Shown piece after piece: positions 1-64,000 of a stretch of 64,000 nt of DNA (position 1 is its first letter; every line of letters begins with the position of its first letter). The notes beneath the pieces were generated by a model that did no database searches, was not told the origin of the DNA, and was given only the letters and a program-made list of their open reading frames with translations. The stretch lies in the NCBI RefSeq assembly GCF_003344965.1, contig NZ_CP031194.1, positions 6,076,001-6,140,000 of the forward strand, written 5' to 3'. Both the position numbers and the translations under genes were made by a program. The DNA is from Streptomyces paludis. GTDB taxonomy: Bacteria; Actinomycetota; Actinomycetes; Streptomycetales; Streptomycetaceae.

Positions 1-1
1 G

Positions 2-256
2 CCGCGCGGCGGGGCGCGGAGCACCCAGCTGGTGCTGATCGGCTCGGGCATCGACGGCGACGCCCTGCTCAAGGAGCTGGCGGACTGCCGGGAGACGGAG
101 CCGGGGGAGGCCGCCCCGGACGACCGGAGCATGTGGGGCGTCCTGCGGTATGTACCCGGCGACGGCGACGCCGAGGGCGGCGGATCCGGCCTCGTAACGC
201 AGACCGGGCCCGGACCCGAAGGCCCGGACCCGGATCCCGAGACGGACTGGCCGTGA
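2..256 (+). CDS. CobW/COG0523-family GTPase, C-terminal end (5'-truncated by window)
   Basis: Only the last 84 codons are present; the frame is open from position 2 to the TGA at 254-256. The segment around TQLVLIGSGIDGDAL followed by an acidic, Pro/Gly-rich tail resembles the end of the CobW C-terminal domain, which typically reads as a beta strand, then IG..LD..AL and a short helix. Members of this family are P-loop GTPases that act as metal chaperones, often for zinc. The nucleotide-binding part lies outside the window, so the call rests on a short C-terminal match. It runs convergently with the topoisomerase gene that follows. Confidence 0.5.
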   Translation, partial: PRGGARSTQLVLIGSGIDGDALLKELADCRETEPGEAAPDDRSMWGVLRYVPGDGDAEGGGSGLVTQTGPGPEGPDPDPETDWP

Positions 257-333
257 CGGGCTGGTGCGACGGACTGGCCGTGACGGGGGCTCCGCCGGCC
301 ACGCGGTGGCAGTGACCGGCGGAGCCCCGCAGG

Positions 334-2784
334 TCAGAGCGCCGGACCCGCCAGCACGTCGACCTCCGGCGCGAACGGGGTACCCGAGCCGTCCCGGCGC
401 GGGTCGGGCTCCGGCAGCTCGACCGGAGCGCCGTTCTTCTGCGCGGCGCGTGCCGGACTCGCCCCCGCCCAGGCCAGGACCAGCATGTCCTCGCCCTTCA
501 GGAAGCGCTGGCAGCGCACCCCGCCGGTCGCCCGGCCCTTGCGCGGATACTGGTCGAACGGGGTGAGCTTCGCCGTCCGTACGGAGTCGTCCAGCGTGCC
601 GTGCGAGCCGGTGACCGTGAAGACCACCGCGTCCCGCGCCGGGTCCACGGCGGTGAAGGAGATCACCTCGGCCCCGTCGGTCAGCTTGATGCCCGCCATC
701 CCGCCGGCCGGCCGGCCCTGCGGCCGTACCTGCGCGGCCTGGTAGCGCAGCAGCTGGGCGTCGGAGGTGATGAAGACCAGATCCTCCTCGCCCGTCCGCA
801 GCTCGACGCCGCCGACGATCCGGTCGCCCTCCTTGAGGGAGATGACCTCCAGCTCGTCCTTGTTGGACGGATAGTCCGGCACCACCCGTTTGACGACACC
901 CTGGAGTGTGCCCAGGGCGAGCCCGGGGGACGACTCGTCCAGGGTCGTCAGACAGATCACCCGCTCGTCGCCCTCCAGCGCGAGGAACTCCGTCACCGCG
1001 GCGCCGCCCGAGAGGTTGGGCGCCGCCACCGTGTCCGGCAGCTGCGGGAGGTCGATCACCGAGATCCGCAGCAGCCGGCCCGTCGAGGTGACCGCGCCGA
1101 TGTCGCCGCGGGCCGTCGCGGGGACGACGGACACGATCACGTCGTGCTTCACCCGTCTGCCGTCCTCGCCCTCCAGCGCCTCGCCGTTGACCGTACGGGC
1201 CAGCAGACCCGTGGAGGACAGCAGCACCTGGCACGGGTCGTCCGCGACCTCCAGCGGCACCGCCGCCACGGCGGAACCGGCGGACTCCAGCAGCACCGTA
1301 CGGCGCGGGGTGGAGAACTTCTTGGACACCGCGGCCAGTTCGGCGGAGACCAGCTTGCGCAGCTCGGCGTCCGACTCCAGGATCCCGGTCAGCTCGTCGA
1401 TCTCGCCGTTGAGGCGGTCGCGCTCGCCCTCCAGCTCCATCCGGTCGAACCGGGTGAGCCGGCGCAGCGGGGTGTCCAGGATGTACTGCGTCTGGATGTC
1501 GCTCAGCGAGAAGTGCTCGATCAGCCGCTCCTTGGCCTGCGCCGAGTTGTCGCTCGACCTGATCAGCCGGATGACCTCGTCGATGTCGATGAGCGCGACG
1601 AGCAGCCCCTCGACCAGATGCAGCCGGTCCCGCCGCTTGGTCCTGCGGAACTCGCTGCGCCGGCGCACCACCTCGAAGCGGTGGTCGAGATAGACCTCCA
1701 GCAGCTCCTTGAGGCCCAGCGTCAGCGGCTGGCCGTCCACCAGCGCCACATTGTTGATGCCGAAGGTCTCCTCCATCGGCGTCAGCTTGTAGAGCTGCTC
1801 CAGCACGGCCTCGGGCACGAAGCCGTTCTTGATCTCGATGACCAGGCGCAGGCCGTGCGCGCGGTCGGTGAGGTCCTTGACGTCCGCGATGCCCTGGAGC
1901 TTCTTGGCGGAGACCAGGTCCTTGATCTTGGCGATCACCTTCTCCGGGCCGACCGTGAAGGGCAGCTCCGTGACGACCAGGCCCTTGCGGCGCGGGGAGA
2001 CGTCCTCCACCGTCGCGGTGGCCCGGATCCGGAAGGTGCCCCGGCCCTTCTCGTACGCGTCCTTGATGCCGGTGAGCCCGACGATCCGGCCGCCGGTCGG
2101 CAGATCGGGCCCCGGCACGAAACGCATCAGCGTCTCCAGGTCGGAGCCCGGGTGCTTGATCAGATGGCGCGCGGCGGCCACGACCTCGCCGAGATTGTGC
2201 GGCGGCATGTTCGTGGCCATGCCCACGGCGATCCCGGAGGCGCCGTTGACGAGGAGGTTCGGATACGCGGCCGGAAGTGTGACCGGTTCCCGCTCCTGGC
2301 CGTCGTAATTCGGCTGGAAATCGACCGTGTCCTCGTCGATCGACTCCGTCATCAGTGACGTGGCGTCAGCCATCCGGCACTCGGTGTACCGCATGGCGGC
2401 CGGCGGGTCGTCATTGCCGAGCGAGCCGAAGTTGCCATGGCCGTCGACGAGCGGCAGCCGCATCGAGAACGGCTGTGCCATCCGGACCAGGGCGTCGTAG
2501 ATCGACGCGTCCCCGTGCGGGTGAAGTTTGCCCATGACCTCACCGACGACGCGGGCGCACTTCACATAGCCGCGGTCGGGGCGCAGGCCCATCTCGTTCA
2601 TCTGGTACACGATCCGGCGGTGCACCGGCTTCAAACCGTCCCGGGCGTCGGGCAGGGCCCGGGAGTAGATCACCGAGTAGGCGTATTCGAGGAAGGAGCC
2701 CTGCATTTCATCGACCACGTCGATGTCGAGAATCTTCTCCTCGAAGTCCTCCGGCGGCGGGGTCTTCGTGCTGCGGCGGGCCAT
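334..2784 (-). CDS. parC: DNA topoisomerase IV subunit A (ParC)
   Basis: A type IIA topoisomerase subunit of 816 aa that cuts and rejoins DNA and, with ParE, decatenates daughter chromosomes. The N-terminal breakage-reunion domain contains HPHGDASIYDALVR (quinolone-resistance region, Ser94) and the catalytic tyrosine in AMRYTECRM (Tyr133). The C-terminal third has the beta-strand repeats of the GyrA/ParC DNA-wrapping domain but no clear GyrA box, and the length fits ParC better than GyrA. The frame stays open upstream to 3006, but I place the start at ATG 2784 because GAAGGAG lies just before it and the protein then begins MARRSTKTPP. The next gene is divergent. Confidence 0.9.
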   Translation of the reverse strand: MARRSTKTPPPEDFEEKILDIDVVDEMQGSFLEYAYSVIYSRALPDARDGLKPVHRRIVYQMNEMGLRPDRGYVKCARVVGEVMGKLHPHGDASIYDALVRMAQPFSMRLPLVDGHGNFGSLGNDDPPAAMRYTECRMADATSLMTESIDEDTVDFQPNYDGQEREPVTLPAAYPNLLVNGASGIAVGMATNMPPHNLGEVVAAARHLIKHPGSDLETLMRFVPGPDLPTGGRIVGLTGIKDAYEKGRGTFRIRATATVEDVSPRRKGLVVTELPFTVGPEKVIAKIKDLVSAKKLQGIADVKDLTDRAHGLRLVIEIKNGFVPEAVLEQLYKLTPMEETFGINNVALVDGQPLTLGLKELLEVYLDHRFEVVRRRSEFRRTKRRDRLHLVEGLLVALIDIDEVIRLIRSSDNSAQAKERLIEHFSLSDIQTQYILDTPLRRLTRFDRMELEGERDRLNGEIDELTGILESDAELRKLVSAELAAVSKKFSTPRRTVLLESAGSAVAAVPLEVADDPCQVLLSSTGLLARTVNGEALEGEDGRRVKHDVIVSVVPATARGDIGAVTSTGRLLRISVIDLPQLPDTVAAPNLSGGAAVTEFLALEGDERVICLTTLDESSPGLALGTLQGVVKRVVPDYPSNKDELEVISLKEGDRIVGGVELRTGEEDLVFITSDAQLLRYQAAQVRPQGRPAGGMAGIKLTDGAEVISFTAVDPARDAVVFTVTGSHGTLDDSVRTAKLTPFDQYPRKGRATGGVRCQRFLKGEDMLVLAWAGASPARAAQKNGAPVELPEPDPRRDGSGTPFAPEVDVLAGPAL

Positions 2785-2998
2785 CTCGGCTGCGGCTCCT
2801 TCACAGGTTCTGTACGGCAACTTCTGGAACTGACGCGGACCATTGTGGACCGCGCCACTGACAACGCCGACCTCGACCCGTCGTTGGGCGGGTGGCGGGC
2901 GCCCCGGCGGGGGAGCGTCGACCGGGGAACTTGGCCAGGTCTCCGCACGCTTGCATACAGTGGCAGGACTTCTCCGTATCGCGATCGAAGGGACGTAC

Positions 2999-4378
2999 AT
3001 GCCCATGGGTCACACGGCCACAGCGCAGGCCGGTTCCGGCGGCCTGACAGCTACTGAGCACCGCCTGGCCAACGGCCTGCGCGTGGTGCTCTCCGAGGAC
3101 CACTTGACCCCGGTCGCCGCGGTCTGCCTCTGGTACGACGTCGGCTCGCGCCACGAGGTCAAGGGTCTTACGGGCCTCGCCCACCTCTTCGAGCACCTGA
3201 TGTTCCAGGGTTCGAAGCAGGTGGCGGGGAATGGCCACTTCGAGCTGGTGCAGGGGGCCGGCGGCTCCCTGAACGGCACCACCAGCTTCGAGCGCACGAA
3301 CTACTTCGAGACCATGCCCACCCACCAGCTGGAACTGGCGCTCTGGCTGGAAGCCGACCGGATGGGCTCGCTGCTCGCCGCGCTCGACGAAGAGTCCATG
3401 GAGAACCAGCGGGACGTCGTCAAGAACGAGCGCCGCCAGCGGTACGACAATGTGCCATACGGTACGGCCTTCGAACGGCTGACCGCACTCTCCTACCCCG
3501 AGGGCCATCCCTACCACCACACGCCGATCGGCTCCATGGCCGACCTGGACGCCGCGACACTGGAGGACGCCCGCGCGTTCTTCCGTACCAACTACGCGCC
3601 GAACAACGCCGTGCTCTCGGTCGTCGGCGACATCGACCCCGAGCAGACGCTCGCCTGGATCGAGAAGTACTTCGGGTCCATCCCGTCCCACGACGGCAAG
3701 CAGCCGCCGCGCGACGGCTCCCTGCCCGACACCATCGGCCGCGAGCTGCGCGAGGAGATCCGCGAGGAGGTCCCGGCGCGCGCGCTGATGGCCGCCTACC
3801 GGCTGCCGCACGACGGCACCCGCGAGTGCGACGCCGCCGATCTGGCGCTCACCGTGCTCGGCGGCGGCGAGTCCTCCCGGCTCCACAACCGGCTGGTACG
3901 GCGCGACCGCACCGCGGTCGCCGCCGGCTTCGGACTGCTGCGGCTGGCCGGCGCCCCCTCCCTCGGCTGGCTGGACGTGAAGACGTCCGGCGGCGTCGAA
4001 GTGCCCGCCATCGAGGCGGCGGTCGACGAGGAGCTGGCCCGGCTCGCCGCCGACGGCCCGACCGACGAGGAGATGGAGCGGGCCCAGGCCCAGCTGGAGC
4101 GCGAGTGGCTGGACCGGCTCGGTACGGTCTCGGGCCGCGCCGACGAACTGTGCCGCTTCGCCGTGCTCTTCGGCGACCCGCAGCTGGCCCTCTCCGCCGT
4201 CACGCGCGTCCTGGACATCACCGCCGAGGAGGTACGGGCGGTCGCCGCCGCGCGGCTGCGCCCCGACAACCGGGCGGTGCTGGTGTACGAGCCGCTCACG
4301 GCGGAGGACGCCGACACCACCGGGGACGCCGGGGACGAGCAGGCCGGGACCGACGAGCAGGAAGGGGCGGACCAGTGA
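2999..4378 (+). CDS. M16-family zinc metallopeptidase, catalytic member
   Basis: A pitrilysin/mitochondrial-processing-peptidase-like protein of 459 aa. The inverted zinc motif HLFEH is intact (His62, Glu65, His66), and the downstream glutamate lies in ENQRDVVKNE (about Glu144). The domain starts at ANGLRVVLSEDH, as is usual for M16B. Start ATG 2999 has AAGGG upstream; an in-frame ATG six bases later is possible. Its stop overlaps the start of the second M16 gene, so the two are translationally coupled and probably form a heterodimer, as in known two-subunit M16B enzymes. The substrate is unknown. No signal peptide is seen, so it is probably cytoplasmic. Confidence 0.85.
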   Translation: MPMGHTATAQAGSGGLTATEHRLANGLRVVLSEDHLTPVAAVCLWYDVGSRHEVKGLTGLAHLFEHLMFQGSKQVAGNGHFELVQGAGGSLNGTTSFERTNYFETMPTHQLELALWLEADRMGSLLAALDEESMENQRDVVKNERRQRYDNVPYGTAFERLTALSYPEGHPYHHTPIGSMADLDAATLEDARAFFRTNYAPNNAVLSVVGDIDPEQTLAWIEKYFGSIPSHDGKQPPRDGSLPDTIGRELREEIREEVPARALMAAYRLPHDGTRECDAADLALTVLGGGESSRLHNRLVRRDRTAVAAGFGLLRLAGAPSLGWLDVKTSGGVEVPAIEAAVDEELARLAADGPTDEEMERAQAQLEREWLDRLGTVSGRADELCRFAVLFGDPQLALSAVTRVLDITAEEVRAVAAARLRPDNRAVLVYEPLTAEDADTTGDAGDEQAGTDEQEGADQ

Positions 4379-5778
4379 GCGACGCCATTGTCACCATGGA
4401 CTTCCATCCGCGGCCGACCGCCGGCGAGGCCCGGCCCTGGGCCTTCCCCGCCCCCGGGCGCGGCACCCTCGGCAACGGTCTGACCGTGCTGCGCTGCGAC
4501 CGCCCCGGCCAGCAGGTGGTGGCCGTCGAGATCAACCTCGACGCCCCGCTCGACGCCGAGCCCGAAGGGCTCGACGGCGTCGCCACCATCATGGCGCGGG
4601 CGCTCTCCGAGGGCACCGACAAGCACTCCGCCGAGGAGTTCGCCGCCGAGCTGGAGCGCTGCGGCGCCACCCTCGACGCGTACGCCGACCACCCCGGCAT
4701 CCGGGTCTCCCTGGAGGTCCCGGTCTCCCGGCTGCCCAAGGCGCTCGGCCTGCTCGCCGAGGCACTGCGCGCCCCCGCGTTCAGCGACAGCGAGATCGAA
4801 CGGCTCGTCGGCAACCGGCTCGACGAGATCCCGCACGAGACCGCCAACCCGGGCCGCCGGGCCGCCAAGCAGCTCTCCAAGGAGCTGTTCCCGGCCACCC
4901 TGCGCATGTCCCGGCCGCGCCAGGGCACCGAGAAGACGGTGGAGCGCATCGACGCGGCCGGCGTCCGCGCCTTCTACGAGGCGCATGTACGCCCGGCCAC
5001 GGCCACCGCCGTCATCGTCGGCGACCTCACCGGCGTCGACCTGGACGAGATCCTCGCCGACACCCTCGGCGCCTGGACCGGGAACACGGCCGCGCCCCGG
5101 CCCGTACCGCCCGTGACCGCGGACGACACGGGCCGCGTGGTCATCGTCGACCGGCCCGGCGCCGTCCAGACCCAGCTGCTGATCGGCCGTATCGGCGCCG
5201 ACCGGCACGACCCGGTCTGGGCCGCGCAGGTGCTCGGCACGTACTGCCTGGGCGGCACGCTCACCTCCCGGCTGGACCGGGTGCTGCGCGAGGAGAAGGG
5301 CTACACCTACGGTGTACGGGCCTACGGCCAGGTGCTGCGCTCCTCGGCGCCCGACGCCCCGGGCGGCCCGGCCGGCGCCTCGATGCTCGCCATCAGCGGC
5401 TCCGTGGACACCGCCTCCACCGGCCCGGCGCTGGCCGACCTCTGGACGGTGCTGCGCACGCTCGCGGCCGAGGGGCTGACCGACGCCGAGCGCGATGTCG
5501 CCGTACAGAACCTGGTGGGCGTCGCCCCGCTGAAGTACGAGACGGCCGCCTCCGTCGCGGGCACCCTCGCCGACCAGGTCGAGCAGTTCCTGCCGGACGA
5601 CTTCCAGGCGCGGCTGTACGCGCGGCTGGCCGAGACCGGCACCGTCGAGGCGACGGCCGCGGTCGTCAACGCCTTCCCGGTGGACCGGCTCGTGACCGTG
5701 CTGGTCGGGGACGCGGCGCAGATCAAGGAGCCCGTCGAGGCGCTCGGTATCGGCGAAGTGACCGTGGTCACCGGCTGA
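4375..5778 (+). CDS. M16-family peptidase partner subunit lacking the zinc motif
   Basis: This 467-aa protein starts at GTG 4375, inside the stop of the preceding M16 gene (GTGA overlap). It has the M16B fold signature LGNGLTVLRCDRP, but the place of HxxEH reads GVATIMARALSEG, with no zinc ligands. The substrate-binding Arg/Tyr region SRLDRVLREEKGYTYGV is conserved. This matches the non-catalytic subunit of two-component M16B proteases (compare MPP-alpha and the R/Y-type partners in bacteria). By inference it binds peptide while the upstream protein cuts. Confidence 0.8.
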   Translation: MSDAIVTMDFHPRPTAGEARPWAFPAPGRGTLGNGLTVLRCDRPGQQVVAVEINLDAPLDAEPEGLDGVATIMARALSEGTDKHSAEEFAAELERCGATLDAYADHPGIRVSLEVPVSRLPKALGLLAEALRAPAFSDSEIERLVGNRLDEIPHETANPGRRAAKQLSKELFPATLRMSRPRQGTEKTVERIDAAGVRAFYEAHVRPATATAVIVGDLTGVDLDEILADTLGAWTGNTAAPRPVPPVTADDTGRVVIVDRPGAVQTQLLIGRIGADRHDPVWAAQVLGTYCLGGTLTSRLDRVLREEKGYTYGVRAYGQVLRSSAPDAPGGPAGASMLAISGSVDTASTGPALADLWTVLRTLAAEGLTDAERDVAVQNLVGVAPLKYETAASVAGTLADQVEQFLPDDFQARLYARLAETGTVEATAAVVNAFPVDRLVTVLVGDAAQIKEPVEALGIGEVTVVTG

Positions 5779-5801
5779 TCCGGCCGTCCGTACAGGGCAG
5801 G

Positions 5802-5831
5802 GAACCCCGGCGACATCGGTCGCCGGGGTTC
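5802..5831 (+). terminator. Rho-independent-type hairpin after the M16 pair
   Basis: A perfect 13-bp inverted repeat (5802-5814 with 5819-5831) around an ATCG loop lies 24 bases after the second M16 stop. A short T run (CTGTTTT) follows about 15 bases later. Confidence 0.7.
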
Positions 5832-5980
5832 TCCGTTCTGTCCCTGTTTTCCGTGGAAACATGCCGTCTGCCCCTGTGGGGAACGCGACAAAACAGCCTG
5901 TCTGTTTGGCGCGGGAAAGCCCAGCGGCTTAGCGTCGGTCCGGCTGTTCGCCCGTTGCGCCGCACCCGTGGCATCGGACA

Positions 5981-6137
5981 GTCATCGCCGAGTCCCCGTC
6001 AGGCGCGAGCCCGAGGGAGCCGGGGACCCACAGTCCCTGGGGTGAATCGGACCGCCTTCACGCGCAGTCGCGCCGTGTGGAGGGGCCCGTAGGAGACCTT
6101 CCTGCTCCGAACCCGTCAGCTAACCCGGTAGGCGAGA
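5981..6137 (+). ncRNA. c-di-AMP riboswitch (ydaO/yuaA type)
   Basis: The leader of the M23 peptidase gene shows the conserved blocks of the ydaO class in order: ATCGCCGAGTC near 5984, GGGGTGAATCGG at about 6039-6050, and CCGAACCCGTCAGCTAACC followed by GGTAGGCG at about 6107-6133. The M23 start codon is about 25 bases downstream, preceded by GAAGGAAAGGA. In actinobacteria this class is known to sit in front of cell-wall hydrolase and Rpf-like genes and to lower expression when c-di-AMP is high. The exact boundaries are my estimate; a covariance-model search (Rfam ydaO-yuaA) would settle them. Confidence 0.85.
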
Positions 6138-6161
6138 AGGAAGGAAAGGACCCGTCACCCC

Positions 6162-6947
6162 ATGGCGTTCACCCGTACCGCCGGGAAGCACCGCGCCCGG
6201 AGGCGCCCGACCCGCCGGGGCGCGAACGCCGCGGGCGTCGCGACCCTCACCGCGACCGGTGTCATCGGCACCCTCGCCGCCTCCCCGGCACTCGCCTCGG
6301 GCGCCGGTGCCGAGGCCGCCTCGCAGACCGGCTTCAACCGGGTCGCCGACCTCGGGGACGCCCTCGCCGCCGTGGTCGACGACCAGGCCCACGCCCAGCG
6401 TTACGCCGCCGACCGGGCGGCCAGGATCAAGGCCGAGGCCGTCGCGCGGGCGGAGGCCGAGCGGCTGGCCGAGGCCCGCGTCAAGGAGATACGCGCCACC
6501 CGGGAGCGCGCCGCGCGCGCCGCCGAGCGCACCCTCCTCAACACCTTCCAACTCCCCGTCGCGGGCTCGTACATCACCACCGGATACCGGGCCGGCGGCT
6601 CCCTCTGGTCCTCCGGCAGCCACTCGGGCGTCGACTTCCGCGCCGCGTCCGGCACCCCGGTGGTGGCCGTCGGCGCCGCGACCGTCGTCGAGGCGGGCTG
6701 GGGCGGCTCGTACGGCAACAACGTCGTGCTGCGGATGAGCGACGGCACGTACACCCAGTACGGCCACCTCTCCTCGATCGAGGTCTCGGTGGGCCAGAGC
6801 CTCGCCCCCGGGCAGCGCCTCGGCCTCTCCGGCGCCAGTGGCAACGCCACCGGACCGCATCTCCACTTCGAGGCGCGGACCGGTCCGGATTACGGCTCCG
6901 ACATGGACCCCGTCGCGTACCTCCGCGCGCACGGCGTGAACGTCTGA
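6162..6947 (+). CDS. Secreted M23-family (LytM-type) peptidoglycan endopeptidase
   Basis: A 261-aa protein with a basic N-terminus and a hydrophobic stretch ending SPALASGA (about residues 22-47), consistent with a signal peptide. An Ala/Arg/Glu-rich helical segment follows (about 75-125) that may form a coiled coil. The C-terminal M23 domain carries HSGVDF (His154, Asp158), GHL (His202) and GPHLHF (His233, His235), the full zinc and catalytic set. It should cleave peptide cross-links in the cell wall. It lies alone behind a c-di-AMP riboswitch, which ties wall remodelling to osmotic and potassium signalling. Confidence 0.9.
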   Translation: MAFTRTAGKHRARRRPTRRGANAAGVATLTATGVIGTLAASPALASGAGAEAASQTGFNRVADLGDALAAVVDDQAHAQRYAADRAARIKAEAVARAEAERLAEARVKEIRATRERAARAAERTLLNTFQLPVAGSYITTGYRAGGSLWSSGSHSGVDFRAASGTPVVAVGAATVVEAGWGGSYGNNVVLRMSDGTYTQYGHLSSIEVSVGQSLAPGQRLGLSGASGNATGPHLHFEARTGPDYGSDMDPVAYLRAHGVNV

Positions 6948-7174
6948 CGCGCCCCCTGCCGTACCCCTGACGCGCCCCGGGCCCACCCCCGCCGGCTCAC
7001 GCTCCTCGCGCGCGCCCCCTCGCTCCGTAACCGCTCCGCCGTCCGACCTGCCCGTTGGCCAAAAGATATCCATGGATTTCGGGCACCCTTCGGAAATTCT
7101 CGTTGATTGCAATAGAGTCACGGAACAGGCGTCAATCGGCTGCGTTTCGCGCGGATTAAGGCGGAGGTTCGGAC

Positions 7175-7864
7175 ATGCGCATTCCCGCGCACTCGGTATG
7201 CACGGCGATTCGCGACGACATCGTCTCCGGTCTGTTCGAGCGGGGCGGCCGGCTCACCGAGGAACACCTGGCGCGGCGCTACGGCGTCTCCCGGGTCCCG
7301 GTGCGCGAGGCCCTGCGCACGCTGGAGTCGGAGGGCTTCGTCACCACGCGCCGCCATGTCGGCGCGTGTGTGGCCGAGCCCACGGAGCAGGAGGCGGCCG
7401 ACCTGCTGGAGGTACGGCTGATGCTGGAGCCGCTCGGCGCAGCGCGGGCCGCCCAGCGCCGTACCGATGCCCATCTCAAGGTCCTCCGCGGCCTGGTCAG
7501 ACTGGGTCAGGAGCGGGCCCGCCGGGGTCAGGGCGAGGATCTGCGCTCGCTCGGCGCGTGGTTCCACGAGACGCTCACCCAGGCGTCCGGAAGCCCGGCG
7601 CTCACCTCGCTGCTCACCCAGCTCCGGCACAAGATCGCCTGGATGTACGTGGTCGAGCAGCCCGCCAGCCCCGTGGAGTCCTGGGCCGAGCACGGCGCGA
7701 TCGTGGACGCGGTGGCGCGCGGGGACGCGGAGCGGGCGCGGGCCCTGACGAGCCTGCACGCGGAGCGGACCGCGGCGGTGCACCGGCTGCGCCGGCCGGA
7801 GCGCGGCCGGGAAAAGGTGAGGGCTTCGCAACATGCCGTAAACATCGCGAGCGTCCGTAATTAA
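7175..7864 (+). CDS. GntR-family transcriptional regulator (FadR/FCD type)
   Basis: A 229-aa protein with an N-terminal winged helix (about residues 5-70; the recognition part reads LARRYGVSRVPVREALRTLE) and a C-terminal all-helical FCD-like effector domain containing metal-ligand-type residues in WFHETL and EHGAIVDAV. GGAGG precedes the ATG. It stands alone between the M23 gene and a convergent protease gene, so no target or ligand can be inferred from context. The 227-base gap before it holds AT-rich sequence around 7060-7130, where its promoter probably lies. Confidence 0.85.
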   Translation: MRIPAHSVCTAIRDDIVSGLFERGGRLTEEHLARRYGVSRVPVREALRTLESEGFVTTRRHVGACVAEPTEQEAADLLEVRLMLEPLGAARAAQRRTDAHLKVLRGLVRLGQERARRGQGEDLRSLGAWFHETLTQASGSPALTSLLTQLRHKIAWMYVVEQPASPVESWAEHGAIVDAVARGDAERARALTSLHAERTAAVHRLRRPERGREKVRASQHAVNIASVRN

Positions 7865-7933
7865 CAATCGCGCCGTATACAAAGAGATGAATTGGGTGAG
7901 GGGTCTTTCTCTGCTGCTCGGGTGAATAAAAGA

Positions 7934-7967
7934 AGCCGTGGCCCACTGAATTCAGTGGACCACGGCT
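7934..7967 (-). terminator. Terminator of the subtilase gene
   Basis: A 17-bp near-perfect palindrome (centre GAATTC). The single non-Watson-Crick pair is a G-U wobble only when read as minus-strand RNA, and a T-rich tract (TTCTTTTATT) follows it on that strand. It therefore terminates the protease gene and may also stop the convergent GntR transcript. Confidence 0.75.
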
Positions 7968-8028
7968 CTGTCGTGCGGTCGTGCCGGTCATTCGGTCACG
8001 CGGGTCGTGCGGTCATGCCGTCACGCTG

Positions 8029-9249
8029 TCAGGGAATGAGGCGCAGGAGCAGGTTGGGCGATCCGGTGCCGACGTTGGTGAGGACGTTGGGCGTGCCCCC
8101 GCTCACCAGCGCGCTGAGGACCGTCGCCGGGCTGGCGGTCGGGCGGCTGGAGAGGTAGACCGCCGCCGCGCCCGCGACGTGCGGTGCGGCCATGGACGTA
8201 CCGGAGAGGGTGGCGGTGGCCGTGTCGCTGGTGTAGTAGCCCGCGATGATGGACGAGCCGGGCGCGAAGATGTTCACGGCCGGGCCGTAGTTGGAGTAGC
8301 TGGGCCTGGCGTCCGCGCTGGTGGTGGCGCCCACCGTGATCGCGGTGGCGACCCGTGCCGGGGAGCGGGTGGAGGCCAGGGTGGACTCGTTGCCCGCCGC
8401 CACCGCGTAGCTCACGCCGGAGGCGATGGAGGCGGCCACGGCGTTGTCGAGCGTGGTGCTGGCGCCGCCGCCGAGGGACATGTTGGCGACGGCCGGCTTG
8501 ACGGCGTTGTTGGTGACCCAGTTGACGCCGGCGATGACCCCGGCGGTGGTGCCGCCGCCGGTGCTGTCGAGCACCTTGACCGCGACGACCCTGGCCGCCT
8601 TGGCCACACCGTAGGTGGAGCCGGCGACGGTGCTGGCGACGTGCGTGCCGTGGCCCTGGTCGTCGTTGGCGGCGCTGCCGCCGGTGAACGAGTTGTAGCC
8701 GTACGAGGCCCGGCCGCCGAACTGCGCGTGCGTGATGCGTACGCCGGTGTCGATGACGTACGCGGTCACCCCGGAGCCCGCCGAGTCCGGGTAGGTGAAC
8801 GTGCCGTTCAGCGGGAGATTCGTCTGGTCGATCCGGTCCAGGCCCCAGGGGGCGTTGGTCTGGGTCGCGTCGATGCTGACCTTCTGGTCCTGCTCGACCA
8901 GCGCGACCGCCGGGTCGGCGGCCAGCCGCTTGGCCTGGGTCTCGGTGAGCTTGGCCGCGTAGCCGTTGAGCGCGCCGTCGAAGGTACGGGCGACCTTGCC
9001 GCCGTACTCGGAGACAAGGCCCTTGCCCGCCGCGGAGGACGCCGAGAAGCCGGCCGCCTTCTTGAGCGTGACGATGTAGCTGCCCTTGACCGCGGTGGGG
9101 GACCCGGCGTGAAGGATCTTTCCTTCGGCCGGTGCGGCGTGGGCGGGCAGTGCGGCACCGGTGCCGAGCAGCGCGGCGGTGGCGGTCGCGGCGATCAACG
9201 TCACGAATCTGCGCCGGGTGGAGCGGCTGGTGTCACGGATCACTGTCAT
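8029..9249 (-). CDS. Secreted S8-family serine protease (proteinase K/aqualysin type)
   Basis: A 406-aa preproprotein. The start at ATG 9249 has GGAGGA upstream and gives a twin-arginine-like N-terminus (STRRRFVTLIAA) and a signal peptide ending AHAAP near residue 39. An I9 propeptide follows (KGSYIVTLKK to about residue 126), then the catalytic domain with YVIDTGV (Asp167), GHGTHVA (His200), AAGNE (oxyanion Asn287) and SGTSMAAPH (Ser352). Streptomyces secrete several such proteases for nutrient scavenging. The frame is open to 9381, but the extra N-terminus is not protein-like. Confidence 0.9.
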   Translation of the reverse strand: MTVIRDTSRSTRRRFVTLIAATATAALLGTGAALPAHAAPAEGKILHAGSPTAVKGSYIVTLKKAAGFSASSAAGKGLVSEYGGKVARTFDGALNGYAAKLTETQAKRLAADPAVALVEQDQKVSIDATQTNAPWGLDRIDQTNLPLNGTFTYPDSAGSGVTAYVIDTGVRITHAQFGGRASYGYNSFTGGSAANDDQGHGTHVASTVAGSTYGVAKAARVVAVKVLDSTGGGTTAGVIAGVNWVTNNAVKPAVANMSLGGGASTTLDNAVAASIASGVSYAVAAGNESTLASTRSPARVATAITVGATTSADARPSYSNYGPAVNIFAPGSSIIAGYYTSDTATATLSGTSMAAPHVAGAAAVYLSSRPTASPATVLSALVSGGTPNVLTNVGTGSPNLLLRLIP

Positions 9250-9606
9250 CGCGAGGGGTTCCTCCTCGGTGAGGTGGCGCGCGGCAAGGTGGGGTGCGCG
9301 CCGATGGGGGGAAGTGCACGTGTTCGCACGGGTAACCGGAAGTGTCATGTCCACCTCCGGAACAGTTAAAGAATGCAGCAACTACCCGTGTAGAACAAGG
9401 GAGTTGGCGTCTTGTCATATCCCTGACATGAACAGGAAATGGAGACTCCGCATACCGGTGGTCACAGAAGGCGGGGAAAACCGCACGGGCCCCAGGCGTG
9501 TCCGGGCCCGCGGGGGCGGAACACGCCGGCGCAAAACACCGCTCCCGCACCGCCAGGACCGGCGGATACGGGAGCGGGTGGAGGGGAGTGGGGGTGGCCG
9601 GTCGGA
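9250..9606. other. Intergenic region between subtilase and ptsH
   Basis: 357 bases without a gene. It holds the upstream region of the subtilase, including an inverted repeat TTGTCA/TGACA spaced by six bases (9412-9428), and the ptsH terminator at 9539-9577. I see no small ORF with a ribosome-binding site here. Confidence 0.6.
9539..9577 (-). terminator. Terminator downstream of ptsH
   Basis: The stem CCGCTCCCG/CGGGAGCGG has an inner CCGCC/GGCGG helix. On the minus strand it is followed by GTGTTTTG, the layout of an intrinsic terminator for the HPr gene. Confidence 0.7.
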
Positions 9607-9888
9607 TCAGACCGTCTCGGGCAGCTCGTCCAGGCCCTCGGCGACCAGCTTCGCCAGCCGGTCCAGCGCCACATCGGCGCCCTCGGCGTCGGAGGCGAGC
9701 ACGATCTCCTCGCCGCCCTGCGCGCCCAGACCGAGCACCGCGAGCATCGAGGCGGCGTTGACCGCGTTGCCGTCGGCCTTCGCGATCGTCACGGGAGCGC
9801 CGGCGGCCGTGACGGCGCGGACGAAGATGGAAGCGGGACGGGCGTGCAGGCCCTCGGCCCAGCCGACGTTGACGCGGCGCTCAGCCAT
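9607..9888 (-). CDS. ptsH: Phosphocarrier protein HPr
   Basis: The 93-aa histidine phosphocarrier of the sugar phosphotransferase system, taking phosphate from enzyme I and passing it to IIA domains. The phosphorylated histidine lies in GLHARPAS (His15). The regulatory-serine region reads NAASMLAVLGLGA (Ser47), the position used by HPr kinase in firmicutes, although actinobacteria are not known to use that route. The length and the Lys-poor, Ala-rich composition are typical of Streptomyces HPr. GAAGGG precedes the ATG. Enzyme I and permease genes are not in the window. Confidence 0.93.
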   Translation of the reverse strand: MAERRVNVGWAEGLHARPASIFVRAVTAAGAPVTIAKADGNAVNAASMLAVLGLGAQGGEEIVLASDAEGADVALDRLAKLVAEGLDELPETV

Positions 9889-10002
9889 GGTGTTGCCCTT
9901 CAAGTCAAAAAGTCCTAAAACCGGTGTCCGCTCCACACTCTCATGTGCGACGACGCCTCCTCCCGCCGACCCCGGGGCGCGCCCCCGCCGTAGGATCTGT
10001 TC

Positions 10003-12972
10003 ATGGAGCCACCGGCCGACCACGCGTACCCCGCCCACTGGGAAGCGGACGTGGTGCTCCGCGACGGGGCCACCGCCCGCATCCGGCCCATCACCACCGC
10101 CGACGCGGAGCGGCTGGTCAGCTTCTACGGGCGGGTCTCCGACGAGTCGAAGTACTACCGCTTCTTCGCCCCCTACCCGCACCTCTCCGCCAAGGACGTG
10201 CACCGCTTCACCCACCACGACTACGTGGACCGGGTGGGGCTCGCGGTGACCGTGGGCGGCGAGTTCATCGCGACCGTACGGTACGACCGCATCGACGCCC
10301 GGGGGCTGCCCGCGTCCGCGCCCGCCGACGAGGCGGAGGTCGCCTTCCTCGTCCAGGACGCGCACCAGGGGCGCGGAGTCGCCTCCACCCTGCTGGAGCA
10401 CCTCGCCGCGGTCGCCCGGGAGCGCGGGATCCGCCGTTTCGCGGCCGATGTGCTGCCCGCCAACAGCAAGATGATCAAGGTTTTCCGGGACGCCGGCTAC
10501 ACCCAGAAGCGGAGCTTCGAGGACGGCTCCGTACGGCTCAGCCTCGACCTCGAACCCACGGCCGAGTCGCTGGCCGTGCAGCGCGGGCGCGAGCAGCGCG
10601 CGGAGGCGCGGTCGGTGCAGCGGCTCCTCGCGCCGGGCTCCGTCGCCGTCGTCGGCACCGGCCGCGCGCCGGGCGGGGCGGGCCGTACGGTGCTGCGCGG
10701 GCTGACCGGCGCGGGCTTCACCGGCCGGGTGTACGCGGTCAACCGGGCGTTCGCCGAGGACCTGCGGGAGATCGACGGCGTCCCCGCCTTCCGCTCGGTC
10801 GCCGCGATCGGCGAACCCGTCGACCTCGCGGTCCTCGCCGTCCCCGCGGAGCGCGTCCCGGAGGCCGTCGACGACTGCGGACGCCAAGGCGTCCTGGGCG
10901 TGGTTGTCCTCTCCGCCGGCTACGCGGAGAGCGGCCCGGAGGGCAGGGCGCGCCAGCGCGAACTGGTCCGGCGGGCCCGCTCGTACGGGATGCGCATCAT
11001 CGGCCCCAACGCGTTCGGGATCATGAACACGGCCGACACCGTCCGGCTCAACGCCTCCCTCGCGCCCGAGCTGCCCGGCCGCGGCCGGATCGGCCTGTTC
11101 GCGCAGTCCGGCGCGATCGGTATCGCCCTGCTGTCGGGGCTGCGCCGGCGCGGCGCGGGCCTGTCGTCCTTCGTCTCGGCGGGCAACCGCGCGGACGTCT
11201 CGGGCAACGACATCCTCCAGTACTGGTACGAGGACCCGGACACCGATGTCGTCCTGCTCTACCTCGAATCCATCGGCAACCCCCGCAAGTTCACCCGGCT
11301 GGCCCGGCGTACGGCGGCGGTCAAGCCGGTCGTGGCCGTCAAGGGCGCGCGCCACAGCGGCAGCGAGCCGCCGGGGCACGCGGTCCCGGCCACCCGGATC
11401 CCGGACGCCACGGTCTCGGCGCTGCTGCGCCAGGCCGGGGTGATCCGCGTCGACACGGTGACCGAGCTGGTCGACGCGGGGCTGCTGCTCGCCTCCCAGC
11501 CCCTCCCGGCGGGCCCGCGCGTCGCCATCCTCGGCAACTCGGAGTCGCTCGGCCTCCTCACGTACGACGCCTGCCTCACGGAGGGCCTGCGCCCCCTGCC
11601 ACCCCGCGACCTCACCACCTCCGCGACCCCGGCCGACTTCGGCACGGCCCTGGCGACCTCGCTCGCGGACCCGTCGTGCGACGCGGTGATCGTGACGGCC
11701 ATCCCGTACGTCGGAGGAGAGGACCCGACGCCGGCCGGGCCGGCCCCCGAGGCCGCGGGTCCGGGGGTATCGGCGCAAGCGCCCGGGCAGGGGCTCGGTG
11801 CCGCTCTTGCCGCCGCGCTCCGTGAGGCCGCTGCGTACGGGCCGGTGAAGCCGGTCGCGGTGGTTCATGTGGAGATCGACGGTCTGGCCGAAGCGCTCGC
11901 GGCGGTCGCGAACGGTCGCCGCCGTACGGGCACCCGGTCCGGCGACGGCGAAGGCGAAGGCGAAGGCGTCGGCGGCGCGTCCGGCGTCGGACCGGGCACC
12001 GCCGCCGGGACGACCGCCGGGCCGAGCGCGGACGCCGCCGGGGCAGCCGGCGGACCCGGGCGGCCGACGGCGGCGCCTTCCGCCGCTCACGCCGCCCACG
12101 CCATCCCCGCCTACCCCGCCGCCGAGCGGGCCGTCCGGGCGATGGCCGAGGCCGTCTCGTACGCGCAGTGGCGGCGGCAGGCGGCGGAGCCCGGGACCGT
12201 ACCGGAGTTCCTCGACGACGCGATCGACGAGCACGCCGCCGCCGCGCTGATCGGCCGGCTGCTCGGCCGGGCGGCCGGTCCGCACGGGCTGACCCTCGCC
12301 CCGGCGGACGCGGGCGAACTGCTCGGCCACTACGGGATCTCCGTACGCCCCGTCCTGCCCGCGCCGACGGCCGACGAGGCCGCGGTGGCCGCCGCCCGGA
12401 TCGGCTACCCCGTCGCGCTGAAGACGACCGCGCCGCATCTGCGGCACCGCGCCGACCTCGGCGGCGTCCGGCTGGACCTCGCCGACGAGGCGCAACTGCG
12501 CCTCGCGTACCGCGAGCTGACCGGCGCCCTCGGCGCCCCCGCCGAACTGCGGCCCGTCGTGCAGACGATGGCCCCGCGCGGCGTCGACACCGTCGTACGG
12601 GCCGCCATCGACCCGGCGGCCGGCGCCGTCCTGTCGTTCGGGCTGGCCGGGGCGCCGTCCGAGCTGCTCGGGGACCTGGCGCACCGGCTCGTCCCCGTCA
12701 CCGACCGCGACGCGGCCGAGGCGATCCGGTCCATCAGGACGGCCCCGCTCCTCTTCGGCTGGCGCGGCTCCGCGCCGGTCGACACCCCCGCCCTGGAGGA
12801 GCTGCTGCTGCGGGTCTCCCGGCTGGTGGACGACCATCCCGAGGTCGTCTCCGTCACGCTGGAGCCCGTGGTCGTCGCCGTCTACGGGCTCTCGGTGCTC
12901 GGCGCGAGCGTCCGTCTCGCGCCGCCGCCCGCGCGCGACGACCTCGGTCCGCGCAGGCTGCCGAGCTACTGA
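10003..12972 (+). CDS. GNAT acetyltransferase fused to ADP-forming acyl-CoA synthetase-like domains
   Basis: A 989-aa multidomain protein. Residues about 16-185 are a GNAT domain (acetyl-CoA loop QGRGVAS at 122-128). Residues about 205-640 are a CoA-binding plus succinyl-CoA-ligase-like region, for example VAVVGTGRAPGGAGRTV and IGPNAFGIMN. A low-complexity Gly/Ala/Thr linker covers about 645-715. Residues about 740-980 are an ATP-grasp-like domain (IGYPVALKTTAPHLRHR). The same set of domains, in varying order, occurs in Pat-type protein lysine acetyltransferases, where the synthetase half is often a sensor and not an enzyme. The target is unknown. The gene is divergent from ptsH, with about 115 bases between starts. 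Confidence 0.85.
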   Translation: MEPPADHAYPAHWEADVVLRDGATARIRPITTADAERLVSFYGRVSDESKYYRFFAPYPHLSAKDVHRFTHHDYVDRVGLAVTVGGEFIATVRYDRIDARGLPASAPADEAEVAFLVQDAHQGRGVASTLLEHLAAVARERGIRRFAADVLPANSKMIKVFRDAGYTQKRSFEDGSVRLSLDLEPTAESLAVQRGREQRAEARSVQRLLAPGSVAVVGTGRAPGGAGRTVLRGLTGAGFTGRVYAVNRAFAEDLREIDGVPAFRSVAAIGEPVDLAVLAVPAERVPEAVDDCGRQGVLGVVVLSAGYAESGPEGRARQRELVRRARSYGMRIIGPNAFGIMNTADTVRLNASLAPELPGRGRIGLFAQSGAIGIALLSGLRRRGAGLSSFVSAGNRADVSGNDILQYWYEDPDTDVVLLYLESIGNPRKFTRLARRTAAVKPVVAVKGARHSGSEPPGHAVPATRIPDATVSALLRQAGVIRVDTVTELVDAGLLLASQPLPAGPRVAILGNSESLGLLTYDACLTEGLRPLPPRDLTTSATPADFGTALATSLADPSCDAVIVTAIPYVGGEDPTPAGPAPEAAGPGVSAQAPGQGLGAALAAALREAAAYGPVKPVAVVHVEIDGLAEALAAVANGRRRTGTRSGDGEGEGEGVGGASGVGPGTAAGTTAGPSADAAGAAGGPGRPTAAPSAAHAAHAIPAYPAAERAVRAMAEAVSYAQWRRQAAEPGTVPEFLDDAIDEHAAAALIGRLLGRAAGPHGLTLAPADAGELLGHYGISVRPVLPAPTADEAAVAAARIGYPVALKTTAPHLRHRADLGGVRLDLADEAQLRLAYRELTGALGAPAELRPVVQTMAPRGVDTVVRAAIDPAAGAVLSFGLAGAPSELLGDLAHRLVPVTDRDAAEAIRSIRTAPLLFGWRGSAPVDTPALEELLLRVSRLVDDHPEVVSVTLEPVVVAVYGLSVLGASVRLAPPPARDDLGPRRLPSY

Positions 12973-13092
12973 CGCCCGAAGGCGGCCCGTGCCCGGCCCG
13001 TGCCCTGGCCGTGCTTCAGCCCGCACCCCGCCCCGCACCCCGCCCCGCACGGGCGTGACCGGCAGCCATCCAGCCACCGTAGGATGGCTCCC

Positions 13093-13689
13093 ATGGCGAA
13101 GACCGGTACGACGACCCAGGGGCTGCGCACGGCGATCGAGCGCAGCGGCTACTACCCGGCTCTCGTGGCCGAGGCGGTGGAGGCCGCTGTCGGCGGCGAG
13201 CCGATCACGTCGTACGTGGTGCACCAGGAGACCACCTTCGACGCCAACGAGGTACGCCGGCATGTCACCGTCCTCGTGCTGACGGCCCACCGCTTCATCG
13301 TCAGCCACACCGACGAGCAGGCCGCCGACTCCAGCTCCCCGACCCCCTACGCCACCACCTCCACCGAATCGGTCAAGATCGATCGGATCTCGTCGGTCGT
13401 GGTCAGCCGCGTGGTCGCCAACCCCGAGTCGTACAAGCCCGGCACCCTGCCGCGCGAGGTCGTGCTGACCATCGGGTGGGGCGCCGTCTCCCGGATCGAT
13501 CTGGAGCCGGCCGCCTGCGGCGACCCCAACTGCGAGGCCGACCACGGCTACACCGGCAGCTCCACCGCCGACGATCTGAGCCTGCGGGTCAGCGAGGCCG
13601 GTGACGGCCCGGACACCGTCCGCCAGGCGCTCGCCTTCGCACAGGCGCTGTCCGAGGCCACCGCCGCCACCGCGGCGGCCGGCCGCTGA
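13093..13689 (+). CDS. DUF5998-family conserved actinobacterial protein
   Basis: A 198-aa soluble protein of unknown function, recognised by ERSGYYPALVAEAV and by FIVSHTDEQ. A small Cys/His patch (ACGDPNCEADHGY, about residues 140-152) could bind a metal. I use ATG 13093; an in-frame ATG nine bases earlier is equally weak in ribosome-binding signal. Its stop overlaps the next start (TGATG), so it is coupled to the alkaline-phosphatase-like gene, and the two may act together. Confidence 0.75.
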   Translation: MAKTGTTTQGLRTAIERSGYYPALVAEAVEAAVGGEPITSYVVHQETTFDANEVRRHVTVLVLTAHRFIVSHTDEQAADSSSPTPYATTSTESVKIDRISSVVVSRVVANPESYKPGTLPREVVLTIGWGAVSRIDLEPAACGDPNCEADHGYTGSSTADDLSLRVSEAGDGPDTVRQALAFAQALSEATAATAAAGR

Positions 13690-14885
13690 TGGCCGCGCAG
13701 CCCCTCTGGCAGGACCCCGTCCCGCTCGACCTCACCACCGCCCCCCTCCCCGAGTACGGCAGCGGTTCGCTCGCCGATGTGCTGCCCACCCTCGCGGCCG
13801 GTCAGGGCGTACCGGATCTGACCGCGAGCATTACGGAACTAACGCCCGCCGACCGGAACTGCGTCTTTCTGATCGACGGTCTCGGCTGGGAGCAGATCAA
13901 GGCCCACCCGGCCGAGGCGCCGTATCTGACCTCGCTGCTCGGTACGTCGCGCGGCAACACCGGCCGTCCGCTCACCGCGGGCTTCCCCGCCACCACCGCG
14001 ACCTCGCTCGCCTCGGTCGGTACGGGGCTGCCCCCGGCTCAGCATGGACTGCCCGGCTACACCGTCCGCGACCCCGCGACCGACGCGCTGATGAACCAGC
14101 TGCGCTGGCAGCCCTGGACCGACCCGCACATCTGGCAGCCGTATCCGACCGTCTTCCAGCTCGCCGAGGCGGCGGGCGTGCACACCGCCCAGGTGTCGGC
14201 GCCGGCCTTCCAGCACACCCCGCTCACCAAGATCGCGCTCAGCGGCGGCACCTTCTTCGGCCGGCTCTCCGGCGAGGAGCGGATGGACCTGGCCGCCGAG
14301 CAACTCGGCGCGGGGGACCGGGCGCTGGTCTACACGTACTACAGCGAGGTCGACGGCAAGGGCCACCGCTTCGGCGTCGACTCCGACGCCTGGCGCGGCC
14401 AGCTGATGTACGTCGACCGGCTCGTCCAGCGCCTCGCCGAGCAGCTGCCGCCGCGCAGCGCCCTCTACGTCACCGCCGACCACGGCATGATCGACATCCC
14501 CTTCGACGAGGAGTCGCGTATCGACTTCGACGAGGACTGGGAGCTGCGGGCCGGTGTCGCCCTGCTCGGCGGCGAGGGCCGGGCCCGGCACATCTACGCC
14601 GTACCCGGCGCCGCGAGCGACGTCCTCACCGTCTGGCGCGAGGTGCTCGGCGACCGGTTCTGGGTGGCGAGCCGCGACGAGGCGCTCGCCGCGGGCTGGT
14701 TCGGCCCGCCCGGCACGATGGACGAGCGGGTGTACGGGCGGATCGGGGACGTGGTCGCCGCGGCCCACGACGACGTGGTCGTCACCGCCTCCGTACGGGA
14801 GCCGCACGAGTCCGCGATGGTCGGGATGCACGGCTCGATGACCCCCGTCGAGCAGCTCGTTCCGCTGCTGGAAGTACGCTCGTAA
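13689..14885 (+). CDS. Type I phosphodiesterase/nucleotide pyrophosphatase (alkaline phosphatase superfamily)
   Basis: A 398-aa metalloenzyme with the two-zinc site of the superfamily: FLIDGLGW (Asp), TTATSLASVGTG (probable Thr nucleophile), EVDGKGHRFG (Asp and His), TADHGMID (Asp-His) and VGMHGSM (His). It should hydrolyse phosphodiester or phosphonate bonds. No signal peptide is evident, so it is probably intracellular. It is translationally coupled to the preceding DUF5998 gene and lies 55 bases before thymidine kinase, so the three may be co-transcribed. Confidence 0.85.
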   Translation: MAAQPLWQDPVPLDLTTAPLPEYGSGSLADVLPTLAAGQGVPDLTASITELTPADRNCVFLIDGLGWEQIKAHPAEAPYLTSLLGTSRGNTGRPLTAGFPATTATSLASVGTGLPPAQHGLPGYTVRDPATDALMNQLRWQPWTDPHIWQPYPTVFQLAEAAGVHTAQVSAPAFQHTPLTKIALSGGTFFGRLSGEERMDLAAEQLGAGDRALVYTYYSEVDGKGHRFGVDSDAWRGQLMYVDRLVQRLAEQLPPRSALYVTADHGMIDIPFDEESRIDFDEDWELRAGVALLGGEGRARHIYAVPGAASDVLTVWREVLGDRFWVASRDEALAAGWFGPPGTMDERVYGRIGDVVAAAHDDVVVTASVREPHESAMVGMHGSMTPVEQLVPLLEVRS

Positions 14886-14940
14886 CCCGCCGCGTCCCTC
14901 CCGTTCGGCGATCACCCACCTGAAAGGCCCTCACTCCGTC

Positions 14941-15591
14941 ATGCCAGAACTGGTGTTCTTCTCCGGAACCATGGACTGCGGAAAGAGCACCCTGGCGCTA
15001 CAGATCGGGCACAACCGGTCGGCACGGGGGCTCCAGGGAGTGATCTTCACCCGGGACGACCGGGCGGGCGAGGGCAAGCTCTCCTCCCGGCTGGGGCTGG
15101 TCACGAACGCGGTCGAGGCGCACGAGGGCATGGACGTCTACGCCCATCTCGTGGGCGTCCTCTCCGAGGGAGGCAGGGTGGACTACGTCATCGTGGACGA
15201 GGCGCAGTTCCTGTCGCCCGACCAGATCGACCAGCTCGCCCGGGTCGTCGACGACCTGAACCTGGACGTGTTCGCCTTCGGCATCACGACCGACTTCCGT
15301 ACGAAGCTGTTCCCCGGCTCCCAGCGGCTCATCGAACTGGCCGACCGGATAGAGACGCTCCAGGTCGAGGCGTTGTGCTGGTGCGGCGCGCGGGCCACGC
15401 ACAACGCCCGTACGGTGGACGGCGTCATGGTCGTGGAGGGCTCCCAGGTCGTGGTGGGGGATGTGAACCAGTCGTCGGCCGAGGTGGGGTACGAGGTGCT
15501 GTGCCGGCGCCATCACCGGCGCGAGATGACGGCCGCGGCGGCGCGCGCCGCGGCCCTCTCCCCGGACGTCCTCCCGGTCTCGGCCGGCTGA
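14941..15591 (+). CDS. tdk: Thymidine kinase
   Basis: A 216-aa type II thymidine kinase that phosphorylates thymidine in the salvage pathway. Visible are the P-loop SGTMDCGKST (residues 8-17), the DEAQF Walker B/lid segment, and the zinc site formed by CWCGARATHNAR and a C-terminal CRRHH. The length is typical. GAAAGG lies about 15 bases before the ATG. Confidence 0.93.
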   Translation: MPELVFFSGTMDCGKSTLALQIGHNRSARGLQGVIFTRDDRAGEGKLSSRLGLVTNAVEAHEGMDVYAHLVGVLSEGGRVDYVIVDEAQFLSPDQIDQLARVVDDLNLDVFAFGITTDFRTKLFPGSQRLIELADRIETLQVEALCWCGARATHNARTVDGVMVVEGSQVVVGDVNQSSAEVGYEVLCRRHHRREMTAAAARAAALSPDVLPVSAG

Positions 15592-15648
15592 CCTGACCGG
15601 GGAGCCGGCCCCGGGCGCCGGGTCCGGTTCGGACCACCCGATTCGGGC

Positions 15649-16428
15649 TCAGACCACCGGGTCCGACTGGACGATCGTGAAGACCGCGCCCTCCGGGTCA
15701 GCGACCGTCGCGAGCCGGCCCGTCGCGCCCTCGCGCGGCCGGCGGATCACCTGCCCGCCCAGCTCCGTCACCAGCCGCGCCGCCGCGTCCGCGTCCGCCA
15801 CCTCGAAGTGCGTCATCCAGTGCGCGCCGCGGTCCCGGTCGAGCGCCCGGCCCAGGCCGTGCAGCGAGGCGACGGGACGCCCCTCCAGCCGCAGCGTCAG
15901 AAAGTCGAAGTCGGCGGAGACCGTCGCCTCCACGTCGTAGCCGAAGAGCGCCTCGTAGAACTTGCCGACCGCGGAGGTCTCGCGGGTGATCAGCTCGTTC
16001 CAGACGGGTGTGCCGTGCGCGCCGGCCACCGCCGTCCCGGTGTGCGCGGCCGCCTGCCAGATCCCGAAGACCGCGCCCGCCGGGTCCGCGGCTATGGCCA
16101 TCCGGCCCGCCTCGGCCGCGTCCAGCGGGCCGACTCCGACCGTACCGCCGCAGCTTCGGATCGTCTCCGCCGTCTTGTCGGCGTCGTCCGTCGCCAGATA
16201 GGTCATCCAGGCGATCGGGAGATGACGGTCGGGCGGCAGCTGGCCGATCCCGGCGATCTCCCGGCCGTCGAGCAGCCCGCGGACATACGGTCCGAGCTGC
16301 TGCGGCCCGGGTGTGAACTCCCAGCCGAACAGCGCGTGGTAGAACTCCTCGGTCGCGGTGAGGCCGTGCACCATCAGACTCACCCAGCAGGGTGTGCCGG
16401 GCGTACGCCGGATCGCAGCCTCGGTCAT
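15649..16428 (-). CDS. VOC-family (glyoxalase/bleomycin-resistance-like) protein, two domains
   Basis: 259 aa made of two vicinal-oxygen-chelate modules. Residues about 1-125 read PCWVSLMVHGLTATEEFYHALFG in register, and about 135-255 read PVWNELITRETSAVGKFYEALFG, so it is an internal duplication. Metal-ligand positions are only partly preserved, so a binding or antibiotic-sequestering role is as likely as catalysis. I chose ATG 16428 over the upstream GTG 16434 because AGGAG is nine bases from the ATG but only three from the GTG. It is divergent from the sulfurtransferase gene. Confidence 0.8.
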   Translation of the reverse strand: MTEAAIRRTPGTPCWVSLMVHGLTATEEFYHALFGWEFTPGPQQLGPYVRGLLDGREIAGIGQLPPDRHLPIAWMTYLATDDADKTAETIRSCGGTVGVGPLDAAEAGRMAIAADPAGAVFGIWQAAAHTGTAVAGAHGTPVWNELITRETSAVGKFYEALFGYDVEATVSADFDFLTLRLEGRPVASLHGLGRALDRDRGAHWMTHFEVADADAAARLVTELGGQVIRRPREGATGRLATVADPEGAVFTIVQSDPVV

Positions 16429-16470
16429 CGTCACTCTCTCCTCGGACCTTCGCAGCGGGCGGAAGTGGTC

Positions 16471-16510
16471 AGGAAACGCGCGGGAACGCTCGGAAACGCT
16501 CGGGAACGCG
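16471..16510. repeat. Four tandem 10-bp repeats in a divergent promoter region
   Basis: Four successive decamers follow the consensus CGGRAACGCK (first copy AGGAAACGCG), alternating GGAAACGC and GGGAACGC. The period is exactly one helical turn, in the 259-base gap between the VOC gene and the sulfurtransferase gene. It is a possible operator for a multimeric regulator. Confidence 0.6.
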
Positions 16511-16687
16511 TGGGCGACGGTGGTGCGACGGTCGCGACAACGGTCCGTGACGCCCGAGCAGATGCTCGCACCCGCCGCCGTCCGGCGCTCCGGGGCCGCG
16601 CCGCTCTTGGCGGGATCTCGATCCGCTGTTTACCGTCCGTTTCTCCGCGGTCACCCGGGCAGCGGGCGGTACGAGAGGATGACGTCC

Positions 16688-17521
16688 ATGACAGTCATCA
16701 TCACCTCAGCCGAACTCTCCGGCGAGTCGGCCGGCCCCCGCCCGCCCGTACTCCTCGACGTCCGCTGGCGCCTGGGCGGTCCTTCGGGCCGGCCCGAGTA
16801 TCTGGCGGGCCATCTGCCGGGCGCCGTCTACATCGACCTCGACACGGAGCTGGCGGGCCCGCCCGGCACCGGCGGCCGGCACCCGCTGCCCGAGGTGGCC
16901 GCCTTCGGCGCGGTGATGCGCCGGGCCGGGGTGTCCCGGGACACCCCGGTGGTCGTGTACGACGGCGGCCAGGGCTGGGCCGCGGCCCGCGCCTGGTGGC
17001 TGCTGCGCTGGACCGGCCACCCGGACGTCCGCGTCCTGGACGGCGGTCTCGCGGCCTGGACCGGTCCGCTCACCACCGAGGTACCGGCCCCGGCCGAGGG
17101 CGACTTCGCCCCGGCGCCCGGCGCGCTGCCCCTGCTCGACGCGGACGGCGCGGCGGCCCTGGCCCGGGACGGCCTGCTGCTGGACGCGCGCGCCGCCGAG
17201 CGCTACCGCGGCGACGTCGAACCGATCGACCGCGTCGGCGGCCACATCCCGGGCGCGGTGTCCGCGCCCACCACGGAGAACGTGGCCGAAAACTCCGTCT
17301 TCCTCCCCGCCGAGACGCTCGCCGCCCGCTTCAAGGCGCTGGGCGCCACCCCCGACACCCCCGGCGGCGTGGGCGTGTACTGCGGCTCCGGAGTCTCCGG
17401 GGCCCACGAGGTGCTCGCCCTGGAGATCGCGGGCATCCCGGCGGCGCTGTACGCGGGCTCCTGGTCCGAGTGGTCGGCGGACGAGTCCCGCCCGGTGGCC
17501 ACCGGCCCCGACCCGCTCTGA
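16688..17521 (+). CDS. Sulfurtransferase (tandem rhodanese domains)
   Basis: 277 aa with two rhodanese modules. The N-terminal one (about 1-135, GHLPGAVYIDLD) is inactive. The C-terminal one (about 150-275) has the active-site loop YCGSGVSGAHE, whose Cys would carry the persulfide; the CGSGV(S/T)A form is typical of mercaptopyruvate/thiosulfate sulfurtransferases. GAGAGG precedes ATG 16688; the ATG at 16679 lacks room for a binding site. Confidence 0.85.
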   Translation: MTVIITSAELSGESAGPRPPVLLDVRWRLGGPSGRPEYLAGHLPGAVYIDLDTELAGPPGTGGRHPLPEVAAFGAVMRRAGVSRDTPVVVYDGGQGWAAARAWWLLRWTGHPDVRVLDGGLAAWTGPLTTEVPAPAEGDFAPAPGALPLLDADGAAALARDGLLLDARAAERYRGDVEPIDRVGGHIPGAVSAPTTENVAENSVFLPAETLAARFKALGATPDTPGGVGVYCGSGVSGAHEVLALEIAGIPAALYAGSWSEWSADESRPVATGPDPL

Positions 17522-17550
17522 CCGCGCCGGAGCACGGGTAGCACAACAGG

Positions 17551-17593
17551 CCGAGGGGCCCGTACGCCGATGCGGTGAGTACGGGCCCCTCGG
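17551..17593. terminator. Bidirectional terminator between sulfurtransferase and sepH
   Basis: A perfect 15-bp stem (17551-17565 with 17579-17593) and a 13-base loop lie between two convergent genes. T tracts are weak on both sides, as is common in Streptomyces. Confidence 0.75.
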
Positions 17594-17724
17594 ATTACGT
17601 ACGTAAGTACGTGCTGATTCCGTGGAGATGGTGGGGACGCGCGGTGAGCGGACCGGCCTGGGGAGCGACAGGCGGACCGGGCGGGCCCGTCGGGCCGGCT
17701 GCCGGGCCGCCCGTCGGGCCTCCG

Positions 17725-18762
17725 TCAGTCCTGCTTCTTCCGGCGTGTGCCGAACACGATCTCGTCCCAGCTGGGCACCGCCGCCCGCCGTCCCGGCCGT
17801 ACGCCGTCCGCTTCCGCCTGGCGGTCCGTCGTGCCGGTGAGCCGGTCGCGGTGACCGGCCACCGAACGCGGCATCAGCACGTCCGCGTACGCGGAACCGG
17901 CGCCCGCCGACGCGGCCGGGGCCACCGGCTCCTCGTCGATGTCCGGATCCTCGTCCTCCTCCACGTCCGCCGGCTCGGCCGACGGACGCTCGGGCACGAC
18001 CATGTCGCCGCGGAAGCTCGGCACCGCCTCCAGCAGGCTGGTCAGCGAGTCCCGCTCGTTCGGCTCCTCGGGGTCGCCGGCCCCGGGCCGGTCCATCGGC
18101 CGGTCGAGGCCGCGGTCCATGCCCCGGTCGCGCGGCAGCCGCGCGATCCTCGGCACGAACGGGAAGCTCGGCTCCTTCGCGGTGACCGTGTCGTCCGTGT
18201 CGCCGATCAGCGCGCGCGCCTCGTCGTCGACGGCCTGCACGAGCCGCCGGGGCGGGTCGTACGTCCAGCTCGCCGAGTGCGGCTCACCCGCGACCAGATA
18301 GACGAGCAGCACCTCCCAGGTGCCGTCGTCGCGGCGCCAGGAGTCCCACTGGACGGTCTCCTTGTCGGCACCGCGCAGCGTCAGCCGCTCCTGCACGGCC
18401 TCGCCGAGCTGGGGTCCGGTGTTCTCGCCCGGCCGGCGCACGGCGGTCTTCCTGGCCCGCTCGGCCATGAAGGCGCGTTCGGCGAGGACCGGTCCCTCGA
18501 AGCGGCGGACCCGGTCCACCGGGATACCGGCGTGCTGGGCCACCTCCTCCGCCGAGGCACCGGCTCGTATCCGCGCCTGGATGTCGCGGGGCCTGAGGTG
18601 GCTCTCCACCTCGATCTCGATCTGACCGAGCCTGGCCCGGTCATTGCGCACGGCCGCGCGCAGCCGCTCGTCGATCGGAAGTGTGTATTCCGTGCTGTCG
18701 GCAGCCTTGAGCACCAGTCGTGTGCCGTCGTTCGAGACGGCCACGACACGCAGTTCGGGCAT
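17725..18762 (-). CDS. sepH: Septation protein SepH (DUF3071)
   Basis: 345 aa. The N-terminal DUF3071 domain (MPELRVVAVSNDGTRLVLKA) contains a helix-turn-helix-like segment (DIQARIRAGASAEEVAQHAG, about residues 60-79). The C-terminal half is long, acidic, Pro-rich and disordered, ending in a basic GTRRKKQD. In Streptomyces, SepH binds FtsZ and promotes filament assembly for sporulation septa. GGGAGG lies directly before ATG 18762. Transcription is divergent from the next gene across 455 bases. Confidence 0.87.
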   Translation of the reverse strand: MPELRVVAVSNDGTRLVLKAADSTEYTLPIDERLRAAVRNDRARLGQIEIEVESHLRPRDIQARIRAGASAEEVAQHAGIPVDRVRRFEGPVLAERAFMAERARKTAVRRPGENTGPQLGEAVQERLTLRGADKETVQWDSWRRDDGTWEVLLVYLVAGEPHSASWTYDPPRRLVQAVDDEARALIGDTDDTVTAKEPSFPFVPRIARLPRDRGMDRGLDRPMDRPGAGDPEEPNERDSLTSLLEAVPSFRGDMVVPERPSAEPADVEEDEDPDIDEEPVAPAASAGAGSAYADVLMPRSVAGHRDRLTGTTDRQAEADGVRPGRRAAVPSWDEIVFGTRRKKQD

Positions 18763-19217
18763 GGGAACCTCCCGGGTGGTGCCTGCCGACGTCACGTGCG
18801 TCGCTGCTTCCGCTAGTCGAGTGTGGCCTGCCCGGGTGCAGCCTGCCACAACCTTTCCTGCTGCCCGGCGTGTCGGGCATGTGCCCTGGAACGCCGATGA
18901 CACGGTTACCTATTTGCGACGCAGGGTGACAATACCCGTCACTCTGTGCAGCAGGCGCCCGTGCGGTGCCGCGGCGCCGCCGGATCGAGTGCCACCTTCG
19001 GCCCCTTTCCGTTGTCCCGGACCCCCGTCAGGGAGTCCGGCCCCAGGGCTCGCCACAGTACTCCATTCGGGCCATGTGGGTGGACCGCCGCGCCGTCGAA
19101 GTTCTCCGCGGGCTGGGGAGTTGAACCGCGGGGACAAGTTCCGGCGGGTGTCCTGATTCACAGAATCCCCGAAAACGGAACTATCGGTTTCGCCCAGTTG
19201 TCTCTTCTTGGTGCACG
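18763..19217. other. Divergent intergenic region upstream of sepH
   Basis: 455 bases without a convincing gene. It should contain promoters for sepH (minus) and for the membrane-protein gene (plus). A GGAAC motif at 19177-19181 with GTCTC about 18 bases on resembles an ECF-sigma promoter, but the spacing is not ideal. Confidence 0.4.
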
Positions 19218-20039
19218 GTGGGACAGATGGGCGAACAGGGACAGTGGATGGATCAGGAACAGACCGAGGAGAAGAAGCGGAAGATCGAGCTGAGCGTGCC
19301 CCAGGTCGCGGGGAGCGCGCTCGCCGCGGTCGCCGCGGCGGTGCTGGCCTCCCGGCTCGGCGTGTACGGCACGATCATCGGGGCCGGAGTGGTGAGCGTG
19401 GTCGCCACCTGCGGCGGATCGGTCTTCTCGCATCTGTTCCGGCGCACCGGTGAGCAGCTCAAGGTCGTCACGGAGCAGGCTGTACGGACCGGCGGGCGCC
19501 AGGTGCCCGTGGAGCCGGAGCCGGAGCGGGCGGACGGGTTCGGCCCGGCCACCACGCACCGCACGCGCGCCCGGGGCCGGCGGCGGCCGGTGATCGCGGC
19601 CGGCGTGGTCTTCCTGGTCGCGATGCTCGGGATCACCGGTTTCGAGCTGATCTCCGGTCAGAACCTGGACGGCGGTACGGGGACGACCGTCGGATACGCC
19701 GTCAGCGGCGGACACGGCCGCGCCACCCCGGCCACGACCCCCGCGACCTCCACGGTCCCCACGAGTCCCCAGAGCCCCTCGGCCCCCGCCTCGACGGACA
19801 CCGGCACCGCCGGCACCGGGGACACCTCGGCCTCCCCGTCCACGTCGCCGTCCCCGTCCGCCACCGCGTCCGACTCCGCCGGCTCCTCCGACGGCTCCGG
19901 CTCGTCCGGTACGACACCGACGCCGGCCCCCTCCGGCAGCGCCGACCCGACCGGCACGGCCGGCTCAGGGGCCGGCGACACCGGCGGCGCCTCCGACGCG
20001 ACCGGTGCTTCCGGCACCACGGGCACCACCGGCGGCTAG
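19218..20039 (+). CDS. Membrane protein with Ser/Thr/Pro/Gly-rich tail, function unknown
   Basis: 273 aa from GTG 19218. The true start may be ATG 19227 or ATG 19248 (the latter has AGGGA six bases before it). A charged N-terminus precedes one or two hydrophobic segments (about 30-70), then a linker and another transmembrane helix (VIAAGVVFLVAMLGITGFEL, about 124-143). After this comes a roughly 110-residue tail of Thr, Ser, Pro and Gly, likely extracytoplasmic and perhaps glycosylated. I do not recognise a functional domain. Confidence 0.7.
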   Translation: MGQMGEQGQWMDQEQTEEKKRKIELSVPQVAGSALAAVAAAVLASRLGVYGTIIGAGVVSVVATCGGSVFSHLFRRTGEQLKVVTEQAVRTGGRQVPVEPEPERADGFGPATTHRTRARGRRRPVIAAGVVFLVAMLGITGFELISGQNLDGGTGTTVGYAVSGGHGRATPATTPATSTVPTSPQSPSAPASTDTGTAGTGDTSASPSTSPSPSATASDSAGSSDGSGSSGTTPTPAPSGSADPTGTAGSGAGDTGGASDATGASGTTGTTGG

Positions 20040-20052
20040 CCGGGCCGGGCCG

Positions 20053-21378
20053 TCAGTCCCCGAGCACGCGCCGCAGGTAGTCGTTGCCGAACAGCCGGTC
20101 CGGGTCCAGCCGGTCCCGCAGCGCCGTGAACTCACCGAAGCGCGGATACGCCTCGGCCAGATAGGCCGCGTCCCTGGTGTGGATCTTCCCCCAGTGCGGC
20201 CGGCCGCCGTGCGCGGTCATGATCCGCTCCACCGCCGTGAAGTACGAGCGGTGCGGCGTCCCCCGGTACAGATGCACCGCGATGTACGCGGTCTCCCGGC
20301 CCGAGGCGGTGGAGAGCGCGATGTCGTCGGCGGGGGCCGTACGGATCTCCGCCGGGAAGCTGATCTTCAGCGGGGAGCGCTCGACCATCGCCTTCACCTC
20401 GCGCAGCGCGCCGACCACGGCCTCCCGGGGCAGCGCGTACTCCATCTCCACGAACCGCACCCGGCGCGGCGAGGTGAAGACCTTGTGCGGGATGTCCGTG
20501 TACGTACGGGCCGAGAGCGCCCGGCTGGCGACCCTGGCCAGCGCCGGGATGGTCGCGGGCACCGCCCGGCCCAGCGAACAGGCCACCTGGAAGGCGCCGT
20601 TGGAGAGCAGCTCGTCCTCGATCCAGCCGCCGATCCGGCCGGGCGGCGCCGCGGGACCCGCGCTGCGGTTGTTGCGCTTGGTGTTGCAGTTGCCGGTGTG
20701 GGGGAACCAGTAGAACTCGAAGTGCTCGTTCTCGGCGACATGCTGGTCGAACTCGGCCATGACCCGGTCGAAGGCCATCGGTTCCTCGCGGGCGGTCAGC
20801 AGGAAGACCGGCTCCACCGCGAAGGTGATCGCGGTCACCACCCCGAGCGCGCCGAGCCCGATCCTGGCGGCGGCGAAGACATCCGGATTCTCCTCCGCCG
20901 AGCAGCGCAGCACCGAGCCGTCCGCCGTGACCAGCTCCAGGGCGCGGATCTGGGCGGCGATGGAGGCCGAGTCACGGCCCGTGCCGTGCGTGCCGGTGGA
21001 GGTCGCGCCCGCCACGGTCTGCTCAGTGATGTCGCCCATGTTGGTGAGCGAAAGACCCTCTCTGGCCAGCGCCGCGTTCAGCCGTTTGAGCGGGGTGCCG
21101 GCCGCCACCGTGACCGTGCCGGCGGCCCGGTCGATCCGCTCGATGCCGGTCAGCAGATCGGGCCGTATCAGCACCCCGTCGGTCGCGGCGGTCGAGGTGA
21201 AGGAGTGGCCCGTGCCGACCGCCTTCACCCGCAGCCCGTCCTCGGCCGCCGCGCGGACCGCCGCCGCCACCTCCGCCACGGAGGCGGGGGAGACCGTGCG
21301 CGCCGGTTCGGCGGTGACGGTCCCCGCCCAGTTACGCCACGTGTTCCTGGTCGTCGTGCCTGTCCGGATCCCGGTCAT
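20053..21378 (-). CDS. FAD-dependent sugar-lactone oxidase (D-arabinono-1,4-lactone oxidase family)
   Basis: A 441-aa flavoprotein of the VAO/PCMH superfamily. The N-terminal FAD domain (about 15-190) has VKAVGTGHSFTSTA, in which the His is the usual site of covalent flavin attachment, and GATSTGTHGTG. The C-terminal substrate domain ends with PHWGKIH (the HWxK motif of aldonolactone oxidases) and DRLFGNDYLRRVLG. It should oxidise an aldonolactone or alditol with oxygen. ATG 21378 has GGGAGGG upstream. Its start lies inside the end of the MFS gene (47-base overlap), so the pair is co-transcribed. Confidence 0.85.
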   Translation of the reverse strand: MTGIRTGTTTRNTWRNWAGTVTAEPARTVSPASVAEVAAAVRAAAEDGLRVKAVGTGHSFTSTAATDGVLIRPDLLTGIERIDRAAGTVTVAAGTPLKRLNAALAREGLSLTNMGDITEQTVAGATSTGTHGTGRDSASIAAQIRALELVTADGSVLRCSAEENPDVFAAARIGLGALGVVTAITFAVEPVFLLTAREEPMAFDRVMAEFDQHVAENEHFEFYWFPHTGNCNTKRNNRSAGPAAPPGRIGGWIEDELLSNGAFQVACSLGRAVPATIPALARVASRALSARTYTDIPHKVFTSPRRVRFVEMEYALPREAVVGALREVKAMVERSPLKISFPAEIRTAPADDIALSTASGRETAYIAVHLYRGTPHRSYFTAVERIMTAHGGRPHWGKIHTRDAAYLAEAYPRFGEFTALRDRLDPDRLFGNDYLRRVLGD

Positions 21379-22585
21379 CCGCCCCGCGCCCTCCCCGAAT
21401 CGGTACCGGCCCGCGCAGCCGGCGATACCCCAGGAACGCCACCACGGCCGCGACCGCACCCGCCGCGACGGGCACCGCGTACCCCGCCCGCGCCCCGGCC
21501 GCGTCCACCACCCAGCCGGCGGCCGACGAGCCGAGCGCCACGCCGACCGCGAGCCCGGTACTGGTCCAGGTCATGCCCTCGGTCAGCTTGGTGCGGGGTA
21601 CGTGCGCTTCGACGAGGGCCATGGTGGTCACCATCGTGGGTGCGATGGCGAGGCCCGCGACAAAGAGCGCCACGGCCAAGAACGGCAGGTTCCCGGCCAG
21701 TTGGAGGGGGATCATACTCACGGACATCGCGCAGACACCCAGCAGCCACCGCAGGGCGGCCGGGCCGGCGGGACGCAGCAGGCCGAACACCGCGCCCGCC
21801 AGACAGGAACCGAGCGCGTAGACCGCCAGCACCAGGCTCGCCGCCGCCTTGTGGCCCCGCTCCTCGGCGAAGGCGACCGTCACCACTTCGACCGCGCCGA
21901 AGATCGCCCCGGTCGCCACGAACGTCACCACCAGCACCCGCAGCCCGGGGGAGCGCAGCGCGGAGTCGCCGGTGTGCCGCTCACGCGGCTCCGGTACGGG
22001 CTCGGTGGCCCGCTGCGCCGTCAGCCACCCGACCCCGGCCAGCAGGAACACGGCCGCCAGCAGCGGGCCCGCGGCCGGGAACCAGGCCGTCGACAGACCG
22101 ATGGAGAGGATCGGGCCGACGATGAAGCACAGCTCGTCGACGATCGACTCCCAGGAGTACGCGGTGTGCAGCGCGCTCGGGGAGTCCCGGTGGATCGCCG
22201 CCCAGCGCGCCCGCACCATCGCGCCCACGCTCGGCATGCCGCCCGCGCCCGCCGCGAAGACGAAGAGCGTCCAGTCGGGCGCGCCGAGCTGGGCGCAGAG
22301 CAGCAGCCCCATGACGGACGCGACCGAGGCGAGCGTCGCCGGGCGCAGCACCCGGGCCTGGCCGTGCCGGTCGACGAGCCGGGAGATCTGCGGGCCGAGC
22401 ACGGCGGCCGACAGCGCGAGCGCCGCGGTGACCGCCCCGGCGAGCCCGTACCGCCCGGTGAGCTGGGAGATCATCGTGACGACGCCGATGCCCACCATCG
22501 CCAGGGGCAGCCGGCCGAGCAGGCCGGCGGTGGTGAATCCCCGGGTGCCGGGGGTCGCGAAGAGCGCACGGTAGGAACTGGACAA
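21332..22585 (-). CDS. MFS transporter
   Basis: 417 aa with about 12 hydrophobic segments and the loop RLVDRHGQARVLRP typical of the major facilitator motif A, followed by a C-terminal basic/acidic tail. I propose TTG 22585 as the start: GGAG lies six bases upstream and the protein then begins (M)SSSYRALFATPGTRGF. The open frame continues to 23782 but overlaps the opposite-strand ferrochelatase gene and is not protein-like. Substrate unknown. It is coupled to the lactone oxidase that follows. Confidence 0.8.
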   Translation of the reverse strand: MSSSYRALFATPGTRGFTTAGLLGRLPLAMVGIGVVTMISQLTGRYGLAGAVTAALALSAAVLGPQISRLVDRHGQARVLRPATLASVASVMGLLLCAQLGAPDWTLFVFAAGAGGMPSVGAMVRARWAAIHRDSPSALHTAYSWESIVDELCFIVGPILSIGLSTAWFPAAGPLLAAVFLLAGVGWLTAQRATEPVPEPRERHTGDSALRSPGLRVLVVTFVATGAIFGAVEVVTVAFAEERGHKAAASLVLAVYALGSCLAGAVFGLLRPAGPAALRWLLGVCAMSVSMIPLQLAGNLPFLAVALFVAGLAIAPTMVTTMALVEAHVPRTKLTEGMTWTSTGLAVGVALGSSAAGWVVDAAGARAGYAVPVAAGAVAAVVAFLGYRRLRGPVPIRGGRGADDRDPDRHDDQEHVA

Positions 22586-22732
22586 CGGACGCTCCGGTAA
22601 GGAATCAGCAGAATCGGGACAGCTTACGTTCGCGGTCAGGAGGGGCGAAAACCGTTTTCCGCCGCCCCCCGGAGGGGCCGCCGGCCGCGGGGCCGCCGTC
22701 CGGCGGATCGCGGCGGATGGCAGGATCGCCCC

Positions 22733-23860
22733 ATGCCCGAACAGCTCGCCCATGCCCCCTACGACGCCCTGCTCCTGCTCTCCTTCGGGGGCCCCGAGGG
22801 ACCGGACGACGTCGTCCCGTTCCTTCGGAACGTGACCCGGGGCCGCGGCATCCCCGAGGAGCGGCTCAAGGAAGTGGGGCAGCACTACTTCCTCTTCGGC
22901 GGGGTCAGCCCGATCAACGAGCAGAACCGCGCCCTGCTGGACGCGCTGCGCAAGGACCTCGCCGAGCACGGCGTGGAGCTGCCGGTCTACTGGGGCAACC
23001 GCAACTGGGCCCCGTATCTGACCGACACCCTGCGGGAGATGGCCGCGGACGGCCGGCGCCGGATCGCGGTCCTCGCGACCAGCGCCTACGCCTCGTACTC
23101 CGGCTGCCGCCAGTACCGGGAGGATCTCGCGGGCGCGCTCGCCGCCCTCGCCGAGGAGGGCGTCGAACCGCCCCGCGTCGACAAGCTGCGCCACTACTTC
23201 AACCACCCCGGCTTCATCGAGCCCATGGCCGAGGGCGTGCTCGCCTCGCTCGCCGAGCTGCCCGAGGACGTACGGGCCGGGGCGCACCTCGCCTTCACCA
23301 CGCACTCCATCCCGGACGCGGCGGCCGACACCTCGGGCCCGGCCGGGGACCACGGCGACGGCGGCGCCTATGTGGCCCAGCACCTCGACGTGGCCCGGGT
23401 GATCGTGGACCGGGTCACCGCGGAGACCGGTGTCGAGCACCCCTGGCGCCTCGTCTACCAGTCGCGCAGCGGCGCCCCGCACATCCCCTGGCTGGAGCCG
23501 GACATCTGCGACCACCTGGAGGAGCTGCACGGCGCGGGCGTGCCCGCCGTCGTCATGGCCCCCATCGGCTTCGTCTCCGACCACATGGAGGTCCTGTACG
23601 ACCTCGACACCGAGGCCACCGCCAAGGCCGCCGAGCTGGGGCTGCCCGTACGCCGCTCGGCGACGGTCGGGGCGGACCCGCGCTTCGCCGCGGCCGTACG
23701 CGATCTCCTCCTGGAGCGCGCGGCGGCCGAACGGGGCCGGCCGGTGGACCGCTGCGCCCTGGGCGCGCTCGGCCCGAGCCACGACCTCTGCCCGGCCGGC
23801 TGCTGCCCGGCCCGTGCCCCCAAGCCCGCCGCCGCGGGCGCGGACAGCCCGTACGCCTGA
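22733..23860 (+). CDS. hemH: Ferrochelatase (actinobacterial coproporphyrin type, probable [2Fe-2S])
   Basis: 375 aa. It inserts Fe(II) into the porphyrin; in actinobacteria the substrate is coproporphyrin III (CpfC pathway). The metal-site histidine is in TTHSIPD (His191), with Glu286 in HMEVLYD. Four candidate cluster ligands are present: Cys124 in YSGCRQY and Cys341, Cys353 and Cys357/358 in the C-terminal [18 protein letters not shown], matching the cluster site known from mycobacterial ferrochelatase. It overlaps nothing and is followed after 11 bases by an inositol-monophosphatase gene. Confidence 0.92.
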
Positions 23861-23871
23861 AGGAGCCCGCC

Positions 23872-24675
23872 GTGACCGACGAGACCCCGCCCGCCGAACT
23901 GCTCGCCCTCGCCCTGGAGGCGGCGCGCCGGGCCGGCGCCCTGCTGCGCGACGGCCGGCCCGAGGACCTCGCGGTGGCCGCCACGAAGTCCAGCCCGATC
24001 GACGTGGTCACCGAGATGGACATCGCCGCCGAGAAGCTGATCACCGGGTTTCTCGCCGAGCACCGGCCGGAGGACGGATTCCTCGGTGAGGAGGGCGCGG
24101 GCTCGGCGGGGACCAGCGGGGTCCGCTGGATCATCGACCCGCTGGACGGCACGGTCAACTACCTCTACGGGCTGCCCACCTGGGCCGTCTCCATCGCCGC
24201 CGAGCGCGACGGCGAGACCGTGGCCGGCGTCGTCGCGGCGCCGATGCGCGGCGAGACCTTCCGGGCGGTGCGCGGCGGGGGCGCCTTCCTCGGCGACCGC
24301 CGGATCACGGCCCGTCCGGCGGCCCCGCTGGAGCGCGCGCTGGTCTCCACCGGCTTCAACTACGTCACCTCCGTCCGCGGCCACCAGGCGGACATCGTCC
24401 AGCGGCTGATCCCGCGCCTCCGGGACATCCGGCGCGGCGGTTCCGCGGCCATCGACCTGTGCGATGTCGCGGCGGGCCGGCTGGACGGCTACTACGAGCG
24501 CGGGCTGCACCCCTGGGACCTCGCCGCGGGCGACCTCATCGCCCGTGAGGCGGGCGCGCTGACCGGCGGACGTCCAGGTGGTCCCCCGGGCTACGAACTC
24601 GCCGTAGCGGCCCCTCCAGGGGTCTTCGAGCCCCTTCAGGCGCTGCTGGAGGAGTACGGCGCCTGGCACGACTGA
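23872..24675 (+). CDS. Inositol monophosphatase family protein
   Basis: 267 aa from GTG 23872 with AAGGAG upstream. The lithium-sensitive phosphatase motifs are all present: IDVVTEMD, FLGEEG, WIIDPLDGTVNY (metal-binding Asp, Asp, Thr) and the C-terminal HPWDLAAG. It hydrolyses inositol-1-phosphate or a related sugar phosphate; inositol in actinobacteria feeds phosphatidylinositol and mycothiol. It lies 11 bases after ferrochelatase, so the two are likely an operon. Confidence 0.9.
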   Translation: MTDETPPAELLALALEAARRAGALLRDGRPEDLAVAATKSSPIDVVTEMDIAAEKLITGFLAEHRPEDGFLGEEGAGSAGTSGVRWIIDPLDGTVNYLYGLPTWAVSIAAERDGETVAGVVAAPMRGETFRAVRGGGAFLGDRRITARPAAPLERALVSTGFNYVTSVRGHQADIVQRLIPRLRDIRRGGSAAIDLCDVAAGRLDGYYERGLHPWDLAAGDLIAREAGALTGGRPGGPPGYELAVAAPPGVFEPLQALLEEYGAWHD

Positions 24676-24717
24676 CCGGTCACGCGGGAAGGCGCGCGGA
24701 ATTTCAGACAAGGGAAA

Positions 24718-24755
24718 AGGGGCTCCGGTGCCGTCCCCTCGGCGCCGGGGCCCCT
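24718..24755 (+). terminator. Terminator after the hemH operon
   Basis: A 15-bp stem (24718-24732 with 24741-24755), including two pairs that are G-U only in plus-strand RNA, is followed by GGGTTTTTC. This orients it to the ferrochelatase/phosphatase operon. Confidence 0.75.
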
Positions 24756-24837
24756 CTCCATGGGTTTTTCGGGCTGTTCAGGTTGCTCGTTCAGCGGGTG
24801 GTGCGGCTCTGTACGTGGACTGGCTGGGGCTGTCGGG

Positions 24838-25014
24838 TCAGGCGCCGTTGGCGGCGCCCACCTCCACACCGTGCTCGGCGGCGAGCCGACGCAGGTCCTC
24901 CAGCTCTTCCTGTTCGACATCCGCGAGGAAGTCGTCGCCCGTCTCGCGGGCATGGGTCAGATCGGTCTCCGTGGCCTTTATGCGCTGCAGAAGCCCGGCG
25001 GTGAACGCGTCCAT
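24838..25014 (-). CDS. Small conserved helical protein, 58 aa, unknown function
   Basis: A 58-residue, highly charged alpha-helical protein (MDAFTAGLLQRIKATE...) with no Cys, Trp or membrane segment. Its helix-forming heptad pattern suggests dimerisation. GAGGGGG sits a few bases before ATG 25014. Similar small proteins occur next to cutRS in other Streptomyces as far as I recall. Transcribed divergently from cutR. Confidence 0.65.
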   Translation of the reverse strand: MDAFTAGLLQRIKATETDLTHARETGDDFLADVEQEELEDLRRLAAEHGVEVGAANGA

Positions 25015-25347
25015 TGCGCCCCCTCGTCGTGGGTCAGTGGCACGGGGCTGTGCCGACGGCGGGAAGATCACGGTCCCTCTGTCACTGGAAGACAGCTACC
25101 TGAGGGCAGATAAAGGTGTGGCATGCCACAAACAGGGCGTGATCTCGGGTGTGAAGTCGTCTTCCCCAGGGTCCGTCCCCGAGAAACCTCACGGCCTCGA
25201 CGAAATCCCTCCCCCGCTCGATGTCGCAGGTCACCCGGCATGGTCTTACCGCCGGTTTATGGCCGACAAGGGCAGGATGGGCCCGCACAAACACAGCTAC
25301 CGCCTGCCCTGATCACGGGTGACGGGCCCAGAGGAAGGAAGAACGAC
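25015..25347. other. Divergent intergenic region upstream of cutR
   Basis: 333 bases without a gene, between the 58-aa gene and cutR. The main landmark is a perfect palindrome at 25117-25130, listed separately. The rest shows no ORF with a ribosome-binding site. Confidence 0.5.
25117..25130. promoter_or_regulatory. Perfect 14-bp palindrome upstream of cutR
   Basis: TGTGGCATGCCACA, flanked by AAGG and AACA, about 220 bases before cutR and 100 bases before the divergent small gene. It is a dyad of the size bound by a dimeric regulator and contains the GTG(N)6CAC pattern associated with Streptomyces Crp. Confidence 0.4.
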
Positions 25348-26001
25348 GTGCGCGTACTCGTCGTCGAGGACGAGCAGCTGCTCGCCGATGCGGTGGCCAC
25401 CGGACTGCGCCGGGAGGCCATGGCCGTGGACGTCGTGTACGACGGAGGGGCCGCGCTGGAGCGCGTCGGGGTCAACGACTACGACGTGGTGGTGCTGGAC
25501 CGTGACCTCCCGGTCGTCCACGGGGACGACGTCTGCCGGCGGATCGTCGAGCTGGGCATGGCCACCAGGGTCCTGATGCTCACCGCGTCCGGCGATGTCA
25601 GCGACCGGGTCGAGGGACTGGAGCTGGGCGCGGACGACTATCTGCCCAAGCCCTTCGCCTTCAGTGAGCTGACCGCCCGGGTCCGGGCGCTCGGCCGCCG
25701 TACGACGGTGCCGCTGCCGCCCGTCCTGGAGCGCTCGGGGATCAAGCTCGACCCCAACCGGCGCGAGGTGTTCCGGGACGGCAAGGAGATCCAGCTCGCG
25801 CCCAAGGAGTTCGCCGTCCTGGAGGTCCTGATGCGCAGCGAGGGCGCCGTCGTCTCGGCCGAACAGCTGCTGGAGAAGGCGTGGGACGAGAACACCGACC
25901 CGTTCACCAACGTGGTCCGGGTGACGGTCATGACGCTGCGCCGCAAGCTCGGTGAGCCGCCGGTCATCGTGACCGTACCCGGCTCCGGCTACCGGATCTG
26001 A
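25348..26001 (+). CDS. cutR: Response regulator CutR (OmpR family)
   Basis: 217 aa from GTG 25348 (GAGGAAGGAAG upstream). The receiver domain has VVEDEQ, phospho-acceptor Asp51 in VVVLDRDLP and Lys101 in YLPKPF. The C-terminal OmpR winged helix ends VTVPGSGYRI. The sequence matches what I remember of S. coelicolor CutR, first linked to copper-dependent tyrosinase and actinorhodin control. The stop overlaps the start of the kinase gene (TGATG). Confidence 0.9.
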   Translation: MRVLVVEDEQLLADAVATGLRREAMAVDVVYDGGAALERVGVNDYDVVVLDRDLPVVHGDDVCRRIVELGMATRVLMLTASGDVSDRVEGLELGADDYLPKPFAFSELTARVRALGRRTTVPLPPVLERSGIKLDPNRREVFRDGKEIQLAPKEFAVLEVLMRSEGAVVSAEQLLEKAWDENTDPFTNVVRVTVMTLRRKLGEPPVIVTVPGSGYRI

Positions 26002-27239
26002 TGCCCGTGGCCACCATCCCGCCGCCCCCCGCCGCACCCCCGAAGCCCACCTGGGACCCCCGGCGCCCCGAGCAGAGCATGCCCTGGGTGCGGCCGACCA
26101 TCCGGATACGGCTGACGCTGCTGTACGGCGGGATGTTCCTGATCGCAGGCATCCTGCTGCTCTCGATCATCTATCTGCTGGCCGCGCAGGCCCTGCACGT
26201 GGGCAGCGAGCTGCCGTTCAAGATCGTCAGCGGCAAGGTGAGCAGCGATGTCTGCAACTTCCCCGACTCGGCGCAGCCCGCGGACTTCAACATCGCGATG
26301 AACGCGTGCGTGAACCACCAGCGCCAGCAGGCGCTGGACGATCTGCTCAGCCGCTCGCTGCTGGCGCTCGTGGGGCTGAGCGTCATCGCGTTCGCCTTCG
26401 GCTACGCCATGGCGGGCCGGGTGCTCTCGCCGCTCGGCCGGATCACCCGTACGGCCCGCCGGGTGGTCGGCACCGACCTGGCGCGCCGGATCGAGCTGGA
26501 CGGCCCGGACGACGAGCTGAAGGAGCTGGCGGACACCTTCGACGAGATGCTGGAGCGGCTGGAGCGGGCCTTCACCGCGCAGCAGCGGTTCGTGGCGAAC
26601 GCCTCGCACGAGCTGCGCACCCCGCTGGCGATCAACCGCACCCTGCTGGAGGTCCATCTCTCCGACCCGGGGGCCCCGATGGAGCTTCAGCAGCTCGGCA
26701 AGACCCTGCTGGCCACCAACGAGCGCAGCGAGCAGCTGGTGGAAGGGCTGCTGCTGCTCGCCCGCAGCGACAACCAGCTCGTGGAGCGCAAACCGGTCGA
26801 CCTCGCCGAGGTGGCCACGCGCGCGGTGGACCAGGCCCTCTCCGAGGCGGAGGCCAAGGGGGTGGAGATCCGCGGGGAGCGGGTGCCGGCGGTGGTCCAG
26901 GGCAACGGTGTCCTGCTGGAGCGGATCGCCCTGAACCTGGTCCAGAACGCCGTCCGGTACAACATCCCCGAAGGGGGATGGGTGGAGGTCGTCACCGAGT
27001 CCCCGCCGGGCCAGGCGGTCCTGGTGGTGTCGAACACGGGTCCCGTCGTTCCCGCGTACGAGATCGACAACCTCTTCGAGCCGTTCCGGCGGCTGCGTAC
27101 GGAGCGGACGGGCAGCGACAAGGGGGTGGGCCTCGGCCTTTCGATCGCCCGCTCCGTGGCGCGCGCCCACGGTGGCCGGATCTTCGCGGAACCCAGGGAA
27201 GGCGGCGGGCTCATGATGCGGGTCACTCTCCCGGTCTGA
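26001..27239 (+). CDS. cutS: Sensor histidine kinase CutS
   Basis: 412 aa. A Pro-rich cytoplasmic N-terminus is followed by TM1 (about 36-61), an extracytoplasmic loop of about 58 residues, TM2 (about 119-139), HAMP, a HisKA box FVANASHELRTPLAINR (His203) and a HATPase domain (NLVQNAVRYN, KGVGLGLSIARS). The loop contains exactly two cysteines, Cys85 and Cys103, well placed for a disulfide and so for sensing extracytoplasmic redox or protein folding. It is translationally coupled to cutR. Confidence 0.9.
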   Translation: MPVATIPPPPAAPPKPTWDPRRPEQSMPWVRPTIRIRLTLLYGGMFLIAGILLLSIIYLLAAQALHVGSELPFKIVSGKVSSDVCNFPDSAQPADFNIAMNACVNHQRQQALDDLLSRSLLALVGLSVIAFAFGYAMAGRVLSPLGRITRTARRVVGTDLARRIELDGPDDELKELADTFDEMLERLERAFTAQQRFVANASHELRTPLAINRTLLEVHLSDPGAPMELQQLGKTLLATNERSEQLVEGLLLLARSDNQLVERKPVDLAEVATRAVDQALSEAEAKGVEIRGERVPAVVQGNGVLLERIALNLVQNAVRYNIPEGGWVEVVTESPPGQAVLVVSNTGPVVPAYEIDNLFEPFRRLRTERTGSDKGVGLGLSIARSVARAHGGRIFAEPREGGGLMMRVTLPV

Positions 27240-27645
27240 GAGACTGCGTGGAGTGATGAAGGGCGCCGGATTACTTTGTTCGCTTTGCGCGGAATTGCAG
27301 GGACCGGTTCCCGGTGGAAACGTGTGTGATCGATCACAGAGGCGAATTCCCGCCTATCGACTCTGTGTTATCAAGCCTTCAACGGAAAGCCGGTAAAGTC
27401 CGGGTTTCCAGGGCGCGGGATCACGGGAAGTACACGGGGTGGCGGCCGTGAAGCGCGACCTGAGGACCGTGTACGGTCCCCTTCGCCACCCGCAAGCCGA
27501 TCACTCCTCGTGAGACCGGTTGGGTGTCGATTGAGTAACAGACCTTGATGTGAGGCAAAATCTCCGCCTCAGGTCGGGCACAAGTCCGGCCTCTCACGCG
27601 TTACCTGCGCTGAGACACCACAGACACCCAGAGGGGGAGAGCGAC
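27240..27645. other. Intergenic region with palindrome and structured leader before the DUF4193 gene
   Basis: 406 bases without a gene. It contains a 14-bp palindrome (27325-27338), a nested hairpin made by GGGTGGCG/CGCCACCC (27437-27444 with 27484-27491) around GGACCG TGTA CGGTCC (27464-27479), and three consecutive stem-loops at 27551-27614 just before the DUF4193 ribosome-binding site. Confidence 0.55.
27325..27338. promoter_or_regulatory. Perfect palindrome, Crp-like
   Basis: TGTGATCGATCACA fits GTG(N)6CAC, the form reported for Streptomyces Crp boxes, with perfect dyad symmetry. It lies 86 bases after cutS and about 310 bases before the DUF4193 start. Confidence 0.4.
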
Positions 27646-27942
27646 ATGGCAACGGATTACGACACCCCACGCAAGACCGACGACGACGTCGATTCGGACA
27701 GCCTTGAGGAACTGAAGGCCCGCCGGAACGACAAGTCGACTTCAGCGGTCGACGTCGACGAGTTCGAGCAGGCCGAGGGCCTGGAACTGCCCGGCGCGGA
27801 TCTCTCCAACGAGGAGCTGTCCGTCCGGGTCCTGCCGCGGCAGGCCGACGAGTTCACCTGCATGAGCTGCTTCCTCGTGCACCACCGCTCCCAGCTGGCC
27901 AGGGAGAAGAACGGGCAGCCCATCTGCCGAGACTGCGACTGA
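27646..27942 (+). CDS. DUF4193 family zinc-ribbon-like protein
   Basis: A 98-aa acidic protein. The N-terminal half is rich in Asp/Glu/Ser. The C-terminal part has CMSC and CRDCD with HH between them (FTCMSCFLVHHRS...PICRDCD), a probable zinc-binding knuckle. The family is restricted to actinobacteria and has no firm role. AGAGGGGGAG precedes the ATG. A long leader with several hairpins suggests post-transcriptional control. The next gene starts 13 bases after its stop. Confidence 0.85.
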   Translation: MATDYDTPRKTDDDVDSDSLEELKARRNDKSTSAVDVDEFEQAEGLELPGADLSNEELSVRVLPRQADEFTCMSCFLVHHRSQLAREKNGQPICRDCD

Positions 27943-27955
27943 GGTCGGGCCGGCC

Positions 27956-28882
27956 GTGGCAGGCGATACACCGTCCCGGAAACGGCGCTTCCGGCGCAAG
28001 ACGTCACCGGAGGCGTATCAGGGCGGCACGGGTCCGGCGGAAGGCGTCCAGCCGCCCGCCGACGGCTCCGCCGCCCTGCTGCCCCAGCACGGCTCGGACG
28101 CGGACGAGGACGAGCGGGGCCTTCCGGCCTCGCTCGAAGCCGGCCAGGACGACCACGACGGCCCCGTGACCGGGGGCCGGCGCCTGGACAGCGTCCGACG
28201 GGGCGTGCGCAAGGGCGGTGAGGGCGCCAAGGCGGCCCTCGGCCTGATCGCCGACCGGATCATCGACCTCGCGCCGCGGATCCCGGTCCGCGATCTGGCC
28301 ACCCTGCGCGCGCAGTTTCCGGGACTCGGCCCCGAGGAGCTGGCCGACAAGCTGGTCGCGGGCGCCGCGAACAGCAGCTCCACCGTCGGCGCGGGCATCG
28401 GCGCGGCCGCGATGATGCCCGTACCGCCCGCGATGCCCGCCGAGCTGGCGGCCGAGATCACCGCCGTCGCCGCCGTCGAGCTGAAGCTCATCGCCGAGCT
28501 GCACGAGGTCTACGGACTGCGGCCCCCCGGCACGCTCCGGGAGCGCAGCGTCGGCTATCTGATGTCCTGGACGCACGAGCGCGGCGTCGACATCACCAAA
28601 CCCTCGACCTTCAACGGCGCGCTCAGCGGCCCCATGAAGCGCGAGCTGCGCCACCAGATCACCAAGCGCATGGTCCGCACCCTGCCGAACCTGGTCCCGT
28701 TCATGATCGGCGCGGCCGTCGGCGCGATGATGAACCGGCGGGACACCAAGAAGGTCGCCGAGCACGTCCGCAAGGACCTGCGCAAGCGCCAGGTCCCCTG
28801 GGACGCCCTGCCGGCCCTGCCGCCGCTGGAGCGGACCGGGGAGCTGCCTCCCGGACTGCCCAGGGAACTGGGCGGCGGCTGA
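27956..28882 (+). CDS. Conserved protein with EcsC-like hydrophobic domain
   Basis: 308 aa from GTG 27956. The N-terminal 80 residues are polar and disordered. The centre (about 125-190) alternates Gly/Ala-rich hydrophobic stretches (VGAGIGAAAMMPVPPAMPAE) with LIAELHEVYGL, reminiscent of EcsC-type domains. Another amphipathic glycine segment (FMIGAAVGAMMNRR) follows, and the C-terminus is basic then Pro-rich. It is probably membrane-associated. The function is unknown; the link to EcsC is from pattern only. It shares an operon with the DUF4193 gene. Confidence 0.6.
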   Translation: MAGDTPSRKRRFRRKTSPEAYQGGTGPAEGVQPPADGSAALLPQHGSDADEDERGLPASLEAGQDDHDGPVTGGRRLDSVRRGVRKGGEGAKAALGLIADRIIDLAPRIPVRDLATLRAQFPGLGPEELADKLVAGAANSSSTVGAGIGAAAMMPVPPAMPAELAAEITAVAAVELKLIAELHEVYGLRPPGTLRERSVGYLMSWTHERGVDITKPSTFNGALSGPMKRELRHQITKRMVRTLPNLVPFMIGAAVGAMMNRRDTKKVAEHVRKDLRKRQVPWDALPALPPLERTGELPPGLPRELGGG

Positions 28883-28901
28883 CCGGCGCCCCCTCCCCGC
28901 G

Positions 28902-29396
28902 TCAGGCGCCCGTGCCGGTACCGGAGCCCGTGCCGGACGAGCTGATCCGTACGGCGTTCAGCGCCGCCAGCAGCGCCCGCGGGTCACGCGTCGAGAGATA
29001 GAGATACGGAGTCGGGTCCTCCGGGTCCGTGACCACCACCCGCAGCGCCGTCGGCACATAGCTGCGCAGCAGCATGAAGGCGCGCGGATCGGCCTTGTGC
29101 AGCCGCCAGGCGATCGCCTCCTCGCCCTCCAGCACCTCGGCCTCCCCGAGCGCCGCCACCGGGATCCGGGCGTCGCCCGCGACCAGGGAGTCCGCCACCA
29201 CCCGGATTCGCGCCGAACCGTACGAGCTGACCCCGGCGGCGGCCAGGGCGCCCGCCCCGATCAGCCCGCCGAGCAGCGGCAGCGGCCCCAGCGGCAGCAG
29301 CATCAGCCCCCCCGAGAGGGAGATCAGGGCGGCGATGCCCCACCAGGTGCGGGGCGCGGTCAGACGTTCGTCGTAGCGTGCGACGGAAGGCTCCAT
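28902..29396 (-). CDS. DUF3093 family membrane protein
   Basis: 164 aa. The N-terminus MEPSVARYDERLTAPRTWWG is followed by two adjacent hydrophobic helices (about 20-65), and then by a soluble beta-rich domain with YLYLSTRDPRALLAALNA. This is the DUF3093 layout, common in actinobacteria next to dut. The start is ATG 29396; the longer open frame to 29606 overlaps the structured leader of the divergent thioesterase gene. Convergent with the EcsC-like gene. Confidence 0.8.
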   Translation of the reverse strand: MEPSVARYDERLTAPRTWWGIAALISLSGGLMLLPLGPLPLLGGLIGAGALAAAGVSSYGSARIRVVADSLVAGDARIPVAALGEAEVLEGEEAIAWRLHKADPRAFMLLRSYVPTALRVVVTDPEDPTPYLYLSTRDPRALLAALNAVRISSSGTGSGTGTGA

Positions 29397-29461
29397 GGCG
29401 CCAAGCTTGGCATGGTGCGGTGGGCGGGCGACCGCGCGGGTAAGGTCTGCGCCTGTGAGTA

Positions 29462-29623
29462 AGAGGCCGCGCGAATAGGTGGGGTGGATGAAGGAGCGGG
29501 TGTGGGTGCGTGCAGGTGCAAGGCGGAGGATTGAGTCAACGCGGAGCGTTGGTGAGTGACGACAACGCAGCAGATGTGCGTGCCCACGCCCGCGACGCCG
29601 CCCCACCTATTCGCGCGGCCTCT
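29462..29623 (+). ncRNA. Nested structured RNA element over the thioesterase start
   Basis: Perfect 23-bp inverted repeats (29462-29484 with 29601-29623) enclose a second 18-bp helix (29496-29513 with 29576-29593) that pairs completely if five G-U pairs are allowed on the plus strand. Inside it, CAACGC (29537-29542), GCGTTG (29546-29551) and CAACGC (29563-29568) can form either of two exclusive hairpins: the first puts GGA of the ribosome-binding site in its loop, the second puts the GTG start codon (29552) in its loop. It looks like a translational control element. The class is not known to me. Confidence 0.5.
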
Positions 29624-30247
29624 CACGTGCCGTCCCCGGAGAGCGCCGCGGGGCCCGACCCCGAGCCTTCCGCCGCCGGGCCCCTGACACCGCCGCCCGG
29701 CGCCGTACCTCCCGTACGCCATCCCGAGGCGCCCGCGCCCGGTGAGCCGCTCGGCACGCACTACGAACACTGTTTCGGCTGCGGCGGGGCGCAGCCGCAC
29801 GGGCTCCAGCTGTCGGCCCGCGCCGGCGCGGGGGTGACCATCACCGCCGAGTTCACCGTCCGGGAGGCCCACCAGGGCGCCCCCGGGCTGGCACACGGCG
29901 GGGTGCTGGCCACCGCGCTCGACGAGACGCTCGGCTCGCTGCACTGGCTGCTGCGGGTGATCGCCGTGACCGGACGGCTCCAGACCGAGTTCCTCCGGCC
30001 CGTCCCCGTCGGCACGCTGCTGTATCTGGAGGCCGAGGTCACCGCCGTGCACCGGCGCAAGATCTACTGCTCCGCCACCGGCCGGCTCGGCGGTCCCGAC
30101 GGGCCCGTCGCCGTCCGCGCCGACGCCCTTTTCATCGAGGTCAAGGTCGATCACTTCATCGACAACGGCCGTCCCGAGGAGATCCGGGCGGCGATGGCCG
30201 ACCCGGACCAGGTCAAGCGCGCCCGCGCGTTCGAGGTGAACCCATGA
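29552..30247 (+). CDS. PaaI-family thioesterase (hotdog fold)
   Basis: 231 aa from GTG 29552 with GGAG five bases before it. The first 70 residues are Pro/Ala-rich and unlike a folded domain. The hotdog domain starts at HYEHCFGCGGAQPHGLQL and includes HGGVLATALDETLG, with His and Asp in the usual catalytic positions. It likely hydrolyses an acyl-CoA. The right arm of the structured element encodes residues 17-24. Its stop overlaps the dut start (ATGA). Confidence 0.82.
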   Translation: MSDDNAADVRAHARDAAPPIRAASHVPSPESAAGPDPEPSAAGPLTPPPGAVPPVRHPEAPAPGEPLGTHYEHCFGCGGAQPHGLQLSARAGAGVTITAEFTVREAHQGAPGLAHGGVLATALDETLGSLHWLLRVIAVTGRLQTEFLRPVPVGTLLYLEAEVTAVHRRKIYCSATGRLGGPDGPVAVRADALFIEVKVDHFIDNGRPEEIRAAMADPDQVKRARAFEVNP

Positions 30248-30771
30248 CCGACGCCCCCCGCCGGAGCCCGCTCGACGTGCTGATCCGCCGGATCGACCCC
30301 GAGGCGCCCCTCCCGTCGTACGGGCATCCCGGCGACGCCGGAGCGGATCTGGTGACCACGGAGGCCGCCGAGCTGGCCCCGGGCGAGCGCGCCGTCCTGC
30401 CCACGGGGATCTCCATCGCGCTGCCCGACGGGTACGCGGCCTTCGTGCACCCGCGCTCCGGGCTCGCCGCCCGCTGCGGAGTCGCCCTCGTGAATGCCCC
30501 CGGGACCGTGGATGCCGGGTACCGTGGAGAGATCAAAGTGATCGTGGTCAATCTGGACCCCCGCGAGAGCGTGCGGTTCGAGCGGTACGACCGGATTGCC
30601 CAACTGGTCGTCCAGCAGGTCGAGAAGGTCCGCTTCCACGAGGTGGCGGAGCTTCCCGCCTCCGCGCGGGACCAGGGGGGCTTCGGGTCCACCGGCGGCC
30701 ATGCCGCCGTGGGCGGGGTACAGGGTGGGAATCGATACGCTTCGGTCGTAACCGACCGGGAAGGACAGTGA
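30244..30771 (+). CDS. dut: dUTP diphosphatase
   Basis: A 175-aa trimeric dUTPase that converts dUTP to dUMP. All five motifs are visible: GDAGADLVT (1), PRSGLA (2), GTVDAGYRGEIKV (3), RYDRIAQLVVQ (4) and the C-terminal GGFGSTGG P-loop-like arm (5). The length is normal with a short extra tail. It overlaps the thioesterase stop by four bases and is followed one base later by the DUF3710 gene, so the three are an operon. Confidence 0.93.
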   Translation: MTDAPRRSPLDVLIRRIDPEAPLPSYGHPGDAGADLVTTEAAELAPGERAVLPTGISIALPDGYAAFVHPRSGLAARCGVALVNAPGTVDAGYRGEIKVIVVNLDPRESVRFERYDRIAQLVVQQVEKVRFHEVAELPASARDQGGFGSTGGHAAVGGVQGGNRYASVVTDREGQ

Positions 30772-30772
30772 C

Positions 30773-31555
30773 GTGTTCGGACGTCGCAAGAAGAGTGGTT
30801 CCGCCGAGGACGCGGCGGACGCAACGGGCGAGACCGAGCAGGTCGACGCCGCTGCCGCCGATGACGGCGACGCCGGCGAGCCGGGGGACGCGCCCCGCCG
30901 GGCGAACCTTCCGCCGGCGCCGCGCCCCGACGGTCCCTGGGACATCTCCGAGGTCTCCAAGCCCGACGAGGGCCGCGTCGACCTCGGGGGCATCTTCGTC
31001 CCCGGCGTCGACGGCATGGAGCTGCGGGTGGAGGTCGCCGGTGACGCGATCGTCGCCGCGACGGTCGTCGTGCGCGACAGCGCCGTACAGCTCCAGGCGT
31101 TCGCCGCTCCCAAGCGCGAGGGCATCTGGGGCGAGGTCCGCGAGGAGATCGCCACCGGCATCACCCAGCAGGGCGGCATCATCGACGAGGTCGAGGGCCC
31201 GCTCGGCTGGGAGCTGCGCGCGCAGGTCCCCGTACAGCTGCCGGACGGCACCGGCGGCGTACAGCTGGTGCGCTTCATCGGGGTCGACGGACCGCGCTGG
31301 TTCCTGCGCGGGGTGATCTCCGGGCAGGGCGCGGTGCAGCCCGAGGCCGCCGGTCTGCTGGAGCAGATCTTCCGGGACACCGTGGTCGTGCGCGGGGAGG
31401 GCCCGATGGCGCCCCGTGACCCGATCGTCCTCAAGCTCCCGGACGACGCCCAGATGGTCGCCGAGGGCGTCCAGCAGGACGAGCAGGAGGGTTCCCGCTT
31501 CTCCGGCGGCATGGGCCAGCTCCAGCGCGGACCGGAGATCACCGAGGTGCGCTGA
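30773..31555 (+). CDS. DUF3710 family protein
   Basis: 260 aa from GTG 30773 (GAAGGA upstream, one base after the dut stop). An N-terminal basic MFGRRKKSGSAED and an acidic linker precede the conserved domain (GPWDISEVSKPDEGRVDLG ... RWFLRGVISGQGA). The DUF3710-dut arrangement is widespread in actinobacteria. No function is established; there are no catalytic motifs or membrane segments. Confidence 0.85.
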   Translation: MFGRRKKSGSAEDAADATGETEQVDAAAADDGDAGEPGDAPRRANLPPAPRPDGPWDISEVSKPDEGRVDLGGIFVPGVDGMELRVEVAGDAIVAATVVVRDSAVQLQAFAAPKREGIWGEVREEIATGITQQGGIIDEVEGPLGWELRAQVPVQLPDGTGGVQLVRFIGVDGPRWFLRGVISGQGAVQPEAAGLLEQIFRDTVVVRGEGPMAPRDPIVLKLPDDAQMVAEGVQQDEQEGSRFSGGMGQLQRGPEITEVR

Positions 31556-31578
31556 CCGCGCCCGCGTATGTGTGCGAA

Positions 31579-31622
31579 GCCGGTGGGCGGCACTCCCCGT
31601 GAGGGGGGTGCCGCCCACCGGC
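31579..31622 (+). terminator. Terminator after the dut-DUF3710 operon
   Basis: A 20-bp stem (31579-31598 with 31603-31622) has one pair that is G-U-compatible and a four-base GTGA loop, followed by TTTTCCCGTTTTT: a canonical intrinsic terminator. Confidence 0.88.
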
Positions 31623-31787
31623 TTTTCCCGTTTTTCCGCAGGTCACACCGGTCCTGGCGGCGGGCGTAGGAAATGCGTCAAGCGGATGCCCCGGAGAGTA
31701 TGAGACCCGTCAAGGCCGCCGGAATCCACCCCATCACGGGCTTTTCTTGCCGAGGCAGGTCTTCCGCACTCATATCAGGAGCACCCG

Positions 31788-31871
31788 ATGGCCGACGCGG
31801 CCTTCGTCGTCACCACACTCGCGGTCTTCGCGCTGGTGGCCCTCATCGCCAGGGGGGTGACGAAGCTGTGA
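31788..31871 (+). CDS. 27-aa single-span membrane protein ahead of kdpF
   Basis: A tiny ORF, MADAAFVVTTLAVFALVALI followed by ARGVTKL, one hydrophobic helix with a positive C-terminus. AGGAG lies six bases before ATG 31788 and the stop overlaps the kdpF start (GTGA), so it is almost certainly translated as the first cistron of the kdp operon. It is similar in size and design to KdpF but distinct in sequence. By inference it is an extra small subunit or stabiliser of the Kdp complex, or a regulator. Confidence 0.7.
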   Translation: MADAAFVVTTLAVFALVALIARGVTKL

Positions 31872-31957
31872 CCGCCGAGAACATCGTCGGCCTCGTCGTG
31901 GCCGTCGCCCTGCTGGGCTATCTCGTCCTCGCGCTCCTCTTCCCCGAGAGGTTCTGA
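31868..31957 (+). CDS. kdpF: K+-transporting ATPase small subunit KdpF
   Basis: A 29-aa single-span peptide from GTG 31868: VTAENIVGLVVAVALLGYLV continuing LALLFPERF. The FPERF-type ending is typical of KdpF, which stabilises the KdpABC complex in the membrane. It overlaps the preceding tiny ORF by four bases and ends one base before kdpA. Confidence 0.88.
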   Translation: MTAENIVGLVVAVALLGYLVLALLFPERF

Positions 31958-31958
31958 G

Positions 31959-33623
31959 ATGGGCCCCGTCCTCTCGGGCGTGCTCCAGCTGCTCGCGCTG
32001 ACCGTCGCGCTGGGCCTGGCGTACCGTCCGCTCGGCGACCACCTGGCCGGTGTCTACGCCTCGCCCCGGCATCTCCGGGCGGAGAAGTGGATCTACCGGG
32101 CCATCGGCGCCCGCCCCGAGACCGAGATGCGCTGGCCCGCGTACCTCCGCGCGCTGCTCGGCTTCTCGCTGGTGAGCGTCCTCTTCCTGTACGCGCTCCA
32201 GCGGGCGCAGGGCGTGCTGCCCGGCTCGCTCGGCTTCGCCCCGATCCCGCCGGGCCAGGCGTTCAACACGGCCGCCTCCTTCGTCTCCAACACCAACTGG
32301 CAGTCGTACGCGGGCGAGCAGGCCATGGGGCCGCTCCTCCAGACCGGCGGGCTCGCCGTGCAGAACTTCCTCTCGGCCGCCGTCGGGATGGCCGTCGCCG
32401 TGGCCCTCGTACGGGGCTTCGCCCGGTCCCGTACCGGCGAACTGGGCAACTTCTGGGCGGATCTGGTGCGCGGCACGGTCCGGGTCCTGCTGCCGCTCTC
32501 CGTCGTCGGCGCGCTCGTCCTCGTCGCGTGCGGCGTCATCCAGAACTTCGCCGGCGTCCATGAGGTCGGGCAGTTCACGGGCGGCTTCCAGCAGTGGAGC
32601 GGCGGCGCCGTCGCCTCGCAGGAGGCCATCAAGGAGCTGGGCACCAACGGCGGCGGCTACTACAACGCCAACTCCGCCCACCCCTTCGAGAACCCCGGCC
32701 CGCTCTCGAACCTCTTCGAGGTCTTCCTCATCCTGCTCGTCCCGACCGCGCTGACCCGCACCTTCGGCAGGATGGTGGGCAGCGTCCGGCAGGGGTACGC
32801 GCTCCTCGCCGCGATGGCGGCCATCTGGCTCGGCTTCACCGCGCTGATGACGTGGGCGGAGTTCCACCACGGCGGTCCGGCGTTCGACGTCGCGGGCGGG
32901 GCCATGGAGGGCAAGGAGACCCGCTTCGGGATCGCCGGCTCGACGCTCTTCGACGCCGCCTCCACCCTGACCTCGACCGGCGCGGTCAACTCCGCGCTCT
33001 CCTCGTACACCGGGCTGGGCGGCGGGATCGCGCTGCTGGGCATCCAGCTCGGCGAGATCGCGCCCGGCGGGGTCGGCTCCGGGCTCTACGGCATGCTGAT
33101 CATGGCGGTCGTCGCGGTCTTCCTCGCCGGGCTGATGGTCGGCCGTACACCCGAGTACCTGGGCAAGAAGATCGGCACCCGCGAGATCAAGCTCGCCGCG
33201 TGCTACCTGCTCGTCACCCCGGCGCTGGTGCTCGGCTTCACCGCCGTGGCCCTGGCACTGCCCACACCGGACCACTCCCTCGCCAACCCGGGGCCGCACG
33301 GTTTCACCGAGATCCTGTATGCGTACTCCTCGGGCGCCAACAACAACGGCTCCGCCTTCGCGGGCCTCGACGCGAACACCCCGTGGTTCAACACCACCCT
33401 CGGTCTGGTCATGCTGCTGGGCCGCTTCGTCCCCATGGTGTTCGTCCTCGCGCTGGCCGGCTCGCTGGCCGGGCAGCGGCCCGTACCGGAGAGCGCGGGG
33501 ACGCTCCGTACCCACCAACCGCTCTTCGCCGGAGTGCTGATCGCGACCGTCCTGATCGTCTCCGGACTCACCTACTTCCCGGCCCTGGCGCTGGGCCCAC
33601 TGGCCGAGGGGCTGGCGTCATGA
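31959..33623 (+). CDS. kdpA: K+-transporting ATPase subunit KdpA
   Basis: 554 aa with about ten membrane spans and the four pore-loop repeats of the K+ channel-like subunit, for example [16 protein letters not shown] and [12 protein letters not shown]. KdpA selects and binds K+ and hands it to KdpB. The length is normal. It starts one base after kdpF and its stop overlaps kdpB (ATGA). Confidence 0.95.
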
Positions 33624-35719
33624 CGACACGGACCGGGAAATCCGGCGGAACTGCACGGACCGCGAAAGCCGGCGGACGGACCGGCGGGGGACTCTTCACC
33701 CCCGCGCAGCTGGTCGCGGCCCTCCCCGACGCCCTGCGGAAGCTCGACCCCCGGGTGATGATCAAGGCGCCCGTGATGTTCGTGGTCCTCGTCGGATCCG
33801 TCCTCAGCACGGTCTTCGCCGCACTCGATCCCGGCGACTGGTTCGGCTGGGCCGTCGCCGGATGGCTCTGGCTCACCACCGTCTTCGCCAACCTCGCCGA
33901 GGCGGTCGCCGAGGGCCGGGGCAAGGCGCAGGCCGACACCCTGCGCCGGACCAGGACCGGTACGGTCGCGCGCCGGATCACCGGCGGGACCGAGGAGCCG
34001 GTCCCCGGTACGGAGCTGCGCGTGGGCGACCTGGTCGTCTGCGAGGCGGGCGACATCATCCCCGGCGACGGAGATGTGGCCGAGGGCGTGGCCTCCGTCG
34101 ACGAATCGGCCATCACCGGCGAATCGGCGCCCGTCGTCCGGGAGTCGGGCGGCGACCGCTCGGCCGTCACCGGCGGTACGAAGGTCCTCTCCGACCGGAT
34201 CGTCGTCAGGATCACCACCCGCCCCGGCGAGACCTTCATCGACCGTATGATCGCGCTGGTCGAGGGCGCGGCCCGGCAGAAGACGCCCAACGAGATCGCG
34301 CTCAACATCCTGCTCGCGTCCCTCACCGTCATCTTCCTGCTCGCCGTGGTCACCCTCCAGCCGTTCGCCGGGTACGCGGGCCGCCCGCAGACGGTGATCG
34401 TGCTGATCGCCCTGCTGGTCTGTCTGATCCCGACCACCATCGGCGCCCTGCTCTCCGCGATCGGCATCGCCGGTATGGACCGGCTGGTCCAGCGCAATGT
34501 CCTCGCCATGTCGGGGCGCGCCGTCGAGGCCGCGGGCGATGTGTCGACCCTGCTGCTCGACAAGACCGGCACCATCACCCTCGGCAACCGGCAGGCCGCC
34601 GAGTTCCTCCCGGTCGGGGGCGTGACCGAGGCCGAACTGGCCGACGCGGCCCAGCTCTCCTCGCTCGCCGACGAGACCCCCGAGGGCCGCTCCGTCGTCG
34701 TCCTCGCCAAGGAGCGGTACGGACTGCGCGAGCGCCACCGGGGCGAGCTGGCCGCGGCCGACTGGGTCGCCTTCACCGCGCAGACCCGGATGTCGGGCGT
34801 CGACATCGCGGAGGAGGGCGCCCGCCGCCGGATCCGCAAGGGCGCGGCCGGTTCGGTCGCCGCCTGGGTGGCCGAGCGCGGCGGGGGGACCTCCCCGGAC
34901 GCCGGCCGGCTCACCGACGCCATCGCGCAGGCGGGCGGCACCCCTCTGCTGGTCGCCGTCGAGGACGACCGGGGCGCCCGGGTGCTGGGCGTCGTCCACC
35001 TCAAGGACGTGGTCAAGGACGGTATGCGGGAGCGGTTCGACGAGCTGCGCCGGATGGGCATCAGGACCGTCATGATCACCGGCGACAACCCGCTGACCGC
35101 CAAGGCGATCGCGGAGGAGGCCGGTGTGGACGACTTCCTCGCCGAGGCCACCCCCGAGGACAAGATGGCCCTGATCAGGGGCGAACAGGCGGGCGGCAAG
35201 CTGGTCGCGATGACCGGCGACGGGACGAACGACGCCCCGGCGCTGGCCCAGGCGGACGTCGGGGTGGCCATGAACACCGGCACCTCGGCGGCCAAGGAGG
35301 CCGGGAACATGGTCGACCTGGACTCCGACCCGACCAAGCTCATCGAGATCGTCGGCATCGGCAAGCAACTGCTCATCACCAGGGGTGCGCTGACGACCTT
35401 CTCCGTCGCGAACGATGTCGCGAAGTACTTCGCGATCATCCCCGCCATGTTCGCCGTCGTGTACCCGGGTCTCGACCGGCTCAACATCATGCGGCTCTCC
35501 TCGCCGGAGTCCGCGATCCTCTCCGCGGTCGTCTTCAACGCGCTGATCATCGTGGCGCTCGTCCCCCTCGCCCTGCGCGGGGTGCGCTACCGGCCGATGA
35601 GCGCCGACCGGATGCTCCGGCGGAATCTCGGGGTGTACGGCCTCGGCGGTCTGATCGCCCCCTTCCTCGGCATCAAGCTCATCGATCTGCTCCTCTCCCT
35701 CATCCCCGGCATCGGGTGA
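33620..35719 (+). CDS. kdpB: K+-transporting P-type ATPase subunit KdpB
   Basis: A 699-aa P-type ATPase that energises K+ uptake. Visible are the actuator motif ITGES, the phosphorylation site [13 protein letters not shown] (Asp314), the hinge [14 protein letters not shown], and [20 protein letters not shown]. The N-terminus has a Gly/Thr/Lys-rich extension (about 25 residues) before the conserved [10 protein letters not shown]. It overlaps kdpA and kdpC by four and four bases. Confidence 0.96.
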
Positions 35720-36429
35720 ACGGTGTGTCCGCTGTGTCTCCTCTGTCCTCCCTGTCCGCCATGAACCGCCCGGCGGGCAACACCGCCCGGATCCTCGGTG
35801 CCGCTCTGCGTGCCCTCCTCGTCCTCACCGTCCTGTGCGGGGTGCTCTATCCGCTGGCCGTCACCGGCCTGGCCCAGGGGCTCTTCCCCCATCGGGCGAA
35901 CGGCTCCGAGGCCAGCGAGTCCGGCCGGGTCATCGGCTCGTCGCTCATCGGCCAGCGCTACGACCGGCCGTCCGAGCCGGGGCGCGCGGCGGAGCCCGAT
36001 CTCGGCTGGTTCCAGCCGCGCCCCTCCGGCGGCCTCTCCGGCAACACCCTCAACACCCAGTACCGGCTGCTCGTCTCCGGGGCGACGAACCTCGCCGGGG
36101 ACAACGCCAGGCTGATCGCGTCGGTGGAGGCGGCCAGGGCGGCCGTCGTCAGGGACAACTCCGTCCCGGGCCATCCGGTCAGGCCCCCCGATGTGCCCCC
36201 CGACGCGGTCACCTCCTCGGGCTCGGGGCTCGACCCGGACATCTCGCCCGCGTACGCCCGGCTCCAGGTCCGCCGGGTCGCGGAACGCCGTCACCTCCCC
36301 GTAGGGGAGGTGACGAAGCTGGTCGAGCGGCACACCCAGGGGCGGGTGCTCGGCTTCGTGGGGGAGCCGCGGGTCAATGTGCTCGCGCTCAACTCGGCGC
36401 TGCGCGAACTGGTGGGGCGCCGGCCCTAG
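35716..36429 (+). CDS. kdpC: K+-transporting ATPase subunit KdpC
   Basis: 237 aa from GTG 35716, which overlaps the kdpB stop; ATG 35761 (222 aa) is an alternative, and neither has a strong binding site. One transmembrane helix (about 28-50, [20 protein letters not shown]) is followed by a periplasmic-type domain with [24 protein letters not shown], and a C-terminal [13 protein letters not shown]. KdpC is the assembly and ATP-affinity subunit. Confidence 0.92.
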
Positions 36430-36600
36430 GCCCGTACGAACGCACCTCTGCCGTCACGTACTGCCGTCATCGCGCCATCAGAATCCCGTCAAGACCGGGC
36501 CGGAAGTCCACCGGCGTCCCGTTTGTCGCCCTTCCCGGCTGTAGTTTCGGGACAAGTCGACGCGTCGGGCGCGGTGGCTCTTCTGGAAGACAATGGAGCC

Positions 36601-39162
36601 ATGGGACGCGGCAAGCTTCGGATCTACCTGGGCGCGGCACCGGGCGTCGGCAAGACCTACGCCATGCTCTCGGAGGCGCACCGCCGCCTGGAGCGCGGCA
36701 CGGACTGCGTCGTCGGCTTCGTCGAGCACCACGACCGGCCCCGTACGGAGACGATGCTGCACGGCCTGGAGCAGATCCCCCGGCGCGAGCTGGAGTACCG
36801 GGGGGCCCGCCTCACCGAGATGGACGTCGACGCCGTACTGGAACGCCGCCCCGCCGTCGCCCTGGTGGACGAGCTGGCCCACACCAACGTGCCGGGCTCC
36901 CGCAACGCCAAGCGCTGGCAGGACGTGGAGGAGCTGCTCAAGGCCGGTATCGAGGTCGTCTCCACCGTCAACATCCAGCACCTGGAGTCACTCGGCGATG
37001 TCGTCGAGTCGATAACGGGCGTACGGCAGCGGGAGACCGTCCCCGACGAGATGGTCCGGCGCGCCGACCAGATCGAGCTGGTCGACATGTCGCCCCAGGC
37101 GCTGCGCCGCCGGATGGCGCACGGCAACGTCTACAAGCCCGACAAGGTCGACGCCGCGCTCTCGCACTACTTCCGCCCCGGCAACCTGACCGCGCTGCGC
37201 GAGCTGGCGCTGCTCTGGGTCGCGGACCGGGTGGACGAGTACCTCCAGCAGTACCGCGGCGAGCACAACATCCGCACCACCTGGCAGGCCCGGGAGCGGA
37301 TAGTCGTCGGCCTCACCGGCGGCCCCGAGGGGCGTACGCTCATCCGCCGCGCCGCCAGGATGGCCGCCAAGGGCTCCGGCAGCGAGATCCTCGCCGTCTA
37401 CATAGCCAGGAGCGACGGTCTCACGGCCGCCTCGCCCAAGGAGATCGCGGTCCAGCGGAAGCTGGTCGAGGACCTGGGCGGCACCTTCCACCATGTCATC
37501 GGCGACGACATCCCGTCCGCGCTGCTGGAGTTCGCGCGCGGGGTCAACGCCACCCAGATCGTGCTGGGTTCCAGCCGGCGCAAGACCTGGCAGTACATCT
37601 TCGGCCCCGGCGTCGGCGTCACCGTCGCCCGAGAGTCGGGGCCCGACCTCGACGTCCACATCGTCACCCACGAGGAGGCCGCCAAGGGGCGCGGGCTGCC
37701 GGTGGCGCGCGGGGTCAGGCTGGGCCGCTCGCGGATCATCTCGGGGTGGCTGGCGGGGGTCGTCGCGCCCGTACTGCTGTCGCTGGTGCTGGCGGAGCTG
37801 CACAACACCCTGGGGCTGGCCAACGACGTCCTGCTCTTCCTCTTCCTGACCGTGCTCGCCGCGCTGCTCGGCGGGCTGCGGCCGGCGCTGGCCTCGGCCG
37901 CCGTCGGCTCGCTGCTGCTCAACTTCTACTTCACCCCGCCGACGCACACCCTGACCGTCCAGGACCCCAGGAACCTGGTCGCCATCGTCATCTTCTTCGC
38001 GGTGGCCGTCTCCGTGGCGTCCGTGGTCGATCTGGCGGCCCGCCGTACCCACCAGGCGTCCCGGCTGCGCGCCGAGTCCGAGATCCTCTCCTTCCTGGCG
38101 GGCAGCGTGCTGCGCGGCGAGACCGCGCTGGACGCGCTGCTGGAGCGGGTGCGGGAGACCTTCGCGATGGAGTCGGTGGCGCTGCTGGAGCGGGTGAGCG
38201 AGGTCGACCCGTGGACCTGCGCGGGCAGTGTCGGGCCGCAGCCCGTCGACCGGCCCGAGGCCGCCGACGTGGACATGCCGGTCGGGGACCACATGGCGCT
38301 GGCGCTCTCCGGCCGGGTGCTGCCCGCCGAGGACCGCCGGGTGCTCGCCGCCTTCGCCGCCCAGGCCGCCGTCGTCCTCGACCGGCAGCGGCTGGTCGGC
38401 GAGGCGGAGCAGGCCAGGGCGCTCGCCGAGGGCAACCGCATCCGTACCGCCCTGCTCGCGGCCGTCAGCCACGATCTGCGGACCCCGCTGGCCGGCATCA
38501 AGGCCGCGGTCACCTCGCTCCGCTCCGACGACGTCGAGTGGTCCGAGGAGGACCGGGCCGAGCTGCTCGAAGGCATCGAGCACGGCGCCGACCGCCTCGA
38601 CCACCTGGTGGGCAATCTGCTCGACATGTCCCGGCTCCAGACCGGCACCGTCGCCCCGCTGATGCGCGAGATCGACCTCGACGAGGTGGTGCCGATGGCG
38701 CTCGGCGGCGTACCGGAGCAGAGCGTGGAGCTGGACATCCCCGAGTCGCTGCCCATGGTGGCGGTCGACCCGGGGCTGCTGGAGCGCGCGGTCGCCAACA
38801 TCGTCGAGAACGCCGTCAAGTACAGCCCCGGCGGCCGGCCCGTCACCGTCGCCGCGAGCGCGCTCGGCGCCCGGGTGGAGGTACGGGTCGTGGACCGCGG
38901 CCCCGGCGTGCCCGACGAGGCCAAGGACCGGATCTTTGAACCGTTCCAGCGCCACGGAGACGCGCCGCGCGGCGCGGGCGTCGGCCTCGGGCTCGCGGTC
39001 GCGCGCGGCTTCGTGGACGCGATGGGCGGCACGCTCGCCGCCGAGGACACCCCCGGCGGCGGGCTGACCATGGTGCTCAACCTCCGGGCGGCCTCAGGAC
39101 GCGCGCCGGCCGGTGCCGGGACAGGCCCCGGCCCCGAATCATCCGCCCGGGTCAGCCCATGA
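36601..39162 (+). CDS. kdpD: Sensor histidine kinase KdpD
   Basis: 853 aa. The N-terminal KdpD domain has a Walker A, LGAAPGVGKTY (residues 10-20), and VDELAHTNVPGSRN. A USP-like domain follows (about 235-365) with IVLGSSRRKTWQYI, then four closely spaced membrane helices (about 380-480), a GAF-like stretch, the H-box LLAAVSHDLRTPLAGIK and HATPase motifs (NIVENAVKYSPGG, GVGLGLAVARGF). It senses K+ limitation or turgor and phosphorylates KdpE. The start at ATG 36601 gives the canonical GRGKLRIYLG N-terminus; the frame is open from 36523. Confidence 0.95.
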   Translation: MGRGKLRIYLGAAPGVGKTYAMLSEAHRRLERGTDCVVGFVEHHDRPRTETMLHGLEQIPRRELEYRGARLTEMDVDAVLERRPAVALVDELAHTNVPGSRNAKRWQDVEELLKAGIEVVSTVNIQHLESLGDVVESITGVRQRETVPDEMVRRADQIELVDMSPQALRRRMAHGNVYKPDKVDAALSHYFRPGNLTALRELALLWVADRVDEYLQQYRGEHNIRTTWQARERIVVGLTGGPEGRTLIRRAARMAAKGSGSEILAVYIARSDGLTAASPKEIAVQRKLVEDLGGTFHHVIGDDIPSALLEFARGVNATQIVLGSSRRKTWQYIFGPGVGVTVARESGPDLDVHIVTHEEAAKGRGLPVARGVRLGRSRIISGWLAGVVAPVLLSLVLAELHNTLGLANDVLLFLFLTVLAALLGGLRPALASAAVGSLLLNFYFTPPTHTLTVQDPRNLVAIVIFFAVAVSVASVVDLAARRTHQASRLRAESEILSFLAGSVLRGETALDALLERVRETFAMESVALLERVSEVDPWTCAGSVGPQPVDRPEAADVDMPVGDHMALALSGRVLPAEDRRVLAAFAAQAAVVLDRQRLVGEAEQARALAEGNRIRTALLAAVSHDLRTPLAGIKAAVTSLRSDDVEWSEEDRAELLEGIEHGADRLDHLVGNLLDMSRLQTGTVAPLMREIDLDEVVPMALGGVPEQSVELDIPESLPMVAVDPGLLERAVANIVENAVKYSPGGRPVTVAASALGARVEVRVVDRGPGVPDEAKDRIFEPFQRHGDAPRGAGVGLGLAVARGFVDAMGGTLAAEDTPGGGLTMVLNLRAASGRAPAGAGTGPGPESSARVSP

Positions 39163-39187
39163 CCGGGGCAGCAGAAAGGCGGACCCT

Positions 39188-39877
39188 ATGACCCGGGTGC
39201 TCGTGGTCGACGACGAGCCACAGATCGTACGCGCCCTCGTGATCAACCTGCGGGCGCGGAAGTACGAGGTGGAGGCGGCCTCCGACGGGGCGAGCGCGCT
39301 GGAGCTGGCGGCCACCCGCCACCCCGATGTCGTCGTCCTCGACCTCGGCCTGCCGGACATGGACGGCGTCGAGGTCATCAAGGGCCTGCGCGGCTGGACC
39401 CGGGTCCCCATCCTGGTGCTCTCCGCCCGGCACACCTCGGACGAGAAGGTCGAGGCGCTGGACGCGGGCGCCGACGACTACGTCACCAAGCCGTTCGGCA
39501 TGGACGAGCTGCTGGCCAGGCTGCGCGCGGCGGTCCGGCGGGCCGAGCCGGTCGGCGGGGACGGCGACGAGAGCGCGGCGCTGGTCGAGACCGAGGGGTT
39601 CACCGTCGATCTCGCCGCCAAGAAGGTCCACCGCGCGGGCCGGGACGTACGCCTCACCCCCACCGAGTGGCACCTGCTGGAGGTGCTCGTACGGAACACC
39701 GGGCGCCTGGTCAGTCAGAAACAGCTCCTCCAGGAGGTCTGGGGGCCCTCGTACGGCACCGAGACCAACTATCTGCGGGTCTACATGGCACAGCTCAGGC
39801 GGAAGCTGGAGACGGATCCCTCGCACCCCCGCCACTTCGTCACCGAACCGGGGATGGGATACCGCTTCGAGCGCTGA
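39188..39877 (+). CDS. kdpE: Response regulator KdpE
   Basis: A 229-aa OmpR-family regulator: receiver with VVDDEPQIV, phospho-Asp52 in VVLDLGLPDMDG and VTKPFGMDELLAR, then a winged helix ending FVTEPGMGYRFER. It activates kdp transcription when phosphorylated by KdpD. It starts 25 bases after kdpD, with AAAGGCGGA upstream. Its binding site is expected before the 27-aa ORF (31,640-31,787), where I could not identify a clear repeat. Confidence 0.94.
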   Translation: MTRVLVVDDEPQIVRALVINLRARKYEVEAASDGASALELAATRHPDVVVLDLGLPDMDGVEVIKGLRGWTRVPILVLSARHTSDEKVEALDAGADDYVTKPFGMDELLARLRAAVRRAEPVGGDGDESAALVETEGFTVDLAAKKVHRAGRDVRLTPTEWHLLEVLVRNTGRLVSQKQLLQEVWGPSYGTETNYLRVYMAQLRRKLETDPSHPRHFVTEPGMGYRFER

Positions 39878-39923
39878 CGCGGCCGTATCAGCGGTATGAC
39901 CGGGCCGGGGGCGGACCGGCGGG

Positions 39924-39962
39924 CTCCGTACCCCGGTACGGGCGCCTCCGTACCCCGGTACG
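39924..39962. repeat. Two 17-bp perfect direct repeats, 22-bp period
   Basis: CTCCGTACCCCGGTACG occurs at 39924-39940 and 39946-39962; each copy holds an imperfect dyad (CGTACCCCGGTACG). The second copy ends three bases before the first possible start of the OB-fold gene. The position, about two helical turns apart and at the probable promoter, suggests an operator. Confidence 0.6.
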
Positions 39963-39971
39963 CTCATGGGT

Positions 39972-40358
39972 ATGAGTGCTGAGAAGCCGACCGGCCGCCT
40001 CCGCCGGATGCTCGACCGGCTGTCCAGCTCCCAGGAGGATCTGGAGTCGGAGGAGCTGCGGGAGGACGCCCAGGCGTCGGGCTGCACCCGTATCTCGGAG
40101 TGCGACGACCGCCAGATAGTCCGGGTGGCTGGTACGTTGCGGACGGTCACCCTGCGTCCACGGGCCGGAGTGCCCGCGCTGGAGGCGGAGCTGTTCGACG
40201 GCACCGCGCCGCTGGACGTGGTGTGGCTGGGCCGGCGCTCCATCGTGGGCATAGAGCCGGGCCGCAAGCTGATCGCCTCCGGCCGGATCTCCCTGAGCCA
40301 CGGCCGGCGGGTGCTGTTCAATCCCAAATACGAACTCCGACCGCTCGGACAGGAGTAG
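39972..40358 (+). CDS. OB-fold nucleic-acid-binding domain protein
   Basis: 128 aa. A basic helical N-terminus (GRLRRMLDRLSSSQEDLESE) precedes an OB fold of the RecG/AspRS type: VRVAGTLRTVTLRPR, AELFDGTAPLDVVWLGRR, LIASGRISLSHGRRVLFNP. It probably binds single-stranded DNA or RNA. I use ATG 39972; ATG 39966 is also possible. Neither has a ribosome-binding site, so the mRNA may be leaderless. The DUF3159 gene follows after three bases. Confidence 0.8.
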   Translation: MSAEKPTGRLRRMLDRLSSSQEDLESEELREDAQASGCTRISECDDRQIVRVAGTLRTVTLRPRAGVPALEAELFDGTAPLDVVWLGRRSIVGIEPGRKLIASGRISLSHGRRVLFNPKYELRPLGQE

Positions 40359-40361
40359 CCG

Positions 40362-41198
40362 GTGACGTCACCCGACGAGCCCGCCGCCTCAACAGATTCC
40401 ACCGCCCCCCGTACCCCGGGCGCGCCGACCTCGGAGAGTGACGTGAAAGCCGTCACCGAGGCGGCGCTCTTCGAGGCGTTCGGCGGTGTGCGCGGCATGG
40501 TGGAGACAGTCCTGCCGGGGCTGCTCTTCGTCACGATCTTCACGGTCAACAAGGACCTGCACACCTCGGCGATCGCCGCCCTGGCCGTCTCGCTGCTGCT
40601 GGTCGTGGTGCGGCTGATCCGCCGCGACACCGTCAAGCACGCGTTCAGCGGGGTCTTCGGCGTCGCCTTCGGTGTCGTCTTCGCGATGATGACCGGCAAC
40701 GCCAAGGACTTCTACCTCCCGGGCATGCTCTACACGCTGGGGCTGGCGCTCGCCTACATCATCACCACCCTGGCGGGCGTGCCGCTGATCGGGCTGATCC
40801 TCGGCCCGGTCTTCAAGGAGAACCTCTCCTGGCGCACCCGTAACCCGGGCCGCAAGAAGGCGTACGCCAAGGCCAGTTGGGCCTGGGGGCTGATCCTGCT
40901 CGCCAAGTGCGCGATCCTCTTCCCGCTGTACTGGTGGGCGGACACCGCGCAGTTCGGCTGGGTGCTGATCGCGCTGAAGATCCCACCCTTCCTGCTCGCG
41001 GTCTATCTGACCTGGGTCTTCCTGGCGAAGGCGCCCCCGCCGATCGATGTCTTCGCGGAGATGGAGGCGGAGGAGCGGGCCGAGGAGCAGGCCGAGAAGG
41101 ACCGCCTGGCGGCGGCAGCCGCGACGGCCGGGACGGGGACGGATCCCGGCACCGGCACCGGCAACGGGACCGGGGAGCGCGCGCGGCACCGGCGTTAG
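40362..41198 (+). CDS. DUF3159 family membrane protein
   Basis: 278 aa from GTG 40362. About six hydrophobic segments lie between residues 50 and 225 (for example ETVLPGLLFVTIFTVNKDLH and GVFGVAFGVVFAMMTGNAKDFY), followed by an acidic-basic cytoplasmic helix (EMEAEERAEEQAEKDR) and a Gly/Thr-rich tail. The family is actinobacterial and uncharacterised, and commonly follows the OB-fold gene near trkA. It probably shares an operon with the OB-fold gene. Confidence 0.82.
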   Translation: MTSPDEPAASTDSTAPRTPGAPTSESDVKAVTEAALFEAFGGVRGMVETVLPGLLFVTIFTVNKDLHTSAIAALAVSLLLVVVRLIRRDTVKHAFSGVFGVAFGVVFAMMTGNAKDFYLPGMLYTLGLALAYIITTLAGVPLIGLILGPVFKENLSWRTRNPGRKKAYAKASWAWGLILLAKCAILFPLYWWADTAQFGWVLIALKIPPFLLAVYLTWVFLAKAPPPIDVFAEMEAEERAEEQAEKDRLAAAAATAGTGTDPGTGTGNGTGERARHRR

Positions 41199-41236
41199 GC
41201 CGCCGGCGTGTGACACGTACAGCACGGTACGTACAG

Positions 41237-41290
41237 AACGGGACAGCCCGTCCGGGAGGTGATCGCCTCCGCCGGACGGGCTGTCCCGTT
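41237..41290. terminator. Bidirectional terminator between DUF3159 and trkA genes
   Basis: A perfect 19-bp stem (41237-41255 with 41272-41290) lies between convergent genes, extended inward by GGAGG/CCTCC. TTCTCCCGTTCT follows on the plus strand. Confidence 0.85.
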
Positions 41291-41329
41291 CTCCCGTTCT
41301 GCGCGTACCCGGTTTCCGTACGTACCCGG

Positions 41330-42004
41330 TCAGGGGGTCTCGGGGTGCCGGACCGACAGCAGGTCCTCCAACTGCTCCTCGCGCGCCTGCGCCGCCACGA
41401 AGAGCAGCTCGTCGCCCGCCTCCAGGGTCTCCTCCGGATGCGGCGTCAGCACCCGCGTCCCCCGGATGATGGTGACCAGGGACGTGTCCTCCGGCCAGGA
41501 CACATCACCGACCTGAGTACCGGTCACGGCCGACTCCGGAGGCAGCGTCAGCTCCACCAGGTTGGCGTCGCCGTGGCTGAAGCGCAGCAGCCGTACGAGA
41601 TCACCGACGCTCACCGCCTCCTCGACCAGCGCCGACATCAGCCGCGGTGTGGAGACCGCGACATCGACGCCCCATGACTCGTTGAACAGCCACTCGTTCT
41701 TGGGGTTGTTGACCCGGGCGACCACGCGCGGCACGCCGTACTCCGTCTTCGCGAGCAGCGAGACGACCAGATTGACCTTGTCGTCGCCCGTCGCGGCGAT
41801 CACGACATTGCAGCGCTGGAGCGCCGCCTCGTCCAGCGACGTGATCTCGCAGGCGTCGGCGAGCAGCCACTCCGCGAGCGGCACCCGCTCGACCGAGATG
41901 GCGCTCGGCGCCTTGTCGATCAAGAGGATCTCGTGCCCGTTCTCCAGCAGCTCACCCGCGATGGAACGGCCCACCGCGCCGGCTCCGGCAATCGCGACGC
42001 GCAT
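41330..42004 (-). CDS. TrkA-type potassium channel/transporter regulatory subunit (second of pair)
   Basis: 224 aa. An N-terminal RCK Rossmann domain (MRVAIAGAGAVGRSIAGELL, GxGxxG) binds NAD(H) or ATP, and a C-terminal RCK_C lobe begins near GDLVRLLRFSHGDANLVELT. It gates a K+ transport protein at the membrane. ATG 42004 overlaps the stop of the other trkA gene by one base (TGATG). Paired TrkA genes are called ceoB/ceoC in mycobacteria. Confidence 0.88.
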   Translation of the reverse strand: MRVAIAGAGAVGRSIAGELLENGHEILLIDKAPSAISVERVPLAEWLLADACEITSLDEAALQRCNVVIAATGDDKVNLVVSLLAKTEYGVPRVVARVNNPKNEWLFNESWGVDVAVSTPRLMSALVEEAVSVGDLVRLLRFSHGDANLVELTLPPESAVTGTQVGDVSWPEDTSLVTIIRGTRVLTPHPEETLEAGDELLFVAAQAREEQLEDLLSVRHPETP

Positions 42005-42672
42005 CAGTTCCCGCCTCCGTCCGGGCCCTCGGCGAAGGCCGCCTCGACCTTCCCGATGTCGTCCGTACGCATCATCACGTGGACGAGATCGCCCTCCTGA
42101 AGGACCGTCTGGGAGGTCGGCAGCATCGCCTCGCCCAGCCGGGTGAGAAACGCGACACGGACGCCGGTCTCCTCCTGGAGCCTGCTGATCTTGTGGCCGA
42201 TCCAGCTCTCCGACGTGTGCACCTCGGCGAGCTGCACCCCGCCGCTGGGGTCGCGCCACAGCGGCTCGGCGCCGGACGGCAGCAGCCGGCGCATCATCTG
42301 GTCGGCGGTCCAGCGGACCGTGGCCACGGTCGGGATGCCGAGGCGCTGATAGACCTCGGCGCGCTTCGGGTCGTAGATCCGCGCCGCGACGTTCTCTATG
42401 CCGAACATCTCGCGGGCCACCCTGGCGGCGATGATGTTCGAGTTGTCGCCGCTGCTCACCGCGGCGAACGCGCCGGCGTCCTCGATCCCCGCCTCGCGCA
42501 GGGTGTCCTGGTCGAAGCCGACCCCGCTGACCCGGCGACCGCCGAACCCCGAGCCGAGCCGGCGGAACGCGGTGGGGTCCTGGTCGATGACGGCGACGGT
42601 GTGTCCCTGTTGTTCCAGGTTCTGCGCGAGCGCGGCACCGACCCGGCCGCAGCCCATGATGACGATGTGCAC
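42004..42672 (-). CDS. TrkA-type potassium regulatory subunit (first of pair)
   Basis: 222 aa with an RCK_N domain (HIVIMGCGRVGAALAQNLEQ) and RCK_C domain (SESWIGHKISRLQEETGVRV ... GDLVHVMMR). It is homologous to, but diverged from, its partner downstream, consistent with a hetero-oligomeric gating ring. No Trk/Ktr membrane subunit is adjacent; the nearest K+ transporter is the divergent KimA-like gene. RCK_C domains are known c-di-AMP targets in other bacteria. Confidence 0.88.
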   Translation of the reverse strand: MHIVIMGCGRVGAALAQNLEQQGHTVAVIDQDPTAFRRLGSGFGGRRVSGVGFDQDTLREAGIEDAGAFAAVSSGDNSNIIAARVAREMFGIENVAARIYDPKRAEVYQRLGIPTVATVRWTADQMMRRLLPSGAEPLWRDPSGGVQLAEVHTSESWIGHKISRLQEETGVRVAFLTRLGEAMLPTSQTVLQEGDLVHVMMRTDDIGKVEAAFAEGPDGGGN

Positions 42673-42885
42673 GTCGCTACCCCGCAGTCCTGGTCGCCTC
42701 GATGACCTGCGAAAACACCCTGTTCACTCTTCTTTCTCGACCTGCCGGGTACCCAGCGGGATGCCACGTACGGCAGCCCTTCGGAACGAGCTTAAGCCGC
42801 GCCGCTCACGATGCCGTCATCCCCGTCCGCACGGGATGGGGTGGTGGGCGCACACGTGGTCGTTCGAACGCATACGATCCCTTCC

Positions 42886-45018
42886 GTGTCCAAACTGACC
42901 GACGTGCCCAAACGCATCCTGATCGGGCGGGCGCTGCGTAGCGACAGGCTCGGGGAGACCCTTCTTCCCAAACGCATCGCGCTGCCCGTCTTCGCCTCCG
43001 ACCCGCTCTCCTCGGTGGCGTACGCGCCGGGCGAGGTCCTGCTCGTGCTCTCCATCGCGGGTGTGTCGGCGTACCACTTCAGCCCGTGGATCGCGCTGGC
43101 CGTCGTCGTCCTGATGTTCACCGTCGTCGCGTCGTACCGGCAGAACGTGCACGCCTATCCGAGCGGCGGCGGCGACTACGAGGTGGCGACCACCAACCTC
43201 GGGCCGAAGGCCGGGCTGACCGTCGCCAGCGCGCTGCTCGTCGACTACGTGCTGACCGTGGCCGTGTCGATCTCCTCCGGGGTGGAGAACCTCGGCTCGG
43301 CGATCCCGTTCGTCGTGGAGCACAAGGTCCTCGTCGCCATCGGGATCATCGTGCTGCTCACGCTGATGAATCTGCGCGGCGTACGGGAGTCGGGCAAGCT
43401 CTTCGCGATCCCCACGTATGTGTTCGTCGGCGGCGTCTTCGTCATGATCGCCTGGGGCGCCTTCCGCGGGCTGGTGCTCGGTGACTCCATGCGGGCCCCG
43501 ACCGCCGACTACCAGATCAAGCCGGAGCACCAGGGGCTGGCCGGCTTCGCCCTCGTCTTCCTGCTGCTGCGGGCGTTCTCCTCCGGCTGCGCCGCGCTGA
43601 CCGGGGTCGAGGCGATCAGCAACGGGGTGCCGGCCTTCCGCAAGCCCAAGAGCAAGAACGCGGCGTCGACGCTCGCGCTGATGGGCGTGCTCGCCGTCAC
43701 CATGTTCTGCGGCATCATCGGGCTGGCCATGGCCACCGATGTGAAGATGGCCGAGAACCCGGGCACGGATCTGATCCACAACGGCGCGCCGGTCGGCGCG
43801 GACTATGTCCAGAACCCGGTGATCTCCCAGGTCGCCGCCGCAGTCTTCGGCAGCGGGACGTTCTTCTTCGTCCTTCTCGCCGCCGCCACCGCGCTCGTCC
43901 TCTTCCTGGCCGCGAACACCGCGTACAACGGCTTCCCGCTGCTCGGCTCGATCCTCGCGCAGGACCGCTATCTGCCGCGCCAGCTCCACACGCGCGGCGA
44001 CCGGCTCGCCTTCTCCAACGGCATCGTCCTGCTCGCCGGGGCCGCCGCGCTGCTGGTCGGGGTGTACGGGGCGGACTCCACGCGGCTGATCCAGCTCTAC
44101 ATCGTCGGTGTCTTCGTCTCCTTCACGCTCAGCCAGACCGGCATGGTCCGGCACTGGAACCGCCATCTGCGGACCGAGCGCAACGCCGCCAAGCGCCGTC
44201 ACATGGTGCGCTCCCGGGCGATCAACACCTTCGGCGCGTTCTTCACCGGGCTGGTGCTGATCGTCGTCCTCGCCACCAAGTTCACCCACGGCGCGTGGGT
44301 CGCGCTGCTCGGCATGGTGATCTTCTACGGCACGATGACCGCGATCCGCCGGCACTACGACCGGGTCGCCGCCGAGATCGCGGCGGCCGAGGGCCCCTCC
44401 GACGACGCGGTCCGGCCGTCCCGCGTGCACTCCATCGTCCTCGTCTCGAAGGTCCACAAGCCCACGCTGCGCGCGCTGGGTTACGCGAAACTCATGCGCT
44501 CGGACACCCTGGAGGCGCTCTCCATCAATGTGGACGCGGCGGAGACGAAGGCGCTCAAGGAGGAGTGGGAGCGGCGGGGCATCAATGTGCCGCTGAAGAT
44601 CCTCGACTCGCCGTACCGCGAGATCACCCGACCGGTGATCGAGTACGTACGGGGGCTGCGCAGCGAGAATCCGCGCGACGCGATCAGCGTCTACATCCCG
44701 GAGTACGTGGTCGGCCGCTGGTACGAGCATCTGCTGCACAACCAGAGCGCCCTGCGGCTGAAGGGCCGGCTGCTCTTCACCCCGGGTGTCATGGTCACCT
44801 CCGTGCCGTACCAGCTGGAGTCGTCCGAGCTGGCGAAGCAGCGCGCGAAGCGGCGCTCGGTGTACCAGGCGCCGGGGGCGGTACGGCGCGGTCTGGTGGA
44901 CGGCGGCCGTCCGGCGGGCGGCGGCCGTACGGGCGGTGGTGCGGGCGGCACGGCGGGCGGTGGCGCGGGCGGCACGGGCGGCACGGCGCGGCCCAAGAAG
45001 CCGGCCGACGGGGAGTGA
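42886..45018 (+). CDS. APC/KUP-superfamily permease resembling K+/H+ symporter KimA
   Basis: 710 aa from GTG 42886. Twelve hydrophobic segments are followed by a cytoplasmic domain of about 200 residues and a Gly/Arg tail. Several blocks match what I remember of B. subtilis KimA (YdaO): RILIGRALRSDRLGE, SYRQNVHAYPSGGGDYE, LVDYVLTVAVSISSGVEN, FSSGCAALTGVEAISNGV and LLHNQSALRLKGRLLF. KimA is a high-affinity K+ importer inhibited by c-di-AMP. Annotation pipelines usually call this only an APC permease. It is divergent from the trkA pair, which supports a potassium role. Confidence 0.75.
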   Translation: MSKLTDVPKRILIGRALRSDRLGETLLPKRIALPVFASDPLSSVAYAPGEVLLVLSIAGVSAYHFSPWIALAVVVLMFTVVASYRQNVHAYPSGGGDYEVATTNLGPKAGLTVASALLVDYVLTVAVSISSGVENLGSAIPFVVEHKVLVAIGIIVLLTLMNLRGVRESGKLFAIPTYVFVGGVFVMIAWGAFRGLVLGDSMRAPTADYQIKPEHQGLAGFALVFLLLRAFSSGCAALTGVEAISNGVPAFRKPKSKNAASTLALMGVLAVTMFCGIIGLAMATDVKMAENPGTDLIHNGAPVGADYVQNPVISQVAAAVFGSGTFFFVLLAAATALVLFLAANTAYNGFPLLGSILAQDRYLPRQLHTRGDRLAFSNGIVLLAGAAALLVGVYGADSTRLIQLYIVGVFVSFTLSQTGMVRHWNRHLRTERNAAKRRHMVRSRAINTFGAFFTGLVLIVVLATKFTHGAWVALLGMVIFYGTMTAIRRHYDRVAAEIAAAEGPSDDAVRPSRVHSIVLVSKVHKPTLRALGYAKLMRSDTLEALSINVDAAETKALKEEWERRGINVPLKILDSPYREITRPVIEYVRGLRSENPRDAISVYIPEYVVGRWYEHLLHNQSALRLKGRLLFTPGVMVTSVPYQLESSELAKQRAKRRSVYQAPGAVRRGLVDGGRPAGGGRTGGGAGGTAGGGAGGTGGTARPKKPADGE

Positions 45019-45181
45019 GGGCACGCGTGGCGGGCGGGGCGCCGGCGCGCACGTAGACTGGTGGGCTGCTGCGGTCCGGCGGCGCGGTACGGGTCGCGGG
45101 CCACACTCCCCGCGAGAGCCCCGCCGCACCTCCGCACCGCTCTCGCCCCCGCCTTCCCTTGATTCTTGGAGCATCCCCCTC

Positions 45182-46516
45182 ATGTCGACACCGACACCAT
45201 CGCAGGCTTCGCTGATCGGGGAGGAGTACGAGGTCGAGGTGGGCCCCGTGGCACACGGCGGTCACTGCGTCGCCCGTACCGACGACGGCCGGGTGCTCTT
45301 CGTACGGCACGCGCTGCCCGGTGAGAAGGTCCTCGCCCGGGTGACGGAGGGCGAGGCGGACTCCCGCTACCTCCGCGCCGACGCGGTCAAGGTCATCGAC
45401 GCGTCCAAGGACCGCGTCGAGGCGCCGTGCCCGTACGCGGGCCCCGGCCGGTGCGGCGGCTGCGACTGGCAGCACGCCAAGCCCGGCGCGCAGCGGCGCC
45501 TCAAGGGCGAGGTGATCACCGAACAGCTCCAGCGGCTCGCGGGTCTCACCCCGGAGGAGGCGGGCTGGGACGGTACGGTCATGCCCGCCCCCGGCGACAA
45601 GCTGCCCGCGGGCGAGGTGCCCGCGTGGCGCTCGCGCGTGCAGTACGCGGTCGACGAGAACGGCCGCGCCGGGCTGCGCAGGCACCGCTCGCACGAGGTC
45701 GAGCCGGTCGACCACTGCATGATCGCCGCGGAGGGCGTCAGCGAGCTGGGCATCGAGCGGCGCGAGTGGCCGCAGATCGCCTCCGTCGAGGCAATCGCGG
45801 CGTCGGGCTCGGGCGACCGGCAGGTCATCCTCACCCCGCGCGAGGGCGGCCGGCTGCCGCTGGTCGAACTGGACAAGCCGGTCTCCGTACTGCGCGTCGC
45901 GGAGCAGGACGGGGGAGTGCACCGGGTCCACGGCCGCGCCTTCGTCCGCGAGCGCGCCGACGGCCGTACGTACCGCGTCGGCATGGGCGGCTTCTGGCAG
46001 GTCCACCCGAGCGCGCCCCAGCTGCTGGTCGAGGCCGTCATGCAGGGCCTGATGCCGCGCAAGGGCGAGACCGCGCTCGACCTGTACTGCGGAGTCGGCC
46101 TCTTCGCGGGCGCGATCGCGGAGCGCGTCGGCGACACCGGCGCGGTGCTCGGCATCGAGTCCGGCAAGCGCGCCGTCGAGGACGCCCGCCACAACCTCCA
46201 GGCGCTGCCCCGGGTCCGTATCGAACAGGGCAAGGTCGACCAGGTCCTGCCGCGCACCCGCATCACCGAGACCGACCTGATCGTCCTCGACCCCCCGCGC
46301 GCCGGCGCCGGCAAGCAGACCGTCAAACACCTCACCACCCTGGGCGCCCGCCGCATCGCCTACGTCGCCTGCGACCCGGCGGCCCTCGCCCGCGACCTGG
46401 CCTACTTCCGCGAGGGCGGCTACAAGCCCCGCACCCTGCGGGCCTTCGACCTCTTCCCGATGACGCACCACGTGGAGTGCGTTGCCATCCTTGAACCGGT
46501 CGCAAAGGGCGCCTGA
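45182..46516 (+). CDS. Class I SAM-dependent RNA (uracil-5-)methyltransferase, TrmA/RumA family
   Basis: 444 aa. An N-terminal TRAM domain (about 12-75) precedes cysteines for an Fe-S cluster in CPYAGPGRCGGCDWQ (Cys83, Cys91, Cys94), the methyltransferase fold with LDLYCGVGLFAGAIAERVG, and the nucleophile loop VACDPAALARDL. It methylates uridine in rRNA or tRNA. GGAG lies 11 bases before ATG 45182. This is the last clear core gene before the accessory region. Confidence 0.88.
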   Translation: MSTPTPSQASLIGEEYEVEVGPVAHGGHCVARTDDGRVLFVRHALPGEKVLARVTEGEADSRYLRADAVKVIDASKDRVEAPCPYAGPGRCGGCDWQHAKPGAQRRLKGEVITEQLQRLAGLTPEEAGWDGTVMPAPGDKLPAGEVPAWRSRVQYAVDENGRAGLRRHRSHEVEPVDHCMIAAEGVSELGIERREWPQIASVEAIAASGSGDRQVILTPREGGRLPLVELDKPVSVLRVAEQDGGVHRVHGRAFVRERADGRTYRVGMGGFWQVHPSAPQLLVEAVMQGLMPRKGETALDLYCGVGLFAGAIAERVGDTGAVLGIESGKRAVEDARHNLQALPRVRIEQGKVDQVLPRTRITETDLIVLDPPRAGAGKQTVKHLTTLGARRIAYVACDPAALARDLAYFREGGYKPRTLRAFDLFPMTHHVECVAILEPVAKGA

Positions 46517-46925
46517 CCTGCGGTTCCGTGCGTGCGCATTATGTGCGGTGTGGGCGTTACGGGCGATATCTTGACGCTGAAATGACGCTCGTGACGCTCA
46601 TTTGACGCTCGTTCTGATGGGGCATCAGGTGAACTGTTGGGCAGGCCAGGCCCCGCCGGGTGGCGTATATCGATGGGGTGCCGAGGGTAGGCGGCGTTCT
46701 GCGCGGAGCTGCTGGTTCCTGATGATCACTTGTGCCGCAGCCTGGACGCCGGGGGATTGGCGGTCGGCTTATGTCTTGCGTGATCGAGGGTTGTTAGGGG
46801 GTCAGTCGGAGTGGCAGGGAAGCGCTTGTGGAGGTCTCCGGGGACGGCCTCTACCACCTGAGGGGTTGACGCCGGCTAAAGGGGGCGACCAGACGGCATC
46901 CGGCGGACATGCTGGGCGCAGGCGT
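46517..46925. other. Island boundary region, no convincing gene
   Basis: 409 bases just after the RNA methyltransferase gene. The frame is open on the plus strand but the translation is not protein-like until about 46926. The only structure is a cluster of TGACGCTC repeats at 46572-46610. Confidence 0.5.
46572..46610. repeat. Four TGACGCT repeats at the core/accessory junction
   Basis: TGACGCT occurs at 46572, 46583, 46592 and 46603 (spacing 11, 9, 11), three of them continuing as TGACGCTC. The cluster lies 55 bases after the RNA methyltransferase stop, where the recognisable core gene order ends. It may be a recombinase arm-site cluster or attachment site. Confidence 0.4.
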
Positions 46926-47354
46926 AGCTCCGTGCCCTACGCCGAACGGCCGGTCGCTCGTGCGCGACGAGTCAAGGCGACCGAGTTGGTCGAACGGCAT
47001 CTCATCGAGGGGCAGGTCCCTGTCGCCGATGACGACCAGCGCCCCGAGTGGCGGAAGGTCATCGACTATGCGAAGCGGCACGGACTAGAACCTCCCGGCA
47101 AACGCATCCAGAAGGTCCGCTTCCGGGCAAGTGGGTGGAAACTATACCTCGCAGAGGGATCGCACCCCAACTCGCGGAGCCGGAAGCCGGCGGGTGACGC
47201 CTCGGTGGTTCCGGTTCCCGCGCGGCTTACTTCTCCTCATTCGATCGTCGCCGCGCTCAGAGACATGGAGGAGCGGCTCGTGATGCCTAGGCCCGTGATC
47301 CGCCGATCGCTGATGATCACCGCACGCGTCGAGCTCCCCACCACCCGACCATGA
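46926..47354 (+). pseudogene. Truncated remnant of a Streptomyces accessory ORF
   Basis: The last 140 or so codons of an open frame (VKATELVERHLIEGQVPVAD, YAKRHGLEPPGKRIQKVRF, LYLAEGSHPNSR, then VPVPARLTSPHSIVAALRD) resemble the middle of long hypothetical proteins common in Streptomyces accessory DNA. Both ends look cut: the frame upstream is low-complexity, and the downstream sequence stops soon after a conserved block. I infer a fragment without function. Confidence 0.35.
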
Positions 47355-47453
47355 TCAACCATCCAGGCTCGACGTCTCACCGCCAACCGTGCACGAGCTC
47401 GTTGAACTTGACGTTCACCCCGACTCATCTCGCGCTGGAGTTGAGCGTCAAGG

Positions 47454-50400
47454 TCACAGCAAGTACGAGAAGCGCAGTGCCCCGCCCTCCTCGCGGTAGC
47501 GGCCCCGGCCGCGCTTTCCGTAGGGGTTGGGGATCATCTGGATGGCCATCTTGTGAGGGGTGAGGGCGTGGGTGACCACCAGGAGGCGCCAGCGGTCGTT
47601 GCCCGCGTGCTGGCGGGCCGCGCGGACCTCGCTTTCTCCCAGCTCGAAGCGGCCGCCTTCGCCCCCGGTCGCCTTCACCTCGTACAGGTAGGGCCGGCTG
47701 CCGGAGCCGACCCGGAAGTCGAAGCCGAGGCCGTCGTCGCCGGACGGGCCGGGGAAGGCTTTGCGGCGGTTGCCAGACACCCAGCTGGTCTCGTCCATGC
47801 GGTCCGGGTAGCACGCACACAGCCACTGGTACGCGTACCACTCGCCCACGTAGCCGATGGCCTCCCGCTGGGCCGTGGTCAGCCCGCTGTCCGTGCCGCC
47901 CCCGTACCGCCGCCCGCGCGTGTGACTGCTGGCCTGGGTGCGCCCGGTCTGGGGACGGGGGTCTGTGAAGCGGAGCGGCCCGGCGGCGGTGATGCCCGGC
48001 GCCGAGCCGCTCTGCAGTACCCGGTCGAGTTCGCGGGTGAGGGCGGTGAAGTCGCCTGAGTGCACGTCGAAGTCGCGGCCGCCAACGGAGATCGACCGCC
48101 GTTTGCGCTCCCGTTCGCGGCGCTCGTGTCCCGCCGCGTTGCGCACCCGGTCCAGGTCGCCCTCGGACAGCCCGTGCCGTTCGGGATCCGTCGCCATCGC
48201 CATCCCGTCGGGCCACTGGCCGAGGGCCGCAAGCCAGCCGACGACGTCGGTGGGGGACAGGGGTCGGAAGTCCAGCGCGCCCGCGGCTTCCAGCCGCGCG
48301 GTGACCTCCTCGGCGGGCTCGACTCCGGTCAGGGCCGTGGGCAACGGGTGTCCGGCAGCCCTGACCAGGACTGCGAGGTCGGCGGCCAGGCCGGTGATCG
48401 TACGGAGGTTCGCGCCGCGTACCTGGTCAGGGGCGGGCAGGCGGTCGCCCGACCGGGGCAACGGCACCGAGCGGCCCAGGCGCAGCGCCAGCTGCTCCTC
48501 CACGTGCGCCTCCAGGCTCCCCGTGTCGGCCATGTCCACGGTGTACGTCCATGCCTCCGGCGCGGTGATCCAGTCCAGGGCCCGGACCGAGGGCCAGTCG
48601 GGCATCGGACGGCGCGCGTCAAAGCCCTCCAGCACCGCCCAGCGCAGCCGGTTGACGAGCTCCTTCTTGCGCAGGTCCAGGTAGGTGCGGAGCGCCTCCT
48701 CGTGCTCGTCGGCGTGGCTGATCGGTTCCAGGGGCGGGTTCATCGCGCGCAGGGTGTCGTTCAGCTCGGCGAATCCGATGCCCAGGTCGCGCCGCAGTTC
48801 GTCCGTACCGCGGGCCGCGCGGGCCCTGGCGATGAACTCGGAGACGGGGACCGGGAGCTCGGCGGCGTACTCCTCGAGGTGAGCCTGGAACTCCCGGGTG
48901 TCGCCGGGCGGCGGCAGGAACAGAGAGTTCGCGGCCTCCGTGCCGAGCAGGTGGACGAGGAAAGGCCGGCAGCGCTCTAGGACCACGCCGATGGCCCCGT
49001 CGATCCGGCGACTCGTCTCCTCGACCTGGTGGACCGTGACTTCCAGGGCGTCGGCGAGCTCCTCCTGGCCCGGGTCGCGCAGGTCAGCGTGGCGGGAGGC
49101 GAGCTGGTGGGCGGCGAGGCGCAGCCGGTCGCCGAACTCGCGCCGTCCCAGCAGCTCGGCGAGCGCCACCACGATGCGGGTGGTCTCGGGCCAGCTCGGC
49201 TCGCCTGCCGGGGCGAGGACGAGCGGATGCTTCGGATCGGGCAGCGGCAGCACCCCGCCGAGGCGGCCCGGCAACGTCACGGGCCGGCCGTCGAGCTCGA
49301 TGTCCCAGGAGCGGTAGCGGTGCAGACATACGCTCCGGACCAGGGACGTCAGCTCGCTCAGCTCGGCCTCGCTCGCCCGGGGGCCGCGCGCCAGGTGGTC
49401 GCAGAGGACGCCCACGGCCAGCGTGAGCCAGGGCAGCTGCTGGACCAGTGGCTCTCCCATGGCCGCGGGGTTAACCCGTGCGCCGTCCACGGTCACCGTG
49501 AACAGCAGGTCGTCGGTGTGCCGGACGGTGGCGGGGTGGTCGGCCGCCAGCAGCTCGGCGGCCTCCGCCGAGACACCGGGAAGGGTGAGCAGGGGGCGCG
49601 CCATCTCCCGTATAAGCAGGGCCGTCAGGCCGTCGCGTTCACCGCTGACGTAGAGCACGGTCCCGGCATCACCATCGCCATCGCTATCCCCGCCGTCCAG
49701 GGCGGACAGCGGAACGCTGATCAGCCTGTCCTCGGACTCAGCGAGCAGACTGGCGCCCGCGGGCAGTGCGGGACGGGCCCGCCGTACGAGGTGCCTCCAC
49801 GCGCGTTCGTTGGCGCGCTGCGCGGCGGGCCGGTCCTCGGCCCCCAGCGCGCCCTCCGCCGCGAGCGGTCCCAGCGCGGCGATGAGACGTTCACTGTCCC
49901 GGGGGTCGTCCCAGGTCGGCAGCCGCATCTCCCGCAGACGGTCGCCTGCCTTGCCGCGCTCCAGGAGGTGGCGCAGCCGATGGTCGACGGTCGGCGCGTA
50001 CGAGGGCTCCTCCTCCAGCCCGGGCGGGCAGTGCCAGGCGTCGGCCGGCCGGACGAACCGGGCGGCCCGGTCGCGGCCCCGCACTGGGAGCCACGGCTGC
50101 TCTCGGACGAAGGCGCCGAGCGGGGTCGTGACCCGTTCTGTGTCCGGGGAGTTCTGGCTGCCGGCACTGGTCCAGACACTGGCGAACCTCTCGTCGTTCC
50201 AGTTGGCCAGGCCGTGCAGGACAAGCCGTGCGTACGCCAGCCGGGCCTCCTGGCCGAGGCGTTCAACGACGTCCTGGCCGGGGAGCTGCCAGGCGGGGGT
50301 TCCCCGGTACGGTGTCCGGGGGTAGTAGACACCGGGCCAGTGGACGTACGGCTCCCACTGCTCCTGCACCTCGGCAGACACCTTCGCCATGCGGACCAGC

Positions 50401-52877
50401 TGCCGATCGCTGAGCTCCCGGCCTTGGTCCACCCGGCTCAAGGCGTCGGAGGAACTGACCGGGACCAGCCCGTCGGCCACCCCGGCCTCCCGCAGGAACG
50501 CCCGCCACTCCGCAGCGGTGGTCTCGTCGCCCCGCTTGTCGAACTCCTCGGGCCCGGCGAGGAGGCGGCCGGCGATCGCCTTAAGGCTCTTCGACACGTC
50601 CTGCCCGCCGGCGACCACCGCTGCCAGGTCCTCACCGACGGACGCGCGGCCCCAGCCTCGGCCGAAGACGGCGCCGCTCGCCCTGATCAGTCGGCCGTCC
50701 GCCGACGGTACGTACAGTCCAAGCGAGGAGATCTCCGTCCCGCCCAGCGAACGCCGCGGCTGCCACAGCCGGAAGACGAACCGCAGAGTCTGTAGCCGTA
50801 GCCGGAGATCGGTGCTCGCGCTGAGCGCCTGCCGTACGTGGTCCAGCAGGCCCCTCGTGTCGTACGGCCGGACGAGTCCCTCCTGCTCGAGGAAGGCGCG
50901 GGCGGCCCGCCCGCGCGTACGCTCGCCGCGGTCCTTCCAGACCAGCCCCGGGTGCAGGGAGAACAACCGCTTGCCGAGCAGGGCGGGGACGGACGGGGCC
51001 TCGCTCTGGTTCGCCTCCGTACGCACCGGCTGGAAGAACGCCTCGCGGCGGGCACCCTGACCGCTCGGCTTGCCCTGTGTACGGGTACTTGTGCCCGTAC
51101 CCGCCCTGTCGAGGGGACGGTTGGTGTGCCGCCGTGTGCAGTCCTCCGCGAGCAGCAACTGCCTGCCGTGCAGGACGTGCCCGTCGTCCTCGAAGAGGGC
51201 GGCCAGGTCCTCGTACAGCGCGCTCCACTGCTCCGGGGACTCACCGGACCGGGGGAGAGGAAGGCCCCCGACGATCCGTTCCACGTACTCGGCGAGGAGC
51301 TCCGGGCCAGGCTCCCACGGGCACGCGAGGGCCTTGCACAGGGTGGCCAGCCGTTTCAGCCGGTCGCCGCCGATCTCGGGGTCCGCCACCACGACCCCGG
51401 CCTCGTACGCACGGTGTGCCGTGAGGACGGCCAGGTCGAGGTCCGGCCACAGGACCGCTCCCCGGGGCGGGGCCCAGCCCGCCTCCGGCGGGGCGCCGTC
51501 CGCGGCGAGAACGGGCACGAGCGGTACGTCGGCGAGTTCGCTACCGTGCACGCGCAGAGCGGCCGCGCGCAGCCGCCCCGCAGAGCCCTTCTCACTCTCC
51601 CAGCTCACCAGGTCCACGGCGAGCTGCCCCATCGACGGCTCGGGCACGGTACGCAGTACCGCGGCGGCCGCCAGACAGGTCTCGGCGACCGCGTCGAGCA
51701 GCAGCACGTTGAGGGGGTTGTCGGAGGGAAGCCCGGTGCGGTCGAACTTGGTGAAGAACGGGGCGTTCACGTGCCCCGGGAACGGCGCGGCCTGGTCCTC
51801 GCCCATCGGCAGGAAGGTGTAGATCTGCCCGCGTCGCGGTCGGCGCGGGGCGGGCAGCGGGAGCGCGACCTCGACGACGGCGGACCGCTTCCACTCCTGC
51901 CACGTGTCGTCGAGGAGCCCGGAACCCACGGCCTTGGCGAGCGTGCTGTTCAGCCGTTCCTTCTCCACGGTGCCCCGGGCTACGAGAAAGGTGCCGGACG
52001 GCCCCAGGTCCACGGTCGCGCAGGAGACGGGGAATCCGTGCCCGGCGCCGTCCTGCTCCACATCGAAGCGCTCCTCGGAGCGGGTCAGCTCGTACCGCTC
52101 GTGCGCCTCTTGGCGGTCGCCCGACTCGCCATCGGCAGCCCGCCGTTCCAGCGTCAGGCCAGCGAGCCGGTCGAGGAACAGCATCACGGGTACCTTCGCC
52201 CCGGCGAGCTCGCGCATCCGCAGCCGGACCTCGGCCCGGGCGGCCTTGCTCAGCAAGGGCAGCCGGACGATGGTTACGTACCCCTGAGCGGCGAGCTGCC
52301 GGCAGGTCGCGGGCACATCGTCCAGCGGCAGGGGCGCCTGGAGCGGCGGATACTTGGCGGCCACCTCGTGGGCGTTGTCCTCACCGGCGAGGAACTCCTC
52401 CACGTCGACCTTCTGCGCGAAGCGGAAGCAGTACCCGTCCAATTCCGGGCCGAGCGGGCTGTCGGGGTCTGCGCTGTAGATCTCGGGCGCGTCGCTGATC
52501 AGCAAGATGCTGCGGAACCCGACGCCCTTGTTCCCGATGCCCTCACCGACCTCCTTCGAGCTCTGCGCGAGCTCGCAGACCCGCTCGACGTTCCGCCAGG
52601 TGAAGGGCGTGCCGCCGTTGGCGACGTACAACGTCCCCCACTCGCCCTCCGCCTCGTCCAGCAGGACGTGGACCCGTCCGTCGCGGCGGTCCCTCGGATG
52701 CGCGTCGTAGCCGTTCTGCAGCAACTCGAAGAGCGAGCGGCCGGCGTACTCCCGCGCGCTCGTGTACGACACGGCGTTCACCTGCCGTGCCATGCGCAGG
52801 ACTTGCTCCGACCGGGCCCCCTCCAGCACGGACCAGCCGTACTCCCGCAGCTGCTCGGCCCGGGCGTTCCTCGCCAT
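47454..52877 (-). CDS. Large GHKL-ATPase (sacsin-like N-terminus) with C-terminal DUF3883 nuclease-like domain
   Basis: 1807 aa. The N-terminal ATPase has the Bergerat-fold boxes: FELLQNGYDAHP (Asn55), YVANGGTPF (85-92) and GIGNKGVGFRS (113-123). A long middle of about 1400 residues has no familiar motif. The C-terminal 150 residues (YVGEWYAYQWL, GFDFRVG with Asp1720, YLYEVKAT with Glu1733/Lys1735) match DUF3883, related to PD-(D/E)XK nucleases. This architecture suggests ATP-driven sensing coupled to DNA cleavage, and such GHKL proteins recur in bacterial defence loci. GGGAG precedes ATG 52877. It stands alone inside mobile DNA, convergent with the remnant and divergent from the recombinase. 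Confidence 0.75.
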   Translation of the reverse strand: MARNARAEQLREYGWSVLEGARSEQVLRMARQVNAVSYTSAREYAGRSLFELLQNGYDAHPRDRRDGRVHVLLDEAEGEWGTLYVANGGTPFTWRNVERVCELAQSSKEVGEGIGNKGVGFRSILLISDAPEIYSADPDSPLGPELDGYCFRFAQKVDVEEFLAGEDNAHEVAAKYPPLQAPLPLDDVPATCRQLAAQGYVTIVRLPLLSKAARAEVRLRMRELAGAKVPVMLFLDRLAGLTLERRAADGESGDRQEAHERYELTRSEERFDVEQDGAGHGFPVSCATVDLGPSGTFLVARGTVEKERLNSTLAKAVGSGLLDDTWQEWKRSAVVEVALPLPAPRRPRRGQIYTFLPMGEDQAAPFPGHVNAPFFTKFDRTGLPSDNPLNVLLLDAVAETCLAAAAVLRTVPEPSMGQLAVDLVSWESEKGSAGRLRAAALRVHGSELADVPLVPVLAADGAPPEAGWAPPRGAVLWPDLDLAVLTAHRAYEAGVVVADPEIGGDRLKRLATLCKALACPWEPGPELLAEYVERIVGGLPLPRSGESPEQWSALYEDLAALFEDDGHVLHGRQLLLAEDCTRRHTNRPLDRAGTGTSTRTQGKPSGQGARREAFFQPVRTEANQSEAPSVPALLGKRLFSLHPGLVWKDRGERTRGRAARAFLEQEGLVRPYDTRGLLDHVRQALSASTDLRLRLQTLRFVFRLWQPRRSLGGTEISSLGLYVPSADGRLIRASGAVFGRGWGRASVGEDLAAVVAGGQDVSKSLKAIAGRLLAGPEEFDKRGDETTAAEWRAFLREAGVADGLVPVSSSDALSRVDQGRELSDRQLVRMAKVSAEVQEQWEPYVHWPGVYYPRTPYRGTPAWQLPGQDVVERLGQEARLAYARLVLHGLANWNDERFASVWTSAGSQNSPDTERVTTPLGAFVREQPWLPVRGRDRAARFVRPADAWHCPPGLEEEPSYAPTVDHRLRHLLERGKAGDRLREMRLPTWDDPRDSERLIAALGPLAAEGALGAEDRPAAQRANERAWRHLVRRARPALPAGASLLAESEDRLISVPLSALDGGDSDGDGDAGTVLYVSGERDGLTALLIREMARPLLTLPGVSAEAAELLAADHPATVRHTDDLLFTVTVDGARVNPAAMGEPLVQQLPWLTLAVGVLCDHLARGPRASEAELSELTSLVRSVCLHRYRSWDIELDGRPVTLPGRLGGVLPLPDPKHPLVLAPAGEPSWPETTRIVVALAELLGRREFGDRLRLAAHQLASRHADLRDPGQEELADALEVTVHQVEETSRRIDGAIGVVLERCRPFLVHLLGTEAANSLFLPPPGDTREFQAHLEEYAAELPVPVSEFIARARAARGTDELRRDLGIGFAELNDTLRAMNPPLEPISHADEHEEALRTYLDLRKKELVNRLRWAVLEGFDARRPMPDWPSVRALDWITAPEAWTYTVDMADTGSLEAHVEEQLALRLGRSVPLPRSGDRLPAPDQVRGANLRTITGLAADLAVLVRAAGHPLPTALTGVEPAEEVTARLEAAGALDFRPLSPTDVVGWLAALGQWPDGMAMATDPERHGLSEGDLDRVRNAAGHERRERERKRRSISVGGRDFDVHSGDFTALTRELDRVLQSGSAPGITAAGPLRFTDPRPQTGRTQASSHTRGRRYGGGTDSGLTTAQREAIGYVGEWYAYQWLCACYPDRMDETSWVSGNRRKAFPGPSGDDGLGFDFRVGSGSRPYLYEVKATGGEGGRFELGESEVRAARQHAGNDRWRLLVVTHALTPHKMAIQMIPNPYGKRGRGRYREEGGALRFSYLL

Positions 52878-52975
52878 GGTTCTCCCCTCACCTCAGCGTG
52901 ATGAGGACGGTAACCCGCCGCACTGACATCGGGGGGCGCGAGGACCACCGTGTGGAGCGCTGCTCGGAGCTGAGC

Positions 52976-53608
52976 TTGACGTTTAGGTCCGCCGTCGAAC
53001 GGGGCAGGATCTGGGCCGAGGACCCGAACACCGGAAAACGCCGCGATCTGGGACTCGAGGACGAGAGAGCCTTCTGGACCTGGGCCGTAGTCGAGGTCCT
53101 GCGGGCCACCGGCATCCGCATCGAGGAACTGCTGGAACTCAGCCACCACAGCCTGGTCTAATACCGGCTGCCCACCACCGGTGAACTTGTCCCCCTCCTT
53201 CAGATCGTCCCGTCCAAGACGGACACCGAGCGGCTGCTGCTGGTCAGCCCCGAGCTCGCCGACGTCCTCAGCGCGATCATCTGCCGAGCCCGGGAGGCCA
53301 CCGGCGCCGTTCCCCTGGTCCGCTCCTACGACCGCCGCGAACGCGCGTGGCAGGAGCCGGCCCCGCTGTTATTCCAACGACGCATCCGGGGTGAGGACGG
53401 CGCGTTCACTGATGAAACCGTTCGCACCATGCTCGACGAGGCCCTCACCGACACGGGCCTGACCGACGTCACCGAGGCCCCGCTTCGCTACACACCGCAC
53501 GACTTTCGCTGGCTGTTCATCACCGATGCGATCCTCAACGGGCTGCCGCCGCAGATTGCCCAGGTGATCGCTGGCCACCAGGACATCAACGTCACTCTCG
53601 GTTACAAA
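52976..53608 (+). pseudogene. Site-specific tyrosine recombinase, 5' part (nonsense mutation, interrupted)
   Basis: The N-terminal part is missing: homology begins near GRIWAEDPNTGKRRDL just after a junction at about 52984. The frame has an in-frame TAA at 53159-53161, between SHHSLV and YRLPTTGELVPL; the position is a Gln codon in related recombinases as I recall, so one C-to-T change would explain it. The catalytic Arg (ATGIRIEELLEL), HxxR (TPHDFRW) and His/Tyr (AGHQDINVTLGY) are otherwise in place. The frame breaks off after GYK at 53608 and resumes at 58356 (AVYPAETIEAHRAF), beyond an inserted element. Confidence 0.75.
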
Positions 53609-53727
53609 AACCCTCGGGAATTGCATCTGACGGGCGTGAAACCGCAGGTCGCGTGGTCACAGCGGGAAGCTGAAGGACTCCGGGGCCCCTACGAACTGGC
53701 GTCCTGAACAGGGGTGTTGCCGAGATG

Positions 53728-53764
53728 ATCCCTTCTGATGCATGATCTGCTCTCCAGAAGGGAT
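53728..53764. promoter_or_regulatory. Inverted repeat before the element's first gene
   Basis: ATCCCTTCT (53728-53736) and AGAAGGGAT (53756-53764) form a 9-bp dyad with a 19-base loop that covers the ribosome-binding area of the 367-aa recombinase. It may be a recombinase or HTH-protein binding site, or an RNA hairpin limiting expression. Confidence 0.45.
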
Positions 53765-53772
53765 GGCCGGGA

Positions 53773-54876
53773 GTGGTGCATCAGCAGAAGGCGGCCCTGG
53801 CCGGGTCCGCCCGTATGGAGGTCGTCTCCGGCGTGGCCCAACTGCGCCCTGAGGACGCGATGTTCGACGCGATGCTGCGGGGCTGGCGGGCTCAGCAGAA
53901 ATCGCGAGGGCTGAAGGACGAGACGATCGACCCGAGGGAACGGCTGATCCGCCGGTTCCTTGAGTTCGCGAACGAGTACCCGTGGCAGTGGACGCCGGCC
54001 CACCTGGACGAGTGGTCGGCAGCGCTGACGAGCGAGAAGCATCTGGCGCCGTCCACGATCCGCAGCTATCAGGGCACTGTCCGGCTGTTCACCGAGCTCC
54101 TCATCGACGCCCGGTACGGCTGGGCCCTGGCATGCGAAGAAGCCTTCGGCACCTATCCGGTGGCGATCTGTCACGAGTGGAATACCCTCCCTCACCTGCA
54201 GGATTACGAAGGCAACCCGGAGGCGAGGCCGTTCACCAGGGAAGAGCTGCAGCGTTTCCTCGACTATGCCGACGACCAGGTCGCACGCGCCGTGAAGTCG
54301 AAACGCAAGGGAGCCCTCGCCGCCTACCGGGACGCCACGCTGTTCAAGGTCATCTACGGGTGGGGGCTTCGGCGAACCGAGACGTCCAAGCTCGATGTGG
54401 TCGACTTCGGGCGGAACCCGCAGGCCCGGCAGTTCGGCCGGTACGGCACGCTCAACGTTCGTTACGGCAAGGCGAAGAAGGGCCAGCCGCCACGGCGCCG
54501 GAACGTGCTGTCGGTGATGGACTGGGCCGTCGAGGCGGTCGCCGACTACGTCGAGAATGTCCGCCCGCGCTTCGGGTTCCCCGATCAGCCTGCTCTGTGG
54601 ATCACCGAGCGCGGGGGCCGCCTGCAGCCCGGATCGATCAACGACCGCTTCGAGGCATATCGGGATGCCCTGGGGCTGCACAAAGAGTTGACCCCGCACG
54701 GACTTCGCCATTCGTACGTCACGCATCTGACCGAGGACGGGGTGGACCGGCGGTTCATCCAGCAGCAGGTCGGCCACGAGTGCGACAGCTCCCTGGCTAT
54801 CTACACGCACGTCAGCGACGACTTCATGAACACTGCCCTGAGCAAGGCCCTGGTCCCGGCGTTCGCCGGCGTCTGA
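53773..54876 (+). CDS. Tyrosine recombinase/integrase of the mobile unit
   Basis: 367 aa from GTG 53773. A SAM-like N-terminal core-binding domain (about 25-130) is followed by a catalytic domain with all expected residues: Arg200 in YGWGLRRTE, a Lys in RYGKAKKGQ, His309 and Arg312 in TPHGLRHSY, His335 in QVGHECDSS and Tyr344 in AIYTHVSDD. It should cut and rejoin DNA to move the element. It differs from the interrupted host recombinase. The size is close to Tn554 TnpA. The HTH gene follows after 14 bases. Confidence 0.88.
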   Translation: MVHQQKAALAGSARMEVVSGVAQLRPEDAMFDAMLRGWRAQQKSRGLKDETIDPRERLIRRFLEFANEYPWQWTPAHLDEWSAALTSEKHLAPSTIRSYQGTVRLFTELLIDARYGWALACEEAFGTYPVAICHEWNTLPHLQDYEGNPEARPFTREELQRFLDYADDQVARAVKSKRKGALAAYRDATLFKVIYGWGLRRTETSKLDVVDFGRNPQARQFGRYGTLNVRYGKAKKGQPPRRRNVLSVMDWAVEAVADYVENVRPRFGFPDQPALWITERGGRLQPGSINDRFEAYRDALGLHKELTPHGLRHSYVTHLTEDGVDRRFIQQQVGHECDSSLAIYTHVSDDFMNTALSKALVPAFAGV

Positions 54877-54890
54877 CGAGGAAGGACCCG

Positions 54891-55238
54891 ATGATGGCCG
54901 CCAAGCTCGACTACCACTGGCACCTACGCAAGGTCATGGCGGACCGCGGGATGTTCTCCACCACCGACCTCCTACCGCCGCTGAAGGAACGCGGCATCAC
55001 GCTGTCCACGAGCCAGGTCTACCGGCTCGTCGTCGAGCGACCGGAGCGACTCAGCCTGAAGATCCTCATGGCCCTGCTGGACATCCTGGACTGCACGATG
55101 GACGACCTCATCGAGCCGATCGCCACGGCCGGGGCGGCGAAGAAGCCCAAGAAGGCCGCCACGGGCGGGACCTCCGTCTCCGAAGGCGTCGGGGAACTAC
55201 GGCCAAGGCGAGCCCGGATCAACGGAGTTGACCGATGA
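54891..55238 (+). CDS. Small helix-turn-helix (Cro/CI-like) protein of the mobile unit
   Basis: 115 aa beginning MMAAKLDYHWHLRKVMADRG (two adjacent ATGs; AGGAAGGA upstream). The core STTDLLPPLKERGITLSTSQ followed by VYRLVVERPERL has the spacing of an XRE-type HTH; then comes ILDCTMDDLIEPI. The C-terminal 35 residues are Lys/Ala-rich and flexible. In place and size it could serve as the accessory TnpC-like factor or as a repressor. The stop overlaps the next start (ATGA), so it is co-translated with the 804-aa protein. Confidence 0.75.
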   Translation: MMAAKLDYHWHLRKVMADRGMFSTTDLLPPLKERGITLSTSQVYRLVVERPERLSLKILMALLDILDCTMDDLIEPIATAGAAKKPKKAATGGTSVSEGVGELRPRRARINGVDR

Positions 55239-57649
55239 CAGCGATCGCCGAGGAGGTCCTCGCCGATCCGGTCGGCCTGATCGTGCGCCTGGTCGGAAAG
55301 GTCGAGAAACACCTGGACGCCGACCGCATCCGCGGCATCGTCTGCACGCTCGTACGCACCCGAGCCGGCCGCCGCAACCTCGCCCAGGCCCTGCACGACA
55401 ACCCCTCGCTGCTGCGGACCGGCAAGCCGCCCGCTCCGTTCCGCGTCGCCAGGCTGCTGATGGCCCTGCACGAAGCGGGCGCCCAGAACACTGCCCTGCC
55501 CCACTGCGGCGAGTGCGGACGCCCCCGCCCCTACGTCGGCAGCCGCTCGGGCGGACGATGGGGATGCTCACCCTGCTTCGACACACCCGCCGTCTGCGCG
55601 GGCTGCCACCAGCAGCGGCGAGTCGTCAGCCGCGACCGCCACGGTCAGCCCCGATGCGCCAAGTGCCCCGACACCGACGGTGATCCACTCAAGGAACTCA
55701 CCCAGCTGATCACCGACCTCGACTCCGCACTCGACGCGGACACCATCCGGACCGCTCTCGAGCGGGCCACGAAGCGGCCCGCCGGGCAGCGACGACTGGC
55801 CTGGGCCGTGATCGAACGTCCAGAGCTGCTGACCAGCGCCGGGCACGAGGCCCCCACTCCGGCGGTGCTGCGGTTCATCGGCGAACTCGCCGTCGGCGGC
55901 GCCACGAAGGTCCTCAAACCCGCGTGTCCGCGCTGCCACGGAGTGAAGGCTCTGTCGAAACTCCTGGACGACCAGCGGATCTGCCGGGCCTGCTTCGCCA
56001 AGCACGCGGCCGTCCCCTGCGCACGCTGCGGCGCCGTCCGCGAACCCGCCACTCGCGATGCTGCCGGTCAGCCGCTGTGTCCCAACTGCCTGATCCGCGA
56101 CCCCATCAACTTGGAAGTCTGCGTCGGCTGCGGTCGTCGCCAGCCGGTCGCGGTCCGGCTCGCCGACGGCGTCCGCTGCCCCAGCTGCCGGCCGAAGGAG
56201 ATCAGGCAGTGCGGACACTGCGGCCGCACCGCCCCTTGCGAACTCTCCCGGGCCACCGGACAGCCCTGGTGCGACCGCTGCCAGCAGCGATGGGTGACCT
56301 GCAGCGGCTGTGGCACCGTCGCCCAGGCCCGCGGCGGCACCTGGGAAAAACCATCGTGCGCGCAGTGCACCAACCCCGACCCCGGCTTCTGGGGCCGCTG
56401 CCCCGTCTGCACCACCACCTGGCAGCTCAGCCCCCGTCCCTGCCAGCGATGCGCCCTCGACCGGAAGATCCGCGACCTCCTCGGCGACAGCACCGGGACC
56501 ATCGGGCCCGAACTCGCACCCTTCCATGCGGCATTGACGAGCGCCGAACGTCCTGACGTCGCCTGGGCCTGGATCTCCCGCGAGAAGGCCCGGGACCTGC
56601 TGGAACGCATAGGGCGCGACGAACGCCCCGTCACCCACGAGGTCCTCGACAAACTCCCCGCGGGCAAGGTGCTGGCCCACCTTCGCAGCGTCCTCGTCGC
56701 CACGGGCACCCTGCCACCGCGCGACGAACGGCTCGTCGCCCTGGATACATGGATCACCGAAACGGTCCATGCTCACACGGACCTGGCAAAACGCCGGATT
56801 CTGCACGGCTACGCGGTCTGGCACCACTTGCGCCGGCTCCGCCGCCGCATCGGCGACCAGCACACCACCCAGCTCCAGGACATGAACGTGCGCTGCCACG
56901 TCACCGCGGCCGACAACTTCCTCACCTGGCTCGCCACCGAAGGACTCACCCTGGGCACCTGCACACAGGCCGACCTCGAACGCTGGATGACGGACCCCGC
57001 CTTCACCTACCGCGACGAGACCGGCCACTTCGTCCGCTGGTCCGTACAGCACCGCCATGCTCACACCCTGACCTACGGCACCGTCCGCTGGATCGGCCCA
57101 CAGGGCACCATAGACAGCGAGACACGCTGGGCCGACGCACGCCGCCTCCTCAATGACGACACACTGCCCACCGCGGACCGCATCGCCGGACTACTACTGA
57201 TCCTCTACGCACAGAAGATCGCCACCATCAGCCAGCTCACCGTCGACGACGTCGACATCACCGGCGAGACCGTTGCGATCTCCTTCGGAACCTCGCCCGT
57301 CATCCTCCCAACGCCACTGGCCGCCCTGGTCCGCGAGCTCGTCGCGACCCGACGCGGCAAGGCCAAGATCGGCAGCCCGGACAACGTCCCCTGGCTCTTC
57401 CCCGGCGGACAGCCCGGCCGTCCCCTCAGCGACAGCCAGATCGGCCTGCGACTACACAAGATCGGCATTCGGCCCCAACGGGACCGATCCACCGCCCTGT
57501 TCACCCTCGCCGCCGAACTCCCCGCCGCGATCCTCGCCCGGATGCTCGGCATCCACATCCAAGTCGCCGTCCAGTGGCAGAAGGCATCAGCCGGGGACTG
57601 GGCCGGATACGCCGCAGATGTCAGCCAACGTGTCTCGGAGAACCAATGA
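55235..57649 (+). CDS. Zinc-ribbon-rich protein with degenerate tyrosine-recombinase-like C-terminus
   Basis: 804 aa. An alpha-helical plus zinc-ribbon module is duplicated: residues about 22-100 (VEKHLDADRIRGIV ... PHCGECGRP) align with about 158-240 (LDSALDADTIRTAL ... PACPRCHGV). In all, 16 CxxC pairs lie between 91 and 406, enough for about eight zinc ribbons. Residues about 500-790 resemble a phage-integrase fold (DNFLTWLATEGLTLG, ISQLTVDDVDITGE), but the catalytic Arg is Lys in YAQKIATIS and no HxxR is present. It probably binds DNA and assists the 367-aa recombinase instead of cutting itself. Confidence 0.7.
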   Translation: MTAIAEEVLADPVGLIVRLVGKVEKHLDADRIRGIVCTLVRTRAGRRNLAQALHDNPSLLRTGKPPAPFRVARLLMALHEAGAQNTALPHCGECGRPRPYVGSRSGGRWGCSPCFDTPAVCAGCHQQRRVVSRDRHGQPRCAKCPDTDGDPLKELTQLITDLDSALDADTIRTALERATKRPAGQRRLAWAVIERPELLTSAGHEAPTPAVLRFIGELAVGGATKVLKPACPRCHGVKALSKLLDDQRICRACFAKHAAVPCARCGAVREPATRDAAGQPLCPNCLIRDPINLEVCVGCGRRQPVAVRLADGVRCPSCRPKEIRQCGHCGRTAPCELSRATGQPWCDRCQQRWVTCSGCGTVAQARGGTWEKPSCAQCTNPDPGFWGRCPVCTTTWQLSPRPCQRCALDRKIRDLLGDSTGTIGPELAPFHAALTSAERPDVAWAWISREKARDLLERIGRDERPVTHEVLDKLPAGKVLAHLRSVLVATGTLPPRDERLVALDTWITETVHAHTDLAKRRILHGYAVWHHLRRLRRRIGDQHTTQLQDMNVRCHVTAADNFLTWLATEGLTLGTCTQADLERWMTDPAFTYRDETGHFVRWSVQHRHAHTLTYGTVRWIGPQGTIDSETRWADARRLLNDDTLPTADRIAGLLLILYAQKIATISQLTVDDVDITGETVAISFGTSPVILPTPLAALVRELVATRRGKAKIGSPDNVPWLFPGGQPGRPLSDSQIGLRLHKIGIRPQRDRSTALFTLAAELPAAILARMLGIHIQVAVQWQKASAGDWAGYAADVSQRVSENQ

Positions 57650-58299
57650 GACTGCCCGTCATCATCCACCACGCACGCCTCGGGGCAACGGAGTTCAAGG
57701 TCATCCGCCCTGCCCAGCCACTGCCCCACGCAGTACTCATCGATCACGACCGGCACCTGGACGCCTACCTTGATCAGGACGCCGCACGCCGGATTGGCGG
57801 CCTATGGCGACTCTCCGCCACGTCACCACGCGCGCTGATCCACCTGCCGATGCGCGGCAACCAGCCCCCCTCCCGCGAACTGCCGGAGGACGCGACGCGC
57901 CAGCTCGATCTCGTGCTGCTACATCACTCGCTGCAGTTCGCGCCGGCACGCTGGAAAGAGATCCGCAGCCGCCTCGGCCCAGGCCGTCCTCGGACCGTGA
58001 CGCTGCCCGACTCAGGACTCGAAAGCGATGCCGTGGTCGACCACGAGGCACGGCACTACCAGGAGAACCGGGACCTGTTTCACCAGCACCTCCATGCCGA
58101 GACCCTGTTCATGACCGGCAGTGCCAAGGTGTTCAGGGAGACCGCCCGGCACTTCCTCGACGTCGCTCGCAACGGGCCCGGCTACGTCCCCATCCATCCG
58201 AACTACCCGTACTTCTGCACAGAGCTCCACTCCAACGACGGCATCCTCGGCGACGCGCGAGAGATCCACATCGAGTACTGCAACGAATGGACCTCATGA
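57646..58299 (+). CDS. Unknown 217-aa protein of the mobile unit
   Basis: Starts at ATG 57646 inside the stop of the 804-aa gene. A soluble protein rich in His, Arg and Asp, with ALIHLPMRGNQPPSRELPED, DHEARHYQENRDLFHQHLHA, PIHPNYPYFCTELHSND and a C-terminal HIEYCNEWTS. The clustered His residues could coordinate a metal, but I recognise no family. Tight coupling to the recombination genes argues for a role in transposition or its control and not for a cargo function. Its stop overlaps the next ORF. Confidence 0.6.
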   Translation: MRLPVIIHHARLGATEFKVIRPAQPLPHAVLIDHDRHLDAYLDQDAARRIGGLWRLSATSPRALIHLPMRGNQPPSRELPEDATRQLDLVLLHHSLQFAPARWKEIRSRLGPGRPRTVTLPDSGLESDAVVDHEARHYQENRDLFHQHLHAETLFMTGSAKVFRETARHFLDVARNGPGYVPIHPNYPYFCTELHSNDGILGDAREIHIEYCNEWTS

Positions 58300-58820
58300 T
58301 CCAACAGGCACAGGGGGAGGCATTCAGGCAGTTCCAATACCCGACTCCACCATTAGCGGTCTACCCTGCCGAGACGATCGAGGCCCACCGGGCGTTCATC
58401 GCCCGTCGGCGGGCCTCCCGTCCCGGCGAGGAGTACCGGATCCCGACAGAGGAGGAGTGGGACGCCTTCCTCGCCCACTTCGAGAAGCGGAAGGTGTCCA
58501 TCGGCACCTGTGCACGCGCCTTCGGATCCCCCTGCATCCATGAGCACGCTTGTGTCAGATGCTCACTCCTCCGGCCGGATCCGGCCCAACAGGCACGGCT
58601 CGTCGACATCCGTGACAACCTGATCGCCCGCATCGCCGAGGCCGAACGCGAAGGCTGGCTCGGCGAGGTCGAGGGGCTCAAGGTCAGCCTCACCGGAGCT
58701 GAGGAGAAACTCGCCCAGCTTGACCGGCGCCCCTCCGGCCCCAGCGTCGTTGATCTTGGTCTTCCTGTGATCATCAACCCCAACTCCCCCCATCAGCCCT
58801 GTTCATCGGAAGCGGAATGA
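58296..58820 (+). pseudogene. Recombinase 3' part: tail of the interrupted gene, fused to element sequence
   Basis: A 174-codon frame. The first 20 codons (MIQQAQGEAFRQFQYPTPPL) come from the element end. From 58356 it is the tail of the host recombinase gene: AVYPAETIEAHRAFIARRRA, then RIPTEEEWDAFLAHFEKRKV, a Cys/His cluster (GTCARAFGSPCIHEHACVRC), and REGWLGEVEGLKVSL. This tail normally follows the catalytic Tyr region in a family of Streptomyces recombinases. It overlaps the preceding gene by four bases, so it may still be translated. Confidence 0.7.
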
Positions 58821-58971
58821 CGCCCGCGTCGGAGCAAGTAGCTCGCCCGCCTTCTTGGGGATCTAAGCCCCACGGAATTCGACGCGCGAGTCGGCGACGT
58901 CGCTCAACCGCAAGCGTGATCGCTCGACTGGAGCGGCACCCCACGCCCCGGGCCGTCGTGGACTACGCGTG

Positions 58972-59595
58972 TCACGCCTCCCGCACGCTGACGGCGGCCC
59001 GGTGATGGCGGGGCGCCTCGATCTCGTCGACCAGTGCGATCGCCAGGTCCGCGTACGTGATCCGGCTGGCCGGGTCGCTGTGCTCGGCGATCCGGTAGCT
59101 GCCAGTGCGCGTGCCCTCATGGTCGAAGTCGCCCGCCGGGGCCACGTACGCCCAGTCCAGATCGCACCTCCGCAGCTCGTCGAGGCCCGCGGCGTGGCCG
59201 AGGGAGAAGGAGCGGTACTCGTTCGGGTAGCCGGGCTCGTCCATCAGGGGAGCGCCGGACGCACCAGGCATGACCGATGCGAGCCCGACCACCACGAGGC
59301 GGTGCACGCCCGCGTTGGCCAGGCCGGTGGCCAGGGCACGCGACGACGAGGTGAAGAACTCGTGTGGTGGCACGGACAGGTCCGCGGCGGCACTGATGGC
59401 AGCGCCATGCGCGGCAGCCGCATGCTCGATGCTCGCCGTGTCCGTGACGTCGCCCGCCTCGACCCGCACGTCGGTCAAGTCGCTGTGGCCCGCAGGGTCG
59501 CGCACCACGGCGGTGACCTGGTGTCCGCGACGGTGCGCCTCCGCGACGGCCTGCCTCCCGGCCCGGCCGCCGGCACCGAAGACCACAATGTTCAC
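58972..59595 (-). CDS. NAD(P)H-binding oxidoreductase (SDR/NmrA-like)
   Basis: 207 aa with a Rossmann start, MNIVVFGAGGRAGRQAVAEA, VTAVVRDPA and GDVTDTASIEHAA, then RLVVVGLASVMPG, where the usual catalytic YxxxK is not clear. It is similar to small atypical SDR proteins often induced by electrophiles. It is transcribed divergently from an HxlR regulator 101 bases away, a common regulator-target pair. Confidence 0.82.
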   Translation of the reverse strand: MNIVVFGAGGRAGRQAVAEAHRRGHQVTAVVRDPAGHSDLTDVRVEAGDVTDTASIEHAAAAHGAAISAAADLSVPPHEFFTSSSRALATGLANAGVHRLVVVGLASVMPGASGAPLMDEPGYPNEYRSFSLGHAAGLDELRRCDLDWAYVAPAGDFDHEGTRTGSYRIAEHSDPASRITYADLAIALVDEIEAPRHHRAAVSVREA

Positions 59596-59696
59596 AACGT
59601 ACCGCCTCTCACCAGTGCCGGAGCCCGTGCCCCGGCCAGTTCTCCGACGCTATCGAGAGCCCCGGTTACCACTGGGATACCGGCTAGGGTGAGACC

Positions 59697-60083
59697 ATGA
59701 GGGAACCGCTGCCCGCCGACATGTTCGACGAACTGTGCCCGTCCTCGCTCAATCCGATCCGATTCGGCGACAAGTGGGCAGCGCTCATCATCCGCTGCCT
59801 CGAGCACGGGCCGCGCCGGTTCTCCGAGCTGCGCGTGCCGCTGAGCCGCGTCACCCCCAAGGTCCTGACCCAGTCGCTGCGGTCCCTCGAACGAGATGGT
59901 TTGGTCAGGCGCACCGTCTACGCCGAGGCCACCCCGCATGTTGAGTACGAACTGACGCCGCTGGGCCGCAGCATGCTCCAACCGATAGTGGTCGCTTGCG
60001 CCTGGACGGAGAAACACTGGGACGAACTGCTTGGTGCCCGGGAGTCGTACGACCAAGCCACCCGCCTTGACCACGCCGGATGA
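59697..60083 (+). CDS. HxlR-family transcriptional regulator
   Basis: 128 aa. The winged-helix HxlR signature is complete: an N-terminal Cys (DELCPSSLNPIRFGDKWAAL), IIRCLEHGPRRFSELRVPLS, VTPKVLTQSLRSLERDGLVR and the wing VEYELTPLGRSMLQPI. Proteins of this family often sense reactive carbonyls or oxidants through that Cys and control a neighbouring oxidoreductase, here the divergent NAD(P)H-binding gene. Confidence 0.87.
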   Translation: MREPLPADMFDELCPSSLNPIRFGDKWAALIIRCLEHGPRRFSELRVPLSRVTPKVLTQSLRSLERDGLVRRTVYAEATPHVEYELTPLGRSMLQPIVVACAWTEKHWDELLGARESYDQATRLDHAG

Positions 60084-60211
60084 CGAGGCGACCGGTGGTC
60101 CTGCGCTGCAAAAGGATCAGACTTCACGGACCGCGGCTTGCGGTTGCTCCCGCGAGTGCGATCGCTGAACAGGCCGAGCTGGATCCGCAATCTCAGACTG
60201 ATTAGTTCAGA

Positions 60212-60454
60212 GAAGCCTGCGTCCGCTGCCCGATGCTCTGGCCTGACCCCGCCCAGCGTGACCGTCTCGTCGAGATCCGCGACAACCTCGTCGCCCGCAC
60301 CGCCGAGGTCGAACGCGAAGGGTGGCTTGGCGAGATGGAAGGGCTGCAAGTCAGCCTCGCCGGAGCGAAGGAGAAGCTCACCCAACTCGAACGGCGGCCA
60401 TCCCGCGTCGTCGTCGACCTCGGCATTCCCGTCAGCAGGACCCTATCCTCATGA
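60212..60454 (+). pseudogene. Tail fragment of a second tyrosine recombinase gene
   Basis: From 60212 the plus frame reads EACVRCPMLWPDPAQRDRLV, then ARTAEVEREGWLGEMEGLQV and KLTQLERRPSRVVVDLGIP. It is clearly homologous, but not identical, to the end of the tail at 58,550-58,780. Nothing upstream of ACVRC matches, so this is a fragment left by deletion or recombination, from a paralogous recombinase. Confidence 0.7.
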
Positions 60455-60526
60455 CGGCCGCCCGAGGCCCGCACACCTTGGTGCCGCCATGCGGCAAGAT
60501 ACGGCGAGGACATAGAGGGGGGTCTC

Positions 60527-61366
60527 ATGGACGGCAAACTCTGCGATGGCTGGGTTCACTCGCTCAATGGTCAGACACTCTGTTTCACGGGCAAAGTGCT
60601 CATCGATGGCGAATGGACCGTCCGAAAGGACTGTGAGGAGATAGCCCAACAGCTCGGCGCAAGCTGGAAGTCGGACTTCTCTCGCAAGATCACAGTCTTC
60701 GTACATGGCGATCTCGCCAGCCAGGCTGTGACCGACCCGCACCGCGAGTACAGCAAGAAGCTCGTGCGCGCCGCATGGGAACGCGACCGCGGATACCACG
60801 TATGCGTCGTGGACGGGGATGGCTTCGCTGACCTGATCGACGGACATCCCGCGCGCTGCCGAGAGCTGCAACGGGCGCACGGCATCGACGACCACGTCCT
60901 TGTCCTTCCTCAGACTGGAGACGGGATCTTGGGCGGTCCGCTTCAGCAACACAGAGTCGGTCGCCACGAGCCTGGTGCACTGGCGCTCGACCTTGCACAC
61001 CTCGACAAGGGCACGGAAGCACACGAGTCCACTATCGCGGCACTCATCGAGCACCTGGCACGCCAGCACGTCGAACTCCGCGGACACGCTCGCAATGCTC
61101 CCCGCTTCGACGCGGGCTGGTCACGCGGCGACGATGTCTTTATCGCCGAGGTCAAGAGTTTGACTGGCGCAAGCGAAGACCAGCAGATTCGACTAGGGAT
61201 CGGACAGGTCCTCGACTATGCCCACCAACTTCAACTGGCGAGGACATGCGGTCGAGTGCGCCCCGTCCTGGTATTGGAGAAACAGCCGACCGACCCCAGG
61301 TGGACGTTACTCGCGGAGACCAGCGGGATTCTACTCACGTGGGCCCCCGACTTCGCTGGGTGCTGA
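60527..61366 (+). CDS. BRCT-domain protein with PD-(D/E)XK nuclease-like C-terminus
   Basis: 279 aa. Residues about 11-105 look like a BRCT domain (LNGQTLCFTGKVLIDGEWTV, EEIAQQLGASWKSDFSRKIT, and a Trp-containing helix KLVRAAWERDRGYHVCVVDG). Residues about 165-265 resemble a restriction-endonuclease fold: ESTIAALIEHL, PRFDAGW (Asp195), DVFIAEVKS (Glu208, Lys210) and QQIRLGIGQVLDYAHQ with the helix Gln often seen after the EVK. BRCT-nuclease fusion suggests recognition of damaged or nicked DNA ends. GAGGGGGG lies before ATG 60527. It is the first gene of a possible three-gene operon. Confidence 0.65.
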   Translation: MDGKLCDGWVHSLNGQTLCFTGKVLIDGEWTVRKDCEEIAQQLGASWKSDFSRKITVFVHGDLASQAVTDPHREYSKKLVRAAWERDRGYHVCVVDGDGFADLIDGHPARCRELQRAHGIDDHVLVLPQTGDGILGGPLQQHRVGRHEPGALALDLAHLDKGTEAHESTIAALIEHLARQHVELRGHARNAPRFDAGWSRGDDVFIAEVKSLTGASEDQQIRLGIGQVLDYAHQLQLARTCGRVRPVLVLEKQPTDPRWTLLAETSGILLTWAPDFAGC

Positions 61367-61549
61367 AGTCCCGCACGACAAACCTGTCCGAGGTCACTTG
61401 CAGTGCCAAATCAGCTGCAACAGCAGGAGATCCGCGGCACGTGGACTTTGATCGTTCTCCTGTCGCATCAACCCCGCAAGCGGTACGTTCTATGTGCCCG
61501 AAGCACATCACCGGGCAATCTCGCCATACGCGGAGGTGGATTACAGATC

Positions 61550-62155
61550 ATGAGACTCGTGGACGATCTCACTCTGGAGCGCGGCACCTCCCTGCAGGAG
61601 AAGCCGGGTACGACTTGCACTGGGGTCCCAGCGAAGGGCCCGGCCGTTGAGTGGGAACTACGCCTTCCCGGCCGCCCGTTGTTGACAGTGCACGACACCC
61701 GCTGGGACAACGGCGAACGAGATCTCGTGCTCTACCAGCCCACGGTCGTCCCCGAAATCCCCGCGGCGCTATCCAACCTGCACAACCGGCTGCGCGTCGG
61801 CATCGCTCGCGCGCCGGGAAATACAACCACCCTGCGCATCATGGCCTTCCCAGCCTGGGTGGACGGAGAACGCCCCAGGATCAAGAAGTCCCTCACCACA
61901 GCTCAGCTGGCAGCCAAGTACGGTCTCCAGCAGTTGCGTGACCTGACCGCGCGTCCGGGCGTTGCTCTGCACTCGGCGGGCGGCCGTGTCGACGTTCCAG
62001 GGTGCGACGTGGATGATCCGCAGGACGAGATACACATCCAGCACGCCTTGTCCTTCCCAGCCGAGGACGATGAGACACCCGTGATCGCCTTCACCCACCT
62101 ACGCGTGGTGCCCGTTCTCCGCCATGTCGGCTGGCTTTCCATGGTCGCCGTGTAA
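61550..62155 (+). CDS. Hypothetical protein downstream of the BRCT-nuclease gene
   Basis: 201 aa from ATG 61550 (GGAGG 13 bases upstream); a longer form from GTG 61403 is possible but its N-terminus is not protein-like. Visible segments are VEWELRLPGRPLLTVHDTRW, RIMAFPAWVDGERPRIKKSL and a C-terminal hydrophobic LRVVPVLRHVGWLSMVAV. No known domain. The gap of 183 bases after the nuclease gene could hold its own promoter. Confidence 0.5.
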   Translation: MRLVDDLTLERGTSLQEKPGTTCTGVPAKGPAVEWELRLPGRPLLTVHDTRWDNGERDLVLYQPTVVPEIPAALSNLHNRLRVGIARAPGNTTTLRIMAFPAWVDGERPRIKKSLTTAQLAAKYGLQQLRDLTARPGVALHSAGGRVDVPGCDVDDPQDEIHIQHALSFPAEDDETPVIAFTHLRVVPVLRHVGWLSMVAV

Positions 62156-62241
62156 CACACGGCGCTGGACGTCAGGCGCGTACGTCGCCTGCCTGCGCAG
62201 CGACCATGAGACGCACAGCGCCTGACAATGAGGGGGTACCC

Positions 62242-62466
62242 GTGAGTGATCACCGACCGAGCCAGCGCGTCAGTCTGGAGAAAGCGATCCGCGCGCTTCG
62301 CGGCCTATGGGACACCCAGCGCGCGCATACCACACTGCGCGACGCCGGTCATGAGCCAGAGGAAAAGCACACGCGGCAGATTCTCCGCGATCTCGCGAGC
62401 AGCGGCCTACTGGTCAAGGTGCAGGACCGGCCGGTCCTATACCGCACAGAGCCTATGAACGAGTGA
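62242..62466 (+). CDS. Small winged-helix-like protein, 74 aa
   Basis: Starts at GTG 62242 (GAGGGGGTACCC upstream). It contains VSLEKAIRALRGLWDTQRAH, HEPEEKHTRQILRDLASSGL and a short strand VLYRTEP, a helix-helix-wing pattern typical of small winged-helix regulators. It may control the two genes before it. No family name can be given. Confidence 0.5.
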   Translation: MSDHRPSQRVSLEKAIRALRGLWDTQRAHTTLRDAGHEPEEKHTRQILRDLASSGLLVKVQDRPVLYRTEPMNE

Positions 62467-62484
62467 GGCAGGCCCTCACGCGGC

Positions 62485-62663
62485 ACGGGGCCCGAAGGGC
62501 ATGAGGTTGGTGCACTGGACCGTACCGCCCAGTTCAGAGAAGGTGTGATCAATCAGGGCCTGTACTACATGGCCTGGCTCACCGCGCACAGCAGCGCCTT
62601 CGACAGCCTGGCCCGCGACCGGCTCGGGGTACCAGCCGCGGCCCAGGTCCTGTGGAGCGCACC
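62485..62663 (+). pseudogene. Internal fragment of a nuclease-like gene, cut by IS701
   Basis: The plus frame reads GALDRTAQFREGVINQGLYY, then MAWLTAHSSAFDSLARDRLG and AAAQVLWSAP, stopping at the IS end. The motif resembles a block in DUF91/NucS-type or similar predicted endonucleases (GVINQGLYYxxWLxxH). No start codon with a binding site precedes it, so both ends are missing. The identification is from memory and tentative. Confidence 0.4.
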
Positions 62664-62666
62664 TAG

Positions 62667-64000
62667 TACTCCAGTCTGGTTTCGCGATCTTGTGGCGTAC
62701 CCGGTTGGGAACAGGTACGGCCACCGCGTGATCATCGGTTGGTGTGTGGACAAACGAAGATCGTGCGGTGGCCGCGGGCCATAGCGTAGACCCTGCCCGC
62801 TGGCGGGAAATGTTCGACCGGGCCATGGCCCGGATCGCGGGCCGCTTTGGCCGAGTTGAGCCGAGGGCGAGTGCCCGCGCCTGTCTCCTCGGGCTGCTGT
62901 CGCAAGCAGAGCGGAAGAACTGCTGGCAGCTGGCCGAGCAAGCCGGACACATCCGGCCGGGGCCCATGCAACGGCTGTTGCGCTACGCCCGCTGGGACGC
63001 CGATGCCGTCCGCGACGATGTCCGCACTTACGCCGTCGATCACCTCGGCAGCAACGGCGGTGTGCTGATCGTGGACGGGACCGGCTTCGTGAAGAAGGGC
63101 CGGGCTTCGGCGGGCGTCCAGCGGCAGTACACCGGCACCGCCGGGCGCATCGAGAACTCCCAGGTCGGTGTCTTCCTCGCTTACGCCACCAGCAGGGGAC
63201 GGGCATTGATCGACCGCCGGCTCTACCTGCCGGGGCAGTCCTGGTGCTCCGACCCCGAGCGCCGCCGGGCGGCCGGGATACCCGAGACGGTGCAGTTCGC
63301 GACCAAACCCCGCCCGGCCTGGGAGATGATCGCCGCCGCGCTGGACGCCGTCGTGCAGGCACCGTGGGTGACCGGTGACGAAGCCTACGGCCAGGACCCG
63401 CAGCTGCGCGCCGCCCTGGAGACACGCGGGACCGGCTACGTTCTCGCGGTCGCCTGCTCGACGCGGGTGCGGATCAACCAGGGCCGAACCCCCGTCCGCG
63501 CTGACACCGTCGCCGACCGACTGCCCGCCACCGCCTGGCAGCGGCACAGCGCAGGCCCTGGCGCGAAGGGCCCGCGCTACTACGACTGGGCCTGGATCCA
63601 CATCGGCACCGACAACCACCGCCACCTGCTCGTCCGCCGCAACCGCACCAGCGGTGAACTGGCCTTCTACCTGTGCTGGTCACCCACCTCGGTCAGCCTT
63701 GCGGAACTCGTCCGCGTCGCTGGCGTCCGCTGGAGCGTCGAGGAGTGCTTCCAGGCCGCGAAGAGCCAGGTCGGACTCGACCACTACCAGGTCAGGCACT
63801 GGACCTCATGGCACCGGCACATCACACTCGCCATGCTCGCTCTGGTCTTCCTGGCCGCCGTCGCCGCCGACGCGGCACCGAAGCGGCCCACCCATCCGCA
63901 CCGCCCAGCCCGCAGCAGCGAACCGATCCCCTTGACCGTCCCGGAGATCCGCCACCTGCTCACCACCGTCCTCGGCCCACCGGCCGTGACCGCAGCCAGG
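62667..64000 (+). mobile_element. IS701-family insertion sequence, left end (runs off window)
   Basis: The left end is placed at 62667 because the interrupted reading frame stops being protein-like there and is preceded by CTAG (62663-62666), which fits the YTAR four-base target of IS701 elements. The right end, and so the duplication, lies outside the window. Confidence 0.6.
62744..64000 (+). CDS. IS701-family DDE transposase (3'-truncated by window)
   Basis: 419 codons in frame from GTG 62744 (VWTNEDRAVAAGHSVDPARW); ATG 62810 is an alternative. The catalytic triad is visible: Asp in LIVDGTGFVKKG, Asp in WVTGDEAYGQ and Glu in WSVEECFQAAKSQVGLDHY. Other IS701 marks are AERKNCWQLAEQAG and GVFLAYATSRGRALIDRRLY. 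No frameshift is seen up to the window edge, so the copy may be active. Confidence 0.88.
   Translation, partial: MWTNEDRAVAAGHSVDPARWREMFDRAMARIAGRFGRVEPRASARACLLGLLSQAERKNCWQLAEQAGHIRPGPMQRLLRYARWDADAVRDDVRTYAVDHLGSNGGVLIVDGTGFVKKGRASAGVQRQYTGTAGRIENSQVGVFLAYATSRGRALIDRRLYLPGQSWCSDPERRRAAGIPETVQFATKPRPAWEMIAAALDAVVQAPWVTGDEAYGQDPQLRAALETRGTGYVLAVACSTRVRINQGRTPVRADTVADRLPATAWQRHSAGPGAKGPRYYDWAWIHIGTDNHRHLLVRRNRTSGELAFYLCWSPTSVSLAELVRVAGVRWSVEECFQAAKSQVGLDHYQVRHWTSWHRHITLAMLALVFLAAVAADAAPKRPTHPHRPARSSEPIPLTVPEIRHLLTTVLGPPAVTAAR

Follow-up and report, generated by a model that had tools for sequence, protein, structure and literature searches.

A putative tyrosine-recombinase transposon inserted behind the catalytic-tyrosine codon of a Streptomyces recombinase gene

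An insert of 4747 bp interrupts a tyrosine-recombinase gene in the investigated window, a stretch of 64,000 nucleotides from Streptomyces paludis. The insert belongs to a widespread actinobacterial family and is probably an autonomous tyrosine-recombinase transposon with three core genes and a cargo slot, in which one protein (P3) would choose the target for the recombinase (P1). As judged from the junctions of its relatives, insertion into recombinase genes is the common case in this family and no accident of the window locus.

Borders of the insertion

Sequence comparison confirmed positions 53609 to 58355 (+) as an intact insert, following the host codons TAC and AAA. The reading of the first-pass annotation, a clean insertion of a mobile unit into a gene for a tyrosine recombinase, proved accurate to the base. 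Upstream of the insertion the host copy has an in-frame TAA (53159-53161); the part of the interrupted host gene from behind this stop to the codon after the Tyr (53162 to 53608, +) matched PF00589 up to profile position 165. Its frame ends with ...INVTLGYK at 53608 and resumes with AVYPAETIEAH at 58356, the C-terminal remainder (58356 to 58820, +) being assigned by alignment with homologues. In four homologues uninterrupted at the insertion point (L005, L006, L007 and pBD2), 53608 adjoins 58356 in frame; an intact homologue in which the two do not adjoin, named beforehand as refuting the insertion, did not appear. Codon-for-codon continuity across this point was observed in L005 (MGYKAIYTTEAIEAH), L006 (MGYLAVYPREVVEAH) and L007 (MGYAAIYPTDAIEAH); L006 is a fragment of only 245 codons, yet uninterrupted at the insertion point. 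In pBD2 the two host halves matched L136:15083-15526 and 15527-15940, with nothing between. Comparison with the four homologues revealed no target duplication at the window insertion.

The left core TACAAA (53603 to 53608, +) consists of 6 bp of host DNA, in which TAC is the catalytic-Tyr codon; an empty site of the L079 type carries TATGTC as its counterpart. The left terminal arm TCGGGAATTGCATC (53614 to 53627, +) lies 5 bp inside the end. End comparison identified the right terminal arm GTTCCAATACCCGA (58331 to 58344, +) as its inverted relative. The right core CCATTA (58350 to 58355, +), likewise of 6 bp, is borne by the element.

Element family

Junctions were searched by the left-arm motif with up to 4 mismatches in 16, the filter requiring no Tyr. 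The set therefore comprises the fetched loci with a readable left motif and not every relative; those with an unreadable left end (e.g. L032, L033, L038, L039, L095, L100 and L104) were not counted. Of 49 motif matches, 45 were retained after removal of L027 (unreadable Ns), a false motif (L080:9636), L113 (a duplicate of L029) and L114 (a duplicate of L024). The left end was thus read in 45 junctions including the window, and the right end in 36 of these, which places the window element beyond chance. The conserved left end reads TACNNN, followed across the junction by RACCCTCGGGAATTGCATC, and the element closes with GTTCCAATACCCGACTCCACCATTA. TAC or TAT was found at the left core in 43 of the 45 junctions, and the left arm was near-invariant in all of them. 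CCATTA was exact in 31 of the 36 right ends, a count biased by the search motif, which itself ended in CCATTA (up to 6 mismatches in 24); the other 5/36 right cores differed, as did those of L106 and L111 in a looser search.

One genome carried three copies, 99.7-99.98% identical, each lying at the Tyr codon of a different recombinase gene. These near-identical copies, together with empty sites, indicate mobility at the level of sequence. The element genes recurred with different flanks, and the contiguity of recombinase tail and element genes that would have spoken against a joint mobile unit did not appear. P1, P2 and the ends were conserved across the family, while P3 diverged in step with target class. 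The far relatives L144 and L145 (P1 53-59% identical) were inserted in other genes.

Target genes

Pfam alignment covered 44 host fragments, L106 being left out for its 4-nt offset; L109 was kept among both junctions and hosts despite its poor motif. In 36 of the 44 the host was a tyrosine-recombinase gene, with the cut one codon past that of the catalytic Tyr; 9 of these 36 missed the E 0.001 threshold and were assigned on weaker evidence. All 24 individually viewed PF00589 matches that reached the fragment end had profile position 165 as their last residue. Six of the other eight hosts were transposases or 2H-phosphoesterase-like genes (L044, L045, L117 and L105 being DDE transposases), and the remaining two were L094 and L109. 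The 45th junction, L106, which was not scanned, lies 4 nt off the Tyr-codon rule. For every host gene identified, the element ran in the direction of the gene. As far as sequence tells, insertion occurs without target duplication, directly after the conserved-tyrosine codon and one further codon. Recombinases jumping into recombinases, which the first-pass annotation had considered unusual, are the common case here.

One shared DNA target motif was rejected, as the pooled matrix was weak: a median of 44 sites per Mb of strand scored at least as well. With matrices for two target classes, drawn after P3 and targets had been seen, the median was better for class I (5.4) and poor for class II (78).

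Genes of the element

The element carries four ORFs laid out as previously annotated; its core, however, is on comparison of the loci one of three genes (P1, P2 and P3), with the fourth (P4) as cargo. P1 (53773 to 54876, +) is an intact tyrosine recombinase, active-looking as had been proposed (PF00589 at residues 168-349, E 5.3e-21) and presumed catalytic. P2 (54891 to 55238, +) encodes a small Cro/C1-type HTH protein (PF13443, E 1.7e-15). P3 (55235 to 57649, +) carries eight zinc ribbons (16 CxxC) and a recombinase-like C-terminus, and is the proposed target selector. Its PF00589 match was below threshold (E 0.012). In an alignment of 18 P3 relatives, 31 Cys were invariant, and so was a W-Q at the place of the nucleophile (W for Tyr), which fits a catalytically dead recombinase-like C-terminus and is in line with the putative dead-looking fold with zinc ribbons noted earlier. 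P4 (57646 to 58299, +) was found in five loci (the window, L028, L042, L050 and L102) and had no match in Pfam, NCBIfam, PHROGs (E<=0.1) or PADLOC (E<=0.01). The start codons of P2 and P4 were picked from the sequence.

Three further candidate properties were rejected. A defence function was dismissed, the four element proteins having no PADLOC match. Phage origin was likewise discarded; 120 phage records matched P1, every one at less than 60% identity. In the window the downstream host fragment has a coupled start (ATGA), which was not upheld as a conserved feature, any in-frame start being present in only 22 of 35 right ends.

P3 and the choice of target

The window element and that of L098 shared 96% of P1 and 49% of P3; their DNA was 87-100% identical over P1 and most of P2, and then 48-69% identical across P3. 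Partial Mantel tests on 41 elements (without L106, L109, L115 and L116) gave an r of 0.376 for P3 given P1 (0/2000 permutations) and of 0.198 for P1 given P3 (5/2000). Target labels, derived from the targets alone, agreed in 136 of the 157 pairs whose P3 was at least 65% identical and in 88 of the 161 whose P1 was at least 90% identical (40 elements, L094 being additionally omitted). In the 21 pairs that disagreed despite similar P3, L082 or L105 was always involved.

It is rather unlikely that P1 alone reads the Tyr-codon DNA and that P3 is an architectural or regulatory accessory whose divergence merely tracks lineage. P1 itself correlated with the target (r 0.50 in the Mantel test), a part of which persisted given P3, and the terminal arms and the TAY core are common to the family. 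However, P1 identity per 80-residue stretch was 82-95% between classes I and II, the same post hoc classes as above, and 86-96% within them, although their targets differ and P3 separates them; the fall of identity between the window and L098 also lies near the P2/P3 border. We favour a division of labour in which P1 would carry out recombination and P3 would be the selector of the target. Where the CxxC of P3 could be read, their count was 12 (six ribbons) in both proteins directed at ISL3 transposases (L045 and L117) and 16 in each of the eight directed at tyrosine recombinases; the ribbon array of P3 may be its reading head.

Truncated host recombinase and its fused tail

The left end adds 32 residues in frame to the truncated host recombinase (NPRELHLTGVKPQVAWSQREAEGLRGPYELAS, 53609 to 53707, +), with the stop at 53705-53707. 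A stop at codon 33 was found in 33 of 40 unique tails, and in 30 of the 36 recombinase hosts the frame was open over 250 codons or more as far as the Tyr. Both observations would suit loose insertion at many TA-containing sites, of which only insertions at recombinase Tyr codons survive since the fused recombinase-tail protein or its transcription is needed. We consider this quite improbable, as the three copies in one genome, recent because they are near-identical, all lie at Tyr codons and the hosts show great diversity (mean column identity 14%). The tail speaks against it as well: its pN/pS was 0.82, and in a 16-sequence subset selection at the protein level was not significant (40/200 column shuffles as extreme).

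Proposed mechanism and significance

For target selection by P3, the following course is suggested. P1, with the HTH protein P2, would bind the inverted terminal arms and exchange strands across the 6-bp core. P3, with its eight zinc ribbons and no catalytic Tyr any longer, would recognise the target and bring P1 there, and a different P3 would lead to a different target class. The left core would be the target's and the right core CCATTA the element's own, so that excision could restore the host gene. By targeting mobility genes, the element would gain a landing site that is common, dispensable and itself mobile.

By a small margin we also lean towards a broader reading, a transposon family with active-site homing. 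The dead recombinase with its zinc-ribbon array would be a swappable selector. It would read the DNA coding for conserved motifs in mobility enzymes, namely particular subclasses of tyrosine recombinase and transposases of the ISL3 and rve types, and would dock the conserved recombinase there, making the family a hyperparasite of mobile elements, its own cousins included. Tyrosine recombinases normally rely on DNA-binding domains of their own to locate their sites. Steering by a separate and exchangeable selector would, if true, be new for them, and natural P3 exchanges exist. The family is also an example of mobile elements that specialise on the catalytic codons of enzymes belonging to other such elements. 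This could account for many of the truncated recombinases known from actinobacterial genomes and plasmids. The exact ends given here can be used for annotating the family.

Comparison with known systems

Membership in Tn554, SE, GInt and RIT was rejected, defining features of each being absent. Tn554 reportedly makes no target duplication, and none is seen with the window element. The resemblance to Tn554 that had been pointed out previously stands for the plan but not for the defining features. Actinobacterial Tn554-like elements are transposons of the tyrosine-recombinase type that encode one long and one short recombinase-like protein and have preferred sites, features that the window element shares; in their long protein a potential catalytic motif is retained (PMC3414803). 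In contrast, P3 has W for Tyr in 18/18 aligned relatives, besides eight zinc ribbons. In tblastn searches of whole pBD2 and FB24 plasmid 1, used as the test of homology to Famint27/33/36/41, P3 had no match at E<=1e-4 and P1 matched in pBD2 at 26-27% only. With no such homology in these two plasmids and no second catalytic recombinase, the insert was rejected as a member of the 2012 Tn554-like class. The window's host recombinase did match in this search; it is therefore the host, not the insert, that resembles this class, to which the host gene likely belongs by sequence.

SEs (strand-biased circularizing integrative elements), reported from Gammaproteobacteria, have two active recombinases as well as Tfp and Srap, and with each move 6 bp of the donor's left flank are copied into the right flank of the new site (PMC10214605). 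The window element shares a recombinase-fold protein without catalytic motif (Tfp), imperfect terminal inverted repeats and a 6-bp core, but has one active recombinase instead of two plus Srap, and its right 6 bp are predominantly CCATTA (in the motif-biased search) instead of a variable footprint. GInts (ginABCD) comprise three putative integrases and a helix-loop-helix protein between flanking imperfect direct repeats (PMC5385486, in part). They likewise combine several recombinase-like proteins, a small protein and a cargo region; the window element differs from that partial description in lacking three integrases and GinD, and the zinc ribbons of P3 are not mentioned in it. From RIT, with three adjacent tyrosine recombinases, it differs in that P2 is an HTH protein and P3 is dead. 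That the element is an ordinary member of one of these classes (Tn554-like, SE, GInt or RIT) in a chance location is thus most improbable: its 6-bp core, inverted ends, small protein and dead recombinase-fold protein do resemble SEs and GInts as far as these are described in the excerpts (PMC10214605, PMC5385486), but it has one catalytic recombinase instead of two, zinc ribbons, a mostly constant right core with no donor-derived 6-bp footprint, a P3 unmatched in two whole plasmids of the 2012 class, and a location that is the common case.

Other parallels lie in the logic of target choice. In Tn7, TnsD/TniQ is a zinc-binding selector that works with a DDE transposase, and insertion occurs downstream of glmS. 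We infer that P3 resembles TnsD in logic, as a zinc-binding selector apart from the catalytic enzyme that would read conserved-gene DNA, and not in homology; a TniQ chain aligned to P3 at E 0.11 only, weakly and among other zinc-finger chains. Tn5053/Tn402 are 'res-site hunters' that home on the resolution sites of other elements. They use other enzymes and target resolution sites rather than catalytic codons, but, like the family described here, they are mobile elements homing on the recombination systems of other elements.

The window element and its interrupted host gene

The genome around the window is a single contig of 8.45 Mb. Four ORFs occupy positions 53609-58355 of the window, inside a host tyrosine-recombinase gene. 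The first product, P1, matched PF00589 (E 5.3e-21), as expected of a tyrosine recombinase, P2 matched PF13443 (E 1.7e-15), indicating a Cro/C1-type HTH protein, and P3 matched PF00589 below threshold (E 0.012). The cargo protein P4 gave neither a PF00589-type nor any other match in the profile search, and P1-P4 yielded zero PADLOC matches at E<=0.01. The first-pass annotation had claimed that the host reading frame adjoins across the insert, and this was borne out by host homologues from other genomes: L005, L006 and L007 read GY-x-A(V/I)Y without interruption over the junction, and in a fourth, on plasmid pBD2, the two halves abut. The joined window flanks aligned with L005 without gaps and with L006 and L007 with four gap positions each, none of them in the junction codons. 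An in-frame stop was present at 53159-53161 of the window's host copy, which therefore had either been broken before the insertion or decayed afterwards. A second, decayed C-terminal tail of the host recombinase (67% identity, one stop) was also observed ~1.4 kb downstream, at 60209-60457. Locus L081 (C1:3110000-3124000 of the window's own genome) carried the remnant of a second element, with a P3 fragment 89-90% identical and a readable right end, and a host-type tail ~2 kb beyond the remnant.

Family size and element ends

A pattern-based scan of the species-genome collection revealed P3 relatives at 34 loci, and the named relatives closest to the P3 of the window were mostly from Streptomyces. 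Among same-genus genomes, 49/101 contained relatives at E<=0.001, many of them partial or distant and the window's genome included; 257 plasmid records did so at E<=1e-5, 56 of which cover at least 80% of P3.

The element ends were fixed by comparing the three copies in genome G106 (99.98%, 99.90% and 99.74% identical), and identical ends were seen again at other loci. They follow the pattern host TACNNN^RACCC-TCGGGAATTGCATC ... GTTCCAATACCCGA-CTCCA-CCATTA^host, where ^ is the junction. The terminal arms, of 14 bp each, are imperfect inverted repeats with 5 bp between arm and 6-bp core. The left core was assigned to host DNA because it varied among the G106 copies and because uninterrupted relatives of the L079 type were gapless at the junction: L118, L119, L120 and L122 all aligned in this way with the joined L079 target flanks, L118 differing within the left core itself. 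Of the 36 right ends, 31 had the exact core CCATTA, the exceptions being L045, L082, L099, L105 and L110; this constancy is partly built in, since the search motif ends in CCATTA, and a looser search gave variant cores in L106 and L111. Excision, should it occur, could restore the host gene.

Interrupted genes

From 49 left-end motif matches, one unreadable, one false and two duplicates were removed, leaving 45 junctions, window included, and in 43 of these the target codon was TAC or TAT. Upstream same-frame fragments of 44 junctions were scanned; L106 was left out; its host gene (5235-6380) is annotated as a site-specific integrase, but its junction lies 4 nt beyond the usual position. PF00589 was matched at E<=0.001 by 27/44 fragments and weakly by L026 (0.0028), L029 (0.0029), L078 (0.021) and L049 (0.078), and was not matched by those of L103, L047, L082, L101 and L116. 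When the seven 'EGY' hosts (L029, L030, L047, L049, L082, L101 and L116) were made into a profile, hhalign aligned it with one built from 13 other recombinase hosts (probability 87.8, E 3.3e-6), final Y against final Y; L026, L078 and L103 were called recombinases chiefly from a visible GH...T..Y motif. Altogether, this gives 36 tyrosine recombinases among the 44 hosts. Wherever a match was viewed individually and reached the fragment end (24 cases), its last residue fell at profile position 165 of 172, which we take to be the catalytic tyrosine.

The remaining eight hosts comprised ISL3 transposases (L044, L045 and L117, all entered at 'CRDRxxxY'), an rve-type transposase (L105), two 2H phosphoesterase-like proteins (L091, E 2.5e-6; L083, E 0.0032) and two without assignment (L094 and L109). 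The gene interrupted in L085 and L086 is a P1 cousin (49-51% identical), cut at the Tyr codon and followed by P2- and P3-like genes; these insertions are nested inside a related element. Two plasmids from a single Mycolicibacterium isolate (L107 and L108) each carried a 6326-bp element, identical in its core-protein accessions, in two different recombinase genes.

P3 as the probable target selector

Eight CxxC...CxxC ribbons, made up of 31 invariant cysteines and one conserved at >=90%, were found in 18 aligned P3 proteins, together with an invariant W-Q at the position expected for the nucleophilic Tyr, and the earlier description of P3 as a dead-looking recombinase with zinc ribbons accordingly seems apt. 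Profiles of solved structures gave weak zinc-finger matches (best E 0.0087). A lookup of 15 elements counted 16 CxxC in 11, 15 in L094 and 12 in L045 and L117, with no matching P3 ORF found in L044; the count of 16 is not peculiar to recombinase targets, because L105, L083 and L091 share it. The W was kept in all four distant relatives (L144-L147; P1 53-59%), and the left end was recognisable in L144-L146; L144 and L145 struck another coding motif (TH...DR), similar between the two.

Elements in xGY recombinases (class I, 15 used) and in non-Gly recombinases with nine-residue H-Y spacing (class II, 6 used), classes defined after P3 and targets had been inspected, were separated by P3 and not by P1. 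Per-stretch identity between versus within classes was 41-67% versus 71-94% for P3, and 82-95% versus 86-96% for P1. For target-site DNA similarity among 41 elements, partial Mantel correlation was 0.376 for P3 given P1 (0/2000 permutations) and lower, 0.198, for P1 given P3 (5/2000), although such tests on related sequences can exaggerate significance. With target-only labels (40 elements), pairs with P3 >=65% identical agreed in 136/157 cases, all 21 disagreements including L082 or L105, and pairs with P1 >=90% identical agreed in 88/161. Compared in 150-nt DNA blocks, the window and L098, which belong to different target classes, share 87-100% identity between the left end and 55108; the next block, ending at 55258, drops to 64%, and further P3 blocks lie at 48-69%. 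This fall near the P2/P3 border is consistent with module exchange. On these comparisons, the best reading of the sequences is that P3 selects the target.

Against a background of fetched loci, themselves rich in such target genes, an all-site matrix did badly at ranking the true site: per Mb of strand, a median of 44 sites scored as well or better. Class-specific matrices did better for class I (5.4) and poorly for class II (78). Three genes struck by one element had 21/66 bases in common around the site, and blastp among their proteins left one without a significant match to the other two.

Cargo and host-fused tail

Among elements with both ends, L044, L045, L105, L110 and L117 lacked a cargo ORF of at least 90 codons; the largest slot, in L049, spans ~3.6 kb from P3 to the right end, and L078 carries an ORF between P1 and P2 instead. 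Annotated plasmid cargo included a GNAT (L098), an HAD hydrolase (L103) and an MFS transporter with MerR (L107 and L108). The P4-like cargo of L102 was 80% identical to window 57646-58299, while P3 of the same pair was only 46% identical, indicating that cargo moves between element classes. At the left end the host recombinase gains an added tail, and 33 of the 40 unique tails have their stop at codon 33. Tail pN/pS came to 0.82; when a subset of 16 sequences was shuffled by column, 40/200 shuffles were equally extreme.

Comparison with known systems

Analogies for the element are TnsD of Tn7 and the res-site hunters. Among the papers listed by searches of open-access full text, none on such an element, or on a preference for recombinase catalytic codons, was found. 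The comparison drew on PMC3414803, PMC10214605, PMC5385486 and PMC8138268. Strand-biased circularizing integrative elements and Tn554-related elements are described in PMC10214605 as leaving a donor-derived footprint, and the mostly constant right core of the present element is unlike the footprint described there.
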